Assembly (NCBI RefSeq): GCF_900231165.1
Contig: NZ_LT960614.1
Span: 1,548,550 to 1,612,549 of the forward strand
Direction of reading: 5' to 3'
Source of the DNA: Hartmannibacter diazotrophicus
GTDB lineage: Bacteria; Pseudomonadota; Alphaproteobacteria; Rhizobiales; Pleomorphomonadaceae
DNA: 64,000 nt
The translations under genes were made by a program, and so were the position numbers. Shown here piece by piece: positions 1 through 64,000 of the stretch (position 1 is the stretch's first letter; each line of letters begins with the position of its first letter). The notes beneath the pieces were generated by a model. That model was not told the DNA's origin, did not search any database, and saw nothing but the letters and a program-made list of their open reading frames with translations.

Positions 1-2
1 TG

Positions 3-1775
3 GGCCATCGCTATCACCGCGGCGTCCTCGGGGCGTGGCCCTTCAGCCGCTATCCGGATCTCGTGCGCCACAGCGAAACCTTCTTCGACCGCCACGGCGA
101 CAAGAGCGTCTTTCTTGCCCGCTTCATTCCCGGCGTCAGGGCCTTTGTTCCCTTGCTTGCCGGCGTCCTCAACATGGGCGTTGCCACCTTCTACACCGTG
201 AACGTCGCCTCGGCGCTCGTCTGGGCGCCCGTGCATGTCCTGTCGGGCATGCTGGTCGGCACGTCGGTTGGCATGCTGGGCGAAGCGGCCAAGCCGCTGG
301 CGCTGCTGCTGGTCGTCACCGTCATCGGGCTATGGGTGGTTGTGCAGGTGGTGCGCCTCACCCTGCGCCATGTGATGCCCGTCCTCCTGCTCGGTGCCGG
401 GCATACGCGCATCTGGGCAGAGAAGCAGCCGGGATGGCTGCCGCGTTATCTCGCCGCCGTGCTCGATCCGCAGCAGAGCGACGCGCGCGTGTTGGCCGCT
501 CTCATTCTCGTTCTGGCGGCCGGCGCGTGGACCTTCTTCGGCATTCTGGAAGACGTCGTCACCGGCGATCCGCTCGTTTACGCCGATCAGGCCATCTACA
601 ATATTTTTCAGGAGCTTCGCTCCGGCCCCGGCGATTCCATCATGATCGCGGTCACCGAACTCGGCGACACCAGCGTGGTCGTCGCCATGGTTCTGGCGGT
701 GCTTGGCTGGCTGCTGTGGAAGGGCGCCTGGCGGACGGCGGGCTACTGGCTGGCGGCCATTGCCGGCGCCTCGATGCTCAACACGGCGATCAAGGTCGCC
801 CTGCACCGCACCCGCCCGATCGGGGATCTCTACAACGGCTGGAGCGCCTTCTCCTTCCCGAGCGGGCACAGCACGATCAACTTCGTCCTCTACGGCTTCC
901 TTGCCTTTCTCCTGGCGCGCTTCGCGTCGGGCCGGATGAAGATCGCGATCGCCTTTACGGCAGCCTGTTTTGCCTTCGCGATCGCCTTCTCGCGCCTTTA
1001 TCTCGGCGCGCACTGGTTCTCCGATGTGGCGGGCGGTCTCGCGTTCGGCTCGGCATGGCTGGCGCTGCTTGTGCTCTTCTACATGCGCCGCCCGGCCGAA
1101 CGGCTGCCGACGGCGCCATTTGTTGCGGTCTGCCTTCTGGTGCTCGTCGGCTTCGGTGGGTTTCATGTCGATCGCAATCACGCACGGGACGTCGAGCGCT
1201 ATGCGGTTCGCACGGCCGTGCCGACGATGACGCTGGCCGACTGGCGGGGGACGCGATGGCAGGATCTGGCCGTCTGGCGCACCGACCTGACCGGAGAGCA
1301 GGAGGAGCCGCTGACCATCCAGTGGGCCGGCGATCTTGAACCCTTGCGAACGGCTTTGCTGGCAGAGGGGTGGCAGCCATCGCCGCCGTGGACCGTCGCC
1401 AACGCGCTGCATTGGTTGACGCCGGGCGCATCGCCTGAGGGCTTGCCCGTGGTCCCCCTGCTTTCCAGCGGCCAACCTTCCGGTTTGGCGCTCATCCTGC
1501 CGGAGCCGGCATCATCGGGTGCGCGCCACGTCTTCCGCCTTTGGCCCGCCAACTTCAATGTCATCGACGGTCGCAAGAGCCCGCTCTGGGTCGGGTCCGT
1601 CATCAATGAGCAGTTGGTCGCGCCGCTTTCATTGGTGACGATCCCGCGAATGCAGCCGGCCGACCGGCCGATGCTTGCGTCAATCGAAACGGCGCTGGCT
1701 AAGGCCGGCATCACGGTGGAACGTCACAGCCGTCCGGAAGGCACGAACCCGGTCCTGCTCGGGTTCGTGCCTTGA
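3..1775 (+). CDS. DedA / PAP2 phosphatase / LssY-type membrane protein (5' truncated)
   Basis: The reading frame is open to the left edge, so the N-terminus lies outside the window. The first about 110 visible residues are the end of a DedA (SNARE-associated) domain, with ARFIPGVRAFVPLLAG typical of that family. A PAP2 acid-phosphatase domain follows with all three motifs: KX6RP (nt 792-818), PSGH (858-869) and SRxxxxxHxxxD (about 990-1025). The last about 200 residues resemble the LssY C-terminal domain. The DedA-PAP2-LssY arrangement is known from proteobacteria. It is expected to sit in the inner membrane and dephosphorylate a lipid phosphate such as undecaprenyl-PP or phosphatidate, but the substrate is inferred. 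The gene is convergent with the TRAP operon. Confidence 0.85.
   Translation, partial: GHRYHRGVLGAWPFSRYPDLVRHSETFFDRHGDKSVFLARFIPGVRAFVPLLAGVLNMGVATFYTVNVASALVWAPVHVLSGMLVGTSVGMLGEAAKPLALLLVVTVIGLWVVVQVVRLTLRHVMPVLLLGAGHTRIWAEKQPGWLPRYLAAVLDPQQSDARVLAALILVLAAGAWTFFGILEDVVTGDPLVYADQAIYNIFQELRSGPGDSIMIAVTELGDTSVVVAMVLAVLGWLLWKGAWRTAGYWLAAIAGASMLNTAIKVALHRTRPIGDLYNGWSAFSFPSGHSTINFVLYGFLAFLLARFASGRMKIAIAFTAACFAFAIAFSRLYLGAHWFSDVAGGLAFGSAWLALLVLFYMRRPAERLPTAPFVAVCLLVLVGFGGFHVDRNHARDVERYAVRTAVPTMTLADWRGTRWQDLAVWRTDLTGEQEEPLTIQWAGDLEPLRTALLAEGWQPSPPWTVANALHWLTPGASPEGLPVVPLLSSGQPSGLALILPEPASSGARHVFRLWPANFNVIDGRKSPLWVGSVINEQLVAPLSLVTIPRMQPADRPMLASIETALAKAGITVERHSRPEGTNPVLLGFVP
1738..1773. terminator. 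Hairpin over the last codons of the PAP2 gene
   Basis: A 14-bp perfect inverted repeat (AAGGCACGAACCCG and its complement) with an 8-nt loop covers the final codons and reaches the TGA stop. It lies between two convergent genes. There is no clear T-run on either side, so its role as a terminator or mRNA 3'-end barrier is inferred. Confidence 0.4.
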
Positions 1776-1797
1776 GGCGGGGGAGATCCAGGCTCCG

Positions 1798-3123
1798 TCA
1801 GCGGCCCGTGATGCCCGGAAAGACGATCAGGGTCGCAACCGCCAGCACCTGAAGGCAGATGAAGGGCAGCAGCGACTTGAAGATGTCGCCGAGGCTGATC
1901 TCCGGTGGCGCGACGCTTTTCAGATAGAAGGCGGCGGGGCCAAAGGGCGGCGACAGGAACGAGACCTGCATGTTCATGGCGAAGAGCACGCCGAACCAGA
2001 CCGGATCGTAGCCGAGCTTGATGATGATCGGCACGAAGATCGGCATGGTCAAAAGCGCGATGCCGACCCAGTCGAGGAACATGCCGAGGACGAAGAGGAT
2101 CGCCATCATCACAAGCAGGACGACGGTCGGATTGTCAGAAACGCCGGTCAGAAGGTCGGAGACGAACTTGATGCCGCCCATCAGGTTGAAGACGCCGACG
2201 AGGGCGCTGGCGCCGATGCCGATCCACACGATCATGCCGCAGGTCGAGAGCGTCTGGAGAGCGGCATCACGGAGGAGCCGCAAGGAGAACTCGCCGCGCA
2301 CCACGGTGGAGAGGATCACGCCGGCAACGCCGACCGCCGAGGCCTCGGTCACCGAGGCGATGCCGCCGTAGATCGAGCCGAGCACGAAGGAAACGACCAG
2401 TGCCGGCAGGATCAGTCCCTTGAGCTTTGAAAGCTTCTTCGCAAAGGGAATGCCGTCGGGCTCCGGCACCGGCGCAAGCGACGGATTGAGCCAGGCGCGG
2501 ATCAGCACGTAGACGACATAGAACATCGCCAGCATGAAGCCGGGAATGAAGGCCGAGGTGAAGAGGTCGCCGATCGAGACGTTGGCGGTAAGACCGTAGA
2601 TGATGAGCACGATCGACGGCGGGACCATGGTGCCGAGCGAGCCGCCGGCGCAGATGACGCCGATCGCGAGATTGCGGTCGTAGCCGAGCCGCAGCATCTG
2701 CGGCAGGGCGATGAGGCCGAGAAGCACGATCTCGCCGCCGATGATGCCGCTCATGGCCGCGAGGATCACGGCGACGAAGATGGTCTGCACCGCGATGCCG
2801 CCGCGCAGCCGTCCGCCGATCAGGCGCATCGCGTCGAAGAGGTCTCGGGCGATGCCGGACCGGTCGAGGATCGCCGCCATCAGCACGAACATCGGCACGG
2901 AGACGAAGACGAAGGACGAGACGAAGGAATAGACGCGGCTGGTGATCAGCGGCACGGCCATCGGGCCGAACCAGCCGACCGCGAAGATGAGGGCGACGAG
3001 CAGCGTGACGAAGGCAAGCGGGATGCCGAGCACCAGAAGCGCCAGCATCAGGCCGAACATCACCAGTGTGCCGAGTTCGACGCCGAGCGATTTCAGATTG
3101 AAGAGAAAGTCGAGGGCGTGCAT
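1798..3123 (-). CDS. dctM: TRAP transporter large permease (DctM family)
   Basis: The product is 441 residues, usual for DctM subunits (about 425-440), and hydrophobic throughout with about 12 predicted membrane spans. The N-terminus (VMFGLMLALLVLGIPLAFV) and the GSLGTMVPPSI stretch are characteristic. It forms the ion-coupled solute channel of a tripartite ATP-independent periplasmic transporter. Its ATG overlaps the dctQ stop by one base (TGATG), so the two are translationally coupled. It is the last gene of gntK-dctP-dctQ-dctM. The substrate is not determined by this subunit; the gluconokinase suggests gluconate or a related sugar acid. Confidence 0.92.
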   Translation of the reverse strand: MHALDFLFNLKSLGVELGTLVMFGLMLALLVLGIPLAFVTLLVALIFAVGWFGPMAVPLITSRVYSFVSSFVFVSVPMFVLMAAILDRSGIARDLFDAMRLIGGRLRGGIAVQTIFVAVILAAMSGIIGGEIVLLGLIALPQMLRLGYDRNLAIGVICAGGSLGTMVPPSIVLIIYGLTANVSIGDLFTSAFIPGFMLAMFYVVYVLIRAWLNPSLAPVPEPDGIPFAKKLSKLKGLILPALVVSFVLGSIYGGIASVTEASAVGVAGVILSTVVRGEFSLRLLRDAALQTLSTCGMIVWIGIGASALVGVFNLMGGIKFVSDLLTGVSDNPTVVLLVMMAILFVLGMFLDWVGIALLTMPIFVPIIIKLGYDPVWFGVLFAMNMQVSFLSPPFGPAAFYLKSVAPPEISLGDIFKSLLPFICLQVLAVATLIVFPGITGR

Positions 3124-3695
3124 CAGCGCGCCTCCCGCTTCGCAACGGCCCGGCGGGCGTGATTGATCGCAAGGATCACGAACTGCACCGTCATCACGGC
3201 CATGACAGCCAGCAGGAAGAGCTTGAGAAGGGCAGGGAAGGGCGGGTCCCAGGCGCTGCCCGAGGTTTCCAGGTGAATGGAGCCGTCAGGGCGGAAGATG
3301 GCGCGCTTGACGAGTTCCCACGACGCCCACGCGAAGAAGGCGGAAGCAATCGCCGAGATGATCGAGATGATCACGTCCAGCCCCCGGCGCACGGTTGGGC
3401 TCACGGCATCGTAGATCAGGACGACGCGGATATGGCTGTCGCGGGCGGTGCAGTAGAGCCCGCCGTAGACGAAGGCGAGCGCGCACAGGAAGACGGTCGT
3501 CTCGTGCGCCCAGATCGTCGGCGCGTTGAAGACATAGCGCAGCACCACTTCCTGGATCAGGATCAGCATTGCGGCGAGGAGTCCGAGGGCGAAGATCAGT
3601 CCGCCCTTGTCGATCGCCTTGCCGAGCCAGCCTGCTTCCGGGATCGCATACCGCTCCTCGCGCGGCATTTCGAACTCACCTTCCGGCAGCGCCAT
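3123..3695 (-). CDS. dctQ: TRAP transporter small permease (DctQ family)
   Basis: A 190-residue membrane protein with four hydrophobic segments and a typical DctQ core (AMLILIQEVVLRYVFNAP, then WAHETTVFLCALAFVYGG). The start is MALPEGEF because GGGAGG lies 6 nt upstream; a start five codons earlier (MWEDN) has no ribosome-binding site. It pairs with DctM in the inner membrane. It follows dctP after a 157-nt gap that holds a strong hairpin, and overlaps dctM by one base. Confidence 0.9.
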   Translation of the reverse strand: MALPEGEFEMPREERYAIPEAGWLGKAIDKGGLIFALGLLAAMLILIQEVVLRYVFNAPTIWAHETTVFLCALAFVYGGLYCTARDSHIRVVLIYDAVSPTVRRGLDVIISIISAIASAFFAWASWELVKRAIFRPDGSIHLETSGSAWDPPFPALLKLFLLAVMAVMTVQFVILAINHARRAVAKREAR

Positions 3696-3778
3696 GTTGT
3701 CCTCCCACATATGAGAAATGCGGCCTGAAGCGGGATGAGATCAGGCGACCGTTCATCCCGCCCCGAACGTTGGTCGGA

Positions 3779-3819
3779 GCATCGGGCCGAAAACCGGTTC
3801 CGGCGTTTCGGCCCGATGC
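3779..3819. repeat. REP-like palindrome between dctP and dctQ
   Basis: The arms GCATCGGGCCGAAA and TTTCGGCCCGATGC (14 bp, perfect) surround a 13-nt loop containing ACCGGTTCC. Related sequences, with CCGAAAA followed by a GGTTTTCGG-like arm, appear at about 12778-12820 and 61008-61042. This resembles the palindromic intergenic repeat common in Hyphomicrobiales. Its position after dctP could stabilise or partly terminate the transcript so that the binding protein outnumbers the permeases; that is inference. Confidence 0.6.
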
Positions 3820-3852
3820 CTTGGCTGCATTCCCTTGGTCTTGTTGGTTTGG

Positions 3853-4881
3853 TCAGTCCAGATTGACGAGCCCGTTGTCCTGCAGATAGGCGACCAGCAC
3901 GTCGTAGACCTTCTTGGCGTTGGCCGACTTTTCGGCGACCTTTTCCCACTGGCCGATCGCGATCTTGCGGAACTTGGCGCGTTCCTCGTCCGACCAGTTG
4001 TGGATGTGGATCTTGCCGCCGGCCTCGGCCTGCTTCACGGCCTCCTTGTCCTTCTCGGAAAGCACCTCGACTTCATGCAGGGCGAAGTCGTGAACGCTTT
4101 CGGTGAGGGTCGTCTTGATGTCGTCCGGCAGCTCGTCCCACTTCTGCTTGTTCATCGAGATTTCGACGAGCGGCATCGAGTGGAAGCCCGGATAGACCGG
4201 GTTTGGGGCGATGTCGTTGAGGCCCTGGGCCTGGTTGGTCGAAAAGACGGTGTAGTCGGCCGCGTCGATCACGCCTTTGTCGAGCGAGGTGAAGACTTCC
4301 GAACCGGGCAGGTTGACCGGCGCGGCGCCTGCGGCGGCGAAGACCTGCTGCACGAGGCCTTCCGGCGCACGCATCTTGAGGCCCTTGAGGTCGGCAACGC
4401 CGTCGAGCGGCACCTTGGAGACGAGGGATTCCAGGCCCGGCGTGGTCGCACCGATGAAGTGCAGGCCATAGGGCTCGAGCAGCGAGTTCATGAGCTCGTT
4501 GCCGCCGCCCTTCTCCATGAAGTCGAACATCTGCTGCGGATCGGACCAGGCGCCGACCGGATTGGCGATGAGGCCGAAGGCGGCGTCCTTGCCGGCGAAA
4601 TAGGACGTGTCGGTGATATGGCCGTCGAGGATTCCGGCGGCGATGGCGTCCTGGGTTTCCTGATGCTCGACGATGCTGCCGACGGGCAGCAGTTCGATCT
4701 CGACCTTGCCGCCGGTCTTCTCGGCGACCGACTTGGCCCAGCCCTGCTGCAGCTCGAAATTCGGATTGCCGGCCGGGTCGCTCGACTGGAACTTGAACGA
4801 ATAGTCGGCGGCCCAGACGGGGCCGGCGATCGCCACGGTGGCCACGGCGGCAAGCGTCACTTTAGCAAAAGACTTCAACAT
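3853..4881 (-). CDS. dctP: TRAP transporter periplasmic solute-binding protein (DctP family)
   Basis: A 342-residue secreted protein with a Sec signal peptide (hydrophobic run VTLAAVATVAIAGPVWA, cleavage near AWA/AD). The DctP family shows in the GWAKSVAEKTGGKVEIELLP segment, the LKMRAPEG motif and the NKQKWDELP motif near the C-terminus. The start is MLKSFAK because GGGAGGA lies 6-7 nt upstream; a frame 25 codons longer overlaps gntK and would destroy the signal peptide. It captures the substrate for DctQM. A sugar acid is likely from linkage to gluconokinase. Confidence 0.9.
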   Translation of the reverse strand: MLKSFAKVTLAAVATVAIAGPVWAADYSFKFQSSDPAGNPNFELQQGWAKSVAEKTGGKVEIELLPVGSIVEHQETQDAIAAGILDGHITDTSYFAGKDAAFGLIANPVGAWSDPQQMFDFMEKGGGNELMNSLLEPYGLHFIGATTPGLESLVSKVPLDGVADLKGLKMRAPEGLVQQVFAAAGAAPVNLPGSEVFTSLDKGVIDAADYTVFSTNQAQGLNDIAPNPVYPGFHSMPLVEISMNKQKWDELPDDIKTTLTESVHDFALHEVEVLSEKDKEAVKQAEAGGKIHIHNWSDEERAKFRKIAIGQWEKVAEKSANAKKVYDVLVAYLQDNGLVNLD

Positions 4882-4920
4882 GCTCTTTCCTCCCATTGTC
4901 AAAGACTGAAACATTCGTCC

Positions 4921-4945
4921 CGCTGAGCGACCTCCTCGCTCAGCG
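4921..4945. promoter_or_regulatory. Hairpin with GGAGG loop at the gntK-dctP junction
   Basis: CGCTGAGCGA and TCGCTCAGCG form a 10-bp perfect stem. On the minus (coding) strand the 5-nt loop reads GGAGG. It overlaps the last codons of gntK and precedes dctP by 39 nt. It may be an mRNA stability or processing element; the Shine-Dalgarno-like loop may be chance. Confidence 0.4.
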
Positions 4946-5485
4946 TCTTTCGTCACCGTTCCCGATCAGTGGGGTGACAAATGAAATGGCCTCGGCCGTC
5001 ATCTCCTGTTGCGTCTGCCCGACATCGATCCGGATCAGCGGCGCCTCGTCCTCGGTCGGCGGCTCCAGATCGGCAAGCTGGCTGGCCAGCAGGCTCGTCG
5101 GCATGAAGTGGTCCTTGCGGCCCGTCATGCGCTCGTGGATCAGGTCGGGCGAGCCGGTGAGATGCACGATGGCGAAGCGGCCGAGCTTCTCGCGCAGCCG
5201 TTCGCGATAGCTCCGCTTCAGGGCCGAGCAGGCGAAGACGACGGGGCGGGACGGATCGGCTTCCATGGTGCCGGCGACGACGTTGCCGAGGGCATCGAGC
5301 CAACTCCAGCGCATGTCGTCGTTGAGCGGCTGGCCGGCGCGCATGGCATCGACATTCTGCTTGGGATGAAAATCGTCCGCCTCGACGACGCCGCAATGGA
5401 GCGCATCGGCGATCGACTGCGCCAGCGTCGTCTTGCCGACGCCGCAAACCCCCATCACCAGGACCGACGAAACCTCGCTCGCCAC
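4940..5485 (-). CDS. gntK: Gluconokinase
   Basis: A 181-residue cytosolic kinase, matching the usual 170-180, that phosphorylates gluconate to 6-phosphogluconate. The Walker A loop GVCGVGKTT is at residues 12-20, followed by ADDFHPKQNVDAMRAGQPLND, the conserved gluconokinase segment, and ACSALKRSYRERLR. The start is GTG with GGAGGA 7 nt upstream. It is the first gene of the gntK-dctPQM operon and diverges from a LacI regulator, with an operator just upstream of its ribosome-binding site. Confidence 0.93.
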   Translation of the reverse strand: MASEVSSVLVMGVCGVGKTTLAQSIADALHCGVVEADDFHPKQNVDAMRAGQPLNDDMRWSWLDALGNVVAGTMEADPSRPVVFACSALKRSYRERLREKLGRFAIVHLTGSPDLIHERMTGRKDHFMPTSLLASQLADLEPPTEDEAPLIRIDVGQTQQEMTAEAISFVTPLIGNGDERR

Positions 5486-5500
5486 GATCTTTCCTCCGAA

Positions 5501-5516
5501 ATGTTAGCGCTGTCAT
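5501..5516. promoter_or_regulatory. LacI-type operator upstream of gntK
   Basis: ATGTTAGCGCTGTCAT is an imperfect palindrome (12 of 16 positions symmetric) centred on AGCGCT, the CG-centred architecture of LacI/GntR-family operators. It lies 16 bp from the gntK start and within the 109-bp gap between gntK and the LacI gene. Repression of gntK-dctPQM relieved by a sugar acid is inferred. Confidence 0.65.
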
Positions 5517-5594
5517 ATGGCATTTTTCTGCGACCTGTCAAATTTCCTGCTATAGAAATTCTCTACACATTGAATAATAAGAGGAAACGAGGGG

Positions 5595-6611
5595 ATGAAC
5601 GAACGGAGAGTGACGCTAGCCTCCGTCGCGGAGCGGGTTGGCGTTAGCGCAATCACCGTTTCAAGGGCCCTGCGCACCCCGGAAAAGGTCTCGCCGCCGC
5701 TTCTTGAAAAAATCCAGCGCGCTATCGCCGATCTCGGCTACGTGCCGGACCCGGCGGCCCGCGCCCTTGCGTCCGGGCGCACCAACGTCATCGGCGTGCT
5801 CATCCCGTCGGTCACCAACAACGTCTTTTCCGATGTCTTGCGCGGCATCTATGCGGCGGTGGAAGGTGAGCCCTTCGAGATCCAGCTCGGCAATTCGCGC
5901 TATTCTCCCGTCATGGAGGAGACCCTCTTGCGGGTCTTTCTCAGCCAGAAGCCGGCCGGCCTGATCGTCGCCGGCATCGACCAGTCGGCCGCCTCCCGCA
6001 AGATGCTGGAGACGGCGCCCTGTCCGACGGTCCAGATCATGGAGCTTGGGCCCGATCCGATCGACATGATGATCGGCTTCTCGCACTACGACGGCGCCGC
6101 CGCCGCGACCCGCCACCTGCTGGAGACCGGCAGCCGCTATCCCGCCTTCGTCGGCGCGCGGATGGACCCGAGAACCCAGCGCCGCTTTGCCGGTTTCCGC
6201 GACACATGCGAGGCGGCGGGGCTCTTCTCCGAGGCGCGCTGCATCACCACGCCGGCGCCTTCGACCGTCACGCTCGGCACGCAGCTGTTCGCCGACCTAA
6301 TCGCCCGCCATCCGAAGATCGACGGCGTCTTCTGCAACAACGACGACCTCGCCCTCGGCATTCTCTTCGAGGCCCAGCGGCGGCACATTCGCGTGCCGGC
6401 CGACCTGACGATCTGCGGCTTCAACGACCTTGAGATGATGGCGGTCGCCGAGCCTTCGATCACCAGCGTGCGCACCTACCGCTACGACATGGGGCGGCGG
6501 GCGATCGAGATGATATCGGCGCGGATCAGGGGAGGGGACGGCGACACGCCCGCCGTCGTCGATCTCGGCTTCCAGCTTCAGCCGCGCCAGAGCACGGCGA
6601 GGGCCGGATAG
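5595..6611 (+). CDS. LacI-family transcriptional regulator of the gluconate module
   Basis: A 338-residue protein of normal LacI length. The N-terminal helix-turn-helix and hinge are classic (VTLASVAERVGVSAITVSRA, residues 6-25; then YVPDPAARALASGR), and a periplasmic-binding-protein-like sensor domain starts at NVIGVLIPSVTNNVF. The start follows AGGAAACGAGGGG. It diverges from gntK-dctPQM and is expected to repress that operon in the absence of gluconate or 6-phosphogluconate. It resembles GntR of the LacI family, but the effector is inferred from neighbours only. Confidence 0.88.
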   Translation: MNERRVTLASVAERVGVSAITVSRALRTPEKVSPPLLEKIQRAIADLGYVPDPAARALASGRTNVIGVLIPSVTNNVFSDVLRGIYAAVEGEPFEIQLGNSRYSPVMEETLLRVFLSQKPAGLIVAGIDQSAASRKMLETAPCPTVQIMELGPDPIDMMIGFSHYDGAAAATRHLLETGSRYPAFVGARMDPRTQRRFAGFRDTCEAAGLFSEARCITTPAPSTVTLGTQLFADLIARHPKIDGVFCNNDDLALGILFEAQRRHIRVPADLTICGFNDLEMMAVAEPSITSVRTYRYDMGRRAIEMISARIRGGDGDTPAVVDLGFQLQPRQSTARAG

Positions 6612-6657
6612 GCCCCGCCGGTTGGCGCTCTCGGTTCGTGCGGCCGGTCTTGCCGCC

Positions 6658-7386
6658 TCAGATCGAGCGCTGGTTCACCCGCTTGGAAAGCGCCTCGGCG
6701 CTCTCCACCCGCTCCGAATAGCGGTCGACCAGATAGGACGAGCGGCCGCGCACCATAAAGGTGAACTTCACCAGTTCCTCCATCACGTCGACGATCCGGT
6801 TGTAGTAGGGCGAGGGCTTCATCCGCCCGGCCTCGTCGAACTCGGCAAAGGCCTTCGGCACCGAGGACTGGTTCGGGATGGTCACCATCCGCATCCAGCG
6901 CCCGAGGATACGCATCTGGTTGACCGCGTTGAAGCTTTGCGATCCACCCGAAACCTCCATCACGGCCAGCGTCTTGCCCTGCGTCGGCCGGACGGCGCCG
7001 AGCGACAGCGGTAGCCAGTCGATCTGCGCCTTCATGATGCCGGTCATCGCGCCATGGCGTTCGGGCGACACCCAGACCATGCCTTCCGACCACTGGGCAA
7101 GGTCGCGTAACTCGGCGACCTTCGGATGATCGACCGGGGCGCCATCGGGCAGCGGCAGCCCTTCGGGAGAAAAGATGCGCGTCTCGGCCCCGAAATACTG
7201 CAGCAGGCGGGCGGCCTCCTCGGCGGCAAGGCGCGAATAGGAGCGCTCGCGCAGGGAACCGTAGAGCAGCAGGATGCGGGGCGGATGGCCGGGATCGCCA
7301 TCGGCCGCCAGCAATGACGAGTCGATGGGCCTGATCTGTTCCGGATCGATGTTGGGCAGGTCCAAGGCGGTCACGCGATCGGTCAT
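6658..7386 (-). CDS. arsH: ArsH, NADPH-dependent FMN reductase (organoarsenical resistance)
   Basis: A 242-residue flavodoxin-fold protein. GSLRERSYS (residues 43-51) is the FMN-phosphate loop of Ars[22 protein letters not shown] and the [13 protein letters not shown] segment are diagnostic. In rhizobia ArsH oxidises trivalent organoarsenicals and reduces quinones and azo dyes. The start (MTDRVTALD) overlaps the arsC stop in ATGA; a longer in-frame start would lie inside arsC. It is the last gene of the ars operon and convergent with the LacI gene. Confidence 0.93.
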
Positions 7387-7790
7387 GCGCCGGTGCCCTT
7401 CACCACCTCGCCATCCTCCTTGGTGAACTCGATGTCCGGATTTTCCAGGATTTCCAGAACCACCTCGGACGGCCGGCAAAGCCGGACGCCCTTCGGCGCC
7501 ACCACGATGGGCCGATTGATCAGGATCGGATGCGCCATCATGGCGTCGATGAGCTCTTCGTCGCTGAGTTCGGGATTGTCGAGCCCGAGATCGCCATAGG
7601 GTGTTCCCTTCTGCCGCAGAACCTCGCGCACGCTGAGCCCGGAGGCTGCGATCAGCTCCTTCAGCCTTTCGCGCGTCGGCGGGGTCTTGAGATACTCGAT
7701 GACCTCCGGCTCGGCGCCGCTCGCGCGGATCATGGCAAGGGTGTTGCGGGAGGTGCCGCAGGCGGGGTTGTGGTAAATCGTGACGCTCAT
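7383..7790 (-). CDS. arsC: Arsenate reductase, glutaredoxin-coupled type
   Basis: A 135-residue protein of the Spx/ArsC thioredoxin-fold family. The active-site [11 protein letters not shown] puts the catalytic cysteine at residue 11. [18 protein letters not shown] near residues 93-110 matches the conserved arsenate-binding RPIV...R segment. It reduces As(V) to As(III) with glutathione and glutaredoxin. It overlaps both neighbours by 4 nt (ATGA), so aqpS, arsC and arsH are translationally coupled. It is the second arsenate reductase of the cluster. Confidence 0.93.
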
Positions 7791-8488
7791 GAGGAACTCT
7801 CTGGGTGTATGGGAATGTGGCCCGCCGAGGGGATGCGCAACAGCCAGGACATCAGCGCGAAGGCGAGAACGGCGCCGATGATCTGCGCCACGATGAAGCC
7901 CGGAAGGTCCACCGGGCGAATGCCGGAAAAGGTGTTGGTGAAGGCTCTGGCGATGGCGACCGCCGGATTGGCGAAGGACGTCGACGCGGTGAACCAGTAG
8001 GCCGACGTGATGTAGAGCCCGACGAGCCACGGAACCGCCGTCCGCTCGAACCGGATGCCGCTGAGGATGACGGCAACGAGCCCGAAGGCCGCGACGATTT
8101 CGGAAAACCACTGCGGGCCGCCGCTGCGGACATGCTCGGAGGCCTGCAGGACCGGCAGGGCGAACATCAGATGCGCCGCAAGCGTGCCGGCAATGCCGCC
8201 GATGATCTGGACGAGGACATAGGCTGCTCCGTCCTGCGCCGTCAGATCCTTGCGCAAGACGAAGACGAGCGTCACCGCCGGGTTGAAATGCGCCCCCGAA
8301 ATGGGGCCGAGGATCGAGATCAGAACGACCAGAATGGCTCCGGTCGCGATCGTGTTGGCCAGAAGCGCGAGTGCCGTGTCGCCGGTCAGGCTCTCGGCCA
8401 TGATGCCGGACCCGACGACGGCGGCCACAAGGAGCCCGGTGCCGAGGGCCTCGGCAACCAGGCGGCGGGAAAGATCGATACCCGCCAT
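7787..8488 (-). CDS. aqpS: AqpS-type aquaglyceroporin (arsenite channel)
   Basis: A 233-residue MIP-family channel with six predicted spans and two NPA boxes (HFNPAV, N69; FANPAV, N174). The arginine that normally follows the second NPA in the selectivity filter is Val177, and Thr49 occupies helix 2. From memory both match residues discussed for Sinorhizobium meliloti AqpS, which replaces an arsenite pump by letting As(III) leave down its gradient. No arsB or acr3 pump gene is in the cluster, which supports this role. It starts directly after the stop of the upstream phosphatase-type reductase. Confidence 0.9.
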
Positions 8489-9016
8489 TCAGGCCGCCGA
8501 TCCGGACTGTGACGTGGAGCCGTCCATGGCGCCGATGCCGCGCAGCTTCGATTGCAGCGCCAGCCGGTCGATGCTGGTGATCGGCAGGCTGACGAAGGCG
8601 GCAATGCGGTTGCGCATGAAGCCGAGCGCCTGTTCGAAGGCGGCCCGGCGCCGGAATTCGGGGCCCGCCGCCTTGGCCGGGTCCTCGATGCCCCAGTGGG
8701 CCGTCATCGGATGGCCGGGCCAGACCGGGCATTGCTCGCCCGCCGCGTCGTCGCAGACGGTGAAGATGAAATCCATTTGCGGCGCGCCGGGAGCGGCGAA
8801 TTCGTCCCAGGGCTTCGATCGCAGGCCGTCCGTCGAAATTCCGGCGTTCTCAAGAACCTCCAGCGTCAGGGGATTGACGCCGCCCTTCGGAAAGCTGCCG
8901 GCCGAATAGGCCCGAAACCGTCCGTCGCCGAGATGGTTGAGAAGGGCCTCTCCCATGATCGAGCGGGCGGAATTGCCGGTGCATAGGAACAGGACGTTGT
9001 AGGTGTGGTCCGTCAT
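8489..9016 (-). CDS. arsC: Arsenate reductase, low-molecular-weight phosphatase type
   Basis: A 175-residue protein with the LMW protein tyrosine phosphatase P-loop CTGNSARS (Cys12), a YSAGSFP loop and FTVCDDAAGEQCPVWPG carrying the extra redox cysteines of thioredoxin- or mycothiol-linked ArsC enzymes. HWGIEDPA is the general-acid loop. It is about 30 residues longer than minimal family members through a C-terminal tail (IGAMDGSTSQSGSAA). It is the first structural gene after arsR (61-nt gap). An equally short family name is ArsC or Wzb-like; the ars context decides for ArsC. Confidence 0.9.
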   Translation of the reverse strand: MTDHTYNVLFLCTGNSARSIMGEALLNHLGDGRFRAYSAGSFPKGGVNPLTLEVLENAGISTDGLRSKPWDEFAAPGAPQMDFIFTVCDDAAGEQCPVWPGHPMTAHWGIEDPAKAAGPEFRRRAAFEQALGFMRNRIAAFVSLPITSIDRLALQSKLRGIGAMDGSTSQSGSAA

Positions 9017-9077
9017 GGCTTGGTCTCCCCGAAACAGAACCGCGAAGGCAATGGCCGGTGTCGCGGCAAGGTCATGT

Positions 9078-9482
9078 TCAAGCGTCTTCCTTGGCGCTTT
9101 CTTCGGTCGATTGTGCGGCAGGGCCGGACCGTCCGGCCGTCGTCTGCGGCGTGCAGCAGGGAACGAGATCGTCGACGAGCGGAGCGCAGAGGTCCGGCCG
9201 GCCGCCGCAGCAGTCCTTGAGCAGGAACAGCGCGACCTCGCGGATGGTGTCGAGGTGGGCGCGATAGATGATCGACCGGCTCTGGCGCTCGCCGGTAATC
9301 AGCCCGGCCCGCGCCAGCACCGAGAGATGGGACGACATCGTGTTCTGCGGCACGTCCATGAGGCGCGCCAGTTCGCCGGCCGGCACGCCCTGCGGCTCCC
9401 TCTCGACCAGCAGCCGGAAGGTCTCAAGACGGGTCGGCTGCGCGAGGGCGGCCAGGGCGACGATCGTTCTTTCTGTATCCAT
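9078..9482 (-). CDS. arsR: ArsR/SmtB-family arsenic-responsive repressor
   Basis: A 134-residue winged-helix repressor. The recognition region DVPQNTMSSHLSVLARAGLI spans residues 43-62. It lacks the ELCVCDL metal site of E. coli-type ArsR and instead has C-terminal cysteines at 91, 92, 99, 109 and 110. This resembles the C-terminal As(III) site of the Acidithiobacillus type. The start is MDTERT; longer in-frame starts run through the operator. No Shine-Dalgarno sequence precedes the ATG, which sits 2 nt from an inverted repeat, so the mRNA may be leaderless. Confidence 0.9.
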   Translation of the reverse strand: MDTERTIVALAALAQPTRLETFRLLVEREPQGVPAGELARLMDVPQNTMSSHLSVLARAGLITGERQSRSIIYRAHLDTIREVALFLLKDCCGGRPDLCAPLVDDLVPCCTPQTTAGRSGPAAQSTEESAKEDA

Positions 9483-9516
9483 AAATCCAGAATAATGGAT
9501 ATATAAAGAAAGGCAA
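9480..9516 (-). promoter_or_regulatory. arsR promoter and operator candidate
   Basis: On the minus strand ATCCA-N6-TGGAT (9485-9500) is a perfect inverted repeat ending 2 nt before the arsR ATG. TTGCCT, a 16-nt spacer and TATTCT give a sigma-70-like promoter whose -10 lies inside the repeat, placing transcription start at or next to the ATG. ArsR binding here would block polymerase. The repeat is seen directly; the promoter call is inferred. Confidence 0.5.
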
Positions 9517-9775
9517 GAGCGTCGGCGTGGAGCCGGATCGTTGCTGGACGTATGGCGACGGACTTCCTCAAGGCGCCGCGGCAGCTTGGTGTTGCCAAGC
9601 CCGGAAACGCGTCGTTTCAAGAGCAGGAAAGAGAAAGGAAAACAGCCTCGGGGCAGAGTTTTTCAAGACGTCTGATCTGCACGATACCCGACAGGGTTGT
9701 GTATTGTTTCCCTTTGACAGAAGAGTGAATGATTGCGCGGCGGGATTGTTTATTGCCTGAATTTGAAGCTTAAGG

Positions 9776-9818
9776 ATCCCTGCCTGAAATCATGAAAATT
9801 GCGCGAAATCCCTGCCTG
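9776..9818. repeat. Direct repeat ATCCCTGCCTG x2
   Basis: Two identical 11-bp copies (9776-9786 and 9808-9818) have starts 32 bp apart, close to three helical turns. They lie 92-134 bp before the orphan gene at 9910. They could be a regulator binding pair or chance. Confidence 0.4.
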
Positions 9819-9820
9819 CT

Positions 9821-9844
9821 CACCATTCGTCAACCAGAATGGTG
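9821..9844. repeat. Inverted repeat CACCATTC / GAATGGTG
   Basis: An 8-bp perfect stem with an 8-nt loop (GTCAACCA), 66 bp before the orphan gene at 9910. It may be an operator or a leader hairpin. Apart from it and the direct repeat, the 9501-9909 gap shows nothing I can support; a 77-codon frame at 9527-9760 lacks coding character. Confidence 0.4.
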
Positions 9845-9909
9845 AATAGTTTGCCGGCGATGGCTGCAGGCCGCGATGCAAGATCGTGGGCTGGCCAAAG
9901 GGACAGGTT

Positions 9910-11298
9910 ATGCGTGAAAAGTTGATCGGATACCTGAAAGGCTTGACGCCTGGGGCGCAGCAGATGCTCCTGCGCGCACTGGAGGACCGTTCCGATCCGG
10001 CCGAAATCGACACGCAGACCAAGCTGATCCTGGACGCGGCGCGAGAGGTGGTTCGCTCCGGAGTAGACAGCATGACGCCCGAGGGGCGCCTGGCAACGCT
10101 CAGGGAGCTTTTCTTTCAGCCGGTCGCCGCCTTCATCGTCGAGGAGGACGTGGTCAACCGGCAGCACGGGCGTTTCTTTGCCACGTCGATCGCCGGAATC
10201 TGGGGTTATCTGATCCGCGACGTGATCCCGGATCTCCTGCCGCCTTGGGTGGACAGCGAGGCGTCGTTGCTGTTCCTGCCGGAATTGGAGCGCAAGCGCC
10301 AGCTTCAGTCCATGCGCGACGAGGCGCTGACAAGGCTGGCGACGAAGGTCGAGGATATCCGCGCCAAGCCGAAGGGGCACTTCCGCCTTGTCGGCCTTCT
10401 CGGCGGCGAGTTCGCTCTGGCCGACTGCGACGACCTGATCCTGCTCCACAGCCGTCTGGCCCAGATCGTTCTGATGCAACGTGAGTTGCCGGAGAAGATC
10501 GCCATCGGGGAGCCTTCCGAAGCGGCCGCCATGAGGACGGCGGAACGTCATCTGATGATGCATCCGGAAGACGTGACCTGGCTTGCCTCCGCCATCCTGC
10601 GCCGATCGGTCGCACCTGCCTCTCTGGTGCGCATTGCCGTCGGCATTGCCGGCAGCGACGATGCGGCTGACATTCGCGCGTCGCGGGCGGCCCGGTTTAT
10701 GGATGTCTATCTCCATGAGGTCGAATGCGTGGTCTGGCGCTTTCGCGAAGCGCTGCACCGGCATCGGGATTTCTCCCTTGTCGAGGCCGAACTCTTCAGG
10801 TTTCACCAGATGGTCCGGGCGATCCTCATCGCCGTCGACTTCGATGGCGATCGCGAATGGCGCAAGCGGCTCGGCGATCTGCGCAACGACATGTCCGAGA
10901 TCATTCGCCCGGCAATCGAAACGACGGTCGCCCTCATTCGCCGCGCGATTCACATCGAGGGCAACAACCTCAGCGTCGATCACAGCATCGACCGGCAAGA
11001 TGCGCGCTGGGCTGTCCAGCTTCTGGTCCAGGCCCGCAACTGCCGGGAAAGCCTTGCCATCAATGAGGTTGCGGCAAGAACCTTCCAGGCGACGGAGCAT
11101 GCGATCGAGGTGCTGAGCGAGCGCGTGCTGGAACAGGTGCGCAAACTCGTCGGTCCGGCCCAGGATGAGGCCATCGCCAGCGCCGAACTGATGGTCGACC
11201 TGTCCGAACTCGTCTTCGGTCCCGCCTATGCGTCGGTCCGGCGCAAGGCCTTCGACCGGGTCGTCAGCCGCACCCTTCCGTTCTCGGACGTGATCTGA
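9910..11298 (+). CDS. Uncharacterised 462-residue protein
   Basis: I do not recognise this protein. It is soluble, has no signal peptide or membrane span, and looks almost entirely helical, with many Arg/Glu-rich amphipathic stretches. Near the N-terminus RDVIPDLLPPWVDSEASLLFLPELERKR is a distinctive segment. The middle (ERHLMMHPEDVTWLASAILRRS) and the end (FGPAYASVRRKAFDRVVSRTLPF) have family-like character. The start ATG follows AAAGGGACAGG; a GTG eight codons earlier has no ribosome-binding site. It stands alone between arsR and the ccm operon, so context gives no function. Confidence 0.8.
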   Translation: MREKLIGYLKGLTPGAQQMLLRALEDRSDPAEIDTQTKLILDAAREVVRSGVDSMTPEGRLATLRELFFQPVAAFIVEEDVVNRQHGRFFATSIAGIWGYLIRDVIPDLLPPWVDSEASLLFLPELERKRQLQSMRDEALTRLATKVEDIRAKPKGHFRLVGLLGGEFALADCDDLILLHSRLAQIVLMQRELPEKIAIGEPSEAAAMRTAERHLMMHPEDVTWLASAILRRSVAPASLVRIAVGIAGSDDAADIRASRAARFMDVYLHEVECVVWRFREALHRHRDFSLVEAELFRFHQMVRAILIAVDFDGDREWRKRLGDLRNDMSEIIRPAIETTVALIRRAIHIEGNNLSVDHSIDRQDARWAVQLLVQARNCRESLAINEVAARTFQATEHAIEVLSERVLEQVRKLVGPAQDEAIASAELMVDLSELVFGPAYASVRRKAFDRVVSRTLPFSDVI

Positions 11299-11610
11299 CC
11301 GGCCGGCCCCGTACCGCAGTGACGCGCCGCAGTGACACGCCTTGACCTCCATCATTGAGATCGGCGCTGAAATCCAGTATTCCACGAGACAATCAGTCCT
11401 GCTGCCGCGCGTGCGGGAGTGGGACGTTTTGACGGCTTTTTGAAAGCCAAGGGTGGTTTACGGTTATCTGGCGTTGCACGAGTGTTGTTCGAATCGCTCG
11501 GGCGCCTTGACTCAAGGGTATTCGGTTTCTGGTCGTGCGATACCACATGACCGCGAATGCTCGCCGCCGCCGCCGGGCAAGATGCCACGGCAGAAGGACC
11601 TGTCTTCGGC
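11299..11610. other. Gap upstream of ccmI
   Basis: This 312-bp gap separates the orphan protein from ccmI. It holds a 13-bp palindrome CCTTGACTCAAGG (11505-11517) about 95 bp before ccmI, which may be an operator or part of the ccm promoter region. I could not define a convincing -10 element and see no gene. Confidence 0.4.
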
Positions 11611-12762
11611 ATGACCATTTGGATCCTGTTTGCGTTGATGACCGGCATCGCGACCGTTGTGCTGCTGGTGCCGATGGCCCGTGTGGCAAGGCGTGGGACG
11701 GTTCGCGATATTGGTCCTGAGGAAGTCCACGATCTCGCCGTCTACAAGGACCAGATGGCGGAGATTGACCGCGACCGGGAACGCGGCGTGCTGGGCGAGG
11801 CCGAGGCGAGCGCCGCACGCAACGAGATCGCCCGCCGCCTGCTGCGGGCCGGGGATCGGGCCGAGAGCGCGAGGGACAGCGGCGCAGGACGCAGCCATGC
11901 CCGCCTTGCCGCCGTGGCGGTCATTGCCATCGTGCCCTTCGTGGCGCTCGCGGCCTATATCGGCGTCGGCTCGCCGGATATGCCCGACCAGCCACTGGCG
12001 TCTCGCGCCTGCGGCCCCGACATCGGCATCGAGAATGTCGTCATCTGCGTGGAAAGGCATCTGGCCCGCAACCCTGCCGATGCCGAGGGCTGGCGTGTGC
12101 TGGCTCCGGTTTACATGCGGCTTGGACGTGCTCAGGATGCCGCCAACGCCTATCGGCAGGTGATGGACCTCAGCGGCGAAACGTCCGAGCTTTTGACCGA
12201 CTATGCCGGGGCGCTGATGATGGCCTCGCAGGGCGTGGTGTCGCGTCCGGCGGTCGAGGCGCTGCAGAAGGCCATGGCCGTCGATCAGGACAACATGCGG
12301 GCGCGCTTCTACTATGCTGGCAGCCTGGCGAGCGAAGGCAAGAAGGACGAGGCGCTCAAGGTCTATGACGATATCCTGGCGCGCTCGCCCAAGGATGCGC
12401 CTTGGCTCGACGCCGTCCGGCAGGCGCAGGCCATGATCAAGGGCGAGGTGCCCCCCGCAATGGCGGAGGCAGGGCCGGGCGCTGGCGGCATGCCGGGCCC
12501 GAACGCAGCGGACGTGGCGGCGGCATCGTCAATGTCGACGCAGGACCGTCAGGCAATGATCGCGGGCATGGTGGCGCGCCTCGCGGGCCGCCTGGAAGAG
12601 AACCCCGACGACATCGAAGGCTGGCTGCGCCTCATTCGCGCCTACGGCGTTCTCGGGGATGCGGACAAGCGCACGGCAGCCATCGAAAAGGCCAAGGTGG
12701 CTTTCGAGGGCAAGGACGACGCGCTACGGCGGATCGAGGAGGCGGCCGGCGCGACGAACTGA
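11611..12762 (+). CDS. ccmI: Cytochrome c maturation protein CcmI (CycH)
   Basis: A 383-residue protein with a first membrane span at the N-terminus ([20 protein letters not shown]), a cytoplasmic region ([20 protein letters not shown], typical of CcmI), a second span ([21 protein letters not shown], about residues 102-122) and a periplasmic TPR region. CcmI presents apocytochrome c to the CcmF/CcmH haem lyase. The start MTIWILF is chosen because the 18 codons upstream would put charged residues before the first span. It is first in ccmI-E-F-H (cycHJKL in rhizobia). Confidence 0.93.
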
Positions 12763-12777
12763 CGGCGCGCCGCTCGG

Positions 12778-12820
12778 GAGCATCGGACCGAAAAGTGCAT
12801 GCGGTCTTTGGATGGTCCGG
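12778..12820. repeat. Degenerate REP-like element between ccmI and ccmE
   Basis: GGAGCATCGGACCGAAAAGTG followed by GCGGTC and GGTCCG matches the head of the element at 3779-3819 (GGAGCATCGGGCCGAAAA). CGGACC and GGTCCG can pair around a 24-nt loop. It occupies the unusually long 142-bp gap inside the ccm operon. Confidence 0.5.
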
Positions 12821-12904
12821 TATTCAAGGTATGGAACTTGGGGCATTTTCCCACCAGATGACTTTGTCAGGGTTGGGCAATGCTCAGGGAGAAGAACGAA
12901 CAAG

Positions 12905-13360
12905 ATGACACGCAAGCAGCGACGTCTGACGATTATCGGTTCAGCGGGAGTGGTTCTCGGCGTTGCCGTCGGGCTCGTTCTCTTTGCCTTGAGCGGCGAC
13001 ATCACGCTGTTCAAGACCCCCACCGACGTCGTCGAGCATGGCGCCAGCCCCGACGCGCGCCTCAGGATCGGCGGACTGGTCGAGAAAGGCTCGGTCATCC
13101 GCAACGAATCCAATGCGTCGGTTCGTTTCGAGGTGACCGATACGGTCAACCGGGTTCCGGTGACCTATACGGGCCTGCTGCCGGATCTGTTCCGGGAGGG
13201 GCAGGGCGTCGTCGTGGAGGGCCAGCTGGAGCCGGACGGCATCTTCAAGGCCGACAGCGTGCTTGCCAAGCATGACGAGCGCTATATGCCGAAGGAAGTC
13301 GTGGATAGCCTGAAGGCCCAGGGTGTCTGGGAAGGCGAGAGCCAGCAGGCGCAGAAATAA
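12905..13360 (+). CDS. ccmE: Haem chaperone CcmE (CycJ)
   Basis: A 151-residue protein with an N-terminal anchor ([22 protein letters not shown], residues 8-29) and a periplasmic OB-fold domain. [10 protein letters not shown] (residues 120-129) carries the covalent haem-binding His123 and the conserved tyrosine. It takes haem from CcmABCD and delivers it to CcmF. The start ATG follows GGGAGAAGAACGAACAAG. It is shorter and better supported than upstream in-frame starts, which overlap ccmI. Confidence 0.93.
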
Positions 13361-13410
13361 CAGTTGCTCGCGGGAATGGGCGATAAGGCAGTCGGAGGAA
13401 GCAGGCCGTG

Positions 13411-15396
13411 ATGATTTCCGAGATCGGACATTTTGCGCTGGTACTGGCGCTCGCGGTGGCGCTGGTGCAGTCGGTTGTCCCGGTTTACGGCGCGCGGCGG
13501 CGCGATGACGCGCTGATGGCGATGGCCGGCCCCGCCGCCATAACCCAGCTGGCGCTGACGGCGATGGCCTTTGCCGCTCTGGTCCACGCCTATGTCGTTT
13601 CCGACTTCTCGCTTCTGAACGTCTACCAGAACTCCCATTCGGAAAAGCCGCTGCTCTACAAGGTGACGGGCGTGTGGAGCAACCACGAGGGCTCGATGCT
13701 TCTCTGGGTGCTGATCCTCGCGATTTTCGGCGGTGCCGTCGCCTTCTTCGGTGGTACCCTGCCGCGCACGCTGAAGGCCAATGTGCTCGGCGTTCAGGCC
13801 TGGATCTCCGTCTCCTTCCTGTCCTTCATCCTGGCCACCTCCAACCCCTTCACGCGCCTCTCGCCGGCGCCGATGGAGGGCAAGGACCTCAACCCCATCC
13901 TGCAGGACATCGGCCTCGCCATCCATCCGCCGCTGCTCTACCTCGGCTATGTTGGCTTCTCGATCTCCTTCGCCTTCGCCGTCGCGGCTCTCATCGACGG
14001 AAAGATCGACGCGGCCTGGGCACGCTGGGTCAGGCCCTGGACGTTGGCCGCCTGGTGTTTCCTGACCGCCGGCATCGCCATGGGCTCCTACTGGGCCTAT
14101 TACGAGCTTGGCTGGGGCGGCTGGTGGTTCTGGGATCCGGTCGAGAACGCCTCCTTCATGCCGTGGCTCGTCGGCACGGCGCTGCTCCATTCCGCGCTCG
14201 TGATGGAAAAGCGCGACGCGCTGAAGATCTGGACGATCCTGCTCTCGATCCTCACCTTCTCGCTGTCGCTGCTCGGCACCTTCCTGGTCCGGTCCGGCGT
14301 GCTGACGTCGGTGCATTCCTTTGCCAGCGACCCGGCGCGCGGTGTCTTCATCCTGTGCATCCTGATGGTCTTCATCGGCGGTTCGCTGTCGCTCTTCGCC
14401 TGGCGCGCCTCGGTGCTGAAGCCGGGCGGCATCTTCGCGCCGATCAGCCGTGAAGGCTCGCTCGTCCTCAACAACCTCTTCCTGACGGCGGCCTGCGCGA
14501 CGGTTCTGGTCGGCACGCTCTATCCAATGGTGCTGGAGGCGGTGACCGGCAAGAAGATTTCCGTCGGCGCGCCCTTCTTCAACCTGACCTTCGGCCCCTT
14601 GATGCTGCCGCTGCTCTTCGCCGTGCCCTTCGGCCCGCTGCTGGCCTGGAAGCGGGGCGATATCCTGGCGGCCGCCCAGCGGCTTTTCCTCGCCTTCGGG
14701 CTCGGCATCCTCGCGGTGCTGGCCGTGCTCTGGTACGTGACGGGTGCCCCGGTCCTGTCCGCCCTCGGCATCGGCCTTGCGATCTATCTGCTGGTCGGCA
14801 GTGTCGCCGAGCTTGGAACGCGCGCGGGATTCCTTCGAAACGGCTTTTCCGGCGGCATGCGCCGTCTGGCCGGATTGCCGCGCTCGGCCTTCGGCACAGC
14901 GCTCGCTCACGCCGGTCTCGGCCTGACGCTCGCCGGCATCGTCACGGTGACGAGCTTCGAGACCGAGAAGATCCTCGTGATGCGTTCCGGAGAGACCGCG
15001 TCGATCGGCGGGTTTGACGTGACCTTCGACGGCTTCGAGAGCCGCAAGGCCAACACCTACCGCGAGGTCCTCGCCCACATGACCGTCCGGGAAGGCGGCA
15101 ACCTCGTCACCAGTCTCGCGCCGGCCAAGCGGATGTACGAGGTCCGTCAGATGCCGACGACCGAGGCGGCGATCTACACCCACGGTGTTTCCCAGCTTTA
15201 CGTGACCCTCGGCGACATCACCGAGGACAATCGCGGCGTGACGGTGCGCATGTGGGAAAAGCCCTTCGTGACGCTGATCTGGATCGGCGCGCTTGTGATG
15301 ATGGCCGGCGGCGTCCTCTCCCTGTCCGATCGGCGGCTTCGCGTCGGTGCGCCGAAACCAGCCCGTGCGCCCGTTCGCGCGGCGCCAGCGGAGTGA
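13411..15396 (+). CDS. ccmF: Cytochrome c haem lyase subunit CcmF (CycK)
   Basis: A 661-residue polytopic membrane protein, standard for CcmF. The tryptophan-rich haem-handling motif WGGWWFWDPVENASFMPW lies around residues 234-251, and LHPPLLYLGYVGFS-like IHPPLLYLGYVGFS around residues 171-184. It attaches haem from CcmE to apocytochrome thiols. GGAGGA lies 8 nt before GTG 13408 and 11 nt before ATG 13411; both starts are possible. A 5-nt spacing couples it to ccmH. Confidence 0.95.
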   Translation: MISEIGHFALVLALAVALVQSVVPVYGARRRDDALMAMAGPAAITQLALTAMAFAALVHAYVVSDFSLLNVYQNSHSEKPLLYKVTGVWSNHEGSMLLWVLILAIFGGAVAFFGGTLPRTLKANVLGVQAWISVSFLSFILATSNPFTRLSPAPMEGKDLNPILQDIGLAIHPPLLYLGYVGFSISFAFAVAALIDGKIDAAWARWVRPWTLAAWCFLTAGIAMGSYWAYYELGWGGWWFWDPVENASFMPWLVGTALLHSALVMEKRDALKIWTILLSILTFSLSLLGTFLVRSGVLTSVHSFASDPARGVFILCILMVFIGGSLSLFAWRASVLKPGGIFAPISREGSLVLNNLFLTAACATVLVGTLYPMVLEAVTGKKISVGAPFFNLTFGPLMLPLLFAVPFGPLLAWKRGDILAAAQRLFLAFGLGILAVLAVLWYVTGAPVLSALGIGLAIYLLVGSVAELGTRAGFLRNGFSGGMRRLAGLPRSAFGTALAHAGLGLTLAGIVTVTSFETEKILVMRSGETASIGGFDVTFDGFESRKANTYREVLAHMTVREGGNLVTSLAPAKRMYEVRQMPTTEAAIYTHGVSQLYVTLGDITEDNRGVTVRMWEKPFVTLIWIGALVMMAGGVLSLSDRRLRVGAPKPARAPVRAAPAE

Positions 15397-15401
15397 ACGC
15401 G

Positions 15402-15875
15402 ATGGTCTCGGCTCGTCTTCTTGGACTGGTGCTCGCGGCCTTGCTGTCGGCCGCAACGCCGGCGTTGGCCGTTCTGCCGGACGAGGTGATGAAGGATCCG
15501 GTCGAGGAGGCGAGGGCACGGGCGCTGTCGGAGCAACTGCGTTGCCTTGTCTGCCAGAACCAGTCGATCGACGCGTCCGATGCCCAGCTCGCCCGGGATC
15601 TGCGTATTCTGGTGCGCGAGCGCATCGCGGCCGGTGACACCGATCAGCAGGTTCTGGACTTCCTGGTCGCGCGCTATGGCGAATTTGTCCTCCTGAAGCC
15701 GAGGCTCGACTGGAACAACCTGCTGCTCTGGGCCGTTCCGCCCGGAGCCCTCATCCTCGGCGGAGTCGCCGTGTTTATCGCCCGGCGCCGGAGCGGCAGC
15801 CGCGACCTGGAGAGCGACCTTAGCCGCGACGAGCAGGCAAAACTCGAGCGCCTGCTTGACGAACCCGACGTGTGA
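15402..15875 (+). CDS. ccmH: Cytochrome c maturation thiol reductase CcmH (CycL)
   Basis: A 157-residue protein with a signal peptide (LLGLVLAALLSAATPALA), the motif LRCLVCQNQSI with redox cysteines 48 and 51, and a C-terminal anchor (LLLWAVPPGALILGGVAVFIARRR). It keeps apocytochrome cysteines reduced in the periplasm and works with CcmF and CcmI. The ATG lies 5 nt after the ccmF stop, behind GGAGTGA. A long upstream open extension in this frame is only the antisense-free shadow of ccmF. It ends the operon before a strong terminator. Confidence 0.94.
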   Translation: MVSARLLGLVLAALLSAATPALAVLPDEVMKDPVEEARARALSEQLRCLVCQNQSIDASDAQLARDLRILVRERIAAGDTDQQVLDFLVARYGEFVLLKPRLDWNNLLLWAVPPGALILGGVAVFIARRRSGSRDLESDLSRDEQAKLERLLDEPDV

Positions 15876-16056
15876 CGCCGCCTCGGCTCGCGTCGCGGGA
15901 TGACCAAAATTTAATCCGCCGGACAGAGCCGCGTAAGCTTGCGGGCGCTAGCGTCGGTCTCAAGATTGGCGCGGATGATCCCAAGAGCACACATCGACCG
16001 ATCCTTCTTTCGAATTGCCGGCGATTCCCTCATCGCCGCGATGACAATGAACAAAG

Positions 16057-16087
16057 CGGCGGACCATACCGGTGGTCCGCCGTTTTT
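16057..16087 (+). terminator. Rho-independent terminator of the ccm operon
   Basis: A 10-bp perfect stem (CGGCGGACCA and its complement) with loop TACCGG is followed by GTTTTTG... on the plus strand. It lies 182 nt after ccmH. The rest of the 412-bp gap 15876-16287 contains no gene; rhizobial genomes often carry degP at this place. Confidence 0.85.
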
Positions 16088-16287
16088 GTCTCTGCGGCGG
16101 TTTTTCGCAAAGGTCTGGTGAAACAAGCCATTGGGAGGAGGTTTCAACCGGCGGCGAAGACGGCTATCTAGAGCATGACACGTTCAGGCGAATGCGCGTG
16201 AACGCGACCATGATGCTGCGAGTTCAAGAGGCCCATCGAGCGGCGTGAACGCCGCTTCGAGGGGACCAGTGGAGGAAGCGGACGGGA

Positions 16288-16968
16288 ATGCGTGTTCTTG
16301 TCGTAGAGGACGATCTGGAGGCGGCGACCTACCTGGCGAAGGCCTTGCGCGAGGCCGGCCATGCCGTCGATCTTGCCGGTGACGGCGAGAAGGGGCTGGA
16401 ACTCGCCCTGAGCGCGGAACACGACATTCTCGTCGTCGACCGGATGCTGCCGAAGCGCGACGGCCTTTCGATCGTCTCCGAGTTGCGGCAGGGCGGACAC
16501 GCCGTGCCGGTTCTGATCCTCTCCGCTCTCGGCCAGGTCGACGACCGGGTGGAAGGGCTTCGCGCCGGCGGTGACGACTATCTCGTCAAGCCCTATGCCT
16601 TTTCCGAACTGCTTGCCCGCATCGAGGGGCTTGCCCGCCGTAACCGTCCGTCCGATGTCGAGACCCAGTACAAGGTCGGCGACCTGGTGCTGGACCGCCT
16701 CTCGCACTCGGTGATGCGCGGCGGCGACGAGATCGTTCTGCAGCCGCGCGAATTCCGCCTGCTCGAATACCTGATGCGCAACGCCGGCCAGGTCGTGACC
16801 CGCACCATGCTTCTGGAAAAGGTCTGGGACTATCACTTCGATCCCCAGACCAACGTGATCGACGTCCATATTTCCCGGCTTCGCTCCAAGATCGACAAGG
16901 GATACGATCAGCCGCTTCTGCACACGATCCGCGGCGCGGGATACATGGTCCGTGACGGCCTTCGGTAA
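16288..16968 (+). CDS. OmpR/PhoB-family response regulator
   Basis: A 226-residue two-domain regulator. The receiver domain has the acidic pair ED at residues 7-8, phosphoacceptor Asp51 and Lys in LVKPY. The winged-helix domain has LQPREFRLLEYLMRNAGQVVTR and ends TIRGAGYMVRDGLR. A 17-nt overlap with the kinase gene downstream shows they are a pair. Genes at this place in rhizobia (between cyc genes and glnE) are related to the RagA/CusR-type regulators; the signal is unknown. It lacks the strong ribosome-binding site of its neighbours (GGAAGCGGACGGG). Confidence 0.92.
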   Translation: MRVLVVEDDLEAATYLAKALREAGHAVDLAGDGEKGLELALSAEHDILVVDRMLPKRDGLSIVSELRQGGHAVPVLILSALGQVDDRVEGLRAGGDDYLVKPYAFSELLARIEGLARRNRPSDVETQYKVGDLVLDRLSHSVMRGGDEIVLQPREFRLLEYLMRNAGQVVTRTMLLEKVWDYHFDPQTNVIDVHISRLRSKIDKGYDQPLLHTIRGAGYMVRDGLR

Positions 16969-18457
16969 GCTCTTCCGCACGACGGCGATCAAGCTGTCGC
17001 TTCTCTACCTGATCGTCTTTTCGGCGCTCACCGGCTTCGTGCTGGTCTACATCTCGTCCAAGACCTCGGCGTTGTTGTCGAAGACGCTTGAGACGACGAT
17101 CACGGCCGATCTCGTCACGCTCTCCGACGACTACATGTCCGGAGGTATCCGGCGGCTGGTTGAATCGGTGCTGACGCGCTCCCGGCAACCGGGCGCAAGC
17201 CTCTATCTGGTCAAGGATTTCGCCGGCCGCACGGTGGTCGCCAACGTCGGCGACATTCAGCTCACCTCCTTCAGCAAGGACGAGAGCGGCTTCTTCCCGA
17301 TCCCCTACCATCGCCTCGAGGGCGACACGGTGGCGGAGCACGAGGCCCTGGCGCGCGTCATGCTGCTGCCCGGCGGTGTCCGGCTGCTGGTGGGGCGCGA
17401 TGTCGGCGAGCGCGATGCCTTCGGCGACGTGATCAAGGATGCGCTTCAGCTCAGCATCCTCGTCTTCGTGATCATGGGCTTTGCAAGCTGGTTCATCGTC
17501 AGCCGCACGGTGCTGAGGCGCGTGGAAAGCGTCGCCGAGACCTCCAACCAGATCATGTCGGGCGACCTTTCGCAGCGTCTTCAGATCGTCGGCTCCGGCG
17601 ACGAGTTCGACAATCTTGCCAGGAGCCTCAATGCCATGCTCGACCGGATCGAGCAGCTCATGGCCGGGCTGAAGGAGGTGTCGGACAACATCGCCCACGA
17701 CCTGCGCACGCCGCTGACGCGGCTGCGCACGCGCCTGGAGACGGCCTTGGTCATCGCCTCGGACCCCGAGGCGACCCGAGAGGCCGTGGCCGCCTCCGTC
17801 GAGGATGCCGATGCCCTGATCGCGACCTTTGATGCTCTTCTGAAAATCGCCCGCGTCGAGGCCGGCTCCACCGGCGACAAGGACGAAGAGGTCGACGCGG
17901 CGGCGATCCTTGCCGATCTCGCCGAACTCTACGAGCCCGCTCTGGAGGACATCGACGGCCACCTCGAAATCGATGTCGAGGGGCCTTTGCCGATCGAGGC
18001 AAGCCGGGCTCTGGTCTCCCAGGCCATCGTCAACCTGCTCGACAACGCCCTGAAATATGCCTTCGGCGAGGAGTCCGATCTGTCTGGCCGCACGCCGCTG
18101 TTGCGCCTTGTCGGCCGCGCTGAGAACGGTCACATCCGGCTGTCCGTGACCGACAACGGCCCGGGTATTCCTGCGGAAGATCGCCAGCGCGTCCTGCAGC
18201 GCTTCGTGCGCCTCGACGTCAGCCGCAGCCGTCCGGGGTCGGGCCTCGGTCTGGCACTCGTTTCGGCGGTGGCGCACTATTACGGCGGCCGGTTCAAGCT
18301 GGGCGACGCCGAGCCCGGCCTTGCAGCGACGCTGATTCTGCCCGAGTCTGGCAGGAAACCACGCCGGTCGACGGCGTCAGGCGAAGAAAAAGAAGAAGGA
18401 AAGAACGCCCATGTCGGTCCAAGCGCCCCGGAGCGAGCAAGCCGAACCGACCATTGA
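16952..18457 (+). CDS. HAMP-domain sensor histidine kinase
   Basis: A 501-residue membrane kinase: span 1 near residues 12-34 (IKLSLLYLIVFSALTGFVLVYI), an about 130-residue periplasmic sensor, span 2 (LSILVFVIMGFASWFIVSRTV), a HAMP linker, a HisKA box SDNIAHDLRTPLTRLR with His249 and an ATPase domain (NLLDNALKYAF, DNGPGIP, GSGLGLALV). GTG start within the regulator gene. The last 16 codons run into glnE, giving a Lys/Glu-rich tail (GEEKEEGKNAH) that is probably not functional. It phosphorylates the adjacent regulator. Its signal cannot be read from sequence. Confidence 0.92.
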   Translation: MTAFGKLFRTTAIKLSLLYLIVFSALTGFVLVYISSKTSALLSKTLETTITADLVTLSDDYMSGGIRRLVESVLTRSRQPGASLYLVKDFAGRTVVANVGDIQLTSFSKDESGFFPIPYHRLEGDTVAEHEALARVMLLPGGVRLLVGRDVGERDAFGDVIKDALQLSILVFVIMGFASWFIVSRTVLRRVESVAETSNQIMSGDLSQRLQIVGSGDEFDNLARSLNAMLDRIEQLMAGLKEVSDNIAHDLRTPLTRLRTRLETALVIASDPEATREAVAASVEDADALIATFDALLKIARVEAGSTGDKDEEVDAAAILADLAELYEPALEDIDGHLEIDVEGPLPIEASRALVSQAIVNLLDNALKYAFGEESDLSGRTPLLRLVGRAENGHIRLSVTDNGPGIPAEDRQRVLQRFVRLDVSRSRPGSGLGLALVSAVAHYYGGRFKLGDAEPGLAATLILPESGRKPRRSTASGEEKEEGKNAHVGPSAPERASRTDH

Positions 18458-21425
18458 TCTCAAGCACCTCTCGCCGCGGGCCCTTGTCCGCCGGCTGACC
18501 TGCGTGCCGCAGATCGGCCCCGACCGGGCACGGGCCGAGGACGATCTGAATGATGCCCTGAAGAGCGCGGAGGCTGCCGTCGCCGCCGACCTTGAGGGGC
18601 TGTTCGGCGCCGATCCGCGCGTGAAGGACTTTCTGCTCGGCGTCATCGCCAATGCACCCTATTTGCGCGATCTCATTCGCATCGATCCCGCCGCGACGCT
18701 GGCCTCCCTGACGCACGCGCCCGAGGCGCGCATGGAAGCGCTGCTGACGCGCATCCGCGACATGCCGCTGCAAAGCGAGGCGCAGGTGATGACGGATCTG
18801 CGCCGCGTCAAGCGCGAGGCGGCGCTGCTGATTGCTCTCGCCGATCTCGGCGGTGTCTGGGAGCTTCTGTCCGTCACCCAGGCGCTGACCCGCCTTGCCG
18901 ACGCCTCCGTTTCCGGCGCGATCCGGTTCCTGCTCGCGGAGGCGGCGACCCAGGGCAAGTTCCTGCCGCACGATGCCGCCGATCCGGAGCAGGGGAGCGG
19001 TCTCGTCATTCTCGCGATGGGCAAGCAGGGGGCAGGCGAGCTCAACTACTCCAGCGACATCGACCTCATCGTCTTCTACGACGGCGAGGCCGCCCCGGTC
19101 GCCGAGGGCATCGAGGTCGGCACCTTCTTCGTCCGTCTCATTCGGCGCATGGTCAAGATCCTCCAGGACCGGACGAAAGACGGCTACGTCTTCCGTACGG
19201 ACCTGCGCCTGCGGCCGGACCCCGGCGCGACGGCGGTGGCCATCTCGCTCGCCGCCGCCTTCCACTACTATGAGAGCGTCGGACAGAACTGGGAGCGCGC
19301 GGCGCTGATCAAGTCGCGCCCTTGCGCCGGCGACCAGAAGGCGGGCTGGCGGTTCCTGGAGAACATTCGCCCCTTCGTCTGGCGCAAATACCTCGACTAT
19401 GCTGCCATCCGCGACATTCACTCGATCAAGCGGCAGATCCATGCGGTCAAGGGCCATGGCAACATCGCCATCGCGGGGCACAATCTGAAGCTCGGACGCG
19501 GCGGCATCCGCGAGATCGAGTTCTTCGTCCAGACCCAGCAGCTGATCGCCGGCGGTCGGGAACTCGACCTGCGCGGGCGTGAGACGATTCCGATGCTCAG
19601 GGCGCTGACCGAGCTTGGCTGGCTGGAGCCCAAAAGCCGCGACGAGCTGATCGAGGCCTATGTTTTCCTGCGCCGGATCGAGCACCGCATCCAGATGGTC
19701 GCGGACGAGCAGACCCATACGCTTCCCGAGGCCCCGGAGGGGATCGACAGGATCGCGCGACTTTCAGGCTTTGCCGATCGGGAGAGCTTTTCAAAGGCGC
19801 TGCATCAGCGGCTCGTCACCGTCAGCGAGCACTATGTCGATCTCTTCGATCAGGAGGCTGCTCTCTCAAGCGACGGCGGCAACATGGTCTTCACCGGCGA
19901 CGAGGATGACCCGGAGACGGTCGCCACCCTGCGTCAGCTCGGTTTCGCCCGCCCGGAGGACGCGATCCGCGCCGTCAGGACATGGCATTTCGGCCGCTAT
20001 CCCGTCACGATCCCGACCAAGTCGCGGGAGATCCTGACCGAATTGACGCCGCGCCTCCTGGCCACCTTCGGCCAGACCGATGCGGCCGATCAGGCGCTCA
20101 CCGCCTTCGACAGCTTTCTTTCGCGTCTGCCGGCAGGCGTTCAGCTTTTCTCGCTTCTGAGCGCCAACCCCAATCTCATCGACCTCATCGCCACGATCAT
20201 GGGCACCGCGCCGCGCCTTGCCGAGATCGTCGCCCGCAGGCCGCATGTGATGGACGCGGTGCTGGAACCGACCTTCTTCGGCAGCCGCCCGCGCGTGGTC
20301 GATATCGGTCGCCGTCTCGCCTCGCAGATGAAGGAGGCCGTCGGCTACGAGGACAAGCTCGACCGCCTCCGTATTGTGGCCAAGGAGCAGCAGTTCCTCA
20401 TCGGCGTGCGCATTCTCTCCGGCACGCTGTCGGCCCGGCAGGCCGGCGAGGCCTACGCGGGCCTTGCCGAGGCGATCCTGCGCCAACTCCTGCCACATGT
20501 GATCGGCGAGTTCGAGGCCCGGCACGGCAAGATGCCCGGCGGACGCTTCACCGTTCTCGGCATGGGCAAGCTCGGCGGCCGCGAGATGACGGCGACCTCC
20601 GATCTCGACCTCATCCTGCTCTACGATCACAACCCCGAGGCCCAGGCGTCCGATGGTGCGAAGCCGTTGGCGCCGACGCAGTATTATGCCCGCCTGACCC
20701 AGCGGCTTGTGGCCGCCCTGACGGCGCCGACCGCCGAGGGCAAGCTCTTCGAGGTGGATTTCCAGCTCCGTCCGTCGGGCAATTCGGGGCCGCTCGCGAC
20801 CCATATCGAGGCTTTCGACCGCTATCACGAAAAGGAAGCCTGGACCTGGGAGCACATGGCCCTGACCCGCGCCCGCGTCGTTGCCGGCAGTCGGACGCTG
20901 GGCGCCGAGGCCGACGCGATTATCCTCAGGACGCTGACGCAGGCGCGAGACGGGGCCGCGATCCTGGCCGATGTCGCCGACATGCGCGCGCGCGTCGAGG
21001 AAGAGCTTGGCAGCAAGGATCCCTGGAATTTCAAGCGTGTGGCTGGCGGCCAGTTCGACGTCGAGTTCATCGCTCAGGCTTTGCAGCTTGTCCACGCCTC
21101 CGACGATCCGCATGTCCTGTCGCACACGACGGAAACAGCATTGGAGCAACTGGTCTCTGCGGGGAAACTCGATGCCCAGGATGGCGCGGCGCTGCTGGCC
21201 GCGACAAGGCTCTATCAAGAACTTGGCCTGCTCATCCGCCTTGCCATCATCGGCGCCTTCGATCCGAAAGAGGCACCGCGCGGCTTCCTGGCTCTCGTTG
21301 CCCGTGCCGGCGAGATGCCGGACGTCGCGAGCCTGGAGGCGCACCTGATCGAAACGGAACGGGCGGTGCGGGATATTTTCGAGCGGACGATCGGCAAGGT
21401 CGAGCGGCGCAAGGACGACGGCTGA
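18411..21425 (+). CDS. glnE: Glutamine synthetase adenylyltransferase / deadenylase
   Basis: A 1004-residue protein (family about 950-1000) with two nucleotidyltransferase domains. Their catalytic motifs are GELNYSSDIDLIVFYD (about residue 210) and GGREMTATSDLDLILLYD (about residue 730), separated by the central regulatory domain. The N-terminal domain removes AMP from glutamine synthetase and the C-terminal domain adds it, under control of PII. The ATG follows AAGGAAAG and lies 47 nt inside the kinase gene, which suggests translational coupling between the two-component pair and nitrogen control. It ends 3 bp from a convergent gene. Confidence 0.95.
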   Translation: MSVQAPRSEQAEPTIDLKHLSPRALVRRLTCVPQIGPDRARAEDDLNDALKSAEAAVAADLEGLFGADPRVKDFLLGVIANAPYLRDLIRIDPAATLASLTHAPEARMEALLTRIRDMPLQSEAQVMTDLRRVKREAALLIALADLGGVWELLSVTQALTRLADASVSGAIRFLLAEAATQGKFLPHDAADPEQGSGLVILAMGKQGAGELNYSSDIDLIVFYDGEAAPVAEGIEVGTFFVRLIRRMVKILQDRTKDGYVFRTDLRLRPDPGATAVAISLAAAFHYYESVGQNWERAALIKSRPCAGDQKAGWRFLENIRPFVWRKYLDYAAIRDIHSIKRQIHAVKGHGNIAIAGHNLKLGRGGIREIEFFVQTQQLIAGGRELDLRGRETIPMLRALTELGWLEPKSRDELIEAYVFLRRIEHRIQMVADEQTHTLPEAPEGIDRIARLSGFADRESFSKALHQRLVTVSEHYVDLFDQEAALSSDGGNMVFTGDEDDPETVATLRQLGFARPEDAIRAVRTWHFGRYPVTIPTKSREILTELTPRLLATFGQTDAADQALTAFDSFLSRLPAGVQLFSLLSANPNLIDLIATIMGTAPRLAEIVARRPHVMDAVLEPTFFGSRPRVVDIGRRLASQMKEAVGYEDKLDRLRIVAKEQQFLIGVRILSGTLSARQAGEAYAGLAEAILRQLLPHVIGEFEARHGKMPGGRFTVLGMGKLGGREMTATSDLDLILLYDHNPEAQASDGAKPLAPTQYYARLTQRLVAALTAPTAEGKLFEVDFQLRPSGNSGPLATHIEAFDRYHEKEAWTWEHMALTRARVVAGSRTLGAEADAIILRTLTQARDGAAILADVADMRARVEEELGSKDPWNFKRVAGGQFDVEFIAQALQLVHASDDPHVLSHTTETALEQLVSAGKLDAQDGAALLAATRLYQELGLLIRLAIIGAFDPKEAPRGFLALVARAGEMPDVASLEAHLIETERAVRDIFERTIGKVERRKDDG

Positions 21426-21428
21426 GCC

Positions 21429-23885
21429 CTATTCGGCCGCGTGGACCTGCGCGATCCGGCCGGGGCTGCGCGCGCCGCCAAGGCGCGTCTCGCTGAGGGC
21501 GTCCTTGGGCAGAATTGGCGGGATGGAATTGCGCAGCCGGAGGCCGTCCTGCGAATGCGTCGGAGAGGCGATGCGCGGCAAATCGATGACGACCGTCGTG
21601 CCGACGCCTTCCTCGGACTCGATCCGCATGGTGCCGCCGTGGAGTTCGGCCAGCGATCGGGCGATCGCAAGGCCGAGGCCCGAGCCCGGATGCTTGCGCG
21701 TCATCTGGTTCTCGACCTGGACGAAGGGCTGGCCGAGCTGCGCCAGCGCCTTCGCCGGAATGCCGATGCCGGTGTCCTCCACCATCAGCCGCGCGTTGTC
21801 GCCCGCCATCTTCGTGCTGACGCGGATGCGTCCGCCAAGCGGGGTGAATTTCAGCGCGTTGGACACGAGGTTGAGGACGATCTGCTTGATGGCGCGACGG
21901 TCGGCGACGATGGGCTGGTCAACCGTGAAGTCGGTGACGAGCTGGATGGAGCGGTCCGCCGCCTGGTTGTTCATGATGCGGGTGGATTCGGCGACGACGT
22001 CGTCGATGTCGACCGATTCCAGCGTCAGGTTCACACGGCCGGCCTCGATCTTCGACATATCGAGGATGTCGCTGATCACGTTGAGAAGATAGGTGCCGCT
22101 CTCGTGGATGTCCTGGCAATACTCATCGTATTTCGGCGAGCCGAGCGAGCCGAAGATGCCCGAGCGCATCATCTCCGAGAAGCCGATGATGGCGTTGAGC
22201 GGCGTGCGCAATTCGTGGCTCATCGAGGCAAGGAACTCGGACTTCGAGCGGTTGGCGGCCTCCGCGCGGGTCTTTTCTTCCGAGTATTTGTCGGCCAGAT
22301 CCACAAGTTGCTGCGTCTGTGCCTGCAGCTTCTGGCGCGACTGGCGAAGGTCCGTGACGGTTGCCATCAGCCGCCGCTCGCTGTCCAGCAGCTTTTCCTC
22401 GTGCAGCTTGAGTTCCGTGATGTCGGTACCGACGGACACGAAGCCGCCGTCCTTGGTGCGCCGCTCGTTGATCTGCAGCCAGCGGCCGTCGCGAAGCTGG
22501 GCCTCGAAGGAGCGGGCCCCGTCGTCGCTCTGCAGCGTCGTCTTGACCTGGCTCTGCACCACCGGCCGCGAGCCGGATTCCATCACGTCTTCATAAGGCG
22601 TGCCGGAAAAGACCAGTTCATCCGGAATGCCGTGCAGGCTCTGGTATTTCGAGTTGCACATGACGAGGCGGTTGTCGGCGTCCCAGAGCACGAAGGCCTC
22701 GGAGATCGTCTCGATGGCATCGCGCAGGCGAAGGTCCGCCGTCTCGGTCTGCTCCATGAGGCGCTTCTGCTCGGTCTCGTCGACGGCAATGCCTATGAGG
22801 TGCGGGGTGCCGTCGCGGTCGCGCACAATCTCTGCGCGGGCGCGCAGCCAGAGCCAGCGTCCTTCGGCATGCCGCATGCGGAAGGCGAGGTCGACCGACG
22901 TCTGCCCGGATTCCAGAAGATCGCGGGCGAGGGCGTAGAGGTCGGTGTCCTCGGGGTGGATGAGGCTCTGGAGGTCACCGAAGCCCATGAGTTCGGAATT
23001 GGGCTCCATGCCGAGGATCACATACATCGACGGCGACCAGAACAGCCGTCCGCGAGACAGGTCCCAGTCCCACAGGCCGCAGCGCCCGCGCCTCAGCGCC
23101 GTATCGACCCGGTGCTGCGTCTGGGCATAGAGGTGGTCGGCCTCGCGGGCTCGCGTCGTCTGCATGAAATAGGCGTAGACGATGACGATCAGGATGCAGC
23201 TTGTACCGATGAAGAGGCTGATGTTGACGGAGACGTCCCGTTTCCAGTTCGCGAAGATGCGTTCGTTCGGCTGGTAGACGGTCACGCTGCCGCGGCTGCC
23301 TGCAAGGTCATGCACCGTCGCAAGCACCGGCGTGCCGTCGGCAAGCTCGATCTCGAGCACGCCCGCCTGCTCGCCGAAGGTGGTGAGTGGCTGACCGGTG
23401 CCGAGCAGGTCCTCGAGAGACCGGCCGACGAGGCTCTGGTTCTCCGGTCGCGAGACGACGATGGTGCCTGCGGGGTCCGCGACAACGATGACGCGACCGT
23501 TCGAGCTGGCGTTGGGCGCGAGGGCCGTGTCGAGGTCCTTGCCGACCTTCTCGTGGTAGCCGTCGCCGGGTGCGGTGGGCAGTGTCTGCGAGAGCGACGC
23601 ATCGAGCGACTTGGCGACAAGCCCGATCATCGTCGTTGCCGTTGTGGCGACTTCGTTGCGCTGATCGAGCAGCGAGGACGTGCGCGCCACGGCGATGACG
23701 AGAAGGAAGATGGCGATGAGGATCGGGATGGAGCGCCTCAGATAGGGCTCGGCCTGCAACAAGCGTCGATAAGCCGGTCGCGCCAGAAGATTGGCGTGCC
23801 CCTTGATCGCATCGTTGCGGACAGATGTGCCCAAAAAGCGCGTGCGCCAACCAGTGGCGGCACCGGCATCGTCTGCCTGCGCCAT
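21429..23885 (-). CDS. PleC-like membrane PAS sensor histidine kinase
   Basis: An 818-residue kinase. Span 1 (IPILIAIFLLVIAVA), an about 160-residue periplasmic domain, span 2 (ISLFIGTSCILIVIVYAYFM), two PAS domains (LWDWDLSRGRLFWSPSM...; AFVLWDADNRLVMCNSKY...), a coiled coil and a HisKA box FLASMSHELRTPLNAIIGFS (His557), then NLVSNALKFTP, DTGIGIP and GSGLGLAIA. GSPKYDEYCQDIHESGTYLL is typical of the PleC/PdhS/DivJ subgroup that controls DivK and CtrA. Position beside glnE also fits rhizobial pleC, from memory. The start MAQADDAG has GGGGGG 6 nt upstream. No receiver domain is present. Confidence 0.85.
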   Translation of the reverse strand: MAQADDAGAATGWRTRFLGTSVRNDAIKGHANLLARPAYRRLLQAEPYLRRSIPILIAIFLLVIAVARTSSLLDQRNEVATTATTMIGLVAKSLDASLSQTLPTAPGDGYHEKVGKDLDTALAPNASSNGRVIVVADPAGTIVVSRPENQSLVGRSLEDLLGTGQPLTTFGEQAGVLEIELADGTPVLATVHDLAGSRGSVTVYQPNERIFANWKRDVSVNISLFIGTSCILIVIVYAYFMQTTRAREADHLYAQTQHRVDTALRRGRCGLWDWDLSRGRLFWSPSMYVILGMEPNSELMGFGDLQSLIHPEDTDLYALARDLLESGQTSVDLAFRMRHAEGRWLWLRARAEIVRDRDGTPHLIGIAVDETEQKRLMEQTETADLRLRDAIETISEAFVLWDADNRLVMCNSKYQSLHGIPDELVFSGTPYEDVMESGSRPVVQSQVKTTLQSDDGARSFEAQLRDGRWLQINERRTKDGGFVSVGTDITELKLHEEKLLDSERRLMATVTDLRQSRQKLQAQTQQLVDLADKYSEEKTRAEAANRSKSEFLASMSHELRTPLNAIIGFSEMMRSGIFGSLGSPKYDEYCQDIHESGTYLLNVISDILDMSKIEAGRVNLTLESVDIDDVVAESTRIMNNQAADRSIQLVTDFTVDQPIVADRRAIKQIVLNLVSNALKFTPLGGRIRVSTKMAGDNARLMVEDTGIGIPAKALAQLGQPFVQVENQMTRKHPGSGLGLAIARSLAELHGGTMRIESEEGVGTTVVIDLPRIASPTHSQDGLRLRNSIPPILPKDALSETRLGGARSPGRIAQVHAAE

Positions 23886-24022
23886 CCCAAGCCCCCCTTG
23901 GTGCTGCACTCGTTACTTGAGATTATGAAAACGCGATTCCCTCGAATCACCGTCATCTTGAATCATCGAGGAATCTCTTGTCCATAGGCGTTTTTCAGAT
24001 TTATCGGCAGCCCACCGGTTTG

Positions 24023-24037
24023 TTAAGAAACGGTTAC
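24023..24037. promoter_or_regulatory. CtrA-like box upstream of the PleC-like kinase
   Basis: TTAA-N7-TTAC matches the CtrA consensus TTAA-N7-TTAA(C) in seven of eight positions. It lies about 140 bp upstream of the kinase start, just after the pepN stop. Such short motifs arise by chance, so support comes mainly from the cell-cycle nature of the kinase. Confidence 0.3.
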
Positions 24038-24039
24038 GC

Positions 24040-26685
24040 TCAAGCCAATGAACGCTCGGCGATATCCCGCACGTCACGCGAGAGATTGGGCTTGGCGGCG
24101 ATGCGCTTAAGGGCCGCTTCGGCCAGCCCCTGGCGCACCGGTTCCCAGTTTCTCCAGGAGCGGAAGCTGACCAGGATGCGGGCGGCGACCTGCGGATTGA
24201 TGTCGTCGAGCCGCATGACCTTGTCGGCGACGAAGTCGAAGCCGGCGCCGTCGGCGCGCGCGAACTGCGGCAGGTTGGCTGTCGCGAAGGTGCCGATCAG
24301 CGAGCGCACCCGGTTCGGGTTGCGGATCGAGAAGGCCGGATGCTCGGTGAGGCGCTTGACCTCGTCCAGCGTCCGCGCGCCGGGGCGCGCCGCCTGAACC
24401 GCCAGCCACTTGTCGATGACGAGCGGAACGGACTTGTAGCCCTCGTAGAAGTCGCCGAGAGCCTGTTCGGCCTCCGAGGCACCGTTCTGGACGAGGCTGA
24501 CCAGCGCGGCCAGCCGGTCGGTCATGTTGGTCGCGGCGCCGAATTTCTCCATGATGCGGGCGTGGACGTCGGCATTGCCAGAGGCGGCGCGCATGTCCTG
24601 TGCCGCGTTGGCGAGCGCCCGTCGTCCGGCACTCTCGGCATCCGGCGAGTAGGCGCCTTCGTCGTGATAGAAGCGGGCGAGGTGATCGAGCGTCGGCCCG
24701 AGCTTGGAACCGATGGTCCGTCGCGCATGGCGCAGGGCGCCGGCGATGGCATCCGGATCGACGTTGCTGCCGATTTCCCGGGCGATGTCGGCTTCCTGCG
24801 GCAGCGCGAGGACGAGGGCCCGGAAGGCCGGATCGAGCGCATCGTCGGTGATGATCTCGGCAAGGGCGGCGAGATAATCGCCGTCGATCGTCGCCGAACT
24901 TCCGGCGCGAAGCGCCTCCGTCGACGCGGTGAGGCAATACATCGCCACCGTCGACGCCGACTGCCAGCGGTTGAAGGGGTCGCTGTCGTGCCGCATCAGG
25001 AACAGAATGTCCTTGATCGGCATGTTGAGGATCGGCCGCACCGGCGCCGAGAAATTCCTCAGGATCGACGGGATCGGCCGCGAGGCGACGCCGGTGAAGA
25101 CAATTTCCTGCTCGGCCTTGTCGACCACGATGACGTCGCCATTGACCTCGGCGCCCTTCGCCGTCTCGTAGAGCATGTCCTCGCCGTTCGGGCCGACGAG
25201 ACCGAAGCGCACCGGCAGCACCATCGGCTTCTTTTCCGACTGCTCGGGCGTCGGGCCGAGGCTCTGGCTGAGCGTCAGGCGGTAGGTGCGGTTGTCGCCG
25301 TCATAATCGTCGCGGATGTCGAGCTGCGGCGTGCCGGCCTGGCTGTACCAGAGCATGAATTGCGAGAGGTCACGGCCGGAGGCTTCGGCAAAGCAGGCGA
25401 CGAACTGCTCGATGGTCGCCGCATCGCCGTCGTGCCGGTCGAAATAGAGATCCATGCCGGCCTTGAAGGCCTCGTCGCCGATGAGGACCTTCAGCGCGCG
25501 GATCACCTCGGCGCCCTTCTCATACACCGTCGCGGTGTAGAAGTTGCTGATCTCCATGTATTTTTCAGGGCGAACCGGATGGGCGAGGGGGCCGGCATCC
25601 TCCGGGAACTGGTGGCTGCGCAGGAGGCGAACGTCGGAGATGCGCTTCACCGGGCGCGAACGCATGTCGGAGGTGAACTCCTGGTCGCGGAAGACGGTCA
25701 GGCCCTCCTTGAGGCAGAGCTGGAACCAGTCGCGGCAGGTGATGCGATTGCCCGTCCAGTTGTGGAAATACTCGTGCGCGATGACGGCCTCGATGCCGCC
25801 ATAGTCCTGGTCAGTGGCGACATCCGGGTTGGCGAGCACGTATTTGTCGTTGAAGACGTTGAGGCCCTTGTTCTCCATCGCCCCCATGTTGAAGTCGGAA
25901 ACGGCGACAATGTTGAAGACGTCGAGGTCGTATTCGCGCCCGAAGGCGGTCTCGTCCCAGCGCATGGAGCGCTTCAGGGCATCCATGGCATAGACGGCGC
26001 GCTCCTCGTTGCCGTGCTCGACATAGACGCCGAGATCGACATGCCGGCCCGACATGGTCGTGAAGCTGTCCTTGACCACGCCGAGGTCGCCGGCAACCAG
26101 GGCGAAGAGGTAGGAGGGCTTCGGATGCGGATCGCTCCAGACCGCGAAATGCCGGTCGGTATCCGGGACGAGGCCGCTCGTCGTCGGGTTGCCGTTGGCC
26201 AGCAGCACGGGCGCCGCCGCGACGGGGGCTTCGATCCGCACGTCATAGACGGACAGAACGTCCGGCCGGTCCAGGAAATAGGTGATGCGGCGGAAGCCTT
26301 CCGCCTCGCACTGGGTGCACCAGACGCCGCTGGACCTGTAGAGCCCCATCAGCTTGGTGTTGGAGGCCGGGTCGAGCTTCGTGACGATCGTCAGCGTGAA
26401 GGGAGCGGCGGGCGGGGTCTTGACCGTCAACCCCTGCGGCGTCGCCGAATAGGCCTCATCGCCGAGCGAGACGCTGTCGAGCGCGATCGAGACGAGATCG
26501 AGTTCGTCGCCATCGAGAACGAGCGGCGTGCCGGCCACCGTCGTCTCGCGCTTTCGCACCGACAGGGTTGCCGTCACCAGCGTCTCTGTCTCATGCAGCT
26601 GAAAATCGAGATGCACCCGGCCGATCGCATAGTCGCTGGGCCGGTAGTCCTTGAGGAGGATCGCGGCGGTCTCGTCGGTGCGCAT
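24040..26685 (-). CDS. pepN: Aminopeptidase N (M1 family)
   Basis: An 881-residue cytosolic metallopeptidase, the usual size of gram-negative PepN (about 870-890). The exopeptidase motif GAMEN is at residues 268-272. The zinc site HEYFH is at 304-308 with the third ligand Glu327 (HEXXH-x18-E) in KEGLT. RRITYFLDRPDVL is also diagnostic. It removes N-terminal amino acids from peptides. The ATG start MRTDETAAILLKDYRPSDY matches the family N-terminus. It lies alone, reading away from trpL, and its stop is 154 bp from the downstream kinase start. Confidence 0.95.
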   Translation of the reverse strand: MRTDETAAILLKDYRPSDYAIGRVHLDFQLHETETLVTATLSVRKRETTVAGTPLVLDGDELDLVSIALDSVSLGDEAYSATPQGLTVKTPPAAPFTLTIVTKLDPASNTKLMGLYRSSGVWCTQCEAEGFRRITYFLDRPDVLSVYDVRIEAPVAAAPVLLANGNPTTSGLVPDTDRHFAVWSDPHPKPSYLFALVAGDLGVVKDSFTTMSGRHVDLGVYVEHGNEERAVYAMDALKRSMRWDETAFGREYDLDVFNIVAVSDFNMGAMENKGLNVFNDKYVLANPDVATDQDYGGIEAVIAHEYFHNWTGNRITCRDWFQLCLKEGLTVFRDQEFTSDMRSRPVKRISDVRLLRSHQFPEDAGPLAHPVRPEKYMEISNFYTATVYEKGAEVIRALKVLIGDEAFKAGMDLYFDRHDGDAATIEQFVACFAEASGRDLSQFMLWYSQAGTPQLDIRDDYDGDNRTYRLTLSQSLGPTPEQSEKKPMVLPVRFGLVGPNGEDMLYETAKGAEVNGDVIVVDKAEQEIVFTGVASRPIPSILRNFSAPVRPILNMPIKDILFLMRHDSDPFNRWQSASTVAMYCLTASTEALRAGSSATIDGDYLAALAEIITDDALDPAFRALVLALPQEADIAREIGSNVDPDAIAGALRHARRTIGSKLGPTLDHLARFYHDEGAYSPDAESAGRRALANAAQDMRAASGNADVHARIMEKFGAATNMTDRLAALVSLVQNGASEAEQALGDFYEGYKSVPLVIDKWLAVQAARPGARTLDEVKRLTEHPAFSIRNPNRVRSLIGTFATANLPQFARADGAGFDFVADKVMRLDDINPQVAARILVSFRSWRNWEPVRQGLAEAALKRIAAKPNLSRDVRDIAERSLA

Positions 26686-27086
26686 GAAGCCATCTTTCGT
26701 CGGTTGGTGATCTCATTCCCCGGGGCCGAACCGGAAAACGGTCCGCCGAAAAGGGAAGCATCACACTCAAATCAGTCGTTTCTCTGGTCTAGCGGCGATG
26801 CCGGATGCTGGCAACAGCGCCCCGCGCAAGCCGGTTACCGTCAGGAGAATCCGCCCGTCCGGAATCAATTTCTGCACAAAGCCCGGTAACCCTTTGCAGG
26901 GACTCACCGAAGCGGCCTGAATCGGAATCTGAACTTGAGCCCTTCGGAAATGAGTTGAACGGGTTTGTTGAATCAGAATGTCAGAAGTGTGCCGGCCGGC
27001 TTTGCGCTGTCCTTCCGGACCCGGACAGGCGGCGGCTCCATGGCTCTCGGCGGTCGGATGCCGCGGCGGGCCGCGCATCCCGAGGA
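26686..27086. other. Gap between pepN and the trp leader
   Basis: About 400 bp between divergent genes. It should hold the pepN promoter. I see no convincing gene; short open frames on both strands have no ribosome-binding site or family character. Confidence 0.5.
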
Positions 27087-27115
27087 TTGTCAACGCTGGC
27101 GGCTTCGATTATGGT
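27087..27115 (+). promoter_or_regulatory. Promoter of the trp leader
   Basis: TTGTCA, a 17-nt spacer and TATGGT form a sigma-70 promoter. The -10 ends 7 nt before the A of the leader ATG, so transcription would begin at the start codon itself. A leaderless trpL is established for Sinorhizobium meliloti. Confidence 0.7.
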
Positions 27116-27122
27116 CCGGCGC

Positions 27123-27170
27123 ATGAACACGACGTCGGCTCGGAATGTGTGGTGGTGGCGGTCCGCTTGA
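27123..27170 (+). CDS. trpL: trp leader peptide (three consecutive Trp codons)
   Basis: A 15-codon frame, MNTTSARNVWWWRSA, with TGG TGG TGG at 27150-27158. It has no Shine-Dalgarno sequence, and the predicted transcription start coincides with its ATG, so it is probably translated as a leaderless message. Ribosome stalling at the Trp codons when charged tRNA-Trp is scarce should favour the antiterminator. In S. meliloti the 14-residue homologue (peTrpL) also acts in trans in antibiotic response. It lies 150 nt before trpE(G). Confidence 0.85.
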   Translation: MNTTSARNVWWWRSA

Positions 27171-27243
27171 GCGGCCGAACACGCACGTCTTGAGTGCGAG
27201 GTTTGACGAAGGCCGCTCCCGACCACGGAGCCGGCCTTTTTTG
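27123..27243 (+). ncRNA. rnTrpL: rnTrpL-type attenuator RNA
   Basis: Three alternative pairings are visible. Region 1 (GGTCCGC, 27160-27166) pairs with GCGGCC (27171-27176). GAGCGGCC (27169-27176) pairs perfectly with GGCCGCTC (27211-27218) as antiterminator. AAGGCCGCTCC (27209-27219) pairs with GGAGCCGGCCTT (27227-27238, one bulge) and is followed by six T, forming the terminator. When Trp is plentiful the terminated about 120-nt RNA is released. In S. meliloti this RNA, rnTrpL, regulates other mRNAs in trans. Confidence 0.85.
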
Positions 27244-27320
27244 TTGTCTGAAGGGCGTCTCCGGGGTCGGAGCAGGGCAGAACACAAGAAGCCGGCCAAG
27301 GCCCGGCCCGGTGGAGTAAC

Positions 27321-29534
27321 GTGACGATGATGACGCGCGAGGAAAGCTTTACGACCGCCGGCGGGATCTCCGCCGTGCGGCGTCCGCACGAGGTGCCCTA
27401 CAAGGACGCCGCGCTGGAGTATGTCGACATGCTCGACACCCGGCGCGGCGTGGTGCTCTCCTCCAACTACGAATATCCGGGGCGCTACACCCGCTCCGAC
27501 ATGGCCTTCGTCAACCCGCCGGTCGCGCTGACCGCGCGGGGGCGCCATGTCGTCATCGAGGTGCTGAATGCGCGCGGTCACGTTCTCCTGCCGGCGATAG
27601 CGGCCGCGCTCGAAGGCGCCGAGGAGCTTGCATCCTTCTCGGCCGGCAAGGACCGTATCGAACTGACGGTGAAGCTGCCCGGGGGGCGGTTCCCGGAAGA
27701 GGAGCGCTCCCGCCAGCCGTCCGTCTTCTCGGTGATCCGCCGCATCATCGCGGCCTTCAAATGCGACGAGGATTCCGTCCTCGGCCTCTACGGCGCATTC
27801 GGCTACGATCTCGCCTTCCAGTTCGAGCCGATTGAGTTCCGCCTGCCGCGTCCGGACGACCAGCGCGATCTGGTGCTTTACCTGCCCGACGAGATCCTGA
27901 TCGTCGACCACTACCGCGCCGCGGCGACCGTCTATGCCTACGACTTCACGGTGAATGGCACGTCGACCGAGGGCCTTCCGCGCGACGGCAAGGAGTCGCC
28001 CTTTTCGCAGGCGACCCGGATCCCGGGGCGGGGCGACCATGAGCCCGGCGAATATGCCGCCTCGGTTGCCAAGGCGGTCGAGTACTTCAAGCGCGGCGAT
28101 CTCTTCGAGGTCGTGCCCGGCCAGACCTTCTACGAGCGCCCGTCGGCGCCGCCGTCGGCCATTTCCCGCAAGCTGCAGCAGATCAATCCCTCGCCCTACG
28201 GCTTCATGTTCAACCTCGGCGAAAACGAGTTTCTCGTCGGTGCCTCGCCGGAAATGTTCGTGCGCGTCACCAATGGCCGCCGGGTCGAGACCTGCCCGAT
28301 TTCCGGCACCATCAAGCGCGGCCGCAACGCCATCGAGGACGAGCAGCAGATCCTGACGCTGCTCAATTCCAACAAGGACCGGGCGGAGCTGACCATGTGC
28401 TCCGACGTCGACCGCAACGACAAGAGCCGCATCTGCGAGCCGGGGTCGGTGAAGGTCCTCGGCCGCCGCCAGATCGAGATGTATTCGCGGTTGATCCACA
28501 CCGTCGACCATATCGAGGGCCGGCTGCGCGAAGGGCTCGACGGCCTCGACGCTTTCCTCTCCCACGCCTGGGCGGTGACGGTGACCGGCGCGCCGAAGCG
28601 CTGGGCGATGGAATTCATCGAGCAGCACGAAAAGTCCGCCCGCGCCTGGTACGGCGGCGCCGTCGGCGCTCTGCTCTTCAACGGCGATCTCAACACCGGT
28701 CTGACGCTACGTACCGTCCGCCTCAAGGACGGAATCGCCGAGGTGCGCGCCGGCGCGACGCTGCTCTACGATTCCGATCCTATGGCCGAGGAACAGGAGA
28801 CCGAGCTCAAGGCCTCCGCCATGATCACGGCGATCCGCGAGGCGGGAACCGTCAAGGATGCGCCGCTGACCAACGGGCCGGCGACGATCGGGGAGGGGCT
28901 CAAGATCCTCCTCGTCGACCACGAGGACAGCTTCGTCCATACTCTGGCGAACTACTTTCGCCAGACCGGCGCCCATGTCGTGACGGAGCGCGCCGCCAAG
29001 GGCGTTGGCTTCGACGTTGCCGAGCTCGACCGCCTGAAGCCCGATCTTCTGGTCATGTCGCCCGGCCCCGGCAATCCGAAGGACTTCCTGTGTACCCGCA
29101 CGATCGCGGCGGCGCGCGAGCGGGGCATTCCGATCTTCGGCGTCTGCCTCGGCCTGCAGGCGATCGCCGAATCCTTCGGTGCGACCCTTGGCCAGCTCGA
29201 CATCCCGGTCCATGGCAAGCCGTCGCCGGTCGCGGTCGAAACGACCGGCCTTTTCGCTGGTTTGCCGGAGGAGATCATCATCGGCCGCTATCATTCGCTG
29301 CATGCCAGGCCGGAAACGCTTCCCGAGGAAATCCGCGTCACCGGCCGCACCGAGGACGGTATCGTGATGGCGATCGAACATGCGAGCGAGCCCATCGCGG
29401 CGGTTCAGTTTCACCCGGAATCGATCATGTCGCTCGGCGACGATGCGGGTCATGTGATCGTGGAAAATGCCGTGCGTCATCTGGTGCTGGCTCGCCGTAA
29501 CCGGGCGGACGAAGGCGCAAAGCGGGTGTCGTAG
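27321..29534 (+). CDS. trpE(G): Anthranilate synthase, fused TrpE-TrpG
   Basis: A 737-residue fusion that makes anthranilate from chorismate and glutamine, the first step of tryptophan synthesis. The TrpE part spans residues 1 to about 520 ([10 protein letters not shown] feedback-site region, [21 protein letters not shown]). The glutamine amidotransferase part follows, with nucleophile Cys609 in FGVCLGLQ and His698/Glu700 in FHPES. The fusion is typical of Hyphomicrobiales. GGAG lies 4 nt before GTG 27321 and 10 nt before ATG 27327, and the latter may be the real start. It is controlled by the trpL attenuator and followed by a hairpin. Confidence 0.95.
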
Positions 29535-29567
29535 CCGATCCCTGGAGACTTGGTTTTTGGCTGGAAC

Positions 29568-29594
29568 GGGCCGCGATCATCACGATCGCGGCCC
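29568..29594 (+). terminator. Hairpin after trpE(G)
   Basis: An 11-bp perfect stem (GGGCCGCGATC and its complement) around loop ATCAC, 34 nt after the stop. Only a weak T-stretch (GATCTTGTG) follows, so termination is likely but not certain. Confidence 0.6.
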
Positions 29595-29626
29595 GATCTT
29601 GTGATTGGGCTTTGATACATGGCGAT

Positions 29627-29651
29627 GGAATAAACAGGCGCGTGCGGTGTT
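29627..29651 (+). promoter_or_regulatory. Putative ECF-sigma promoter before the YceI gene
   Basis: GGAATA-N11-GCGGTGTT. The same two blocks with the same 11-nt spacer occur before the next gene at 30303-30327, while the spacer sequences differ. GGAAT-type -35 elements are typical of ECF sigma factors, and an ECF gene lies 1.1 kb downstream in the same cluster. It begins 84 nt before the YceI start codon. Confidence 0.65.
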
Positions 29652-29710
29652 CTGGGACCTGACTACGGAACCCTGCCTGCAAGGGCGAACACGCAAAAGG
29701 AACGATCACC

Positions 29711-30280
29711 ATGCGCATCCAATATTTCGCTGCAAGCCTTCTGGTGGCCGCGGCCGTCCTGCCAGCCAATGCCGAAACGCTTGACGTCGCCCCGGGCCGC
29801 TATGCCATCGACTCCTCCTCGCAGATCCATTTTTCCGTCGGGCAAATCGGCGGCGGAGGCATCGAGGGCACTTTCCAGCGCTTTCACGGCGTTTTCGATC
29901 TGCATCCGAAGGATATCGGTAAGTCGACGGTCGATTTCGTCCTCAATCCGGGAAGTGTCACGGCGGGAACGCCGGTCATCGAGAATTTCCTCAAGTCCGG
30001 TGTCGTCTTCGACGTGGCGGACTACCCCGACATCACCTTTCGGTCGACCCGCGTGACACAGACCGGCGATACGACGGCCAAAATCGAAGGCACTCTGACG
30101 GCGAAGGGGCACACCTACCCCCAGACCTTCGATGCGACGCTTGTCAGCGCCAAGGGCTCGACGCTGGCTTTCCACGTCGTGGGCCAAATCCGGCGCGGCT
30201 ATTACGACATGGAAATCGGCGCCCCGATCTATTCGACGGTCGTCGATCTCGACATGGTGATGAACGGTCGCCGGCAATAG
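29711..30280 (+). CDS. YceI-family periplasmic protein
   Basis: A 189-residue secreted protein with signal peptide MRIQYFAASLLVAAAVLPANAE. The YceI lipocalin-like beta-barrel is clear: YAIDSSSQIHFSVGQIGG, FQRFHGVFDLHPKDI, FDVADYPDITFRSTRV and GTLTAKGHTYPQTFDATL. Family members bind isoprenoid quinones or other amphiphiles in the periplasm and are often linked to cytochrome b561, as here. AAAGGAACGATCACC precedes the ATG. It has its own copy of the putative ECF promoter. Confidence 0.9.
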   Translation: MRIQYFAASLLVAAAVLPANAETLDVAPGRYAIDSSSQIHFSVGQIGGGGIEGTFQRFHGVFDLHPKDIGKSTVDFVLNPGSVTAGTPVIENFLKSGVVFDVADYPDITFRSTRVTQTGDTTAKIEGTLTAKGHTYPQTFDATLVSAKGSTLAFHVVGQIRRGYYDMEIGAPIYSTVVDLDMVMNGRRQ

Positions 30281-30302
30281 CCGAAAATAATATCCGGGCC
30301 CG

Positions 30303-30327
30303 GGAATAGAATTGTCCGGGCGGTGTT
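30303..30327 (+). promoter_or_regulatory. Putative ECF-sigma promoter before the Yx(FWY)xxD gene
   Basis: The second copy of GGAATA-N11-GCGGTGTT, with a spacer unrelated to the first. It begins 78 nt before the start codon, nearly the same distance as the first copy. It would also drive the sigma and anti-sigma genes, giving autoregulation. Confidence 0.65.
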
Positions 30328-30380
30328 TTCCTTCATGACGGCCGGCAGTCGAGCCGTCCAGGAAAACAAGGAACGTCACG

Positions 30381-30776
30381 ATGCTTACCCGAATGCTGGC
30401 CGTGCTCGCCGCCGCGACCGTCCTGTCCACCATGCCGGCGTCCGCCGAAGACTATGCCGCTGGGGCCGTCAAGACCATGATGACGGACAAGGGCGACGTC
30501 CTCGTCGGCGAAGGCGGCATGACGCTTTACGTCTTCGACAAGGACGCCAAGGGCCAGTCCAACTGCTATGGCGAATGCGCCGTTCTGTGGCCGCCGTTCA
30601 TTGCCGTCAAGGGTGCGAGCGCTGACGGCGAATTCACGCTCGTTTCCCGCAAGGACGGCATGAAGCAGTGGGCCTATGACGGCAAGCCTCTGTATTTTTG
30701 GCAGAAGGACAAGAAGCCCGGCGATACGACTGGCGATGGCGTCAAGGGCGTGTGGCACGTCGTGAAGGACAACTGA
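30381..30776 (+). CDS. Secreted protein with Yx(FWY)xxD motifs (COG4315 type)
   Basis: A 131-residue protein with signal peptide MLTRMLAVLAAATVLSTMPASAE. It carries two copies of the family motif: YVFDKD in LYVFDKDAKGQSNCYGECA and YFWQKD in PLYFWQKDKKPGD. It also has the conserved CYGECAVLWPP, where the cysteine pair may form a disulfide. The family is secreted, often beside ECF sigma factors, and of unknown function. AAGGAACGTCACG precedes the ATG. The sigma gene starts 5 nt after its stop. Confidence 0.88.
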   Translation: MLTRMLAVLAAATVLSTMPASAEDYAAGAVKTMMTDKGDVLVGEGGMTLYVFDKDAKGQSNCYGECAVLWPPFIAVKGASADGEFTLVSRKDGMKQWAYDGKPLYFWQKDKKPGDTTGDGVKGVWHVVKDN

Positions 30777-30781
30777 CGATC

Positions 30782-31288
30782 ATGTCGGACTATCTGGACG
30801 AGGTCATGGCCAGCGTACCCGCCCTGAGGCGCTATGCGCGCGCGCTGACGCATGACGCCGAGCGCGCCGATGATCTCGTCCAGGACTGTCTGGAGCGGGC
30901 CGTGCGCCGCCAGAGCTTCTGGCGGCCGACCGGCCCGCTCAAGGCCTGGCTCTTCAAGGTTCTGGTGAACATCTATCGCAACGACTTGCGCCGCGAGCGG
31001 CGCCGTCCGGCGGCCGAGCCGATCGAGACGATGACGGTCGAGCCGCATGTGCCCGAAAGCCAGACCGGTCAACTCGCTCTCGCCGACATGGCAAGAGCGA
31101 TGCAACAGCTCGCGCCGGAGCAACGCGAGGCGCTGCTGCTTGTCGTTCTGGAGGGGCTGAGCTATGCCGAGGCGGCGGAGGTGCTCGATATTCCGATCGG
31201 CACGCTCATGTCGCGGATCGGCCGCGCGCGGGCGGCGCTTCGCGCCTCTTCGGAGGGAACGGTGCGCAGGTTGAGGTCGGTGAAATGA
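30782..31288 (+). CDS. ECF (extracytoplasmic function) sigma factor
   Basis: A 168-residue sigma factor with only regions 2 and 4. Region 2: LRRYARALTHDAERADDLVQDCLERAV and KAWLFKVLVNIYRNDLRRERR. Region 4: LAPEQREALLLVVLEGLSYAEAAEVLDIPIGTLMSRIGRAR. The start MSDYLDEV is chosen; the longer frame overlaps the preceding gene. Its stop overlaps the anti-sigma ATG (ATGA), the normal arrangement. It probably transcribes from the two GGAATA-N11-GCGGTGTT sites upstream. The inducing signal is unknown; redox or envelope stress is a guess from the target genes. Confidence 0.93.
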   Translation: MSDYLDEVMASVPALRRYARALTHDAERADDLVQDCLERAVRRQSFWRPTGPLKAWLFKVLVNIYRNDLRRERRRPAAEPIETMTVEPHVPESQTGQLALADMARAMQQLAPEQREALLLVVLEGLSYAEAAEVLDIPIGTLMSRIGRARAALRASSEGTVRRLRSVK

Positions 31289-32058
31289 GCGGCGAGAAGA
31301 ATTCCGTCAACGAGACCGACCTGATGGCCTATGTCGACGGCCAGCTCGATGACGAGCGGCGGCGCATCGTCGAGGAGCATCTGACCCATAATGCCGAAGA
31401 CGCCGCGGCCGTGGCTCGCTGGCGCCGGCAGAACGAGGCGATTGCCGCGCTTTATGCGCCGGCAGCAGGCGAAGTCGTTCCCGAACGCCTTGATGTCCGA
31501 AGAATGTCCGCCGAGCGTCACTGGTCGGCGCCGCGGTTGGCAGGATTTGCTGCGGCTGCCGCCGTCGTCTTTGCTCTTGGAAGCCTCTCCGGCTGGTTCG
31601 TCCGAGGCGACCTTGGGCCGGTTTCCGGCGGTCAGGCCGGGCTCGTCGCGGAAGCGGTTGCCGCGCACAGCCTCTATTCGGGCGAGGTGCTGCATCCGGT
31701 CGAGGTCAAGGCGACGCAGGAGCAGCATCTGTCGACCTGGCTCTCCAAGCGTCTCGACCGGCCGTTGAACATCCCAGATCTCAGGACGCAGGGTTTCAGC
31801 CTCGTCGGGGGACGCCTGTTGCCGGCCGGCAGCAAGCCCGCCGCCCAGTTCATGTACGAGGACGAAAAGGGCCGGCGCATCACACTCTATATCGTGCCGG
31901 CCAGCAACGAGCGCGAGACGGCCTTCCACTATGAGAAGTTCGATGAGTTGGAAGCCTTCTTCTGGAAGGACATCCACATCGACTGCGCGATGGTGGGCAA
32001 CCTGCCGCGTGAGGAATTGCACCAGATATCGCTCGACGCCTATGCGCAATTGAGCTGA
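31285..32058 (+). CDS. Membrane-bound anti-sigma factor
   Basis: A 257-residue protein. The N-terminal part (DLMAYVDGQLDDERRRIVEEHL) is the usual anti-sigma helix bundle, here without the HxxxCxxC zinc motif. A single membrane span (FAAAAAVVFALGSLSGWFV, about residues 88-106) leads to a 150-residue periplasmic domain (GFSLVGGRLLPAGSKPAAQFMYEDEKGRRITLYI) resembling the sensor domain of ChrR/RsiW-like transmembrane anti-sigma factors. It overlaps the sigma gene by 4 nt and should hold it at the membrane until a periplasmic signal arrives. Confidence 0.9.
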   Translation: MSGEKNSVNETDLMAYVDGQLDDERRRIVEEHLTHNAEDAAAVARWRRQNEAIAALYAPAAGEVVPERLDVRRMSAERHWSAPRLAGFAAAAAVVFALGSLSGWFVRGDLGPVSGGQAGLVAEAVAAHSLYSGEVLHPVEVKATQEQHLSTWLSKRLDRPLNIPDLRTQGFSLVGGRLLPAGSKPAAQFMYEDEKGRRITLYIVPASNERETAFHYEKFDELEAFFWKDIHIDCAMVGNLPREELHQISLDAYAQLS

Positions 32059-32102
32059 GCGGGGAAGCCAGCGGCGACCCGCTCGCAGCCAGGAGAAAAT
32101 CC

Positions 32103-32666
32103 ATGATCCGCAACGGTCAGGCCACCTATGGCTGGGGCAGCATTCTGCTTCATTGGTCGATCGCGCTACTGTTTCTGCTCCAGCTGGCGCTTGGCGTCGT
32201 CATGACCCGTGTCGGCAACGATCCGGGCCTCCAGTTCAACCTCTACCAGTGGCACAAGTCCTTCGGATTCCTCATCCTGCTGCTGGCCGCCGTCCGCCTG
32301 CTGTGGGTTCTCGCCAACCCGGCGCCCCGGCCGCTCGGCACCGAGGACTGGCGCGAAATCCTGCTCGCCCGGTTGGTCAAGATCGCGTTGCTGCTCCTGA
32401 CGCTGGCCATCCCGCTGCTTGGCTGGGCCGTCGTATCGGCATCGCCGCTGCGGATCCCGTCCTATCCCTTCGATCTCGTCGTGATCCCGAATTTGCCGGT
32501 CACCCCATCCGACGCGCTGGAGCATTTTCTGGCCCGGTGGCACGCCCTGCTCGCCTATGGCACGACGGCGATCGTCGTGCTCCATGTTGCGGCGGCCCTG
32601 CGGCACCACTTCCTGCTGAGAGACGGTACGCTGGTTCGCATGCTCGTCAGCCGGATGGGACGGTAG
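32103..32666 (+). CDS. Cytochrome b561 family protein
   Basis: A 187-residue inner-membrane dihaem cytochrome with four spans. Candidate haem ligands are histidines in ILLHWSIALLF, LYQWHKSFGFL, LARWHALLAYG and VVLHVAAALRHHF. The family moves electrons between quinones and periplasmic partners and often sits beside YceI genes. AGGAGAAAATCC precedes the ATG, 44 nt after the anti-sigma gene, so it is likely cotranscribed. Its stop is 27 nt from the convergent argE. Confidence 0.92.
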   Translation: MIRNGQATYGWGSILLHWSIALLFLLQLALGVVMTRVGNDPGLQFNLYQWHKSFGFLILLLAAVRLLWVLANPAPRPLGTEDWREILLARLVKIALLLLTLAIPLLGWAVVSASPLRIPSYPFDLVVIPNLPVTPSDALEHFLARWHALLAYGTTAIVVLHVAAALRHHFLLRDGTLVRMLVSRMGR

Positions 32667-32693
32667 GCGTTTCGTTTCCGGTCCGCTTTCGGC

Positions 32694-33857
32694 TCAGCCG
32701 TCGCAGGCCTTTTCCGCCAGCCGCTCGATGAAGGCCGCGCATTTTTCCAGCTCGGAGATCGCAATGAACTCGTCGGGCTTGTGCGCCTCGCCAATTGAGC
32801 CGGGCCCGACGACAACGGTGGGAATGCCCGCTTCATCGAAAAGCCCCGCCTCGGTGCCGTAGGCGACCTTGGCGTGATCGTTACGCCCGGCGAGCCGCTT
32901 GGCCAGCCGCGTCACCTCCGCATCCGGCTCGGTATCGAGGCCGGGAAAGGCCGAGGTGATCTCGAAGTCGATGCCAGCTTCTGGATGGCGCATGCGCATC
33001 TCGGGAACCAGCACCTCGCGGGCGTAGACCTCGATTTCCTGCAGCAGCGCGTCGGCATCCTGGCGCGGCAGGGCGCGGATCTCGAAGGTGAACTGGCACT
33101 CGTCGGGCACAATATTCAGCACCGTGCCGCCGCTGATCGTGCCGACATGGGTCGTCGTCACCGGCACGTCGAAGAGCGCGTCGGATGGCCCGCGCGCCAA
33201 CTGGGCGCCAACCTCGCCGATCTTGCCGATCAGCCTTGCCGCATATTCGACCGCGTTGACGCCATGCGGTGCGAGCGAGGAGTGGCAGGAAAGACCGGTG
33301 ACCGTGACCCGCAGCGAGCGTTTGGCCTTGTGGGCCGTCACCACCTGCATTTCGGTCGGTTCGCCGACGAAACAGGCGAGCGGCAGGAGAGGGCGGGACT
33401 TCAGCGCGTCGATCAGACCGCGCACGCCGATGCAGCCGACCTCCTCGTCATAGGAAAAGGCGAGGTGGATCGGCGTCTTGAGCGGCTTGCTCTTCAGCAT
33501 CGGAACGGCGGCGAGGCAGACGGCGAGAAAGCCCTTCATGTCGCAGGCGCCGCGCCCATAGAGCTTGCCGCTTTCTTCCCTCAGCACAAACGGATCGCTG
33601 GACCACGGCTGGCCGTCGACCGGCACGACATCCGTATGGCCGGAGAGGATGTAGCCGGGAGCATCCGCCGGGCCGATTGTCGCGAAGAGGTTGGCCTTTT
33701 CTCCGGTCTCGTCATAGACGCGCTCGGAGTCAATCCCGTGCCGGCTAAGGTAGTCCTCGACCCAGGCGATGAGGTCGAGGTTGGAGTTTCGGCTTGTCGT
33801 GTCGAAGCCAACGAGCGTTTCCAGGATGGCCTTGGTGACGGCCGTGTCGATAGTCAT
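32694..33857 (-). CDS. argE: Acetylornithine deacetylase (ArgE, M20 family)
   Basis: A 387-residue cytosolic metallohydrolase that releases ornithine from N-acetylornithine. SGHTDVVPVDGQPW contains the first zinc His and catalytic Asp, GRGACDMKGFLA the bridging Asp, and SYDEEVGCIG the catalytic Glu/zinc Glu pair. The dimerisation domain has TTTHVGTISGGTVLNIVPDECQF. The start MTIDTAVT matches the rhizobial family; an upstream in-frame extension of 147 codons has no support. M20 relatives (succinyl-diaminopimelate desuccinylase) are less similar in these motifs. Confidence 0.85.
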   Translation of the reverse strand: MTIDTAVTKAILETLVGFDTTSRNSNLDLIAWVEDYLSRHGIDSERVYDETGEKANLFATIGPADAPGYILSGHTDVVPVDGQPWSSDPFVLREESGKLYGRGACDMKGFLAVCLAAVPMLKSKPLKTPIHLAFSYDEEVGCIGVRGLIDALKSRPLLPLACFVGEPTEMQVVTAHKAKRSLRVTVTGLSCHSSLAPHGVNAVEYAARLIGKIGEVGAQLARGPSDALFDVPVTTTHVGTISGGTVLNIVPDECQFTFEIRALPRQDADALLQEIEVYAREVLVPEMRMRHPEAGIDFEITSAFPGLDTEPDAEVTRLAKRLAGRNDHAKVAYGTEAGLFDEAGIPTVVVGPGSIGEAHKPDEFIAISELEKCAAFIERLAEKACDG

Positions 33858-34082
33858 TCCAAATCCGGATGCGTGAGGGGGAGGGCCTGACGGCGATTGG
33901 CGCATTGGGAGTCGACCCTTTGATAGCCGACTTTGCGGTGCGTCGTGAAGAACATCTCGGCTCAGCCATGGTCCATGCGGCACGCTGCTGCGTCTCTGTT
34001 CCCTCCAAAAAGACGAAAATGCCGAAATTATCGGCAGGCCGCCATTATGGGCGAATTTTTCGCTGGAATCATTCCAAGCCAC

Positions 34083-34114
34083 TTGACGTCGCAAAATTTT
34101 GACCGGATGATCAA
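34083..34114 (+). promoter_or_regulatory. preT promoter with overlapping RutR-like operator
   Basis: TTGACG, a 17-nt spacer and GATGAT resemble a sigma-70 promoter. TTGACCGGATGATCAA (34099-34114) matches TTGACCA-NN-TGGTCAA in 12 of 14 defined positions and covers the -10. It lies 187 bp before preT in the 443-bp gap 33858-34300, which otherwise shows nothing. Confidence 0.6.
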
Positions 34115-34300
34115 TGAAATTCGGCGCCAAGCAAAAATGCACTGCCGAGGGGAATTCTTGTTGATGCGCGGGGCCAGGCCGCCGCGCCGGTCTTGCGGGA
34201 ATGAGTGGGTGTTGCGTTCGGAGGCCTCGACGATTGTCGAGGTGGCTCGATGCCGCCGCGCGCCGTCTCGTCACCGCAAATCGCATGAGGAGGGACAATC

Positions 34301-35668
34301 ATGTCGACCAGACCTGACGTTGTGGCCGTGCGGTCCGAGCCCGATATCGCGGCCGGTCGGTTGCCGGCCGTCGAGATCGCCGCCAATTTCGCCGACATCC
34401 ATCCGCCTCTCAGTACTCATGAGGCGCTGGTCGCGGCGGACCGCTGCTATTTCTGTCACGACGCGCCCTGCCTGACGGCCTGTCCGACGTCGATCGACAT
34501 TCCACTCTTCATCCGCAAGATCATGACCGGCAATGTGGACGGCGCGGCGAAGACGATCTTCTCCTCCAACATTCTCGGCGGCATGTGCGCCCGCGTTTGC
34601 CCGACGGAAACGTTGTGCGAGGAAGCCTGCGTCCGCAACACGGCGGAAGAAAAGCCGGTGCAGATTGGTCTCCTGCAGCGCTATGCGACCGATCACTACA
34701 TGGCCGGCCACGCGACCTATGGCACCCGCAAGCCGGCGACCGGCAAAAAGGTCGCTGTCGTCGGGGCCGGCCCGGCGGGCCTTGCCTGCGCCCATGCCCT
34801 GGCGCTCGAGGGCCATGACGTCACGATCTTCGAGGCGCGGCCGAAGGCCGGCGGCCTCAACGAGCATGGCATCGCCGCCTACAAGACGACCGGCGATTTT
34901 GCGCAGGACGAGGTTGACTTCGTGCTCGCCATCGGCGGCATCACGATCGAGGCGGGCAAGGCGCTTGGCCGCGACATCATGCTCGCCGACCTCACCGCCA
35001 ATTACGATGCCGTGTTCCTCGGCATGGGGCTTCAGGGCGTCAATGCGCTCGGCCTTGCCGGCGAGGCCGGGGAAGGCGTTGTCGACGCGGTCGAGTGGAT
35101 CGAGGCGATGCGGCAGGCCGAAGACAAGGCAACCGTGCCCGTCGGACGCGCGGTCGTCGTCATCGGCGGCGGCATGACGGCGGTCGACGCCGCCGTGCAG
35201 GCCAAATTGCTCGGCGCCGAGGACGTCACCATCGTCTACCGCCGCGGCGAGGAGGCGATGAACGCCAGCCCATACGAGCGCGAGGTCGCCCGCAATGCCG
35301 GCGTCCTGATCCGCACTCACCTGGCGCCGTCGGCGCTCCTCGTCGAGGACGGGCAGGTGAGCGGCATCGAGCTTGAGCGCACCAGCATCGGAGCGGATGG
35401 AAAACTCGCTGGAACCGGCGAGAAACTGGTGCTTCCCGCCGATCAGGTGATGAAGGCGATTGGCCAGACCCTTGGCGACGCCACGCCTCTCGGCGGGGCG
35501 ATTGCGCTGGAGAAGGGCAAGATCAAGGTCGACGCGGAATTCCGCACTTCCGGCGCCAAGGTCTGGGCCGGCGGCGACTGCACCGGCCTAGGTGAGGACC
35601 TCACCGTCGTCGCGGTCGCGCAGGGCAAGGCCGCCGCGAAATCCATCAACGCCGCGCTGGCCGGCTGA
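34301..35668 (+). CDS. preT: NAD-dependent dihydropyrimidine dehydrogenase, PreT subunit
   Basis: A 455-residue flavoprotein of the glutamate-synthase beta-subunit family. The N-terminal domain carries Fe-S cysteines in CYFCHDAPCLTACP and CARVCPTETLCEEACV. The FAD site is VAVVGAGPAGLACAHALA (about residues 150-167) and the NAD site is VVVIGGGMTAVDAA. With PreA it reduces uracil and thymine to the dihydro forms, the first step of the reductive pathway. AGGAGGGACAATC precedes the ATG. preA follows 26 nt later. Confidence 0.93.
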   Translation: MSTRPDVVAVRSEPDIAAGRLPAVEIAANFADIHPPLSTHEALVAADRCYFCHDAPCLTACPTSIDIPLFIRKIMTGNVDGAAKTIFSSNILGGMCARVCPTETLCEEACVRNTAEEKPVQIGLLQRYATDHYMAGHATYGTRKPATGKKVAVVGAGPAGLACAHALALEGHDVTIFEARPKAGGLNEHGIAAYKTTGDFAQDEVDFVLAIGGITIEAGKALGRDIMLADLTANYDAVFLGMGLQGVNALGLAGEAGEGVVDAVEWIEAMRQAEDKATVPVGRAVVVIGGGMTAVDAAVQAKLLGAEDVTIVYRRGEEAMNASPYEREVARNAGVLIRTHLAPSALLVEDGQVSGIELERTSIGADGKLAGTGEKLVLPADQVMKAIGQTLGDATPLGGAIALEKGKIKVDAEFRTSGAKVWAGGDCTGLGEDLTVVAVAQGKAAAKSINAALAG

Positions 35669-35694
35669 CCGACGTTCGAAAGAGGAGACCCGTC

Positions 35695-36999
35695 ATGGCA
35701 GACCTTTCGACCACCTTCTGCGGGATCAAGTCGCCCAATCCCTTCTGGCTGGCCTCGGCGCCGCCGACCGACAAGCAGTATAACGTCGAGCGCGCCTATG
35801 CGGCCGGCTGGGGCGGCGTCGTTTGGAAGACGCTGGGCGAGGACCCACCCGTCGTCAACGTCTCCGGCCCGCGCTATGGCGTCATGCATGCCGGCGACCG
35901 CCGCCTCGTTGCTCTCAACAATATCGAGCTCGTCACCGACAGGCCCTTCGAGCTGAACCTTCGCGAGATCAAGGAGGTCAAGAAGAAGTGGCCGGATCGC
36001 GCGCTGGTCGTCTCGCTGATGGTGCCTTGCGAGGAGCGCAACTGGACCGACATCGTCCAGCGCGTCGCCGAGACCGAGGCCGACGGCATCGAGCTCAACT
36101 TCGGCTGCCCGCACGGCATGAGCGAGCGCGGCATGGGCTCGGCCGTCGGCCAGGTGCCGGAATATATCGAGATGGTGACGCGCTGGGCGAAAGCGGCAAG
36201 CCGCATGCCCGTCATCGTCAAGCTGACGCCGAACATCACCGACATTCGCTTTCCCGCACGCGCGGCCAACGCGGGTGGGGCGGACGCCGTGTCACTGATC
36301 AACACGGTCTCGGCGATCATGTCCATCGACCTCGACCTCTTCGCGCCGACGCCGACCATCGACGGCAAGGGCAGCCATGGCGGCATGTGCGGCCCGGCGG
36401 TCAAGCCCATGGCGCTCAACATGGTCTCGGCCATCGCCCGCGATCCTGAGACCCGCGACCTGCCGATCTCCGGCATCGGCGGCGTCACCACCTGGCGCGA
36501 CGCGGCCGAATTCATCGCGCTCGGCGCCGGCAACGTGCAGGTCTGCACGGCGGCCATGACCTACGGCTTCAAGATCGTTCAGGAGATGATCGACGGCCTC
36601 TCCGACTGGATGGACGAGAAGGGCTACAGGTCAATCGAGGACTTCCGGGGCAGGGCGGTGCCCAATGTCACCGAGTGGCAGTATCTCAACCTCAACTACG
36701 TGACCAAGGCGAAGATCGACCAGGATCTCTGCATCAAGTGCGGACGTTGCCACATTGCCTGCGAGGACACGTCCCATCAGGCGATCACGTCGATGGTCGA
36801 TGGCGCCCGGCATTTTGAGGTGATCGACGAGGAATGCGTCGGCTGCAATCTCTGCGTCAATGTCTGCCCGGTCGAGAACTGCATCACCATGGAACCGATG
36901 ACGTCGGGCATCGATCCGCGCACCAAGAAGCCCATCGAGCCCTACGCCAACTGGACGACCCATCCGAACAATCCGATGGCGAAGGTGGCGGCGGAGTAA
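35695..36999 (+). CDS. preA: NAD-dependent dihydropyrimidine dehydrogenase, PreA subunit
   Basis: A 434-residue protein with an N-terminal dihydroorotate-dehydrogenase-like FMN barrel. LNFGCPHGMSERGMGSAVGQ contains the catalytic-loop region, and VKLTPNITDI and GIGGVTTWRDAAEFI bind FMN. The C-terminus has two 4Fe-4S motifs, CIKCGRCHIAC and CVGCNLCVNVCP. It reduces the pyrimidine ring using electrons passed from PreT. AGAGGAGACCCGTC precedes the ATG. It forms an operon with preT. Confidence 0.95.
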   Translation: MADLSTTFCGIKSPNPFWLASAPPTDKQYNVERAYAAGWGGVVWKTLGEDPPVVNVSGPRYGVMHAGDRRLVALNNIELVTDRPFELNLREIKEVKKKWPDRALVVSLMVPCEERNWTDIVQRVAETEADGIELNFGCPHGMSERGMGSAVGQVPEYIEMVTRWAKAASRMPVIVKLTPNITDIRFPARAANAGGADAVSLINTVSAIMSIDLDLFAPTPTIDGKGSHGGMCGPAVKPMALNMVSAIARDPETRDLPISGIGGVTTWRDAAEFIALGAGNVQVCTAAMTYGFKIVQEMIDGLSDWMDEKGYRSIEDFRGRAVPNVTEWQYLNLNYVTKAKIDQDLCIKCGRCHIACEDTSHQAITSMVDGARHFEVIDEECVGCNLCVNVCPVENCITMEPMTSGIDPRTKKPIEPYANWTTHPNNPMAKVAAE

Positions 37000-37123
37000 G
37001 CGCGTTCCCCGGTCGTCCAAGGACCGCCCTCGCAAGGGATGATCTCCGGCGACGAGACGGCATTCGGACAAGCCGTTCGCGATAGCTGCAGTTCTCTCGG
37101 ACGCTCGTCCCTGCCGCTGGTCT

Positions 37124-37756
37124 CTACGGTGTGACCGTGAGAGGGGTCACCATGCCGGCGGCGTAGTGGCCGGCCACGTTGCAGATCAGGAGATAGGAAC
37201 CGGGTGCCAGATTGACGTCGAGGTCGCCGACGGCGTTGGGCGACAGGTCGCTCACCTCGCCGAGGGTCTTGATCTGGTCTTCCGGCACGCGCCCGGTGTC
37301 GTAATCGTAGGGAAGCGGTGCATCGGGGTTGTCGACGGCGACGACGATCATCTCGTGCACGATGGCCTGCGACCAGTTGGTGACGGTGAAATGCACGTCA
37401 CCCGCCTTGACCGTGGCATGATCGGTGCGGATCGTCATCCGGCCCATCCCCATCGTGCCCCAGCCGGAGCCACCCTGGCCTGGACCTCCGCCCATCATGC
37501 CCCAGCCGTGACCGAAACCGTAGCCACCGCGCCGCTGGCCCATCATGCCCCAGCCTTGCCCGTCCTGGTTCGGGCCTGCTCCCGGCGCACCGCCGCCGCC
37601 CATCACGCCCCAGCCTCCGCCTCGTCCCATCATCGCGGACATGTCGAGCAGGGCGACGCGCACTTCGGTCCCGGTCCCGGCCGCTGAAGCCGGCACTGCG
37701 GCGAGCGCCATGAGGCCGACGCCGAGCGCAACGAACAATGCAGTCAAGTTTTTCAT
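37124..37756 (-). CDS. Secreted cupredoxin with Gly/Trp/Met-rich repeat segment
   Basis: A 210-residue protein with signal peptide MKNLTALFVALGVGLMALAAVPASA. Residues about 40-105 are low complexity with four imperfect GxGWGxMG repeats (WGVMG, WGMMG, WGMMG, WGTMG). The C-terminal domain has the blue-copper ligand set His in IVHEMIVV and Cys/His/Met in CNVAGHYAAGM, as in COG4454-type copper proteins. It is expected to bind copper in the periplasm, and the methionines may bind extra Cu(I). GGAGA lies 8 nt before this ATG. It stands alone, convergent with preTA. Confidence 0.85.
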   Translation of the reverse strand: MKNLTALFVALGVGLMALAAVPASAAGTGTEVRVALLDMSAMMGRGGGWGVMGGGGAPGAGPNQDGQGWGMMGQRRGGYGFGHGWGMMGGGPGQGGSGWGTMGMGRMTIRTDHATVKAGDVHFTVTNWSQAIVHEMIVVAVDNPDAPLPYDYDTGRVPEDQIKTLGEVSDLSPNAVGDLDVNLAPGSYLLICNVAGHYAAGMVTPLTVTP

Positions 37757-37910
37757 GACAGTTCTCCAGCTGTTTGCCGGAGCGACTGTCGTCGTTATCT
37801 GCCGCGCCCGCATTGACGCGGGTCAATCGGGCCGGCCATGCCCTGAGACATCGGACGATCCGCCGGCATCGGCCCGGAGCGACGATGCGACCTGGAAATG
37901 GACAATCCGC

Positions 37911-38735
37911 CTAGTTTGCCGCGATCTTTCCGGCGTAATAGGCGATGGTCTGCTGGTAGACCGTCGACAGGTTCCAGTCGTTGAAGACCTTGAAGTTCGG
38001 CTCGCCTTCCTGGTAGCCCGCGCCGGGGATCCAGCCGTGGCCGCGCAGGTAGTTGGCGGTCGAATAGAGGACGTCCGGCACCGAGCGGATCAGGTCGCGC
38101 CGTCCGTCGCCGTCGCCGTCGACCGCGTAGGCGAGGTATTTCGACGGCAGGAACTGCGTCTGGCCGAGTTCGCCGAAGCCGGCGCCCTTCATTTCCGAAA
38201 GCGTCAGGTCGCCGCGCTGCAGGATCTTGAGCGCGGAGATGAGTTCATTGGTGAAGAAGGCCGAGCGCCGGCAGTCATAGGCAAGGGTTGCAAGCGGCGC
38301 GAAGACGCCCTTGTTGCCGGAGAAGTTGCCGAAGCCCGTCTCCAGGCCCCAAAGTGCAACGACCACCTCGCCCGGAACTCCGTAGGCGGCTTCCACCTGC
38401 GAGAGGAGCTGGGCGTTGCGCTTGTAGGCCTTCTTGCCGAGCGCGATCGCTCCGGCGTTGGCGCGCGTGGAGGCGAATTTCTCGAAGCTCTGCGAGAAGG
38501 TCTTCTTCTGCCCCCGGTCGAGGCTGATCGCCTTGCGGTCGTAGGACACGCCGCTGAGCGCCTGATTGAGCGTCGATTGCGAGATGCCGTTGGCCATCGC
38601 CAGTTGCTGGAAATCCGTCAGCCAGGCATTGAAACCGTCCGCCGTGTTGCCGCAGGTGGCCGCGGCGGAGGAAAGGGAACCGGCTGCGAGAAAGGCGCAG
38701 GCAGCGACAAACTTGACGCAAGATTTGAACAGCAT
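37911..38735 (-). CDS. MltB-type lytic murein transglycosylase
   Basis: A 274-residue periplasmic enzyme with a signal peptide (VKFVAACAFLAAGSLSSAAA). The SLT family 3/MltB fold shows in VVALWGLETGFGNFSG (catalytic Glu in ETGFG), LATLAYDCRRSAFF, GELGQTQFLPSKYLAYAVDGDGDGRRDL and YLRGHGW. It cleaves peptidoglycan glycan strands to 1,6-anhydromuropeptides. There is no C-terminal peptidoglycan-binding domain. The start MLFKSCV is chosen because the 15 upstream codons precede the hydrophobic signal without a ribosome-binding site. Confidence 0.9.
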   Translation of the reverse strand: MLFKSCVKFVAACAFLAAGSLSSAAATCGNTADGFNAWLTDFQQLAMANGISQSTLNQALSGVSYDRKAISLDRGQKKTFSQSFEKFASTRANAGAIALGKKAYKRNAQLLSQVEAAYGVPGEVVVALWGLETGFGNFSGNKGVFAPLATLAYDCRRSAFFTNELISALKILQRGDLTLSEMKGAGFGELGQTQFLPSKYLAYAVDGDGDGRRDLIRSVPDVLYSTANYLRGHGWIPGAGYQEGEPNFKVFNDWNLSTVYQQTIAYYAGKIAAN

Positions 38736-38815
38736 CGATCCGCAGTCTCCGTATGGTCGGGACGTCGACGATCCTTGCAATACAGGCCCGCGGCCGATCC
38801 TTCAATGAGCAGACG

Positions 38816-39478
38816 TCATTCTTGTGGCGGTCGCGGCAGGATGCCCTTGAAGAAAATGTCGCCGACCGACTTTGAGGCGGCCTCGAACATGGCCGGCGAC
38901 GTGACGATGCTCTCGCCCGTGACGCCGACGATCTGCGTGTCGAAATCGGCATAGTGCTGGGTCATCGCCCAGATCATGAAGATGACATGCACCGGATCGA
39001 CCGGGGCGAGGCGGCCGGCCGCCATCCAGCCCTTGAGGACGGCGGACTTGCGCTCGACGATGTCCCGGAGTTCGGTCTTCAGTTGCGGCATGACCGTTGG
39101 CGCACCCTGCAGGATTTCCGACGCGAAAAGCCGCGAGGCCTTCGGGTTATCGCGCGACATCGCCATCTTCTGCGACACGAACTGGCGAATTTCCTCTTCC
39201 GGATCGCCATCGGGGTCGATCGCTTCCAGCGGCGTCAGCCAGCTTTCCAGCGTGCGGGTCAGCACCGCGACATAGATGTCCTGCTTGCGGCGGAAGTAAT
39301 AGAGCAGGTTCGGTTTCGACATGCCGGCGGATTCGGCGATCTGGTCGACGGTCGCGCCGCGAAAGCCATAGGTGGAGAAGATGTCGAGCGCCGCATCGAG
39401 AATGCGTTCCTCATTCTCGATCTGGATTCGGGTTCGTTTCTTGCTCTGGCTGGCTCGGGCCGTGTTGTCGACAAGCAT
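38816..39478 (-). CDS. rutR: RutR-like TetR-family regulator of pyrimidine catabolism
   Basis: A 220-residue TetR-family repressor. The helix-turn-helix is IAESAGMSKPNLLYYFRRKQDIY, and the C-terminal ligand domain (FASEILQGAPTVMPQLKTELRDIVERKSAVLKGWMAAGRL, then IWAMTQHYADFDTQI) closely resembles RutR, which releases DNA on binding uracil or thymine. It lies within the pyrimidine cluster and diverges from the aminotransferase gene. RutR-like operators precede preT, the aminotransferase and the amidohydrolase. The start MLVDNTAR is chosen because the longer frame has no ribosome-binding site. Confidence 0.85.
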   Translation of the reverse strand: MLVDNTARASQSKKRTRIQIENEERILDAALDIFSTYGFRGATVDQIAESAGMSKPNLLYYFRRKQDIYVAVLTRTLESWLTPLEAIDPDGDPEEEIRQFVSQKMAMSRDNPKASRLFASEILQGAPTVMPQLKTELRDIVERKSAVLKGWMAAGRLAPVDPVHVIFMIWAMTQHYADFDTQIVGVTGESIVTSPAMFEAASKSVGDIFFKGILPRPPQE

Positions 39479-39588
39479 GGGGCGCCAACCCTTTCCTGAT
39501 CTGTCCGGTGATTCCGGGCCCGGCCGGGGGCGCGGGAATCGTCTAAAAATTCCCCTTGAGACGGATTCGAGCATCCAATAGCTTAATG

Positions 39589-39604
39589 TTGACCAAACAG
39601 TCAG
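39589..39604. promoter_or_regulatory. RutR-like operator between rutR and the aminotransferase gene
   Basis: TTGACCAAACAGTCAG matches TTGACCA-NN-TGGTCAA in 11 of 14 defined positions, with a perfect left half. It lies in the 314-bp divergent gap, 111 bp from rutR and 189 bp from the aminotransferase start. Confidence 0.55.
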
Positions 39605-39792
39605 AAAATATGCAAGGCCTTGTGTTCACGGCCAGTCGCCAGCCCGGGACCGCCCGGCGGCCCGTCCGGTCCTGTTGCCGGGCTTTGCGCCGTCGAAGTT
39701 CCCCGCCGACAGGTCCGACGCATCCCGTTTCGTCCAACATCGTCCGGCCGCCCCTTGAGGATACGGCCACATCGCCTCTCTGGAGCCTCACC

Positions 39793-41148
39793 ATGGCCGA
39801 CACACGCGTTTCCACCAACAACCTCGACAGCTTCTGGATGCCGTTCACGGCCAACCGCCAGTTCAAGCAGGACCCGCGGATGCTCGTCTCGGCCAAGGGC
39901 ATGTATTACAAGAATGCCGAGGGCCGGCAGATCCTCGACGGCACGGCGGGCCTGTGGTGCGTGAACGCGGGCCATGCCCGCCCGAAGATCGTCGAGGCGA
40001 TCGCCACCCAGGCCGGCGAGCTGGACTATGCGCCGGCCTTCCAGATGGGCCACCCGAAGGCCTTCGAGCTGGCCTCGCGCCTGACGGCCATGCTGCCGTC
40101 GCCGATGGACCACGTCTTCTTCACCAACTCCGGCTCGGAATCGGTCGAAACCGCGCTCAAGATCGCGCTCGCCTATCACCGCGCCAAGGGCAACGGCTCC
40201 AAGTTCCGTCTTCTCGGCCGCGAGCGCGGCTACCACGGCGTCAATTTCGGCGGCATTTCGGTCGGCGGCATCGTCTCCAACCGCAAGATGTTCGGCACGC
40301 TACTCACCGGCGTCGACCACATCCGCCACACCCATGACCTGGAGCGCAACGCCTTCACGCGCGGCGTTCCCGAGCACGGCGAGGAATTCGCCGACGATCT
40401 GGAGCAGGTGATCACGCTGCACGATCCCTCCACCATCGCGGCCCTGATCGTGGAGCCGGTGGCGGGCTCCACCGGCGTGCTCATCCCGCCGAAGGGCTAT
40501 CTCGAAAAGCTCAGGGCGATCTGCGACAAGCACGACATCCTGCTCATCTTCGACGAGGTCATCACCGGTTTCGGCCGCCTCGGCACGCCCTTCGCGGTAG
40601 ACTATTTCGGCGTCATGCCGGACCTCATCACGACGGCCAAGGGCATCACCAGCGGCACGGTGCCGATGGGTGCGGTCTTCCTGCAGAAGAAGATCTACGA
40701 CGCCTTCATGAACGGGCCCGAGCACGTCATCGAGTTCTTCCATGGCTACACCTACTCCGGCCACCCGCTCGCCTGCGCTGCGGCGCTCGCGACCCTCGAC
40801 ACCTATGCCGAGGAGGGGCTGCTGACAAAGGGCGCTATGGATGCGGACGAGCCGGGCGACGGCAAGGGCCTCGGCACCTACTGGCAGACGGCGCTGCACT
40901 CGCTGCGCGGCATGCCTCATGTCATCGACATCCGCAACATCGGCCTCGTCGGCGCCATTGAACTGGAATCGATCCCGGGAGCGCCCACCAAGCGTGCCTT
41001 CAACGCCTTCCTCAAGGCCTACGAAAAGGGCGTCATGATCCGCACCACCGGCGACATCATCGCGCTCTCGCCGCCGCTGATCGTGGAGGATCACCACATC
41101 GACGAGATCGTCGCGACGCTTGCGATGGTGTTGAAGGATCTCGAATAA
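39793..41148 (+). CDS. Beta-alanine--pyruvate (omega) aminotransferase
   Basis: A 451-residue class III PLP aminotransferase. The PLP lysine is Lys283 in TTAKGITSG. FTNSGSESVETALK and LLIFDEVITGFGRLG are the cofactor motifs, and FDEVITGFGR with GALIVEPVAGSTGVL-like residues fits the beta-alanine group. It converts beta-alanine to malonate semialdehyde, the step after the amidohydrolase and before mmsA. A segment near residue 350 (GAMDADEPGDGKGLGTYWQ) is about 10 residues longer than I expect from relatives. GGAG lies 8 nt before the ATG. Confidence 0.9.
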   Translation: MADTRVSTNNLDSFWMPFTANRQFKQDPRMLVSAKGMYYKNAEGRQILDGTAGLWCVNAGHARPKIVEAIATQAGELDYAPAFQMGHPKAFELASRLTAMLPSPMDHVFFTNSGSESVETALKIALAYHRAKGNGSKFRLLGRERGYHGVNFGGISVGGIVSNRKMFGTLLTGVDHIRHTHDLERNAFTRGVPEHGEEFADDLEQVITLHDPSTIAALIVEPVAGSTGVLIPPKGYLEKLRAICDKHDILLIFDEVITGFGRLGTPFAVDYFGVMPDLITTAKGITSGTVPMGAVFLQKKIYDAFMNGPEHVIEFFHGYTYSGHPLACAAALATLDTYAEEGLLTKGAMDADEPGDGKGLGTYWQTALHSLRGMPHVIDIRNIGLVGAIELESIPGAPTKRAFNAFLKAYEKGVMIRTTGDIIALSPPLIVEDHHIDEIVATLAMVLKDLE

Positions 41149-41182
41149 GCGGAAGGGCTGCCCGACTGCCGAATTCTACAAG

Positions 41183-41213
41183 AAGGCGCCGCATGGATTG
41201 CGGCGCCTTTTTT
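41183..41213 (+). terminator. Rho-independent terminator after the aminotransferase gene
   Basis: An 11-bp perfect stem (AAGGCGCCGCA and its complement), loop TGGAT, then six T, 35 nt after the stop codon. Confidence 0.9.
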
Positions 41214-41222
41214 GTCGCTACT

Positions 41223-41380
41223 CCCCCTCATCCGGCCCTTCGGGCCACCTTCTCCCCATGGGGCGAAGGGTAAGTTGTGGCGCCGCCTTTCTCGACCAAT
41301 GCGCGGAATTGGCCAGCCGCCGCAGCTTTTTACCTTCTACCCTTTGGGGAGAAGGTGGCCCGAAGGGCCGGATGAGGGGG
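41223..41380. repeat. RIME-like palindromic intergenic element
   Basis: Two perfect 35-bp inverted arms (41223-41257 and 41346-41380; outer ends CCCCCTCATCC and GGATGAGGGGG, inner ends CTTCTCCCC and GGGGAGAAG) enclose about 88 bp whose flanks are themselves partly complementary. This is the look of the Rhizobium-specific intergenic mosaic elements. It encodes no protein; mirror-image frames on both strands merely translate the arms. It lies between a terminator and mmsA. Confidence 0.8.
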
Positions 41381-41536
41381 ATGGCGCAAGGCAACTCACC
41401 ATGAGATGTGCATCCATGCACACCCGTTGTGGGAAATGGCCTCTACGATGATCAAGAAATAACATGCTAAATGGCCGCCATCACAAGGCTGACCAGGCGG
41501 TGGCCGGCGCGAAGAACCCATGCCAGGGGAGAACCC

Positions 41537-43030
<1,494 letters not shown>

Positions 43031-43055
43031 GGACGGCGCGGACATGGAATTTTGC

Positions 43056-43092
43056 GAAGGCCCGGTGGACGTCCGCCGGGCCTTCTGTTTTT
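43056..43092 (+). terminator. Terminator after mmsA
   Basis: GAAGGCCCGG and CCGGGCCTTC (10 bp) surround a loop that can itself pair (GGACGTCC), followed by TGTTTTTCTG. It lies 26 nt after the mmsA stop and before the cupin gene. Confidence 0.8.
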
Positions 43093-43120
43093 CTGATCTC
43101 CCGCCAGCAGGAAATCGCCC

Positions 43121-43420
43121 ATGAGCCGTTTTGCCGCCCGTCCCGCCGCCGTTCCCACCATGCTTCTCGATGACGACAAGGTCCGCGTGATCCGGTGGGA
43201 CTTTGCCCCCGGCGCCGATACCGGCTGGCATCGTCACGGCCTCGATTATGTCGTCGTGCCCATGACCGATTGCTCCTTCCTGATCGAGGAGGACGGCGGC
43301 GAGCGCCGTGTCGAAATGGCGCAAGGTCAGGTCTATCGCCGCGACGAGGGCGTCGAGCATAACGTCGTCAACGGTGGCAGTGCGCCGATGTCCTTCATCG
43401 AGGTTGAAATGAAACGCTGA
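43121..43420 (+). CDS. Small cupin-domain protein
   Basis: A 99-residue single-domain cupin. Motif 1 is GADTGWHRHGLDYVVVPM with the metal-ligand histidines, and motif 2 is around YRRDEGVEHNVVNGG. It may be a metal-dependent enzyme accessory or sugar-binding-like protein; no function can be assigned. AGCAGGAAATCGCCC precedes the ATG. It lies after the mmsA terminator and before the RutR-like operators, so it may have its own promoter or depend on read-through. Confidence 0.85.
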   Translation: MSRFAARPAAVPTMLLDDDKVRVIRWDFAPGADTGWHRHGLDYVVVPMTDCSFLIEEDGGERRVEMAQGQVYRRDEGVEHNVVNGGSAPMSFIEVEMKR

Positions 43421-43486
43421 TTCTGGACGTCGTCCACCAGCCAGAAATTGGTGCGTAGGGGTTAGAGGATTGCTCAAAAATCACCC

Positions 43487-43534
43487 TTGACCAATTCCAG
43501 AGCAGGCGGGAAGATGTGTTGATCAATTGGTAAA
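43487..43534 (+). promoter_or_regulatory. RutR-like operators before the amidohydrolase gene
   Basis: TTGATCAATTGGTAAA (43519-43534) matches TTGACCA-NN-TGGTCAA in 12 of 14 defined positions. Half-site TTGACCAATT (43487-43496) lies 32 bp upstream, about three helical turns. They are 108-156 bp before the amidohydrolase start and probably control the whole operon to the ABC transporter. Confidence 0.6.
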
Positions 43535-43642
43535 AAATAGCTCCTGCCAGGACGAATCCGCCTGTCGGTTCGCGTGGCGTGGAGTTGTAACGCGGTGCCG
43601 GCCCCACGTGCGGCGCCAGTCCAATCGCCAAGGGGAATCCGA

Positions 43643-44893
43643 ATGACTGCGCCTGCCTCCAACCTTCGTGTCAACGGCGACCGGCTGTGGGACAGCCTGA
43701 TGGAGATGGCGAAGATCGGCCCCGGCGTTGCCGGCGGCAATAACCGCCAGACCCTGACCGACGCCGACAAGGAAGGGCGCGAACTCTTCAAGTCGTGGTG
43801 TGACGAGGCGGGCCTCACCATGGGCGTCGACAAGATGGGCACCATGTTCGCGATGCGCGCCGGCGAGGACCCGGAGGCGCTCCCGGTCTATGTCGGCTCC
43901 CACCTCGACACCCAGCCGACTGGCGGCAAATACGACGGCGTGCTCGGCGTCCTCGGGGCGCTGGAGGTCGTGCGCTCCATGAACGACCTCGGCATCAAGA
44001 CGAAGCATCCGGTGGTCGTCACCAACTGGACCAACGAGGAGGGCGCTCGCTTTGCGCCCGCCATGCTGGCCTCCGGCGTTTTCGCCGGTGTCCTCTCGCT
44101 CGACTACGCCTATGGCCGCAAGGATCCGGAGGGCAAGACCTTCGGCGACGAGTTGCAGCGCATCGGCTGGGTCGGCGACGAGGAGGTCGGCGCGCGCAAG
44201 ATGCACGCCTATTACGAACTCCACATCGAGCAGGGCCCGATCCTGGAGGCCGAGGGCAAGGACATCGGCGTCGTCACCCACTGCCAGGGTCTCTGGTGGC
44301 TGGAATTCACGCTGACCGGCAAGGCGGCGCATACCGGTTCGACGCCCATGAACCTTCGCGTCAATGCCGGCCTCGCCTTCGCCCGCATCCTGGAGATGGT
44401 CCAGAAGGTCGCGATGGACGCCCAGCCGGGCGCCGTCGGCGGCGTCGGGCAGGTGTTCTTCTCGCCCAACTCGCGCAACGTCATTCCCGAGACCGTCACC
44501 TTCACGGTCGACATCCGCTCGCCCGATCAGGAAAAGCTCGACGGCATGCGCGCGAAGATCGAGGCGGAAGCCCCGAAGATCTGTGCGGAACTCGGCGTCG
44601 AGTGTTCCATCGAGGCGGTCGGCCACTTCGATCCGGTGACCTTCGACCCGGAACTCGTGAGCGCGGTGCGCAACGCGGCCGAAACCCTCGGCTACAGCCA
44701 CATGAACCTCATTTCAGGCGCCGGCCATGATGCCTGCTGGGCGGCCCAGGTCGCCCCCGCCACCATGGTCATGTGCCCCTGCGTCGGCGGCCTTTCGCAC
44801 AACGAGGCCGAGGAAATCTCCAAGGAATGGGCGACCGCTGGCACGGATGTCCTGCTGCGCGCGGTGGTCGAGACGGCGCAGATCGTGGAGTGA
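43643..44893 (+). CDS. Zn-dependent N-carbamoyl-beta-alanine amidohydrolase (M20 family)
   Basis: A 416-residue enzyme of the hydantoinase/carbamoylase family. Metal ligands are visible in YVGSHLDTQPTGGKYDG, TNEEGARFAPAM and YYELHIEQGPILE, with a late His in SGAGHDACWAA. GKAAHTGSTPMNLR marks the dimerisation domain. In this cluster it should hydrolyse N-carbamoyl-beta-alanine (beta-ureidopropionate) to beta-alanine, CO2 and ammonia. Relatives that act on L-carbamoyl amino acids or allantoate are alternatives. AAGGGGAATCCGA precedes the ATG. hydA follows 77 nt later. Confidence 0.9.
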   Translation: MTAPASNLRVNGDRLWDSLMEMAKIGPGVAGGNNRQTLTDADKEGRELFKSWCDEAGLTMGVDKMGTMFAMRAGEDPEALPVYVGSHLDTQPTGGKYDGVLGVLGALEVVRSMNDLGIKTKHPVVVTNWTNEEGARFAPAMLASGVFAGVLSLDYAYGRKDPEGKTFGDELQRIGWVGDEEVGARKMHAYYELHIEQGPILEAEGKDIGVVTHCQGLWWLEFTLTGKAAHTGSTPMNLRVNAGLAFARILEMVQKVAMDAQPGAVGGVGQVFFSPNSRNVIPETVTFTVDIRSPDQEKLDGMRAKIEAEAPKICAELGVECSIEAVGHFDPVTFDPELVSAVRNAAETLGYSHMNLISGAGHDACWAAQVAPATMVMCPCVGGLSHNEAEEISKEWATAGTDVLLRAVVETAQIVE

Positions 44894-44970
44894 CGGCAGA
44901 CCGGATGTGATTGCGAAATCGCAAAATTTGACCCAGGCGAAAACAACAACTCGATCCAGGGAACAGCATC

Positions 44971-46428
44971 ATGAGCAGCAAAGTCATCAAGGGCGGCACG
45001 GTCGTCACCGCTGACCTCACCTACAAGGCCGACGTGAAGATCAAGGGCGGCAAGATCGTCGAGATCGGCCCGAATCTGAAGGCCGACAAGGTTCTGGACG
45101 CAAAGGGCTGCTACGTGATGCCGGGCGGCATCGACCCCCATGTGCATCTCGAAATGCCCTTCATGGGCACCTATTCGGCGGACAATTTCGAGAGCGGCAC
45201 GCGCGCGGCGCTTTCGGGCGGTACGACGATGGTCGTGGACTTCTGCCTGCCCGATCCCGGCCAGTCGCTGCTCGATGCCCTGAAGCGCTGGGACAACAAG
45301 ACGAGCCTTGCCGCCTGCGATTACTCCTTCCACATGGCGGTGACCTGGTGGAGCGAGCAGGTCTTCAACGAGATGGCCGACGTCGTGAAGCGCGGCATCA
45401 CGTCCTTCAAGCACTTCATGGCCTACAAGGGCGCCCTGATGGTGAACGACGACGAGATGTTCGCCTCGTTCCAGCGCTGCGCCGCGCTTGGGGCGATCCC
45501 GTTCGTTCATGCGGAAAACGGCGACGTCGTCGCCAGCCTTCAGGAACGGCTGATGGCCGAGGGCAACACCGGCCCCGAGGCGCACGCCTATTCTCGCCCG
45601 CCGGAAGTGGAAGGCGAGGCGACCAACCGCGCGATCATGATCGCCGACATGGCCGGCGTTCCTGTCTACATCGTCCACACCTCCTGCGAGGAGGCGCACG
45701 AGGCGATCCGCCGTGCCCGCCAGAAGGGCCAGCGCGTCTACGGCGAGCCACTGATCCAGCATCTGACGCTGGACGAGAGCGAATACGCCAATCCTGACTG
45801 GGATCACGCCGCCCGCCGTGTGATGTCGCCGCCCTTCCGTGACAAGCGCCATCAGGACAGCCTCTGGGCCGGCCTGCAGGCGGGCTCGCTCAGCGTCGTC
45901 GCCACCGACCATTGCGCCTTCACCACCGAGCAGAAGCGCTTCGGGCTTGGCGATTTCCGCAAGATCCCGAACGGTACAGGCGGGCTTGAGGATCGCATTC
46001 CGATGCTCTGGACCTATGGCGTTTCGACCGGTCGTCTGACCATGAACGAGTTCGTGGCCGTCACCTCGACAAACATCGCCAAGATCTTGAATCTCTACCC
46101 GAAAAAGGGCGCGATCCTCGTCGGCGCCGATGCCGATATCGTCGTGCTCGACCCGAAGAAGGGCAAGACGATCACGGCCGCGAAGCAGCAGTCGGCCATC
46201 GACTACAACGTCTTCGAGGGCAAGGAGGTCATGGGCCTGCCGCGCTTCACGCTGACCCGGGGCAAGGTCGCCGTCGAGGACGGCACCGTGAAGGCGGAAA
46301 CGGGGCACGGCGAATTCGTCGCCCGCGAGCCGAACATGCCGGTCAATGCCGCGCTTTCCAAGTGGAAGGACCTCGTCGCGCCGCGCCCGATCGTCCGCGA
46401 TCCCAAGATGATGCCGGCGGGCGTGTGA
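44971..46428 (+). CDS. hydA: Dihydropyrimidinase
   Basis: A 485-residue amidohydrolase opening dihydrouracil and dihydrothymine to N-carbamoyl-beta-amino acids. GGIDPHVHLEMPFMG gives the HxH zinc ligands, FKHFMAYKGALMV the carboxylated-lysine region, and VHAENGD, VHTSCEEAH and VATDHCAF the remaining metal and substrate residues. Length and motifs match dihydropyrimidinase/D-hydantoinase rather than dihydroorotase or allantoinase. It lies in an operon with the amidohydrolase upstream and the Nudix and ABC genes downstream. Confidence 0.95.
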   Translation: MSSKVIKGGTVVTADLTYKADVKIKGGKIVEIGPNLKADKVLDAKGCYVMPGGIDPHVHLEMPFMGTYSADNFESGTRAALSGGTTMVVDFCLPDPGQSLLDALKRWDNKTSLAACDYSFHMAVTWWSEQVFNEMADVVKRGITSFKHFMAYKGALMVNDDEMFASFQRCAALGAIPFVHAENGDVVASLQERLMAEGNTGPEAHAYSRPPEVEGEATNRAIMIADMAGVPVYIVHTSCEEAHEAIRRARQKGQRVYGEPLIQHLTLDESEYANPDWDHAARRVMSPPFRDKRHQDSLWAGLQAGSLSVVATDHCAFTTEQKRFGLGDFRKIPNGTGGLEDRIPMLWTYGVSTGRLTMNEFVAVTSTNIAKILNLYPKKGAILVGADADIVVLDPKKGKTITAAKQQSAIDYNVFEGKEVMGLPRFTLTRGKVAVEDGTVKAETGHGEFVAREPNMPVNAALSKWKDLVAPRPIVRDPKMMPAGV

Positions 46429-46441
46429 GGGCAGACGGGAA

Positions 46442-46864
46442 ATGAGCGCGGGGGCGATCCACATCGCGGCGTCGGTCTTGCGCGACGGGGAGGGCAGGAT
46501 GCTCCTCGTCCGCAAGAAGGGCACGACGGCCTTCATGCAGCCGGGCGGCAAGATCGAGCCCGGCGAGCGGCCGATCGACGCCTTGCGCCGCGAGCTGACG
46601 GAAGAGCTTGGTCTCAGCCTTGGCGAGGAGAGCTTTGCCTATCTCGGCGCCTTCCGCGCACCCGCCGCCAACGAGGAGGGTCGGGAAGTAGCGGCGGAGG
46701 TCTTCGTTGCGGAATGGTCGGGCGAGGTCGAGGCGCAGGCCGAGATCGCTGAATTGCGCTGGCACGTGCCCGGTGCGGCGGACAGCATCGCGCTTGCCCC
46801 GCTGACGGAACACGAAATCATCCCGGCGCTGGCACGGCGTGATCTGGCCGGGAGCGCATCGTGA
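46442..46864 (+). CDS. Nudix hydrolase
   Basis: A 140-residue protein with a complete Nudix box, GGKIEPGERPIDALRRELTEELGL (consensus Gx5Ex7REUXEEXGU, nt about 46546-46617). It hydrolyses a nucleoside diphosphate linked to another group; the substrate is unknown. It sits 13 nt after hydA and its last codon overlaps the GTG of the ABC ATPase, so it is firmly in the pyrimidine operon. A role in cleaning modified or salvage pyrimidine nucleotides is a guess. Confidence 0.88.
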   Translation: MSAGAIHIAASVLRDGEGRMLLVRKKGTTAFMQPGGKIEPGERPIDALRRELTEELGLSLGEESFAYLGAFRAPAANEEGREVAAEVFVAEWSGEVEAQAEIAELRWHVPGAADSIALAPLTEHEIIPALARRDLAGSAS

Positions 46865-47640
46865 CCTCCGTCATCTCCGTCAGCGACCTGTCGCTCACCT
46901 TCGAGACGAACGATGGCCCGGTTCACGCGCTGTCGAAGATCGACCTTGAGGTCGAGAAGGGCGACTTCGTCTCCTTCATCGGCCCGTCCGGCTGCGGCAA
47001 GACCACGCTCCTGCGCGTCATCGCCGACCTGGAACAACCGACGTCCGGCAATATCTCGGTCAACGGCACGAGCCCGGAGAACGCGCGCAAGGATCGCGCC
47101 TACGGCTATGTCTTCCAGGCCGCGGGGCTCTATCCCTGGCGTACGATCGCCAAGAACGTTGCCCTGCCGCTGGAGATCATGGGCCTTTCAAGGCAGGAGC
47201 AGGAACGCCGTATCAGGAAGAACCTCGAACTCGTCAATCTCGCCGGCTTCGAGAAGAAATACCCCTGGCAGCTCTCCGGCGGCATGCAGCAGCGCGCCTC
47301 GATTGCCCGCGCTCTGGCGCTGGAGCCCGACCTCCTGCTGATGGACGAACCCTTCGGTGCACTCGACGAGATCGTCCGCGACCATCTCAACGAGCAGCTT
47401 CTCGACCTTTGGGCGAAGACCGAAAAGACAGTGGTCTTCGTCACCCACTCGATCCCGGAAGCGGTCTATCTTTCCACCAAGATCGTGGTGATGAGCCCGC
47501 GCCCCGGCCGGATCGAGGATGTTATCGTCTCCGATCTGCCGCGCGAACGCCCGCTCGATATCCGCGAAACACCGGAATTTCTCAGCCTCGCCCACCGCGT
47601 GCGGGAGGGATTGAGGGCAGGGCACTCCTATGAGGATTGA
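46861..47640 (+). CDS. ABC transporter ATPase (nitrate/sulfonate/taurine/pyrimidine class)
   Basis: A 259-residue ATPase. Walker A is GPSGCGKTT (about residues 41-49), signature LSGGMQQR, Walker B LLLMDEP and switch VTHSIPEAVYL. It belongs to the SsuB/TauB/ThiZ group. GTG start overlapping the Nudix stop (GTGA). With the two permeases and the binding protein downstream it forms an importer, probably for pyrimidines or their breakdown products. A convergent cupin gene is wedged between it and the first permease. Confidence 0.93.
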   Translation: MTSVISVSDLSLTFETNDGPVHALSKIDLEVEKGDFVSFIGPSGCGKTTLLRVIADLEQPTSGNISVNGTSPENARKDRAYGYVFQAAGLYPWRTIAKNVALPLEIMGLSRQEQERRIRKNLELVNLAGFEKKYPWQLSGGMQQRASIARALALEPDLLLMDEPFGALDEIVRDHLNEQLLDLWAKTEKTVVFVTHSIPEAVYLSTKIVVMSPRPGRIEDVIVSDLPRERPLDIRETPEFLSLAHRVREGLRAGHSYED

Positions 47641-47647
47641 TCCCGCC

Positions 47648-48046
47648 TCAGACCGTCACGGCGCCATCGAGCTCGGGCAGAAGCACGACGCTTTCCTGCT
47701 CGTTGGGGTCGGTGCGGGCGATCACCGCGACGGCGGGCTTGTCGGAAAGGTTGGCGGGCAGGTGCGGCACGCCGGCGGGGATGTAGAACATGTCTCCGGC
47801 CTTGACGACGATATGCTCCTTGAGGCCCTCGCCGTACCAGGTGTGCGCCTCGCCGGCGAGCATGTAGATCGCGGTCTCGTGGCTCTCGTGCATGTGGGCC
47901 CTGGCGCGTCCGCCCGGCGGAATTTCCAGGAGATGCATGCAGATGCCCTTCGCGCCGACCGACTGGGCGGTGATGCCCTCGATATAGTCGAACCCCTGCT
48001 TGCCGGCGTAGGTGCCTTCGGGGCGGATCAGGCGGCATTCGGCCAT
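47648..48046 (-). CDS. Cupin-domain protein on the opposite strand inside the ABC operon
   Basis: A 132-residue cupin: IPPGGRARAHMHESHETAIYMLAGEAHTWYG is motif 1 with histidine ligands, and GDMFYIPAGVPHLPANLS is motif 2. The start MAECRLIR is chosen for GGGAG 8 nt upstream; a GTG three codons earlier is possible. It reads against the transporter genes, 7 nt from the ATPase stop and 59 nt from the permease start. Function is unknown; similar cupins accompany catabolic operons. Confidence 0.85.
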   Translation of the reverse strand: MAECRLIRPEGTYAGKQGFDYIEGITAQSVGAKGICMHLLEIPPGGRARAHMHESHETAIYMLAGEAHTWYGEGLKEHIVVKAGDMFYIPAGVPHLPANLSDKPAVAVIARTDPNEQESVVLLPELDGAVTV

Positions 48047-48105
48047 TGCAGTCACTCCCTCAACGACGCACCACTTCGCCCGGTGCAGGCGGAAGGCAGT
48101 GTGTC

Positions 48106-49026
48106 ATGAGCGCCGCGACTGCCGTCAAGCCTCTCGGCGCTCGAAAGGCGCCGGCATTTCTTCACAATGTCGTGCCGGTTCTGGTGGTCGCCGCCGCGAT
48201 CGTCGCGCTCTGGTACGTCGGCGCCGTCCTGCTCAACGCGCCGCAACAGCGCGATGCTTTCGAGCGCGCCGGCAACAGCACCTACACCGCCGCCGAACTG
48301 GTCGAGGCGACCCTGAACCAGAAACGGCCCGTGCTGCCGTCGCCGCACCAGGTCGCCGAGGACTTCTGGACCTCGACGGTCCTGACGAGCCCGACGTCGA
48401 AACGCAGCCTCGTCTACCATGGCTGGGTCACGCTTTCGTCCACGCTGCTCGGCTTTGCCGCTGGCACCCTGTTCGGCGTCGCGCTGGCGATCCTCATCGT
48501 CCACAGCGCGGTGATGGACAAGTCGCTGATGCCCTGGATCATCGCCTCGCAGACGATCCCGATTTTGGCCATCGCGCCAATGATCATCGTCGTCCTCAAT
48601 GCCGTCGGCATCACCGGATTGCTGCCCAAGGCGCTGATCTCGATGTATCTGTCCTTCTTCCCCGTGACCGTCGGCATGGTGAAGGGGCTGCGCGCGCCGG
48701 ATGTGATCAACCTCGACCTGATGCGCACCTATTCGGCGACGCAGCCGCAGGTGCTCTGGAAGCTGCGCCTGCCGTCCTCCGTGCCCTTCCTCTTCACGTC
48801 CATGAAGGTGGCGATCGCCGCCTCCCTTGTCGGCGCCATCGTCGGCGAACTGCCGACCGGCGTCGTGGCGGGCCTCGGCGCAAGGCTCCTCAGCGGCTCC
48901 TACTATGGCCAGACCGTGCAGATATGGTCGGCGCTCGTCGCCGCGTCGCTTCTGGCGGCGGCCCTCGTCGCGCTCGTCTCGCTGGCCGAAAAGATCGTGC
49001 TCGCCCGCATGGGGGCAAGGCCATGA
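48106..49026 (+). CDS. ABC transporter permease, first subunit
   Basis: A 306-residue inner-membrane protein with six or seven hydrophobic segments. The BPD_transp_1 EAA-type loop is RTYSATQPQVLWKLRLPSSVPFLF. The N-terminal region has a periplasmic insertion (about residues 50-100) not seen in the partner. GGAAGG precedes the ATG; an earlier in-frame start overlaps the antisense cupin gene. It overlaps the second permease by 4 nt (ATGA). Confidence 0.9.
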   Translation: MSAATAVKPLGARKAPAFLHNVVPVLVVAAAIVALWYVGAVLLNAPQQRDAFERAGNSTYTAAELVEATLNQKRPVLPSPHQVAEDFWTSTVLTSPTSKRSLVYHGWVTLSSTLLGFAAGTLFGVALAILIVHSAVMDKSLMPWIIASQTIPILAIAPMIIVVLNAVGITGLLPKALISMYLSFFPVTVGMVKGLRAPDVINLDLMRTYSATQPQVLWKLRLPSSVPFLFTSMKVAIAASLVGAIVGELPTGVVAGLGARLLSGSYYGQTVQIWSALVAASLLAAALVALVSLAEKIVLARMGARP

Positions 49027-49880
49027 TCACGCTTCTCCAGATCGTCCTGCTCATCGCGGTCGGGACCGCCGTCAACGTGAAGCTTGCCAGATTGCGCCCT
49101 GCTTCGCAGACGCTTGCCCGCCTGCGCGACCTTGCCGTGCCGATGATTTTCGGCCTGACGATCCTTGCCGTCTGGCAGGTCGCGGTCACCGGCTTCGGCA
49201 TTCCGTCCGTTCTGCTGCCGGCGCCGAGCGCGATCTGGGGCAAGATCACGACGGAATATCCGACGCTCTGGCTCGACTTCGCCCAGACCTTCCTGCAGGG
49301 CGCGCTCACCGGCTACGCCATTGGCTGCGGCGCGGGCTTCCTGGTCGCGCTCCTCGTCGACCGGGTCGATTTCCTGAAGCGCGGCCTGCTGCCGATCGGC
49401 AATCTCGTCTCAGCCCTGCCAATCGTCGGCGTCGCGCCGATCATGGTCATGTGGTTCGGCTTCGGCGTCGCTTCGAAGGCGGCCGTCGTCGTGATCATGA
49501 CCTTCTTTCCGATGCTGGTGAACACGGTCGCCGGGCTCAACGCCTCCGGGAAGATGGAGCGCGACCTCATGCGCACCTACGCGGCAAGCCACGGCCAGTT
49601 CCTAACGAAACTGCGGCTTCCAGCGGCAATGCCCTTCATTTTCAACGCCCTGAAGATCAACTCGACGCTGGCCCTGATCGGTGCCATCGTCGCCGAATTC
49701 TTCGGCTCGCCCGTGGTCGGCATGGGCTTTCGCATTTCCACCGAAGTCGGCCGCCTCGCCATCGACATGGTTTGGGCGGAGATCGCCGTCGCGGCGCTGG
49801 CCGGCTCGCTTTTCTATGCGCTCGTGAGCCTCGTGGAACGGCTCACGACATTCTGGCATCCGTCCTTCCGGGCACGATAA
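49023..49880 (+). CDS. ABC transporter permease, second subunit
   Basis: A 285-residue inner-membrane permease of the SsuC/TauC/ThiX class. The EAA loop is RTYAASHGQFLTKLRLPAAMPFIF, closely resembling the partner subunit, so the channel is a heterodimer. IPSVLLPAPSAIWGKI and ALPIVGVAPIMVMWFGFG are typical. It overlaps the first permease by 4 nt and is followed 28 nt later by the binding protein. Confidence 0.92.
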   Translation: MITLLQIVLLIAVGTAVNVKLARLRPASQTLARLRDLAVPMIFGLTILAVWQVAVTGFGIPSVLLPAPSAIWGKITTEYPTLWLDFAQTFLQGALTGYAIGCGAGFLVALLVDRVDFLKRGLLPIGNLVSALPIVGVAPIMVMWFGFGVASKAAVVVIMTFFPMLVNTVAGLNASGKMERDLMRTYAASHGQFLTKLRLPAAMPFIFNALKINSTLALIGAIVAEFFGSPVVGMGFRISTEVGRLAIDMVWAEIAVAALAGSLFYALVSLVERLTTFWHPSFRAR

Positions 49881-49908
49881 GGGCGGTCATACAAAAAAGG
49901 GGAATGGC

Positions 49909-50892
49909 ATGAAGAAGATGATTGGAGCGGTTGCCGGCGTGGCCGCCATGCTGATGGCGGGCTCGGCTCTGGCTGCGGACAGCGTGACGCTGCAGCTCAA
50001 ATGGGTGACCCAGGCCCAGTTCGACGGCTATTACGTCGCCAAGGCCAAGGGCTACTATGACGAGGCGGGCCTCGACGTCACCCTGAAGCCCGGCGGCCCG
50101 GACATCGCGCCCGAGCAGGTGATCGCCGGCGGCGGCGCCGACGTCATCGTCGACTGGATCGCGGCCGCCCTGTCGGCGCGCGACAAGGGCCTGCCGCTGG
50201 TCAACATTGCCCAGCCCTTCGCCCATTCCGGCCTGATGCTGACCTGCCTGAAATCGAGCGGCATCAAGACGTCGGAAGACTTCAAGGGCAAGACGCTCGG
50301 CGTCTGGTTCTTCGGCAACGAACTGCCCTTCTACGCCTGGATGAAGCAGCTTGGCCTTCCGACCGAGGGCGGTGCAGACGGCGTCACCGTCATCAAGCAG
50401 GCCTTCAACGTCGATCCGCTGCTCCAGAAGCAGGCCGACTGCATCTCGACGATGAACTACAACGAGTACAATCAGGTTCTGGAAGCCGGCATTCCGGCCG
50501 ATGACCTCGTCGTCTTCAAGTATGACGACGTCGGCGTCTCGCTGCTTGAGGACGGTCTCTATGTGATGGAGGACAGCCTCAAGGACCCGGCTTTCGTCGA
50601 CAAGATGGCCAAGTTCGTGAAAGCCTCCATGAAGGGCTTCGACTATGCCGCCGCCAATCCGGAAGAGGCTGCCGAGATCATTCTCGACAATGACGACACC
50701 GGCGCCCAGACGATGGAGCACCAGGTCTCCATGGCCAAGGAGATCGCCAAGCTGACCGAAGGCTCCGACGGCACGCTCGACATGGGCAAATACGAGCAGA
50801 GCGTGAAGATCCTGCTCGATGCCGGCGTGATCTCGAAGGAGCCGGAAGGCGCCTATACGACGGCGGTCACCGACAAGGCGAAAGCCATGTGA
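49909..50892 (+). CDS. ABC transporter substrate-binding protein (NMT1/THI5-like)
   Basis: A 327-residue periplasmic protein with signal peptide MKKMIGAVAGVAAMLMAGSALAA. The NMT1/THI5 family shows in LQLKWVTQAQFDGYYVAKAKGYYDEAGLDVTL, SGLMLTCLKSSGIKTSEDFKGKTLGVWFFGNE and NYNEYNQVLEAGI. Relatives bind hydroxymethylpyrimidine precursors of thiamine or other pyrimidines. In this cluster a pyrimidine or ureide ligand is likely but not shown. It is the last gene of the operon. AAAAGGGGAATGGC precedes the ATG. Confidence 0.92.
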   Translation: MKKMIGAVAGVAAMLMAGSALAADSVTLQLKWVTQAQFDGYYVAKAKGYYDEAGLDVTLKPGGPDIAPEQVIAGGGADVIVDWIAAALSARDKGLPLVNIAQPFAHSGLMLTCLKSSGIKTSEDFKGKTLGVWFFGNELPFYAWMKQLGLPTEGGADGVTVIKQAFNVDPLLQKQADCISTMNYNEYNQVLEAGIPADDLVVFKYDDVGVSLLEDGLYVMEDSLKDPAFVDKMAKFVKASMKGFDYAAANPEEAAEIILDNDDTGAQTMEHQVSMAKEIAKLTEGSDGTLDMGKYEQSVKILLDAGVISKEPEGAYTTAVTDKAKAM

Positions 50893-50920
50893 TCCTTGTC
50901 CGAAGGATCGTGAAACCGGG

Positions 50921-50948
50921 AAGGCCTCGCCATCGGCGGGGCCTTCTT
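50921..50948 (+). terminator. Terminator of the pyrimidine ABC operon
   Basis: AAGGCCTCGCC and GGCGGGGCCTT pair (11 bp with one G-T pair) around a 3-nt loop, followed by CTTCG. A second small hairpin GATCCTT...AAGGATC (50891-50909) lies just upstream. Confidence 0.65.
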
Positions 50949-51040
50949 CGCGTCTGGCCATCACTTTCCGTTGAGAGGCATTTCACGTTGCCCCAGGCGC
51001 TGCTAGCGTCGTGGAAGCAGGTCTTGTCAGGGGAGGGGGC

Positions 51041-51511
51041 ATGACGTCCAGACGCACGATCACCCGGCGAAAGGCGATGGCGACGGCCGCAGGCGGTTTG
51101 GCTGCCATCTCCGCCATCCCCGTTCCGGCGTTTGCCCGCCTTGAGGGACCGACCCTCGACGAGGAGATCGAAGCCTTCGCCAAGGGTGCGACGCCCCGCA
51201 GCGCCGGCCTCAGCCTCGGGATCGAGGACGTCGTCGAGGACGGCTACAACGTGCCTGTCACGATCGACCTGGACCATTCCCCGCTGGGCGGCGTCCGGCT
51301 GGAAGAGTTCGTCCTGCTGGCGCCGGAAAATCCGCGCATCCAGGTCGCTCTGTGCGGTTTTTCCCGGCTTTCGGGGTCGCCGCGTGTCGAGACCCGCGTC
51401 CGCCTTGCCAAATCGCAGACCGTGACCGCGCTCGCCCGGTTGTCGGACGGCACGGTCCTTCGCGCCGACCGGGCCGTGACGGTCATCGTCGGCGGCTGCG
51501 ACATCCCATGA
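51041..51511 (+). CDS. soxY: SoxY-like thiosulfate-oxidation carrier protein
   Basis: A 156-residue secreted protein with a Tat-like N-terminus (MTSRRTITRRKAMATAAGG). The SoxY Ig-like fold shows in VPVTIDLDHSPLGGVRLEEFVLLAPENP and in the C-terminal VIVGGCDIP. SoxY carries sulfur intermediates on a cysteine in a C-terminal GGCG(G) swinging arm; here the arm reads GGCDIP, keeping the cysteine with a different tail. The start MTSRRT is chosen for the GGGGAGGGGGC upstream. It overlaps soxZ by 4 nt (ATGA). Confidence 0.88.
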   Translation: MTSRRTITRRKAMATAAGGLAAISAIPVPAFARLEGPTLDEEIEAFAKGATPRSAGLSLGIEDVVEDGYNVPVTIDLDHSPLGGVRLEEFVLLAPENPRIQVALCGFSRLSGSPRVETRVRLAKSQTVTALARLSDGTVLRADRAVTVIVGGCDIP

Positions 51512-51828
51512 CGGCCCGCGTCAGGCTTCCCGACACCATCACGGCCGGCGAGAGTTTTCCGATCCGCACCCTGATCAGCCATCCGATGGAAACGGGCTTT
51601 CGCCGCGATTCCCGGACGGGCGAGCGCATCCCGCGCCGGATCATCCACCGTTTCGAGTGCAGCTTTGACGGCGAGACGGTCTTCACCTGCGACCTCGGGC
51701 CGTCAATGGCCGCCAATCCCTATCTTGAGTTCGAGGCGCGGATCGAACACGGCGGCACCTTCCGCTTCGTCTGGGTCGAGGACGGAGGCGGCGAGTTCAT
51801 GGTGGAACGACCGGTCGCGCCGTCCTGA
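51508..51828 (+). CDS. soxZ: SoxZ, partner of SoxY
   Basis: A 106-residue protein without a signal peptide, as usual for SoxZ, which is exported with SoxY. MTARVRLPDTITAGESFPIRTLISHPMETGFRRDS and IPRRIIHRFEC are close to the family pattern, and the C-terminus FRFVWVEDGGGEF fits too. SoxYZ is the sulfur-binding heterodimer of periplasmic thiosulfate oxidation. No soxXAB or soxCD is present in the window. It is followed 132 nt later by a cytochrome gene. Confidence 0.92.
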   Translation: MTARVRLPDTITAGESFPIRTLISHPMETGFRRDSRTGERIPRRIIHRFECSFDGETVFTCDLGPSMAANPYLEFEARIEHGGTFRFVWVEDGGGEFMVERPVAPS

Positions 51829-51960
51829 TCTGGGAACCCTGCGGCGATTGGCATGACCGGTCCTGTTACCGCTGCGCTCGAAATACGCTAGGCTCTGGAG
51901 AACAAGAGGGCGCGGTGCATCGAAGCGCACCACAAGAGAGCGCCATGGGGAGGAAATGCG

Positions 51961-52278
51961 ATGTTCGCACGATCGGCCGGCGCGCTGGTGCTGGCGATGA
52001 CCATTGGCTGTTCCCAGGGCGCCGAGGCCGCCGATGCGCGGATCGACTATCTCGGCTCGACCTGCGCGACCTGCCACGCGGAAGCCGAAGGCGGCGCCAT
52101 CCGGTCTCTGAAAGGCGAGTCTCCGGCGGACATCCTCGCCGCGCTCAGGGGCTTTCGCGACAAGCCGGAGCCGAATGGCATCATGGCGGCGGTTGTCAGC
52201 GGCCTCGACGACAGGACGCTGTCGGATCTGGCCGACTATGTCGCGGCGACGGGCGGCGTGCCCCTCGCCAGCGAATGA
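51961..52278 (+). CDS. Small monohaem c-type cytochrome (FccA/SoxE-like)
   Basis: A 105-residue secreted cytochrome with signal peptide (MFARSAGALVLAMTIGCSQGAEA), haem motif CATCH near residue 36 and a probable methionine ligand in NGIMAAVVSGLDD. The last segment LSDLADYVAATGG is the class I helix. It precedes the FccB-like flavoprotein by 13 nt and is therefore likely its electron-accepting cytochrome subunit in a flavocytochrome c sulfide dehydrogenase. GGGGAGGAAATGCG precedes the ATG. Confidence 0.9.
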   Translation: MFARSAGALVLAMTIGCSQGAEAADARIDYLGSTCATCHAEAEGGAIRSLKGESPADILAALRGFRDKPEPNGIMAAVVSGLDDRTLSDLADYVAATGGVPLASE

Positions 52279-52291
52279 TCGGGGGGTGACG

Positions 52292-53575
52292 ATGCTGATC
52301 GACCGCAGAAACCTTCTCAAAGTTGCCGGGGCTGCCGCCGGAACGCTGGCGATGCCGGCAGTCCTGCGGGCGCAAACCCGGCCGCAGATCGTGATCGTCG
52401 GGGGTGGCGTTGCCGGCGCGACCTGCGCCCTGCAGCTTGCCCGCAGTCATCCCGGTGCCTTCTACATCACGCTGGTCGAGGAGGACACGCTCTACACGAC
52501 CTGCTTCTTCTCCAATCTCTATCTCGGCGGTCTCAGGGACTTCGAATCGCTGCGCCACAGCTATTCGGGCCTTCTCGACTACGACATCAACGTCATCAAC
52601 GAGCGGGCGCTGCTGGCTGACAGGGACAATAAGGTCGTCACGCTCATCAGTCGGACCCGTCTTGAATACGACCGTCTGGTGCTGGCGCCCGGCATCGATC
52701 TCAATTACGAAGCCGTTCCCGGATACACGCCCCGCGACGCCCGGCTGATGCCGCATGCCTGGAAGGCCGGCAGGCAGACGCAGTTGCTCAAGCAGCAGCT
52801 CGACTACGTCAAGGACGGCTCGACCATCCTCATTCTTGCGCCGCCGAACCCCTATCGCTGCCCGCCGGGGCCCTATGAGCGTGCGTCGATGATGGCGCGC
52901 ACGCTGAAGGCCACCGGTCGCGGCAACGCCAAGATCGTGATCCTCGACGCCAAGGAAAAATTCTCCAAGCAGGCGCTCTTCATGGAAGGCTGGGAATCCC
53001 GGTATCCCGGCATGATCGAATGGCTGCCGCCCTCGATCCATGGTGGCATAAGGATGCTCCATCCGGACCGTCTGGAGGTCGAAACCGACCTCGACACCTT
53101 CAAGGGCGCGCTCGTCAATGTCATCCCGCCCCAGCACGCGGGCGTCACCGCCTATGAATGGAATCTCGTCGACGAGGCGAGCGGCTGGTGCCCGGTCGAT
53201 CCGATGACGATGCGCTCGAAGCTGGACGAGTCGGTGTTCATTCTCGGCGACGCGGCGATCGCGGGCGACATGCCGAAATCCGCCTTCTCGGCCAACAGCC
53301 ACGCCAAGATCGCGGCGAGGGCGATTGCCTCCGACCTTCTCGGCACCCCCTCTGTGGTGCCGCGTTACTTCAACACCTGCTGGAGTTCGATCGACGAGAA
53401 TGACGCGGTGAAGGTCGGTGCGCTCTACGAGGCAACGCCCGAGACGATCACCACGCGCTCCAGCTTCATCAGCCAGCTGGGAGAAAGCGCCGAGGTTCGC
53501 AAGGCTGCTTTCGAGGAGAGCGAGGCCTGGTATCGGGCCATCGTCGCGGACATGCTTGGCAGCGCCGACATATAG
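52292..53575 (+). CDS. FccB/SoxF-like flavocytochrome c sulfide dehydrogenase flavoprotein
   Basis: A 427-residue protein with a Tat signal (DRRNLLKVAGAAAGTLAMPAV). The FAD site is IVIVGGGVAGATCALQLA (residues about 32-49), with LVEEDTLYTTCFFSNLYLGG providing the first redox cysteine region and APPNPYRCPPGPYERA the second. SVFILGDAAIAGDMPKSAFSANSHAK is the second FAD segment. It oxidises sulfide and passes electrons to the upstream cytochrome. Length and motifs match FccB/SoxF better than sulfide:quinone oxidoreductase. GGGGGGTGACG precedes the ATG. Confidence 0.9.
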   Translation: MLIDRRNLLKVAGAAAGTLAMPAVLRAQTRPQIVIVGGGVAGATCALQLARSHPGAFYITLVEEDTLYTTCFFSNLYLGGLRDFESLRHSYSGLLDYDINVINERALLADRDNKVVTLISRTRLEYDRLVLAPGIDLNYEAVPGYTPRDARLMPHAWKAGRQTQLLKQQLDYVKDGSTILILAPPNPYRCPPGPYERASMMARTLKATGRGNAKIVILDAKEKFSKQALFMEGWESRYPGMIEWLPPSIHGGIRMLHPDRLEVETDLDTFKGALVNVIPPQHAGVTAYEWNLVDEASGWCPVDPMTMRSKLDESVFILGDAAIAGDMPKSAFSANSHAKIAARAIASDLLGTPSVVPRYFNTCWSSIDENDAVKVGALYEATPETITTRSSFISQLGESAEVRKAAFEESEAWYRAIVADMLGSADI

Positions 53576-53649
53576 GGCGGTATGCGATCAGCGGTCCTCC
53601 GGGCGCCTTTTCAGGCCTCTCTGCTCTCCGGGCCTGGACTGCGGACTCC

Positions 53650-53682
53650 AAAAAAAGAAACCGGGCGCTGGGGCCCGGTTTC
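53650..53682 (-). terminator. Terminator of the cytochrome c gene (minus strand)
   Basis: A 10-bp perfect stem GAAACCGGGC / GCCCGGTTTC with a 6-nt loop. On the minus strand it is followed by seven T, 30 nt after the stop of the cytochrome gene. Confidence 0.88.
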
Positions 53683-53711
53683 CGAAACGTCCGACGATGT
53701 CGAAGACGCGC

Positions 53712-54098
53712 TTACTTGAACTGCTCCAGGTAGGCGATCACGTCTTCGATGTCCTGTTCCTTCTTGAGGCCAGCAAACGCCATCTTGGTTCCCTTGGCGA
53801 AGTCTTTCGGGCTTTCAAGCCAGGCCTTCAGATTGTCTTCGGTCCAAGTCTCACCGGCCTCGCCCTTTTCCTTCAGAGCCTTCGAGAAGGCGAAGTCTTC
53901 AGGATGCGTGCCGATCTTCGAGCCGACGATGCCGTTCAGCGCGGGGCCGACTTTGTTCTTCGCGCCGTCACCGACCGCATGGCAGGCCTGGCACTTTTTG
54001 AAAACCTTTTCGCCCTTGGCGGCGTCGCCGGCGGCTTGAGCGCCGACAGCCGAGAGCGAGAGTGCGGCAATCGCAAGAACCAGTGTCTTCTTCATCAT
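53712..54098 (-). CDS. Class I cytochrome c (cytochrome c2/c550 type)
   Basis: A 128-residue periplasmic cytochrome with signal peptide MMKKTLVLAIAALSLSAVGAQAAG, haem motif CQACH (about residue 36) and methionine ligand in KGTKMAFAGL. VGPALNGIVG and DVIAYLEQF are typical of the mitochondrial-like/c2 group. It carries electrons between respiratory complexes or from the sulfide dehydrogenase. AAGGAAAGC precedes the ATG. Its 5' gap of 522 bp to mrp contains an FNR-type box. Confidence 0.93.
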   Translation of the reverse strand: MMKKTLVLAIAALSLSAVGAQAAGDAAKGEKVFKKCQACHAVGDGAKNKVGPALNGIVGSKIGTHPEDFAFSKALKEKGEAGETWTEDNLKAWLESPKDFAKGTKMAFAGLKKEQDIEDVIAYLEQFK

Positions 54099-54455
54099 GC
54101 TTTCCTTGTCGTTCCCAGGCCGGTTCCGCGCCGGCCGCGTGTTTCTAATCGTTCCAGTTCGCCGTCGCAACAAGACGAAGGCACGATCAACCGTGGATCC
54201 TGCACGTTCCGTCTGAACGGCGCCTGAACAGCGCAATGTCCGCCCATCTTCAAAGTCTTCCCCTCCGCCAACGGATCGATTGGCAAAGGGTGTCCACGCG
54301 GAGGTCGACCCCGGCGAAGAAGCGGCCAACTTGCCCGGATTTTTCCGGACGAATGCGTCGAGACCATATCGCGCTCACCGATCAACGCAATTCCTTCTCT
54401 TGAAGAATTGCAGAGTGGAGCGATGGTCGCCTTGACTGGATTGTGGGGCAAAGCA

Positions 54456-54469
54456 TTGATCTAAATCAA
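54456..54469. promoter_or_regulatory. FNR/FixK-type box (TTGAT-N4-ATCAA)
   Basis: TTGATCTAAATCAA is a perfect match to the anaerobox bound by FNR, FnrN, FixK and Anr. It lies in the 522-bp gap 54099-54620 between the divergent cytochrome c and mrp genes, 151 bp before mrp and 357 bp before the cytochrome start. At the usual -41.5 position the plus-strand transcript would start near 54504. Apart from this site I see nothing else in the gap. Confidence 0.65.
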
Positions 54470-54620
54470 AAAACGACGCTTTCGCCGGGAAATTGGACAA
54501 AACGTCCCGCATCGGCTGCGGCAATGAGTCCGAAGCGGCGAATTGTCGAATCCGGTCTTGGCGCGAGGGCAAAAGCTGCTTATGTCGTCGGCAAGAGTCG
54601 AGTTCAAGTCGGAGAAAGCC

Positions 54621-55772
54621 ATGGCCGAGATCAGCAAGGACGATGTTCTGTCGCATTTGAAGACCGTCGCGGGACCCGATGGCAGCGGCGATATCGTGTC
54701 GCTGGGAATGGTGTCCGACATCTTCATCACCGGCGGCAAGGTGATGTTTTCCTTGACCGTGCCGGCCGAACGCGCCCGCGAGCTTGAGCCGCTGAGGGAA
54801 AAGGCCGAGGCCGTCGTGCGCGCCATCCCGAGCGTGGAAAAGGCAACCGTGATGCTGACCGCCGAGCGCAAGCCGGGCGCCGCATCGAGTGCGCCGCCTC
54901 CGCGTCCTGCACCGGCCGGCGGCAACGGCCATTCCCATCGCGCGCCGGCTGCCCAGCAAAAGCCGGCCGTTCCGGGCGTCAAGCATATCGTCGCGGTTGC
55001 CTCCGGCAAGGGTGGCGTCGGCAAGTCGACGACGGCGGTCAACCTCGCCATGGGGCTCAAGTCGCTCGGCCTTTCGGTCGGCATTCTCGATGCCGACGTC
55101 TACGGACCCTCGCTGCCGCGTCTTCTCGGCCTGTCCGGCAAGCCCGAACTCGTTGGCGAGCGGATGATGAAGCCGAAGGAGGCCTTTGGCCTGAAGGCGA
55201 TGTCGATCGGCTTCCTCGTCGACGAGGACACGCCGATGATCTGGCGCGGGCCGATGGTCATGTCCGCGCTCAGCCAGCTCCTGCGCGAGGTGGCCTGGGG
55301 CAATCTCGACATCCTCATCGTCGACATGCCGCCCGGTACGGGCGACGCGCAGCTCACCATGGCCCAGCAGGTGCCGCTCAGCGGTTCGGTGATCGTCTCG
55401 ACACCGCAGGATCTGGCGCTGCTCGATGCCAAGAAGGGCATCGCCATGTTCCGCAAGGTGGAAGTGCCGATCCTCGGCATCATCGAGAACATGAGCTATT
55501 TCATCTGCCCGGACTGCGGCGGCCGCCACGACATCTTCGGCCACGGCGGTGCGCGCAAGGAAGCCGAGCGCCTCGGCGCGCCCTTCCTCGGTGAGGTTCC
55601 GCTGCATATCTCCATCCGGGAGAATTCCGACGCCGGCCGCCCGGTCGCCGTCGCCGAACCGGCGGGACCGCATGCGAAGATCTTTTCGCAGATCGCCACG
55701 AAGGTCTGGGAAGAACTGGAAAATCCGGCCGAGTCCGGCCGCCGCGCCGCGCCCAGCATCGTCATCGAATAG
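54621..55772 (+). CDS. mrp: Mrp/ApbC/NBP35-family Fe-S cluster carrier ATPase
   Basis: A 383-residue protein. The N-terminal MIP18-like domain (ISKDDVLSHLKTVAGPDGSGDIVSLGMV) is joined by a Pro/Ala-rich linker to the P-loop domain with deviant Walker A GKGGVGKST, then DADVYGPSLPRLLG, and the cluster-binding CPDC in YFICPDCGGRHDIFG. It carries Fe-S clusters to apoproteins. GGAGA lies 6 nt before the chosen ATG (MAEISKDD); a frame 26 codons longer is unlikely. An FNR-type box upstream suggests oxygen control. Confidence 0.93.
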   Translation: MAEISKDDVLSHLKTVAGPDGSGDIVSLGMVSDIFITGGKVMFSLTVPAERARELEPLREKAEAVVRAIPSVEKATVMLTAERKPGAASSAPPPRPAPAGGNGHSHRAPAAQQKPAVPGVKHIVAVASGKGGVGKSTTAVNLAMGLKSLGLSVGILDADVYGPSLPRLLGLSGKPELVGERMMKPKEAFGLKAMSIGFLVDEDTPMIWRGPMVMSALSQLLREVAWGNLDILIVDMPPGTGDAQLTMAQQVPLSGSVIVSTPQDLALLDAKKGIAMFRKVEVPILGIIENMSYFICPDCGGRHDIFGHGGARKEAERLGAPFLGEVPLHISIRENSDAGRPVAVAEPAGPHAKIFSQIATKVWEELENPAESGRRAAPSIVIE

Positions 55773-55933
55773 GTGGCGGTTTTGCCAGAGCGGGTCCTCG
55801 ATTCATCGATGGGCATGCTCCGCCCGGCGCTGCGGCGCCTGGAGGCATTCTTGCAGGTCGTTTGCGTCGCTGGTTGCCATGTTGGGGGACAGCTGGCGCC
55901 GGCTCAATCGACGACCCTCCGAGGATGCGGCAA

Positions 55934-56797
55934 ATGAAGCTTACGATCCACCACACCACGCGCTATCGCTACAATCGGCCGGTGCAGCTCCTGCCGCATC
56001 GCATGCTGTTGTTGCCGCGCGGCAGCCACAACGTCGTCGTCCTGGCTTCCACGCTCGCCTGTTCCCCGACGGCACAGCTCGACTGGGTGCAGGATGTCTT
56101 CGGCAACCTGATTGCAGTCGCCACCTTCAGCGAGCCGACGAGCGAACTGGTCATCACCAGCACGGTTGCCGTCGATCAGTTGGCCGATGCCTGGCCGGTG
56201 TTCCAGATCGCCCCGGAAGCGCAGACGTTCCCTTTTGATTTTTCGCCAGACGATGTGATCGACCTTGGCGCCTTGCGCGTTCCCGAACATGGCGACCCTG
56301 CGGGGCAGCTGCATGATTGGGCGCGCGGCTTCGTGCGTGGCCGTTCGACGGATACGCTTTCGCTGCTCAAGGACATCAACGCAGGCATGCTGAGCGCCGT
56401 CGCCTACCGCGCCCGCGACGAGGAGGGGACGCAGGACCCTTTGCAGACACTGCAGCTTGCGAGCGGCTCCTGCCGGGATATCGCGGCACTGCTCATTGAA
56501 GCCGTTCGCCATCTCGGCTTCGGCGCGCGGGCTGTATCGGGTTACGTGTTCGATCCGGATATGCCGGCCAGCAATCACGGCTCGACCCATGCCTGGGCGG
56601 AGATCTATCTGCCGCGCGCTGGATGGATCGCGTTTGACCCGACCAACCGGCGGTTCGGAGGCGCAGGCCTGATCCCGGTTGCGGTCGCCCGCAACAACCA
56701 GCAGATCATGCCGGTCGCCGGAGGCTACCTCGGCGCGCCTGATGACTTTTCTGCCATGGATGTCCGCGTCACGGTTTCGCCCACAGAGGAGGGGTGA
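55934..56797 (+). CDS. Transglutaminase-like family protein
   Basis: A 287-residue protein with an N-terminal beta-sandwich (MKLTIHHTTRYRYNRPVQLLPHRMLLLPR, the Bact_transglu_N pattern) and a transglutaminase-like cysteine peptidase core: Cys in ASGSCRDIAAL, His in GSTHAWAEIYLP, Asp in WIAFDPTNR. No signal peptide. Such proteins are common in Hyphomicrobiales and may act as proteases or transamidases; the substrate is unknown. GAGGATGCGGCAA precedes the ATG. Confidence 0.9.
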   Translation: MKLTIHHTTRYRYNRPVQLLPHRMLLLPRGSHNVVVLASTLACSPTAQLDWVQDVFGNLIAVATFSEPTSELVITSTVAVDQLADAWPVFQIAPEAQTFPFDFSPDDVIDLGALRVPEHGDPAGQLHDWARGFVRGRSTDTLSLLKDINAGMLSAVAYRARDEEGTQDPLQTLQLASGSCRDIAALLIEAVRHLGFGARAVSGYVFDPDMPASNHGSTHAWAEIYLPRAGWIAFDPTNRRFGGAGLIPVAVARNNQQIMPVAGGYLGAPDDFSAMDVRVTVSPTEEG

Positions 56798-56955
56798 TGC
56801 GCCTCCGGGAATGTTGGCGTAGCCGACCCTCGATCCACGTCAGGGGCAATGAGCGGCTGGCCGGCAAATCAATCTCGCCACGGCAAATTGTTTTTTCCTG
56901 AGAAGACCCGAATGTCGGCGGATCAAAAATAAAAACTCCGCAAAACTTGAAATAT

Positions 56956-56990
56956 TTGAAGTCATAACTAAATATTATGGTAGACTTCAA
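56956..56990. repeat. Inverted repeat in an A+T-rich gap
   Basis: TTGAAGTC (56956-56963) and GACTTCAA (56983-56990) are perfect 8-bp arms around 19 bp of A+T-rich DNA containing TATTATG. The surrounding gap 56798-57183 is clearly lower in G+C from about 56880 to 57000 than its neighbours. It may be an operator or promoter region for the small-gene islet. No gene is seen in the gap. Confidence 0.45.
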
Positions 56991-57183
56991 AACTAATAGG
57001 CGGAAATTCGTCTCGCGAAGCCGCCTTTGCGCTGTTTCTCATAAATACGAAATCGTCATTTGAGATGGCGGACTCGGTGTCGATGCACCGAGGATTTGGC
57101 CTGTGCCAATGCAAGGCGTGTCGTGGAGCCTTCCCAAATCCACGCTGGTCTGACGTCATCGAACGGCAGGGGAAGCCCCTACC

Positions 57184-57453
57184 ATGAGCACTCGAACGAC
57201 TGAGACAACGATCACGTTCAAGCATCCTTTTGTTCTGACCGCGGACCTGATGGCGCATCCAGCCGGAACCTATCGTCTCGTGATCGACGAGGAAGAAATT
57301 CTGGGGCTGACGTTCCTGGCGTATCGGCGCGCGGCCACGATGTTGCACATTCCGGCCATCAACGTGCAGGGACTGTCCCGGCAGGTATTGCTGCTGGAAT
57401 CCGATGAACTCGAAGCTGCCCTTGAGGCCGACGGTCACGCTCTGGCGACTTGA
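57184..57453 (+). CDS. Hypothetical 89-residue protein with sequestered ribosome-binding site
   Basis: I do not recognise this protein. It is acidic, has no signal peptide or membrane span, and contains TYRLVIDEEEILGLTFLAYRRAATML and a leucine-rich end (LSRQVLLLESDELEAALEADG). AGGGG (57168-57172), its Shine-Dalgarno sequence, can pair with CCCCT (57176-57180) in a tight hairpin ending 3 nt before the ATG. It is the first of five small same-strand genes. Codon use looks native. Confidence 0.65.
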   Translation: MSTRTTETTITFKHPFVLTADLMAHPAGTYRLVIDEEEILGLTFLAYRRAATMLHIPAINVQGLSRQVLLLESDELEAALEADGHALAT

Positions 57454-57490
57454 GGCCGGAACCGGCAGGGAAATGACAGGAGTACCGGCG

Positions 57491-57892
57491 ATGCAATACC
57501 TTGGTGGATTTTCCGGAACGGGATGCCTGATATCCAGCGGCAAGGACATCGCGCGGGTATCCTATGATTTCGACAGCTTTTTCCAGGTGAATGTTGGCAT
57601 CATCAGCAATGGAGAAATCCATCTGCAGGAGAGCGATGTCGGACAGGTTTTCGGTGCCAAGAATATTGGGCTCATGACCGATGACGGCCGCCGACTGGAA
57701 CTGACCGTCTCCGACAAGACGCAAGGCGTGACCGGTTGCCTGGCGCATGTGGATGTCGTTGGACCGTTGCCTCCGGTTTCCGAAAACTGGGTCCTCCCGC
57801 AAGCGCATGGGCGCTCAAAGCAGCCCGCGCGCGAGGGAAAGAGGGAAAGTGCGGCCCGCAAGTCGGGCGCCAGTGGCCAGGGAGCCATATGA
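57491..57892 (+). CDS. Hypothetical 133-residue protein
   Basis: No family recognised. The first about 95 residues look like a small beta-rich domain (MQYLGGFSGTGCLISSGKDIARVSYDF, then NVGIISNGEIHLQESDV, GLMTDDGRRLELTVSD). The C-terminal 35 are basic and disordered (HGRSKQPAREGKRESAARKSG). AGGAG lies 9 nt before this ATG; earlier in-frame starts overlap the preceding gene. It is 37 nt downstream of the 89-residue gene and likely cotranscribed. Confidence 0.7.
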   Translation: MQYLGGFSGTGCLISSGKDIARVSYDFDSFFQVNVGIISNGEIHLQESDVGQVFGAKNIGLMTDDGRRLELTVSDKTQGVTGCLAHVDVVGPLPPVSENWVLPQAHGRSKQPAREGKRESAARKSGASGQGAI

Positions 57893-58030
57893 TCATCGAT
57901 TTTACTGACTTGCTGTTTCAAATCACAGCAAACGTCTCCGTGCATTGCCGGAAACAACTGAAAAAGTCAGGCGAAAATCAAGAATAACGCCAATCGAAAA
58001 ATTGGCTACTGAACTGGATAAGAAAAGAAA

Positions 58031-58252
58031 ATGAAGAACCCTTACAATATCGGTGACGGTGTAAGCCTGTCAGCTCCACGGTCCGTCGTTGATGGCGGTG
58101 GCGTCTACAAGATCGTTCAACGTTCCGACCTGGAAAGCAGCGATCCGAGTTACGTCATCCAGAGCGAGACCCATCACCGTCTGCGCCGCGAGTTTCACAG
58201 CCGCCTGAAGCGCGTTCCGGACAAGACCGGCGACGTCAGCATCTGGAACTGA
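58031..58252 (+). CDS. Small protein resembling rhizobial VRxL-type hypothetical proteins
   Basis: A 73-residue protein. GGGVYKIVQRSDLESSDPSYVIQSETHHRLRREFHSRL resembles, by recollection, a widespread small Hyphomicrobiales protein with the pattern VY-V-RLLP...YRIRS..E-HERVVRESQL. The function of that family is unknown. Only a weak purine-rich stretch (AAGAAAAGAAA) precedes the ATG. It lies 138 bp after the previous small gene. Confidence 0.65.
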   Translation: MKNPYNIGDGVSLSAPRSVVDGGGVYKIVQRSDLESSDPSYVIQSETHHRLRREFHSRLKRVPDKTGDVSIWN

Positions 58253-58366
58253 CGGCGTCACTCATCCGAACTGTCATCGAGAGGCAGCCGATATGCCTCT
58301 CTGTTCAGTCCACCCCCGCGCGGATGACCGACAGGATCATCGGCGCATGACTTTCGAGGTTCTGCC

Positions 58367-58627
58367 ATGGCATTGAATTTCATAAATCCCAGCCGGAGCT
58401 TCGACGCCTCCGGTAAGCGGATCGGGTTCGTCGGCCATGACGGCATGTTCGAGATCCCGTTCTATGTGTCGGCCGAACTTTTTCCGAAGGCAGGGTGTGA
58501 GAGCGATTATCTCGCGGCCTTCGATGCAGGCATCGACGTGATCCACGAGGCGGCCCGCAAGGTCTATGTGTTCGGAAGTCAGGAAGTTTATGTCCTGAAC
58601 AGGAAGAACTGCAGGTCTCTCAATTGA
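58367..58627 (+). CDS. DUF1488-family protein
   Basis: An 86-residue protein. MALNFINPSRSFDASGKRIGFVGHDGMFEIPFYVS and YLAAFDAGIDVIHEAARKVY match the DUF1488 pattern as I know it. The family is small, cytosolic and of unknown function. Ribosome-binding site weak (AGGTTCTGCC). Its place among other small proteins suggests a shared stress or stationary-phase role, which is inference. Confidence 0.8.
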   Translation: MALNFINPSRSFDASGKRIGFVGHDGMFEIPFYVSAELFPKAGCESDYLAAFDAGIDVIHEAARKVYVFGSQEVYVLNRKNCRSLN

Positions 58628-58765
58628 ACGGTCGATGATCGGCCCGGTGCCGATCAATCGTTCGATTGGGAAGATTCTACTTGGAGGCTCTGCATCTGAC
58701 GTTTTGCGGAGACCTGTCGACATGCCGCGGATATCCGCAGCATGAATTCAAATCAGGAGGCCGTC

Positions 58766-58903
58766 ATGGCCAAGGGTCAAAATCGGGGCAATCGGGAAGT
58801 GCGCAAGCCCAAGGCAGTCAAGCCAGTCGTCTCGGCGGCCGAGAAAAACGCAACGGGACAGAGCTTTGTCGCAACCATCAATGCGCAGAAAAAGAAGAAG
58901 TGA
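58766..58903 (+). CDS. Small basic MAKGQ-type protein (45 residues)
   Basis: A short frame behind a perfect AGGAGG. It starts MAKGQNRGNREVRKPKAVK and ends INAQKKKK. It is strongly basic with 11 Lys and 4 Arg. Small proteins beginning MAKGQ.R.NRE.KKPK occur across proteobacteria and are uncharacterised; nucleic-acid or ribosome binding is a guess. A longer overlapping frame in another register has no coding character. Confidence 0.75.
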   Translation: MAKGQNRGNREVRKPKAVKPVVSAAEKNATGQSFVATINAQKKKK

Positions 58904-59207
58904 CCGTCGGACGGGGCACGCTTGGTTCCTGGTAACATGAGCCAGGCGCGATCTGTCGAACGTCCTCTGGCCAGAACCACAATCAAATCATTGTCCGCCC
59001 CGTTGAGATCCTTGGGATCCGCGGGGCGAACCTGTTTGGTGCCGGAACGTCCATGCGAGATTTGCCGGCTGTCGGCATGAAGAACCAACGGTTGGCCGGT
59101 CAGGGCCGATGCGACCCCGGCGCTGGCTTCCAAGCGATCCGCATTCCGGCTGCTGCCGAATGCCGAGGCTTGCCACCGCCTGGCGCGTCGATCGAAGGGG
59201 AGGCGCC
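58904..59207. other. Gap between the small-gene islet and the XRE gene
   Basis: About 300 bp between convergent genes. It contains a hairpin (CGCCCCG...CGGGGCG with inner GATCC/GGATC, 58996-59028) without a T-run, possibly a bidirectional 3' end. I see no gene. Confidence 0.4.
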
Positions 59208-59498
59208 CTAGCCGTCGTTGGACGAGTTGAGTTGATCCGGGCGCAAACCCACATCGGCGACGCCCGCCGGCTGCAGGAAGCGCACGCCCGATCCAAGCTG
59301 GTCGGAATCGATGAAAGCAACGCCGGCCGATTCGAGCGTCGAGCGCAGGCTGGCCATGATCTCCGTGCCGGGATAATCGCCCGTTGCCTCAAAGGCCGAG
59401 ATCTGAGTGATCTCGACACGCGAGCGAGAAGCCAGATCTTCGACGCTCCAGTTCAAGAGCCCGCGAGCGGCTCTCATTTGGGGTGCGCTGATAGCCAT
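59208..59498 (-). CDS. XRE-family helix-turn-helix regulator
   Basis: A 96-residue DNA-binding protein. MAISAPQMRAARGLLNWSVEDLASRSRVEITQISAFEA is the lambda-repressor-like HTH common in Hyphomicrobiales; the second half (LRSTLESAGVAFID) is the conserved tail. GGGAGCGATAACC precedes the ATG. A longer frame upstream is unsupported. It diverges from the flavin reductase gene (236-bp gap); targets are unknown. Confidence 0.88.
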   Translation of the reverse strand: MAISAPQMRAARGLLNWSVEDLASRSRVEITQISAFEATGDYPGTEIMASLRSTLESAGVAFIDSDQLGSGVRFLQPAGVADVGLRPDQLNSSNDG

Positions 59499-59734
59499 GG
59501 TTATCGCTCCCTTCGCCCATGCAGCATTCATTGTCTTACCATTAACATATTGTGCCAGCTCAAGGGTCTGGCAAGCCTTTCCTGAACTGTTCCACGATGA
59601 AGAGTCGGCAACGACCGACAGCGTTCCGACGAAAAGTGCGGAAGCATTGCTGCGTTGCAGTAGAATGGATGTCGTCAGCGGCGGCCGCCCGTCGCTGAAC
59701 CGGTCCGAAAACGGCAAGGCGAAGGTTCGACACG

Positions 59735-60292
59735 ATGCAAAAGCCATCGAAGCAGGATTTCCCTGTCGGCAAGGCGCGGCGCTATCTGGAGCCGGGGCCG
59801 GTCGTGCTGGTCTCGTCGAAATGGCAGGGACAGGCCAATATCATGACCTGCGGCTGGCATACGGTGCTGGAATTCTCGCCCTCGCTTGTCGGCCTGATGA
59901 TTTCCGCCGGCAACCACAGCTTCCGGATGATCCGCCAGAGCCGGGAATGCGTCATCAACCTGCCGACGACGGCCCTGACGGACACGGTGGTCGGCATCGG
60001 CAACACGACCGGCGCCGAAATCGACAAATTTTCCGAATTCGGACTGACCGCGGAACCGGCGTTGAAGGTGGACGCACCCCTTATCGGCGAGTGCCACGCG
60101 AATTTCGAGTGCCGCCTGCGCGAGGACGCGCTTGTCGACAGCTACAACTTCTTCATCTTCGAGATCGTGCAGGCGCACGTCGCCGAGACGCCAGAGCATC
60201 CCGAAACGCTGCACTATACCGGCGACGGCATCTTCATGGTCTCCGGCCGGATCATCGACCGGAGGGCGCTTTTCAAGCCGTGGATGCTGTAG
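59735..60292 (+). CDS. Flavin reductase-like FMN-binding protein
   Basis: A 185-residue protein with the flavin-reductase-like split-barrel fold. ARRYLEPGPVVLVSSKWQGQANIMTCGWHTVLEFSPSLVGLMIS and NHSFRMIRQSRECVINLP are the FMN-binding signatures. It probably reduces flavin with NAD(P)H for a partner oxygenase, or acts on an unknown substrate; no oxygenase gene is adjacent. It is convergent with the DsbA-like gene (72-nt gap). Confidence 0.88.
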   Translation: MQKPSKQDFPVGKARRYLEPGPVVLVSSKWQGQANIMTCGWHTVLEFSPSLVGLMISAGNHSFRMIRQSRECVINLPTTALTDTVVGIGNTTGAEIDKFSEFGLTAEPALKVDAPLIGECHANFECRLREDALVDSYNFFIFEIVQAHVAETPEHPETLHYTGDGIFMVSGRIIDRRALFKPWML

Positions 60293-60364
60293 TGGCCTGA
60301 CCCAGCCGATATCGCCTAGTCGCCGGTCGGCCGCGATTGCCCCCAAAGACGGCGATAGACAAGA

Positions 60365-60994
60365 CTATTTCTTCGCCGCCTGGGCCTTCCGTGCGTCGCT
60401 GATCGCCTGCAGCAGGCCCGTGCGGTCGAGGGTGCCCCAGAAGATGAAGCGCTCGACCACGAGACCCGGCGTTCCGGGGAAGTTGAACGCGGTGGCCTGC
60501 TGGTCGTTGCGGGAAAGCAGGGCCTCGATCGCGGTCTTGTTGGCCTTCAGGTCCTTGCGCGCCCTGTCGACATCGATCCCCGCGTCGCCGAGAATGCGGT
60601 CGACGGCGTCATCGGTCAGCTTGCCCTTCTCGGCCATCAGCGCGTCGTTGGCCTTGCCGTAGGCGTCCTGATAGCTGGCGGCGACGGCCATGCGCGCGGC
60701 ATATTCCGAGGCCGGACCGAAGATCGGCCAGTCCTTCATGACGAGGCGGACATTGCCGTCCGTCTTCACGACGTCCATCAGGTCGGGGTGCATCTTCTTG
60801 CAGTAGGGGCACTGGTAGTCGAAGAATTCGACGATCGTCACGTCGCCCTCAGGATTGCCGAGCACCGGCGCCGCAGGATCGAAGAAAACCGCCTCTTGCG
60901 ACAGGGTCACGTTGCCCGCGTCCTGGGCGAGGGCGGCGACAGGCACGGCGACGGCTGCGACAAGAGCCGCAAGCGCGGCGACGATCATTCTCAT
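60365..60994 (-). CDS. DsbA-family periplasmic thiol oxidoreductase
   Basis: A 209-residue protein with signal peptide MRMIVAALAALVAAVAVPVAALA. The thioredoxin fold has active site CPYC in VEFFDYQCPYCKKMHPDL (about residues 62-65) and the cis-Pro loop in FPGTPGLVV. DWPIFGPASEYAARMAVA is typical of the BdbD/Com1/DsbA group found in alphaproteobacteria. It introduces or isomerises disulfides in exported proteins. A REP-like element lies just upstream of the start. Confidence 0.92.
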   Translation of the reverse strand: MRMIVAALAALVAAVAVPVAALAQDAGNVTLSQEAVFFDPAAPVLGNPEGDVTIVEFFDYQCPYCKKMHPDLMDVVKTDGNVRLVMKDWPIFGPASEYAARMAVAASYQDAYGKANDALMAEKGKLTDDAVDRILGDAGIDVDRARKDLKANKTAIEALLSRNDQQATAFNFPGTPGLVVERFIFWGTLDRTGLLQAISDARKAQAAKK

Positions 60995-61007
60995 ATTCGG
61001 CTTTCCT

Positions 61008-61042
61008 AAAGCGTGTTCCGAAAAGTGGTCTCCGGTTTTCGG
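61008..61042. repeat. REP-like element upstream of the DsbA-like gene
   Basis: AAAGCGTGTTCCGAAAAGTG then CCGGTTTTCGG; CCGAAAA (61018-61024) pairs with TTTTCGG (61036-61042). It belongs to the same element family as 3779-3819 and 12778-12820. It lies 14 bp before the DsbA-like start on the opposite strand. Confidence 0.55.
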
Positions 61043-61225
61043 TCAACAACATGCGGCGAAACAGAAGCTTGAAGCATGTCGCATGAATCCGATTGAGTAC
61101 GACGTGCTTTGGTGGACATAGCCGAGCCTTAAGGCATCCGCTGGCCATCTGCCACTCACATTTCAGTCATCGCTAATGAAAGAGGGCAGGAGCGGCGTTG
61201 CGCCGTCCGGTCAGGTAGCATTGGC

Positions 61226-61909
61226 TCACGCGCCGGCGAGGATCGCGCAGACGGAATCGCCGGTGTGCCTGAGATGCAGCCGCCAGATGGCTGCGGCCGC
61301 CGCAGCGTCGCGGTCTCGCAGCGCCGTCATCAACTGCTCGTGCTCGTCCATCGCCTCGGCCCAGCGCTCCGGGTCGACGATCGCCATATAGCGGCCGCGC
61401 GTTGCCCGGACGATCAGCTTGCCGTGGGTGGCGATCAGCGCCTCGTTGCCGGAAAGGCGCATGATCCGGTCGTGGATGCGGCTGTTGATGTCGAAATAGG
61501 GCTCCTTGTCGCCGCTCTCGTAGTGGCCGCGCATGCGCTCGTGCATTTCTTCCAGTGCGTCCAGATCCGCCTTCGAAAGGCGGGTCGTGGCGATTTCGGC
61601 CGCAAGGCTTTCGAGGCTCGCGATCACCTGGAAGAGGTCCGCCGCCTCCCGCGCCGTATAGGGCAGGACGCGGGCTCCGCGGTTGGGCAGGAGTTCGACG
61701 AGTTGTTCCTCGGCCAGAACCTTCAGCGCCTCGCGCATCGGCGTCTGGGAGACGCCGAAATCGGCGGCAAGCTCCGTCACGGGAACGCGCGCGCCGGGTG
61801 TCAGTTCGCCCTTGATGATCATCTCGCGCAGGTGCTCGGCGACCGGGTCGTAGAGCGAGCGCCGGTTGATCGCGAGCCCGGAGGCCTTCTTCGTGGCAAT
61901 GTCGATCAT
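61226..61909 (-). CDS. FadR/GntR-family (FCD domain) regulator 1
   Basis: A 227-residue regulator with an N-terminal winged helix (PVTELAADFGVSQTPMREALKVLAEEQLVELLPNRGARV) and an FCD ligand domain (ESLAAEIATTRL..., HDRIMRLSGN, DEHEQLMTALRDRDAAAAAAIWRLHLRHT) with metal-binding His/Asp positions. It is paralogous to the next gene, 28 nt upstream, and probably cotranscribed with it. The effector is likely a carboxylic or amino acid. Targets may include the divergent peptide-type ABC genes at 63039 onward. Confidence 0.92.
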   Translation of the reverse strand: MIDIATKKASGLAINRRSLYDPVAEHLREMIIKGELTPGARVPVTELAADFGVSQTPMREALKVLAEEQLVELLPNRGARVLPYTAREAADLFQVIASLESLAAEIATTRLSKADLDALEEMHERMRGHYESGDKEPYFDINSRIHDRIMRLSGNEALIATHGKLIVRATRGRYMAIVDPERWAEAMDEHEQLMTALRDRDAAAAAAIWRLHLRHTGDSVCAILAGA

Positions 61910-61937
61910 GGGCCTGACGGCCTCGCTTTCCTGCTTG

Positions 61938-62645
61938 TCAACTGACGCGGCGGATGATGTCCGCCAGCGCCTCGCCCGTCAGGCGCACATGGTCCAGCAT
62001 CAGGCGTCCGGCGCGCTCCGCATCGCCCGCCTGCACCGCCTCGTTGAAGGCCGCGTGCTCCTGCATCGACTCGTCCCAGCGCTCTTCGGACAAAAGAGTG
62101 GCATGGCGGTCGTGGCGCGCCTTCTTGGTGAGGTTCGCATGCAGCGCGATGAGTTCGGGACTTTTCGATTCCGCGACGATTGTCGCGTGGATCTTCTGGT
62201 TGGCCTGGAAATAGGCACGACGGTCGTGAGCGGCGTGCGCGGCGACCATCTTGTCATGGAGGCGCTGTAGCTCGGCGCGCATGTTGTCCTTCATGCCGGC
62301 GACCGCGCATTCGGCGGCATGTCGTTCCAGCGCGGCGATCACTTCGAAGAGATCGCGGATCTCGGCCGGGCTGAATCGGCGGACACGGGCACCCCGGCCG
62401 GGCAAGAGTTCCAGCAGCCCCTCGGAGGCCAGCAGCTTGATCGCTTCGCGCAGCGGCGTGCGCGAGACATTCAGCGCCTCGGCGATCGCCAGTTCGTTGA
62501 GGCGCTCGCCGGGATCGAAATCGCCCTTCAGCACCATCTGGCGCAGGCGGTCGACGACCTGCTCGTGCAGGGCCTCGCGGCGGAAGGCACGGCTGCGGGC
62601 AGGGGCCGTTCCCTCGGCATCGATGTCACCTGCGTCCGCGTCCAT
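61938..62645 (-). CDS. FadR/GntR-family (FCD domain) regulator 2
   Basis: A 235-residue regulator with HTH LNELAIAEALNVSRTPLREAIKLLASEGLLELLPGRGARVRRF and FCD domain (ALERHAAECAV, NQKIHATIVAESKS, EHAAFNEAVQAGDAERAGRLMLDHVRLT). It shares GRGARV- and RxAxxxLA-type blocks with the downstream paralogue, so the pair arose by duplication. It diverges from the substrate-binding protein gene across a 393-bp A+T-rich gap that holds inverted repeats. Effector unknown. Confidence 0.92.
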   Translation of the reverse strand: MDADAGDIDAEGTAPARSRAFRREALHEQVVDRLRQMVLKGDFDPGERLNELAIAEALNVSRTPLREAIKLLASEGLLELLPGRGARVRRFSPAEIRDLFEVIAALERHAAECAVAGMKDNMRAELQRLHDKMVAAHAAHDRRAYFQANQKIHATIVAESKSPELIALHANLTKKARHDRHATLLSEERWDESMQEHAAFNEAVQAGDAERAGRLMLDHVRLTGEALADIIRRVS

Positions 62646-62876
62646 TGATGTCTCCCAATCCGGGCCGTCGGCCCTTTCTATCCAATCGACGATTCAAGTG
62701 CCATTGCCAAGCAGATGCACGTCAATGGCCGACAACTCCAAACACCATCCACGCCGTGCCGGACGGGTCTTTCGACCGGGCTAACTTCGGCGCTCAAGAG
62801 CATCTGTTCGATAGCAATCCATCTCCGAATCGAGGTCGTGAGCTGACGTCATTCTAACCGCTTTCGTGCCCAAAGC

Positions 62877-62928
62877 GAATGCATTCGATGAATGATAAGG
62901 CATTCTAGATTATTGATATATAATGCAA
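62877..62928. promoter_or_regulatory. Inverted-repeat array in the GntR / ABC divergent gap
   Basis: GAATGCATTC (62877-62886), GAATG-N6-CATTC (62890-62905) and TTGATATATAATGCAA (62913-62928) follow one another, then A+T-rich DNA to about 62975. They are candidate sites for the adjacent FCD regulators. The remaining gap 62646-63038 contains no gene. Confidence 0.45.
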
Positions 62929-63038
62929 TATACAAAAATATATAATAAAATCAATAGATAAATATATGGCATATGGTTTGCGAGGGGAGGTGTGAAGCTT
63001 GCCGAGCAGGCTCAAGAGTTCCAAGACGGAGAGACGCC

Positions 63039-64000
63039 ATGATGAAGCCCCTCGCGACCTTCCTGTGTGAAGGCCGTTCTGCCCGCCTCGGCGCCGTTGC
63101 CGCGGTGTCCCTGATTGCCCTTGCCGCCGGGCTTGCGCCCGCGAGCGCCCAGCCGCCGAAGGATGTGCTGGTCGAGGTCGGTGAGCACGGCCCCAACTCG
63201 CTCGACCCGATGACGCCGGCCGCCAGCGAATACAGCCAGATGGTTGCCTGGCAGATCTACGACCGTCTCGTCACCCACGGCTTCAAGACGCTGCCCGACG
63301 GCAAGATGATCTACGACTACGAGAACATCCAGCCGGAGCTCGCCACGAGCTGGGAAATCTCCGACGACAAGAAGACCCTGATCTTCCACCTGCGTGAGGA
63401 TGCGACCTTCCACGACGGCACGCCGGTGACGGCCGAGGACGTCAAGTGGTCCTTCGACCGCGCGATCGCGGCGGGCGGCTTCCCGGCAATCCAGATGGCC
63501 GCCGGCTCCTTCACCGATCCCGATCAGTTCTCGGTCGTCGACAAATACACCTTCAAGATCACGCTGCCCGAGCCGAACAAGCTCGCCCTGCCGGATCTGG
63601 CCGTGCCGGTGCCGAACATCGTCAACAAGACGCTGGCCCTGAAGCATGCCACGACCGACGACCCGTGGGCGCTGGAGTGGACGCGCGATCACGACGCCGG
63701 CGGCGGCCCATTCGAGGTGACGAGCTGGAAGGCGGGCGACCAGATCGTCTTCGACCGCTTCGACGACTGGAAGTCCGGCGACAAGCCCGCGCTGAAGAAA
63801 GTGGTCTATCGTCAGATCGCGTCGCCCGGCACGCGCCGCGCGCTTCTGGAGAAGGGCGACGTCGACATCTCGATCGGCCTGCCGCCGAAGGACTACGCGG
63901 AGCTCGCCGAGGGCGGCAAGGTCAACGTCGTCGGCACCCTGATGCAGAACGAGACGTTCCACGTCGACATGAACGTCACGATGGCGCCCTTCGACAACAA
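63039..64000 (+). CDS. Family 5 (peptide/opine/nickel-type) ABC substrate-binding protein (3' truncated)
   Basis: The frame is open to the right edge (about 320 residues visible). A signal peptide with hydrophobic run LGAVAAVSLIALAAGLAPASAQ is followed by SBP_bac_5 features: NSLDPMTPAASEYSQMVAWQIYDRL, LATSWEISDDKKTLIFHLREDATFHDGTPVTAEDVKWSFDR and GGGPFEVTSWKAGDQIVFDRF. GGAGA lies 4-6 nt before ATG 63039; ATG 63042 is also possible. It delivers peptides or similar ligands to an ABC importer presumably encoded further right. It diverges from two FCD regulators. Confidence 0.92.
   Translation, partial: MMKPLATFLCEGRSARLGAVAAVSLIALAAGLAPASAQPPKDVLVEVGEHGPNSLDPMTPAASEYSQMVAWQIYDRLVTHGFKTLPDGKMIYDYENIQPELATSWEISDDKKTLIFHLREDATFHDGTPVTAEDVKWSFDRAIAAGGFPAIQMAAGSFTDPDQFSVVDKYTFKITLPEPNKLALPDLAVPVPNIVNKTLALKHATTDDPWALEWTRDHDAGGGPFEVTSWKAGDQIVFDRFDDWKSGDKPALKKVVYRQIASPGTRRALLEKGDVDISIGLPPKDYAELAEGGKVNVVGTLMQNETFHVDMNVTMAPFDN

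Follow-up and report, generated by a model that had tools for sequence, protein, structure and literature searches.

Two copies of one promoter element, one before a yceI gene and one before an operon that carries its own ECF sigma factor, probably mark an ECF regulon in Hartmannibacter diazotrophicus that comprises both promoters, amplifies itself and is of the RpoE1/EcfR1 (ECF26-like) type. Sequence comparisons within the window, by which we mean the whole 64,000-nucleotide stretch analysed, and across relatives establish that the motif is paired, conserved and linked to the sigma gene, and how the operon is laid out (Table 1). In the mechanism we propose, the sigma factor would be held at rest by a membrane anti-sigma factor, and would be freed once the periplasmic domain of the anti-sigma senses a signal in the envelope, for which lipid or oxidative damage is the probable candidate. 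Sigma-bound RNA polymerase would then read GGAATA-N14-GTGTT at P1 (yceI) and at P2 (secreted repeat, sigma, anti-sigma, b561). The output would be more sigma, more of its inhibitor, and a YceI/b561 pair handling quinone- or lipid-borne radicals, and a secreted Cys-pair protein with no assigned role would be produced alongside. A sequence-only reading of this DNA had proposed an autoregulated module in which a periplasmic signal releases sigma; that interpretation is largely supported, and we infer the signal and the dependence on sigma.

Table 1. Promoter elements and genes of the two transcription units (positions in the window)
Feature	Positions	Strand	Basis
-35 element GGAATA of P1, before yceI	29627..29632	+	motif search and conservation
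-10 element GTGTT of P1	29647..29651	+	motif search and conservation
YceI-family periplasmic lipocalin-like protein, 189 aa	29711..30280	+	PF04264, E 1.5e-24; PDB sequence match 1y0g (YceI)
-35 element GGAATA of P2, before secreted-repeat/sigma operon	30303..30308	+	motif search and conservation
-10 element GTGTT of P2	30323..30327	+	motif search and conservation
Secreted Lipoprotein_15 repeat protein, 131 aa	30381..30776	+	PF03640; 59.0% over 100 aa to SMc01418
ECF sigma factor, 167 aa	30785..31288	+	Sigma70_r2 and r4_2 domains
Membrane anti-sigma, 257 aa	31285..32058	+	zf-HC2 match; 36.8% to EcfR1; model, fold match
Cytochrome b561, 187 aa, last gene of operon	32103..32666	+	PF01292, E 1e-28; sole PDB sequence match 5oc0

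Promoter pair and operon layout

The exact string GGAATA-N11-GCGGTGTT was found in the window at 29627-29651 and 30303-30327, starting 84 nt before the ATG at 29711 and 78 nt before the ATG at 30381, and the spacers of the two copies share no resemblance. The sequence-only reading had given these particulars, including the identical 11-nt spacing, and all are exact. The genome search that it had suggested, GGAATA-N10..12-GCGGTGTT, returned 2 matches in the 5.45-Mb genome, both of them P1 and P2, and 0 with the reversed control. When up to 3 mismatches were allowed, the window held 3 matches against a chance mean of 3.1, which is the chance level, so only the exact copies at P1 and P2 are notable. 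Its view of the motif's extent called for trimming: the GCG that opens the second half is less well conserved in relatives, leaving GGAATA-N14-GTGTT as the core.

Looser patterns indicated no additional targets with a diverged -10 element in this genome. GGAATA-N13..15-STGTY had 8 genome-wide matches versus 7 in the control, and the 6 that are not P1 or P2 all lie inside open frames of at least 292 codons. For GGAATA-N12..16-SKKYNTT the figures were 23 versus 6; 20 of the 21 other sites fall inside open frames of at least 197 codons, and the remaining one (C1:118181), which is outside such frames, has a dissimilar -10. These loose-pattern searches of the 5.45-Mb genome thus yielded no convincing third target, though diverged ones may exist.

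Domain profiles uphold the earlier gene calls of YceI, repeat protein, ECF sigma, anti-sigma and b561. In the second unit, 8 nt separate the repeat and sigma genes, sigma and anti-sigma overlap by 4 nt, and 44 nt separate anti-sigma and b561; these spacings fit the proposal that the second transcript runs through sigma, anti-sigma and b561, and are as expected if the secreted repeat, sigma, anti-sigma and b561 genes share one transcript.

Conservation of the element among relatives

Relatives were chosen by similarity of the anti-sigma or the sigma, never by the motif, with 30 of 60 genomes entering by the anti-sigma route (H. diazotrophicus itself counted) and 80 loci, retained out of 551 candidates, by the sigma route. 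We scored the 160 nt preceding the secreted-repeat gene for the 11-letter core GGAATA-N14-GTGTT, with 77 usable regions, 73 of them distinct. The element had no mismatch in 16 of the 73, one in 33 and two or more in 24; at most one mismatch was therefore seen in 49/73, and control stretches from the same loci contained 0/6,961 with no mismatch and 5/6,961 with one. Permitting spacers of 13-15 raised the share with at most one mismatch to 53/73 relatives versus 9/6,961 controls. Before yceI, which could be scored in 15 relatives, one region had no mismatch, 12 had one and two had two (at most one in 13/15). The conservation in relatives with the same cluster that the sequence-only reading had proposed to look for is thus present before both genes, in counts that are not independent because the relatives share ancestry. 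No recognisable element at spacings 13-15 was found in 14/73 relatives, 11 of them Rhodobacteraceae/Paracoccaceae records. Promoter strings of same-family genomes are identical to strings in named Pleomorphomonas records, which makes the Pleomorphomonas family the probable one of the host.

How the element varies points to a reader common to both sites. Its commonest -35 change is GGAATA to GGATTA (31 and 23, respectively, of 59 called), and P1 and P2 carry an identical -35 hexamer in 12 of the 15 relatives having both genes, several of the 12 being close kin (the exceptions are L041, L044 and L071). In Aureimonas AU20 both promoters read GGATGA, and the -10 elements of two sister relatives differ in step, both being GTGTC in L063 and both GTGTT in L058. 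Joint changes of this sort are the trace that a single reader of the two sites would leave. Genes of the same families away from the cluster do not carry the element. H. diazotrophicus has two further YceI genes, and at the start positions tried for them the best score was 4 mismatches; four Lipoprotein_15 genes that stand alone, without the sigma, have 2 to 4.

The pattern GGAWTA-N11..14-GGTGTT had 3, 2, 1 and 7 matches in four named genomes, both cluster promoters being included in three of them; in the fourth, Nitratireductor ZSWI3, neither cluster promoter was matched because the -10 elements there differ. We rejected particular sigma residues as the cause of the GGAATA/GGATTA switch, as most of the strongest signals fall outside region 4 and relatedness confounds them; the sigma's residue 150 is no more than a weak lead.

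Relation to the S. meliloti RpoE1 unit

In S. meliloti, the SMc01418 promoter has a mapped start site, and overexpression of RpoE1 raises its own operon together with SMc01022, a YceJ-family cytochrome b-like gene (PMC6180224). With the promoter and autoregulation of this homologue shown experimentally, the kind of module is already known, and the one described here is a well-conserved further example whose sensor architecture is of interest. The unit of S. meliloti Ak57, located in a plasmid collection, has the published SMc01418 promoter unchanged, with GGAATA starting 85 nt before the gene of the secreted repeat protein (SMc01418), after which come RpoE1 and EcfR1. The window shares this order of secreted repeat, ECF sigma and anti-sigma, and likewise has a GGAATA-type promoter before the repeat gene. 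P1 and P2 match the ECF26 cross-species consensus of -35 GGAATA and -10 GT, and the putative lipoprotein gene upstream of the window sigma, as in the SMc01418 arrangement, occupies a position widely conserved in the ECF26 group (PMC6180224). The window anti-sigma also has the ECF26 layout of an N-terminal anti-sigma domain, one membrane helix and a periplasmic C-terminal domain. By analogy, autoregulation and release by a periplasmic signal would be expected in H. diazotrophicus.

The two units are not identical. Unlike that of the window, the Ak57 unit is neither preceded by yceI nor followed by b561, and its promoter has a spacer of 15 and GTGTC where the window has 14 and GTGTT; the S. meliloti promoter string had 0 matches in 394 genomes of the family of genome G060. 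Identity to the S. meliloti unit is 59.0% for the repeat protein (100 aa), 36.8% for the anti-sigma and 38.0% for the sigma, and the last figure compares with 38.8% to RpoE2 (ECF15), so that pairwise identity does not separate RpoE1 from RpoE2. In a tree of 117 sigmas, the window sigma joins sequences from Nitratireductor and from its own family (98/98) and with them belongs to a 79-row clade (95/85) that includes no S. meliloti sigma; S. meliloti RpoE1, 3, 4 and 6 group with RpoE2 (93/84) on long branches, which places the S. meliloti and window sigmas in different tree groups. We call the window sigma ECF26-like by its promoter, gene order and anti-sigma, a label that does not come from its sequence group.

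The genome encodes a paralogue of the sigma (46%) at locus L004 (C1:3430534-3431777), and the anti-sigma there is related to that of the window (31%). The element is absent from the 160 nt before that sigma, and cross-talk between this pair and the window module is possible.

Anti-sigma factor and its predicted sensor domain

The predicted model of the anti-sigma (pLDDT 89.8, pTM 0.59) has an N-terminal domain resembling that of ChrR (Z 7.7, 57 residues) and a membrane helix at about residues 82-109, modelled as a long helix. Residues 149-257 of the model align with RseB 218-315 (Z 9.8, rmsd 2.7, 95 residues), and the periplasmic domain fits RseB/MucB C-terminal domains with rmsd 2.5-2.7 (Foldseek probability 1.00, E 5.9e-4). 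The Pfam profile MucB_RseB_C (PF17188) is matched by 5 of 50 aligned anti-sigma members, best E 1.9e-4, and the window's own anti-sigma has no PF17188 match at E 0.01. The periplasmic part, about 149-257, is thus predicted from its modelled fold to be an RseB/MucB C-terminal-like domain; a published comparison likened EcfR C-terminal domains to RsiW instead (PMC6180224). As in RpoE-RseA-RseB and AlgU-MucA-MucB, a membrane anti-sigma would hold an ECF sigma and an RseB/MucB C-terminal-like periplasmic domain would take part, but unlike in those systems the domain is predicted inside the anti-sigma chain itself. No counterpart of the large RseB domain was recognised in the model, although one may be present.

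Binding of MucA to MucB is antagonised by lipids (PMC7400510), and lipid damage as a direct signal on the periplasmic domain is plausible, a view of the signal that draws on the predicted fold and on distant relatives. Carried to its end, this view would make the anti-sigma a one-chain RseA-RseB on which a lipid-derived envelope signal acts directly, freeing a dedicated sigma whose two-promoter regulon makes a YceI/b561 lipid-radical defence and a secreted Cys-pair protein. We offer that full scheme tentatively and regard it as rather doubtful; if true, the EcfR1-type anti-sigmas of many Alphaproteobacteria would be direct lipid-damage sensors. A cysteine as universal sensor of these anti-sigmas was considered and rejected: position C234 is Cys in only 57/107 rows and Tyr in 41.

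YceI, cytochrome b561 and the secreted protein

The genes at the two ends of the cluster travel together. Among 61 relatives with enough flank, a b561 gene lies within 2.5 kb downstream on the same strand in 13/14 with yceI versus 0/47 without it; in relative L057 a b561 is present farther away on the opposite strand. Structure 5oc0, to which the window cytochrome is matched, we take to be the superoxide oxidase CybB. Burkholderia cenocepacia has a YceI lipocalin, BcnA, with a b561 partner, LcoA, and the two keep lipid peroxidation of the membrane in check (PMC9113575); the window likewise pairs a YceI-family lipocalin with a cytochrome b561. The Burkholderia genes form an lcoA-bcnA-bcnB operon, in the description of which no ECF sigma is named (PMC9113575), whereas yceI and b561 stand at opposite ends of the sigma/anti-sigma cluster in the window. 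We infer the "redox" nature of the module by analogy, the experimental tie of YceI/b561 pairs to lipid-peroxide defence being that in Burkholderia, and the pair may serve lipid- or quinone-radical defence here.

Elsewhere in the H. diazotrophicus genome (L149, C1:4558466-4558915 and its frame), a single 449-codon frame contains b561 at residues 33-210 and YceI at 288-437, by its domain matches a natural fusion of both module partners. In the secreted Lipoprotein_15 protein, C62 and C66 are invariant (Cys in 77/77 rows). Its confident model (pLDDT 89.4) resembles no PDB entry to a notable degree (best Foldseek E 1.2; one chain with Z 2.3), which does not in itself show a new fold.

Alternative explanations

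A few mismatched copies of the element are expected by chance, but the exact pair is unique in 5.45 Mb and conserved in relatives; that P1 and P2 are a chance pair is hardly conceivable, and we reject it on the genome count and on that conservation. More serious is the idea that the two promoters are served by a general stress sigma of the EcfG/RpoE2 type (ECF15) and not by the operon's own sigma. The EcfG consensus, GGAAC-N16/17-CGTT, is only a few letters away from P1 and P2. One sigma of this genome (L005) is a homologue of RpoE2, with which it groups at 100/100 in the tree, and the motif of RpoE6 (ECF26) is similar to the ECF15 motif (PMC6180224). We nevertheless judge this improbable: the element adjoins this sigma gene in relatives and was absent upstream of the lone target-gene homologues examined, the -35 elements of both promoters change together, and the strict motif is confined to one locus, unlike a general stress regulon.

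With the operon's own sigma as the preferred reader, the nature of the signal can still be argued. Compounds that generate sulfite elicit a response from RpoE1 and RpoE4 in S. meliloti (PMC3511301), and the repeat protein and anti-sigma of the window are homologous to SMc01418 and EcfR1, so the module might answer sulfite or another sulfur stress in place of lipid or oxidative damage, a change that would leave promoter and autoregulation as they are. Sulfite is also the only signal named for such sigmas in the open PMC literature that we found, in S. meliloti and Starkeya novella. The operon has no sulfite oxidase gene, however, and its targets are YceI and b561; we hold a sulfur signal to be unlikely, though worth keeping in view. 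A hypochlorous acid signal by way of Brucella BcrS was set aside, as that system is ECF16 with a TGTAAC promoter and a different operon (PMC8315932).

The interest of the module lies in its small regulon, for which promoter code, sensor and output can all be predicted and which occurs in several alphaproteobacterial families. No description of a sigma-linked yceI/secreted-repeat/b561 cluster was found in our searches of open PMC papers. With one branch tied to YceI and b561 and to a predicted sensor domain like that of RseB, the question of the signal can be put directly to the test.

Upstream neighbourhood

At 29568-29594, in the interval from trpE(G) to P1, the sequence read by eye shows an inverted repeat of 11 bp with a loop of 5 nt and a weak T tail, probably the terminator of trpE(G). 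A search of 29400-32900 found 3 terminator-like sites versus 3.0 expected by chance, two overlapping within the anti-sigma gene and one before yceI at 29584-29598, a shorter stem of the same repeat. Rfam gave no match at gathering score in 26000-34000, the region that also holds, at 27123-27170 (+), a 15-codon frame, MNTTSARNVWWWRSA, with three consecutive Trp codons. A GC-rich stretch and a T run come after this frame, ahead of trpE(G) at 27321, and the whole looks like a trp leader peptide and attenuator.
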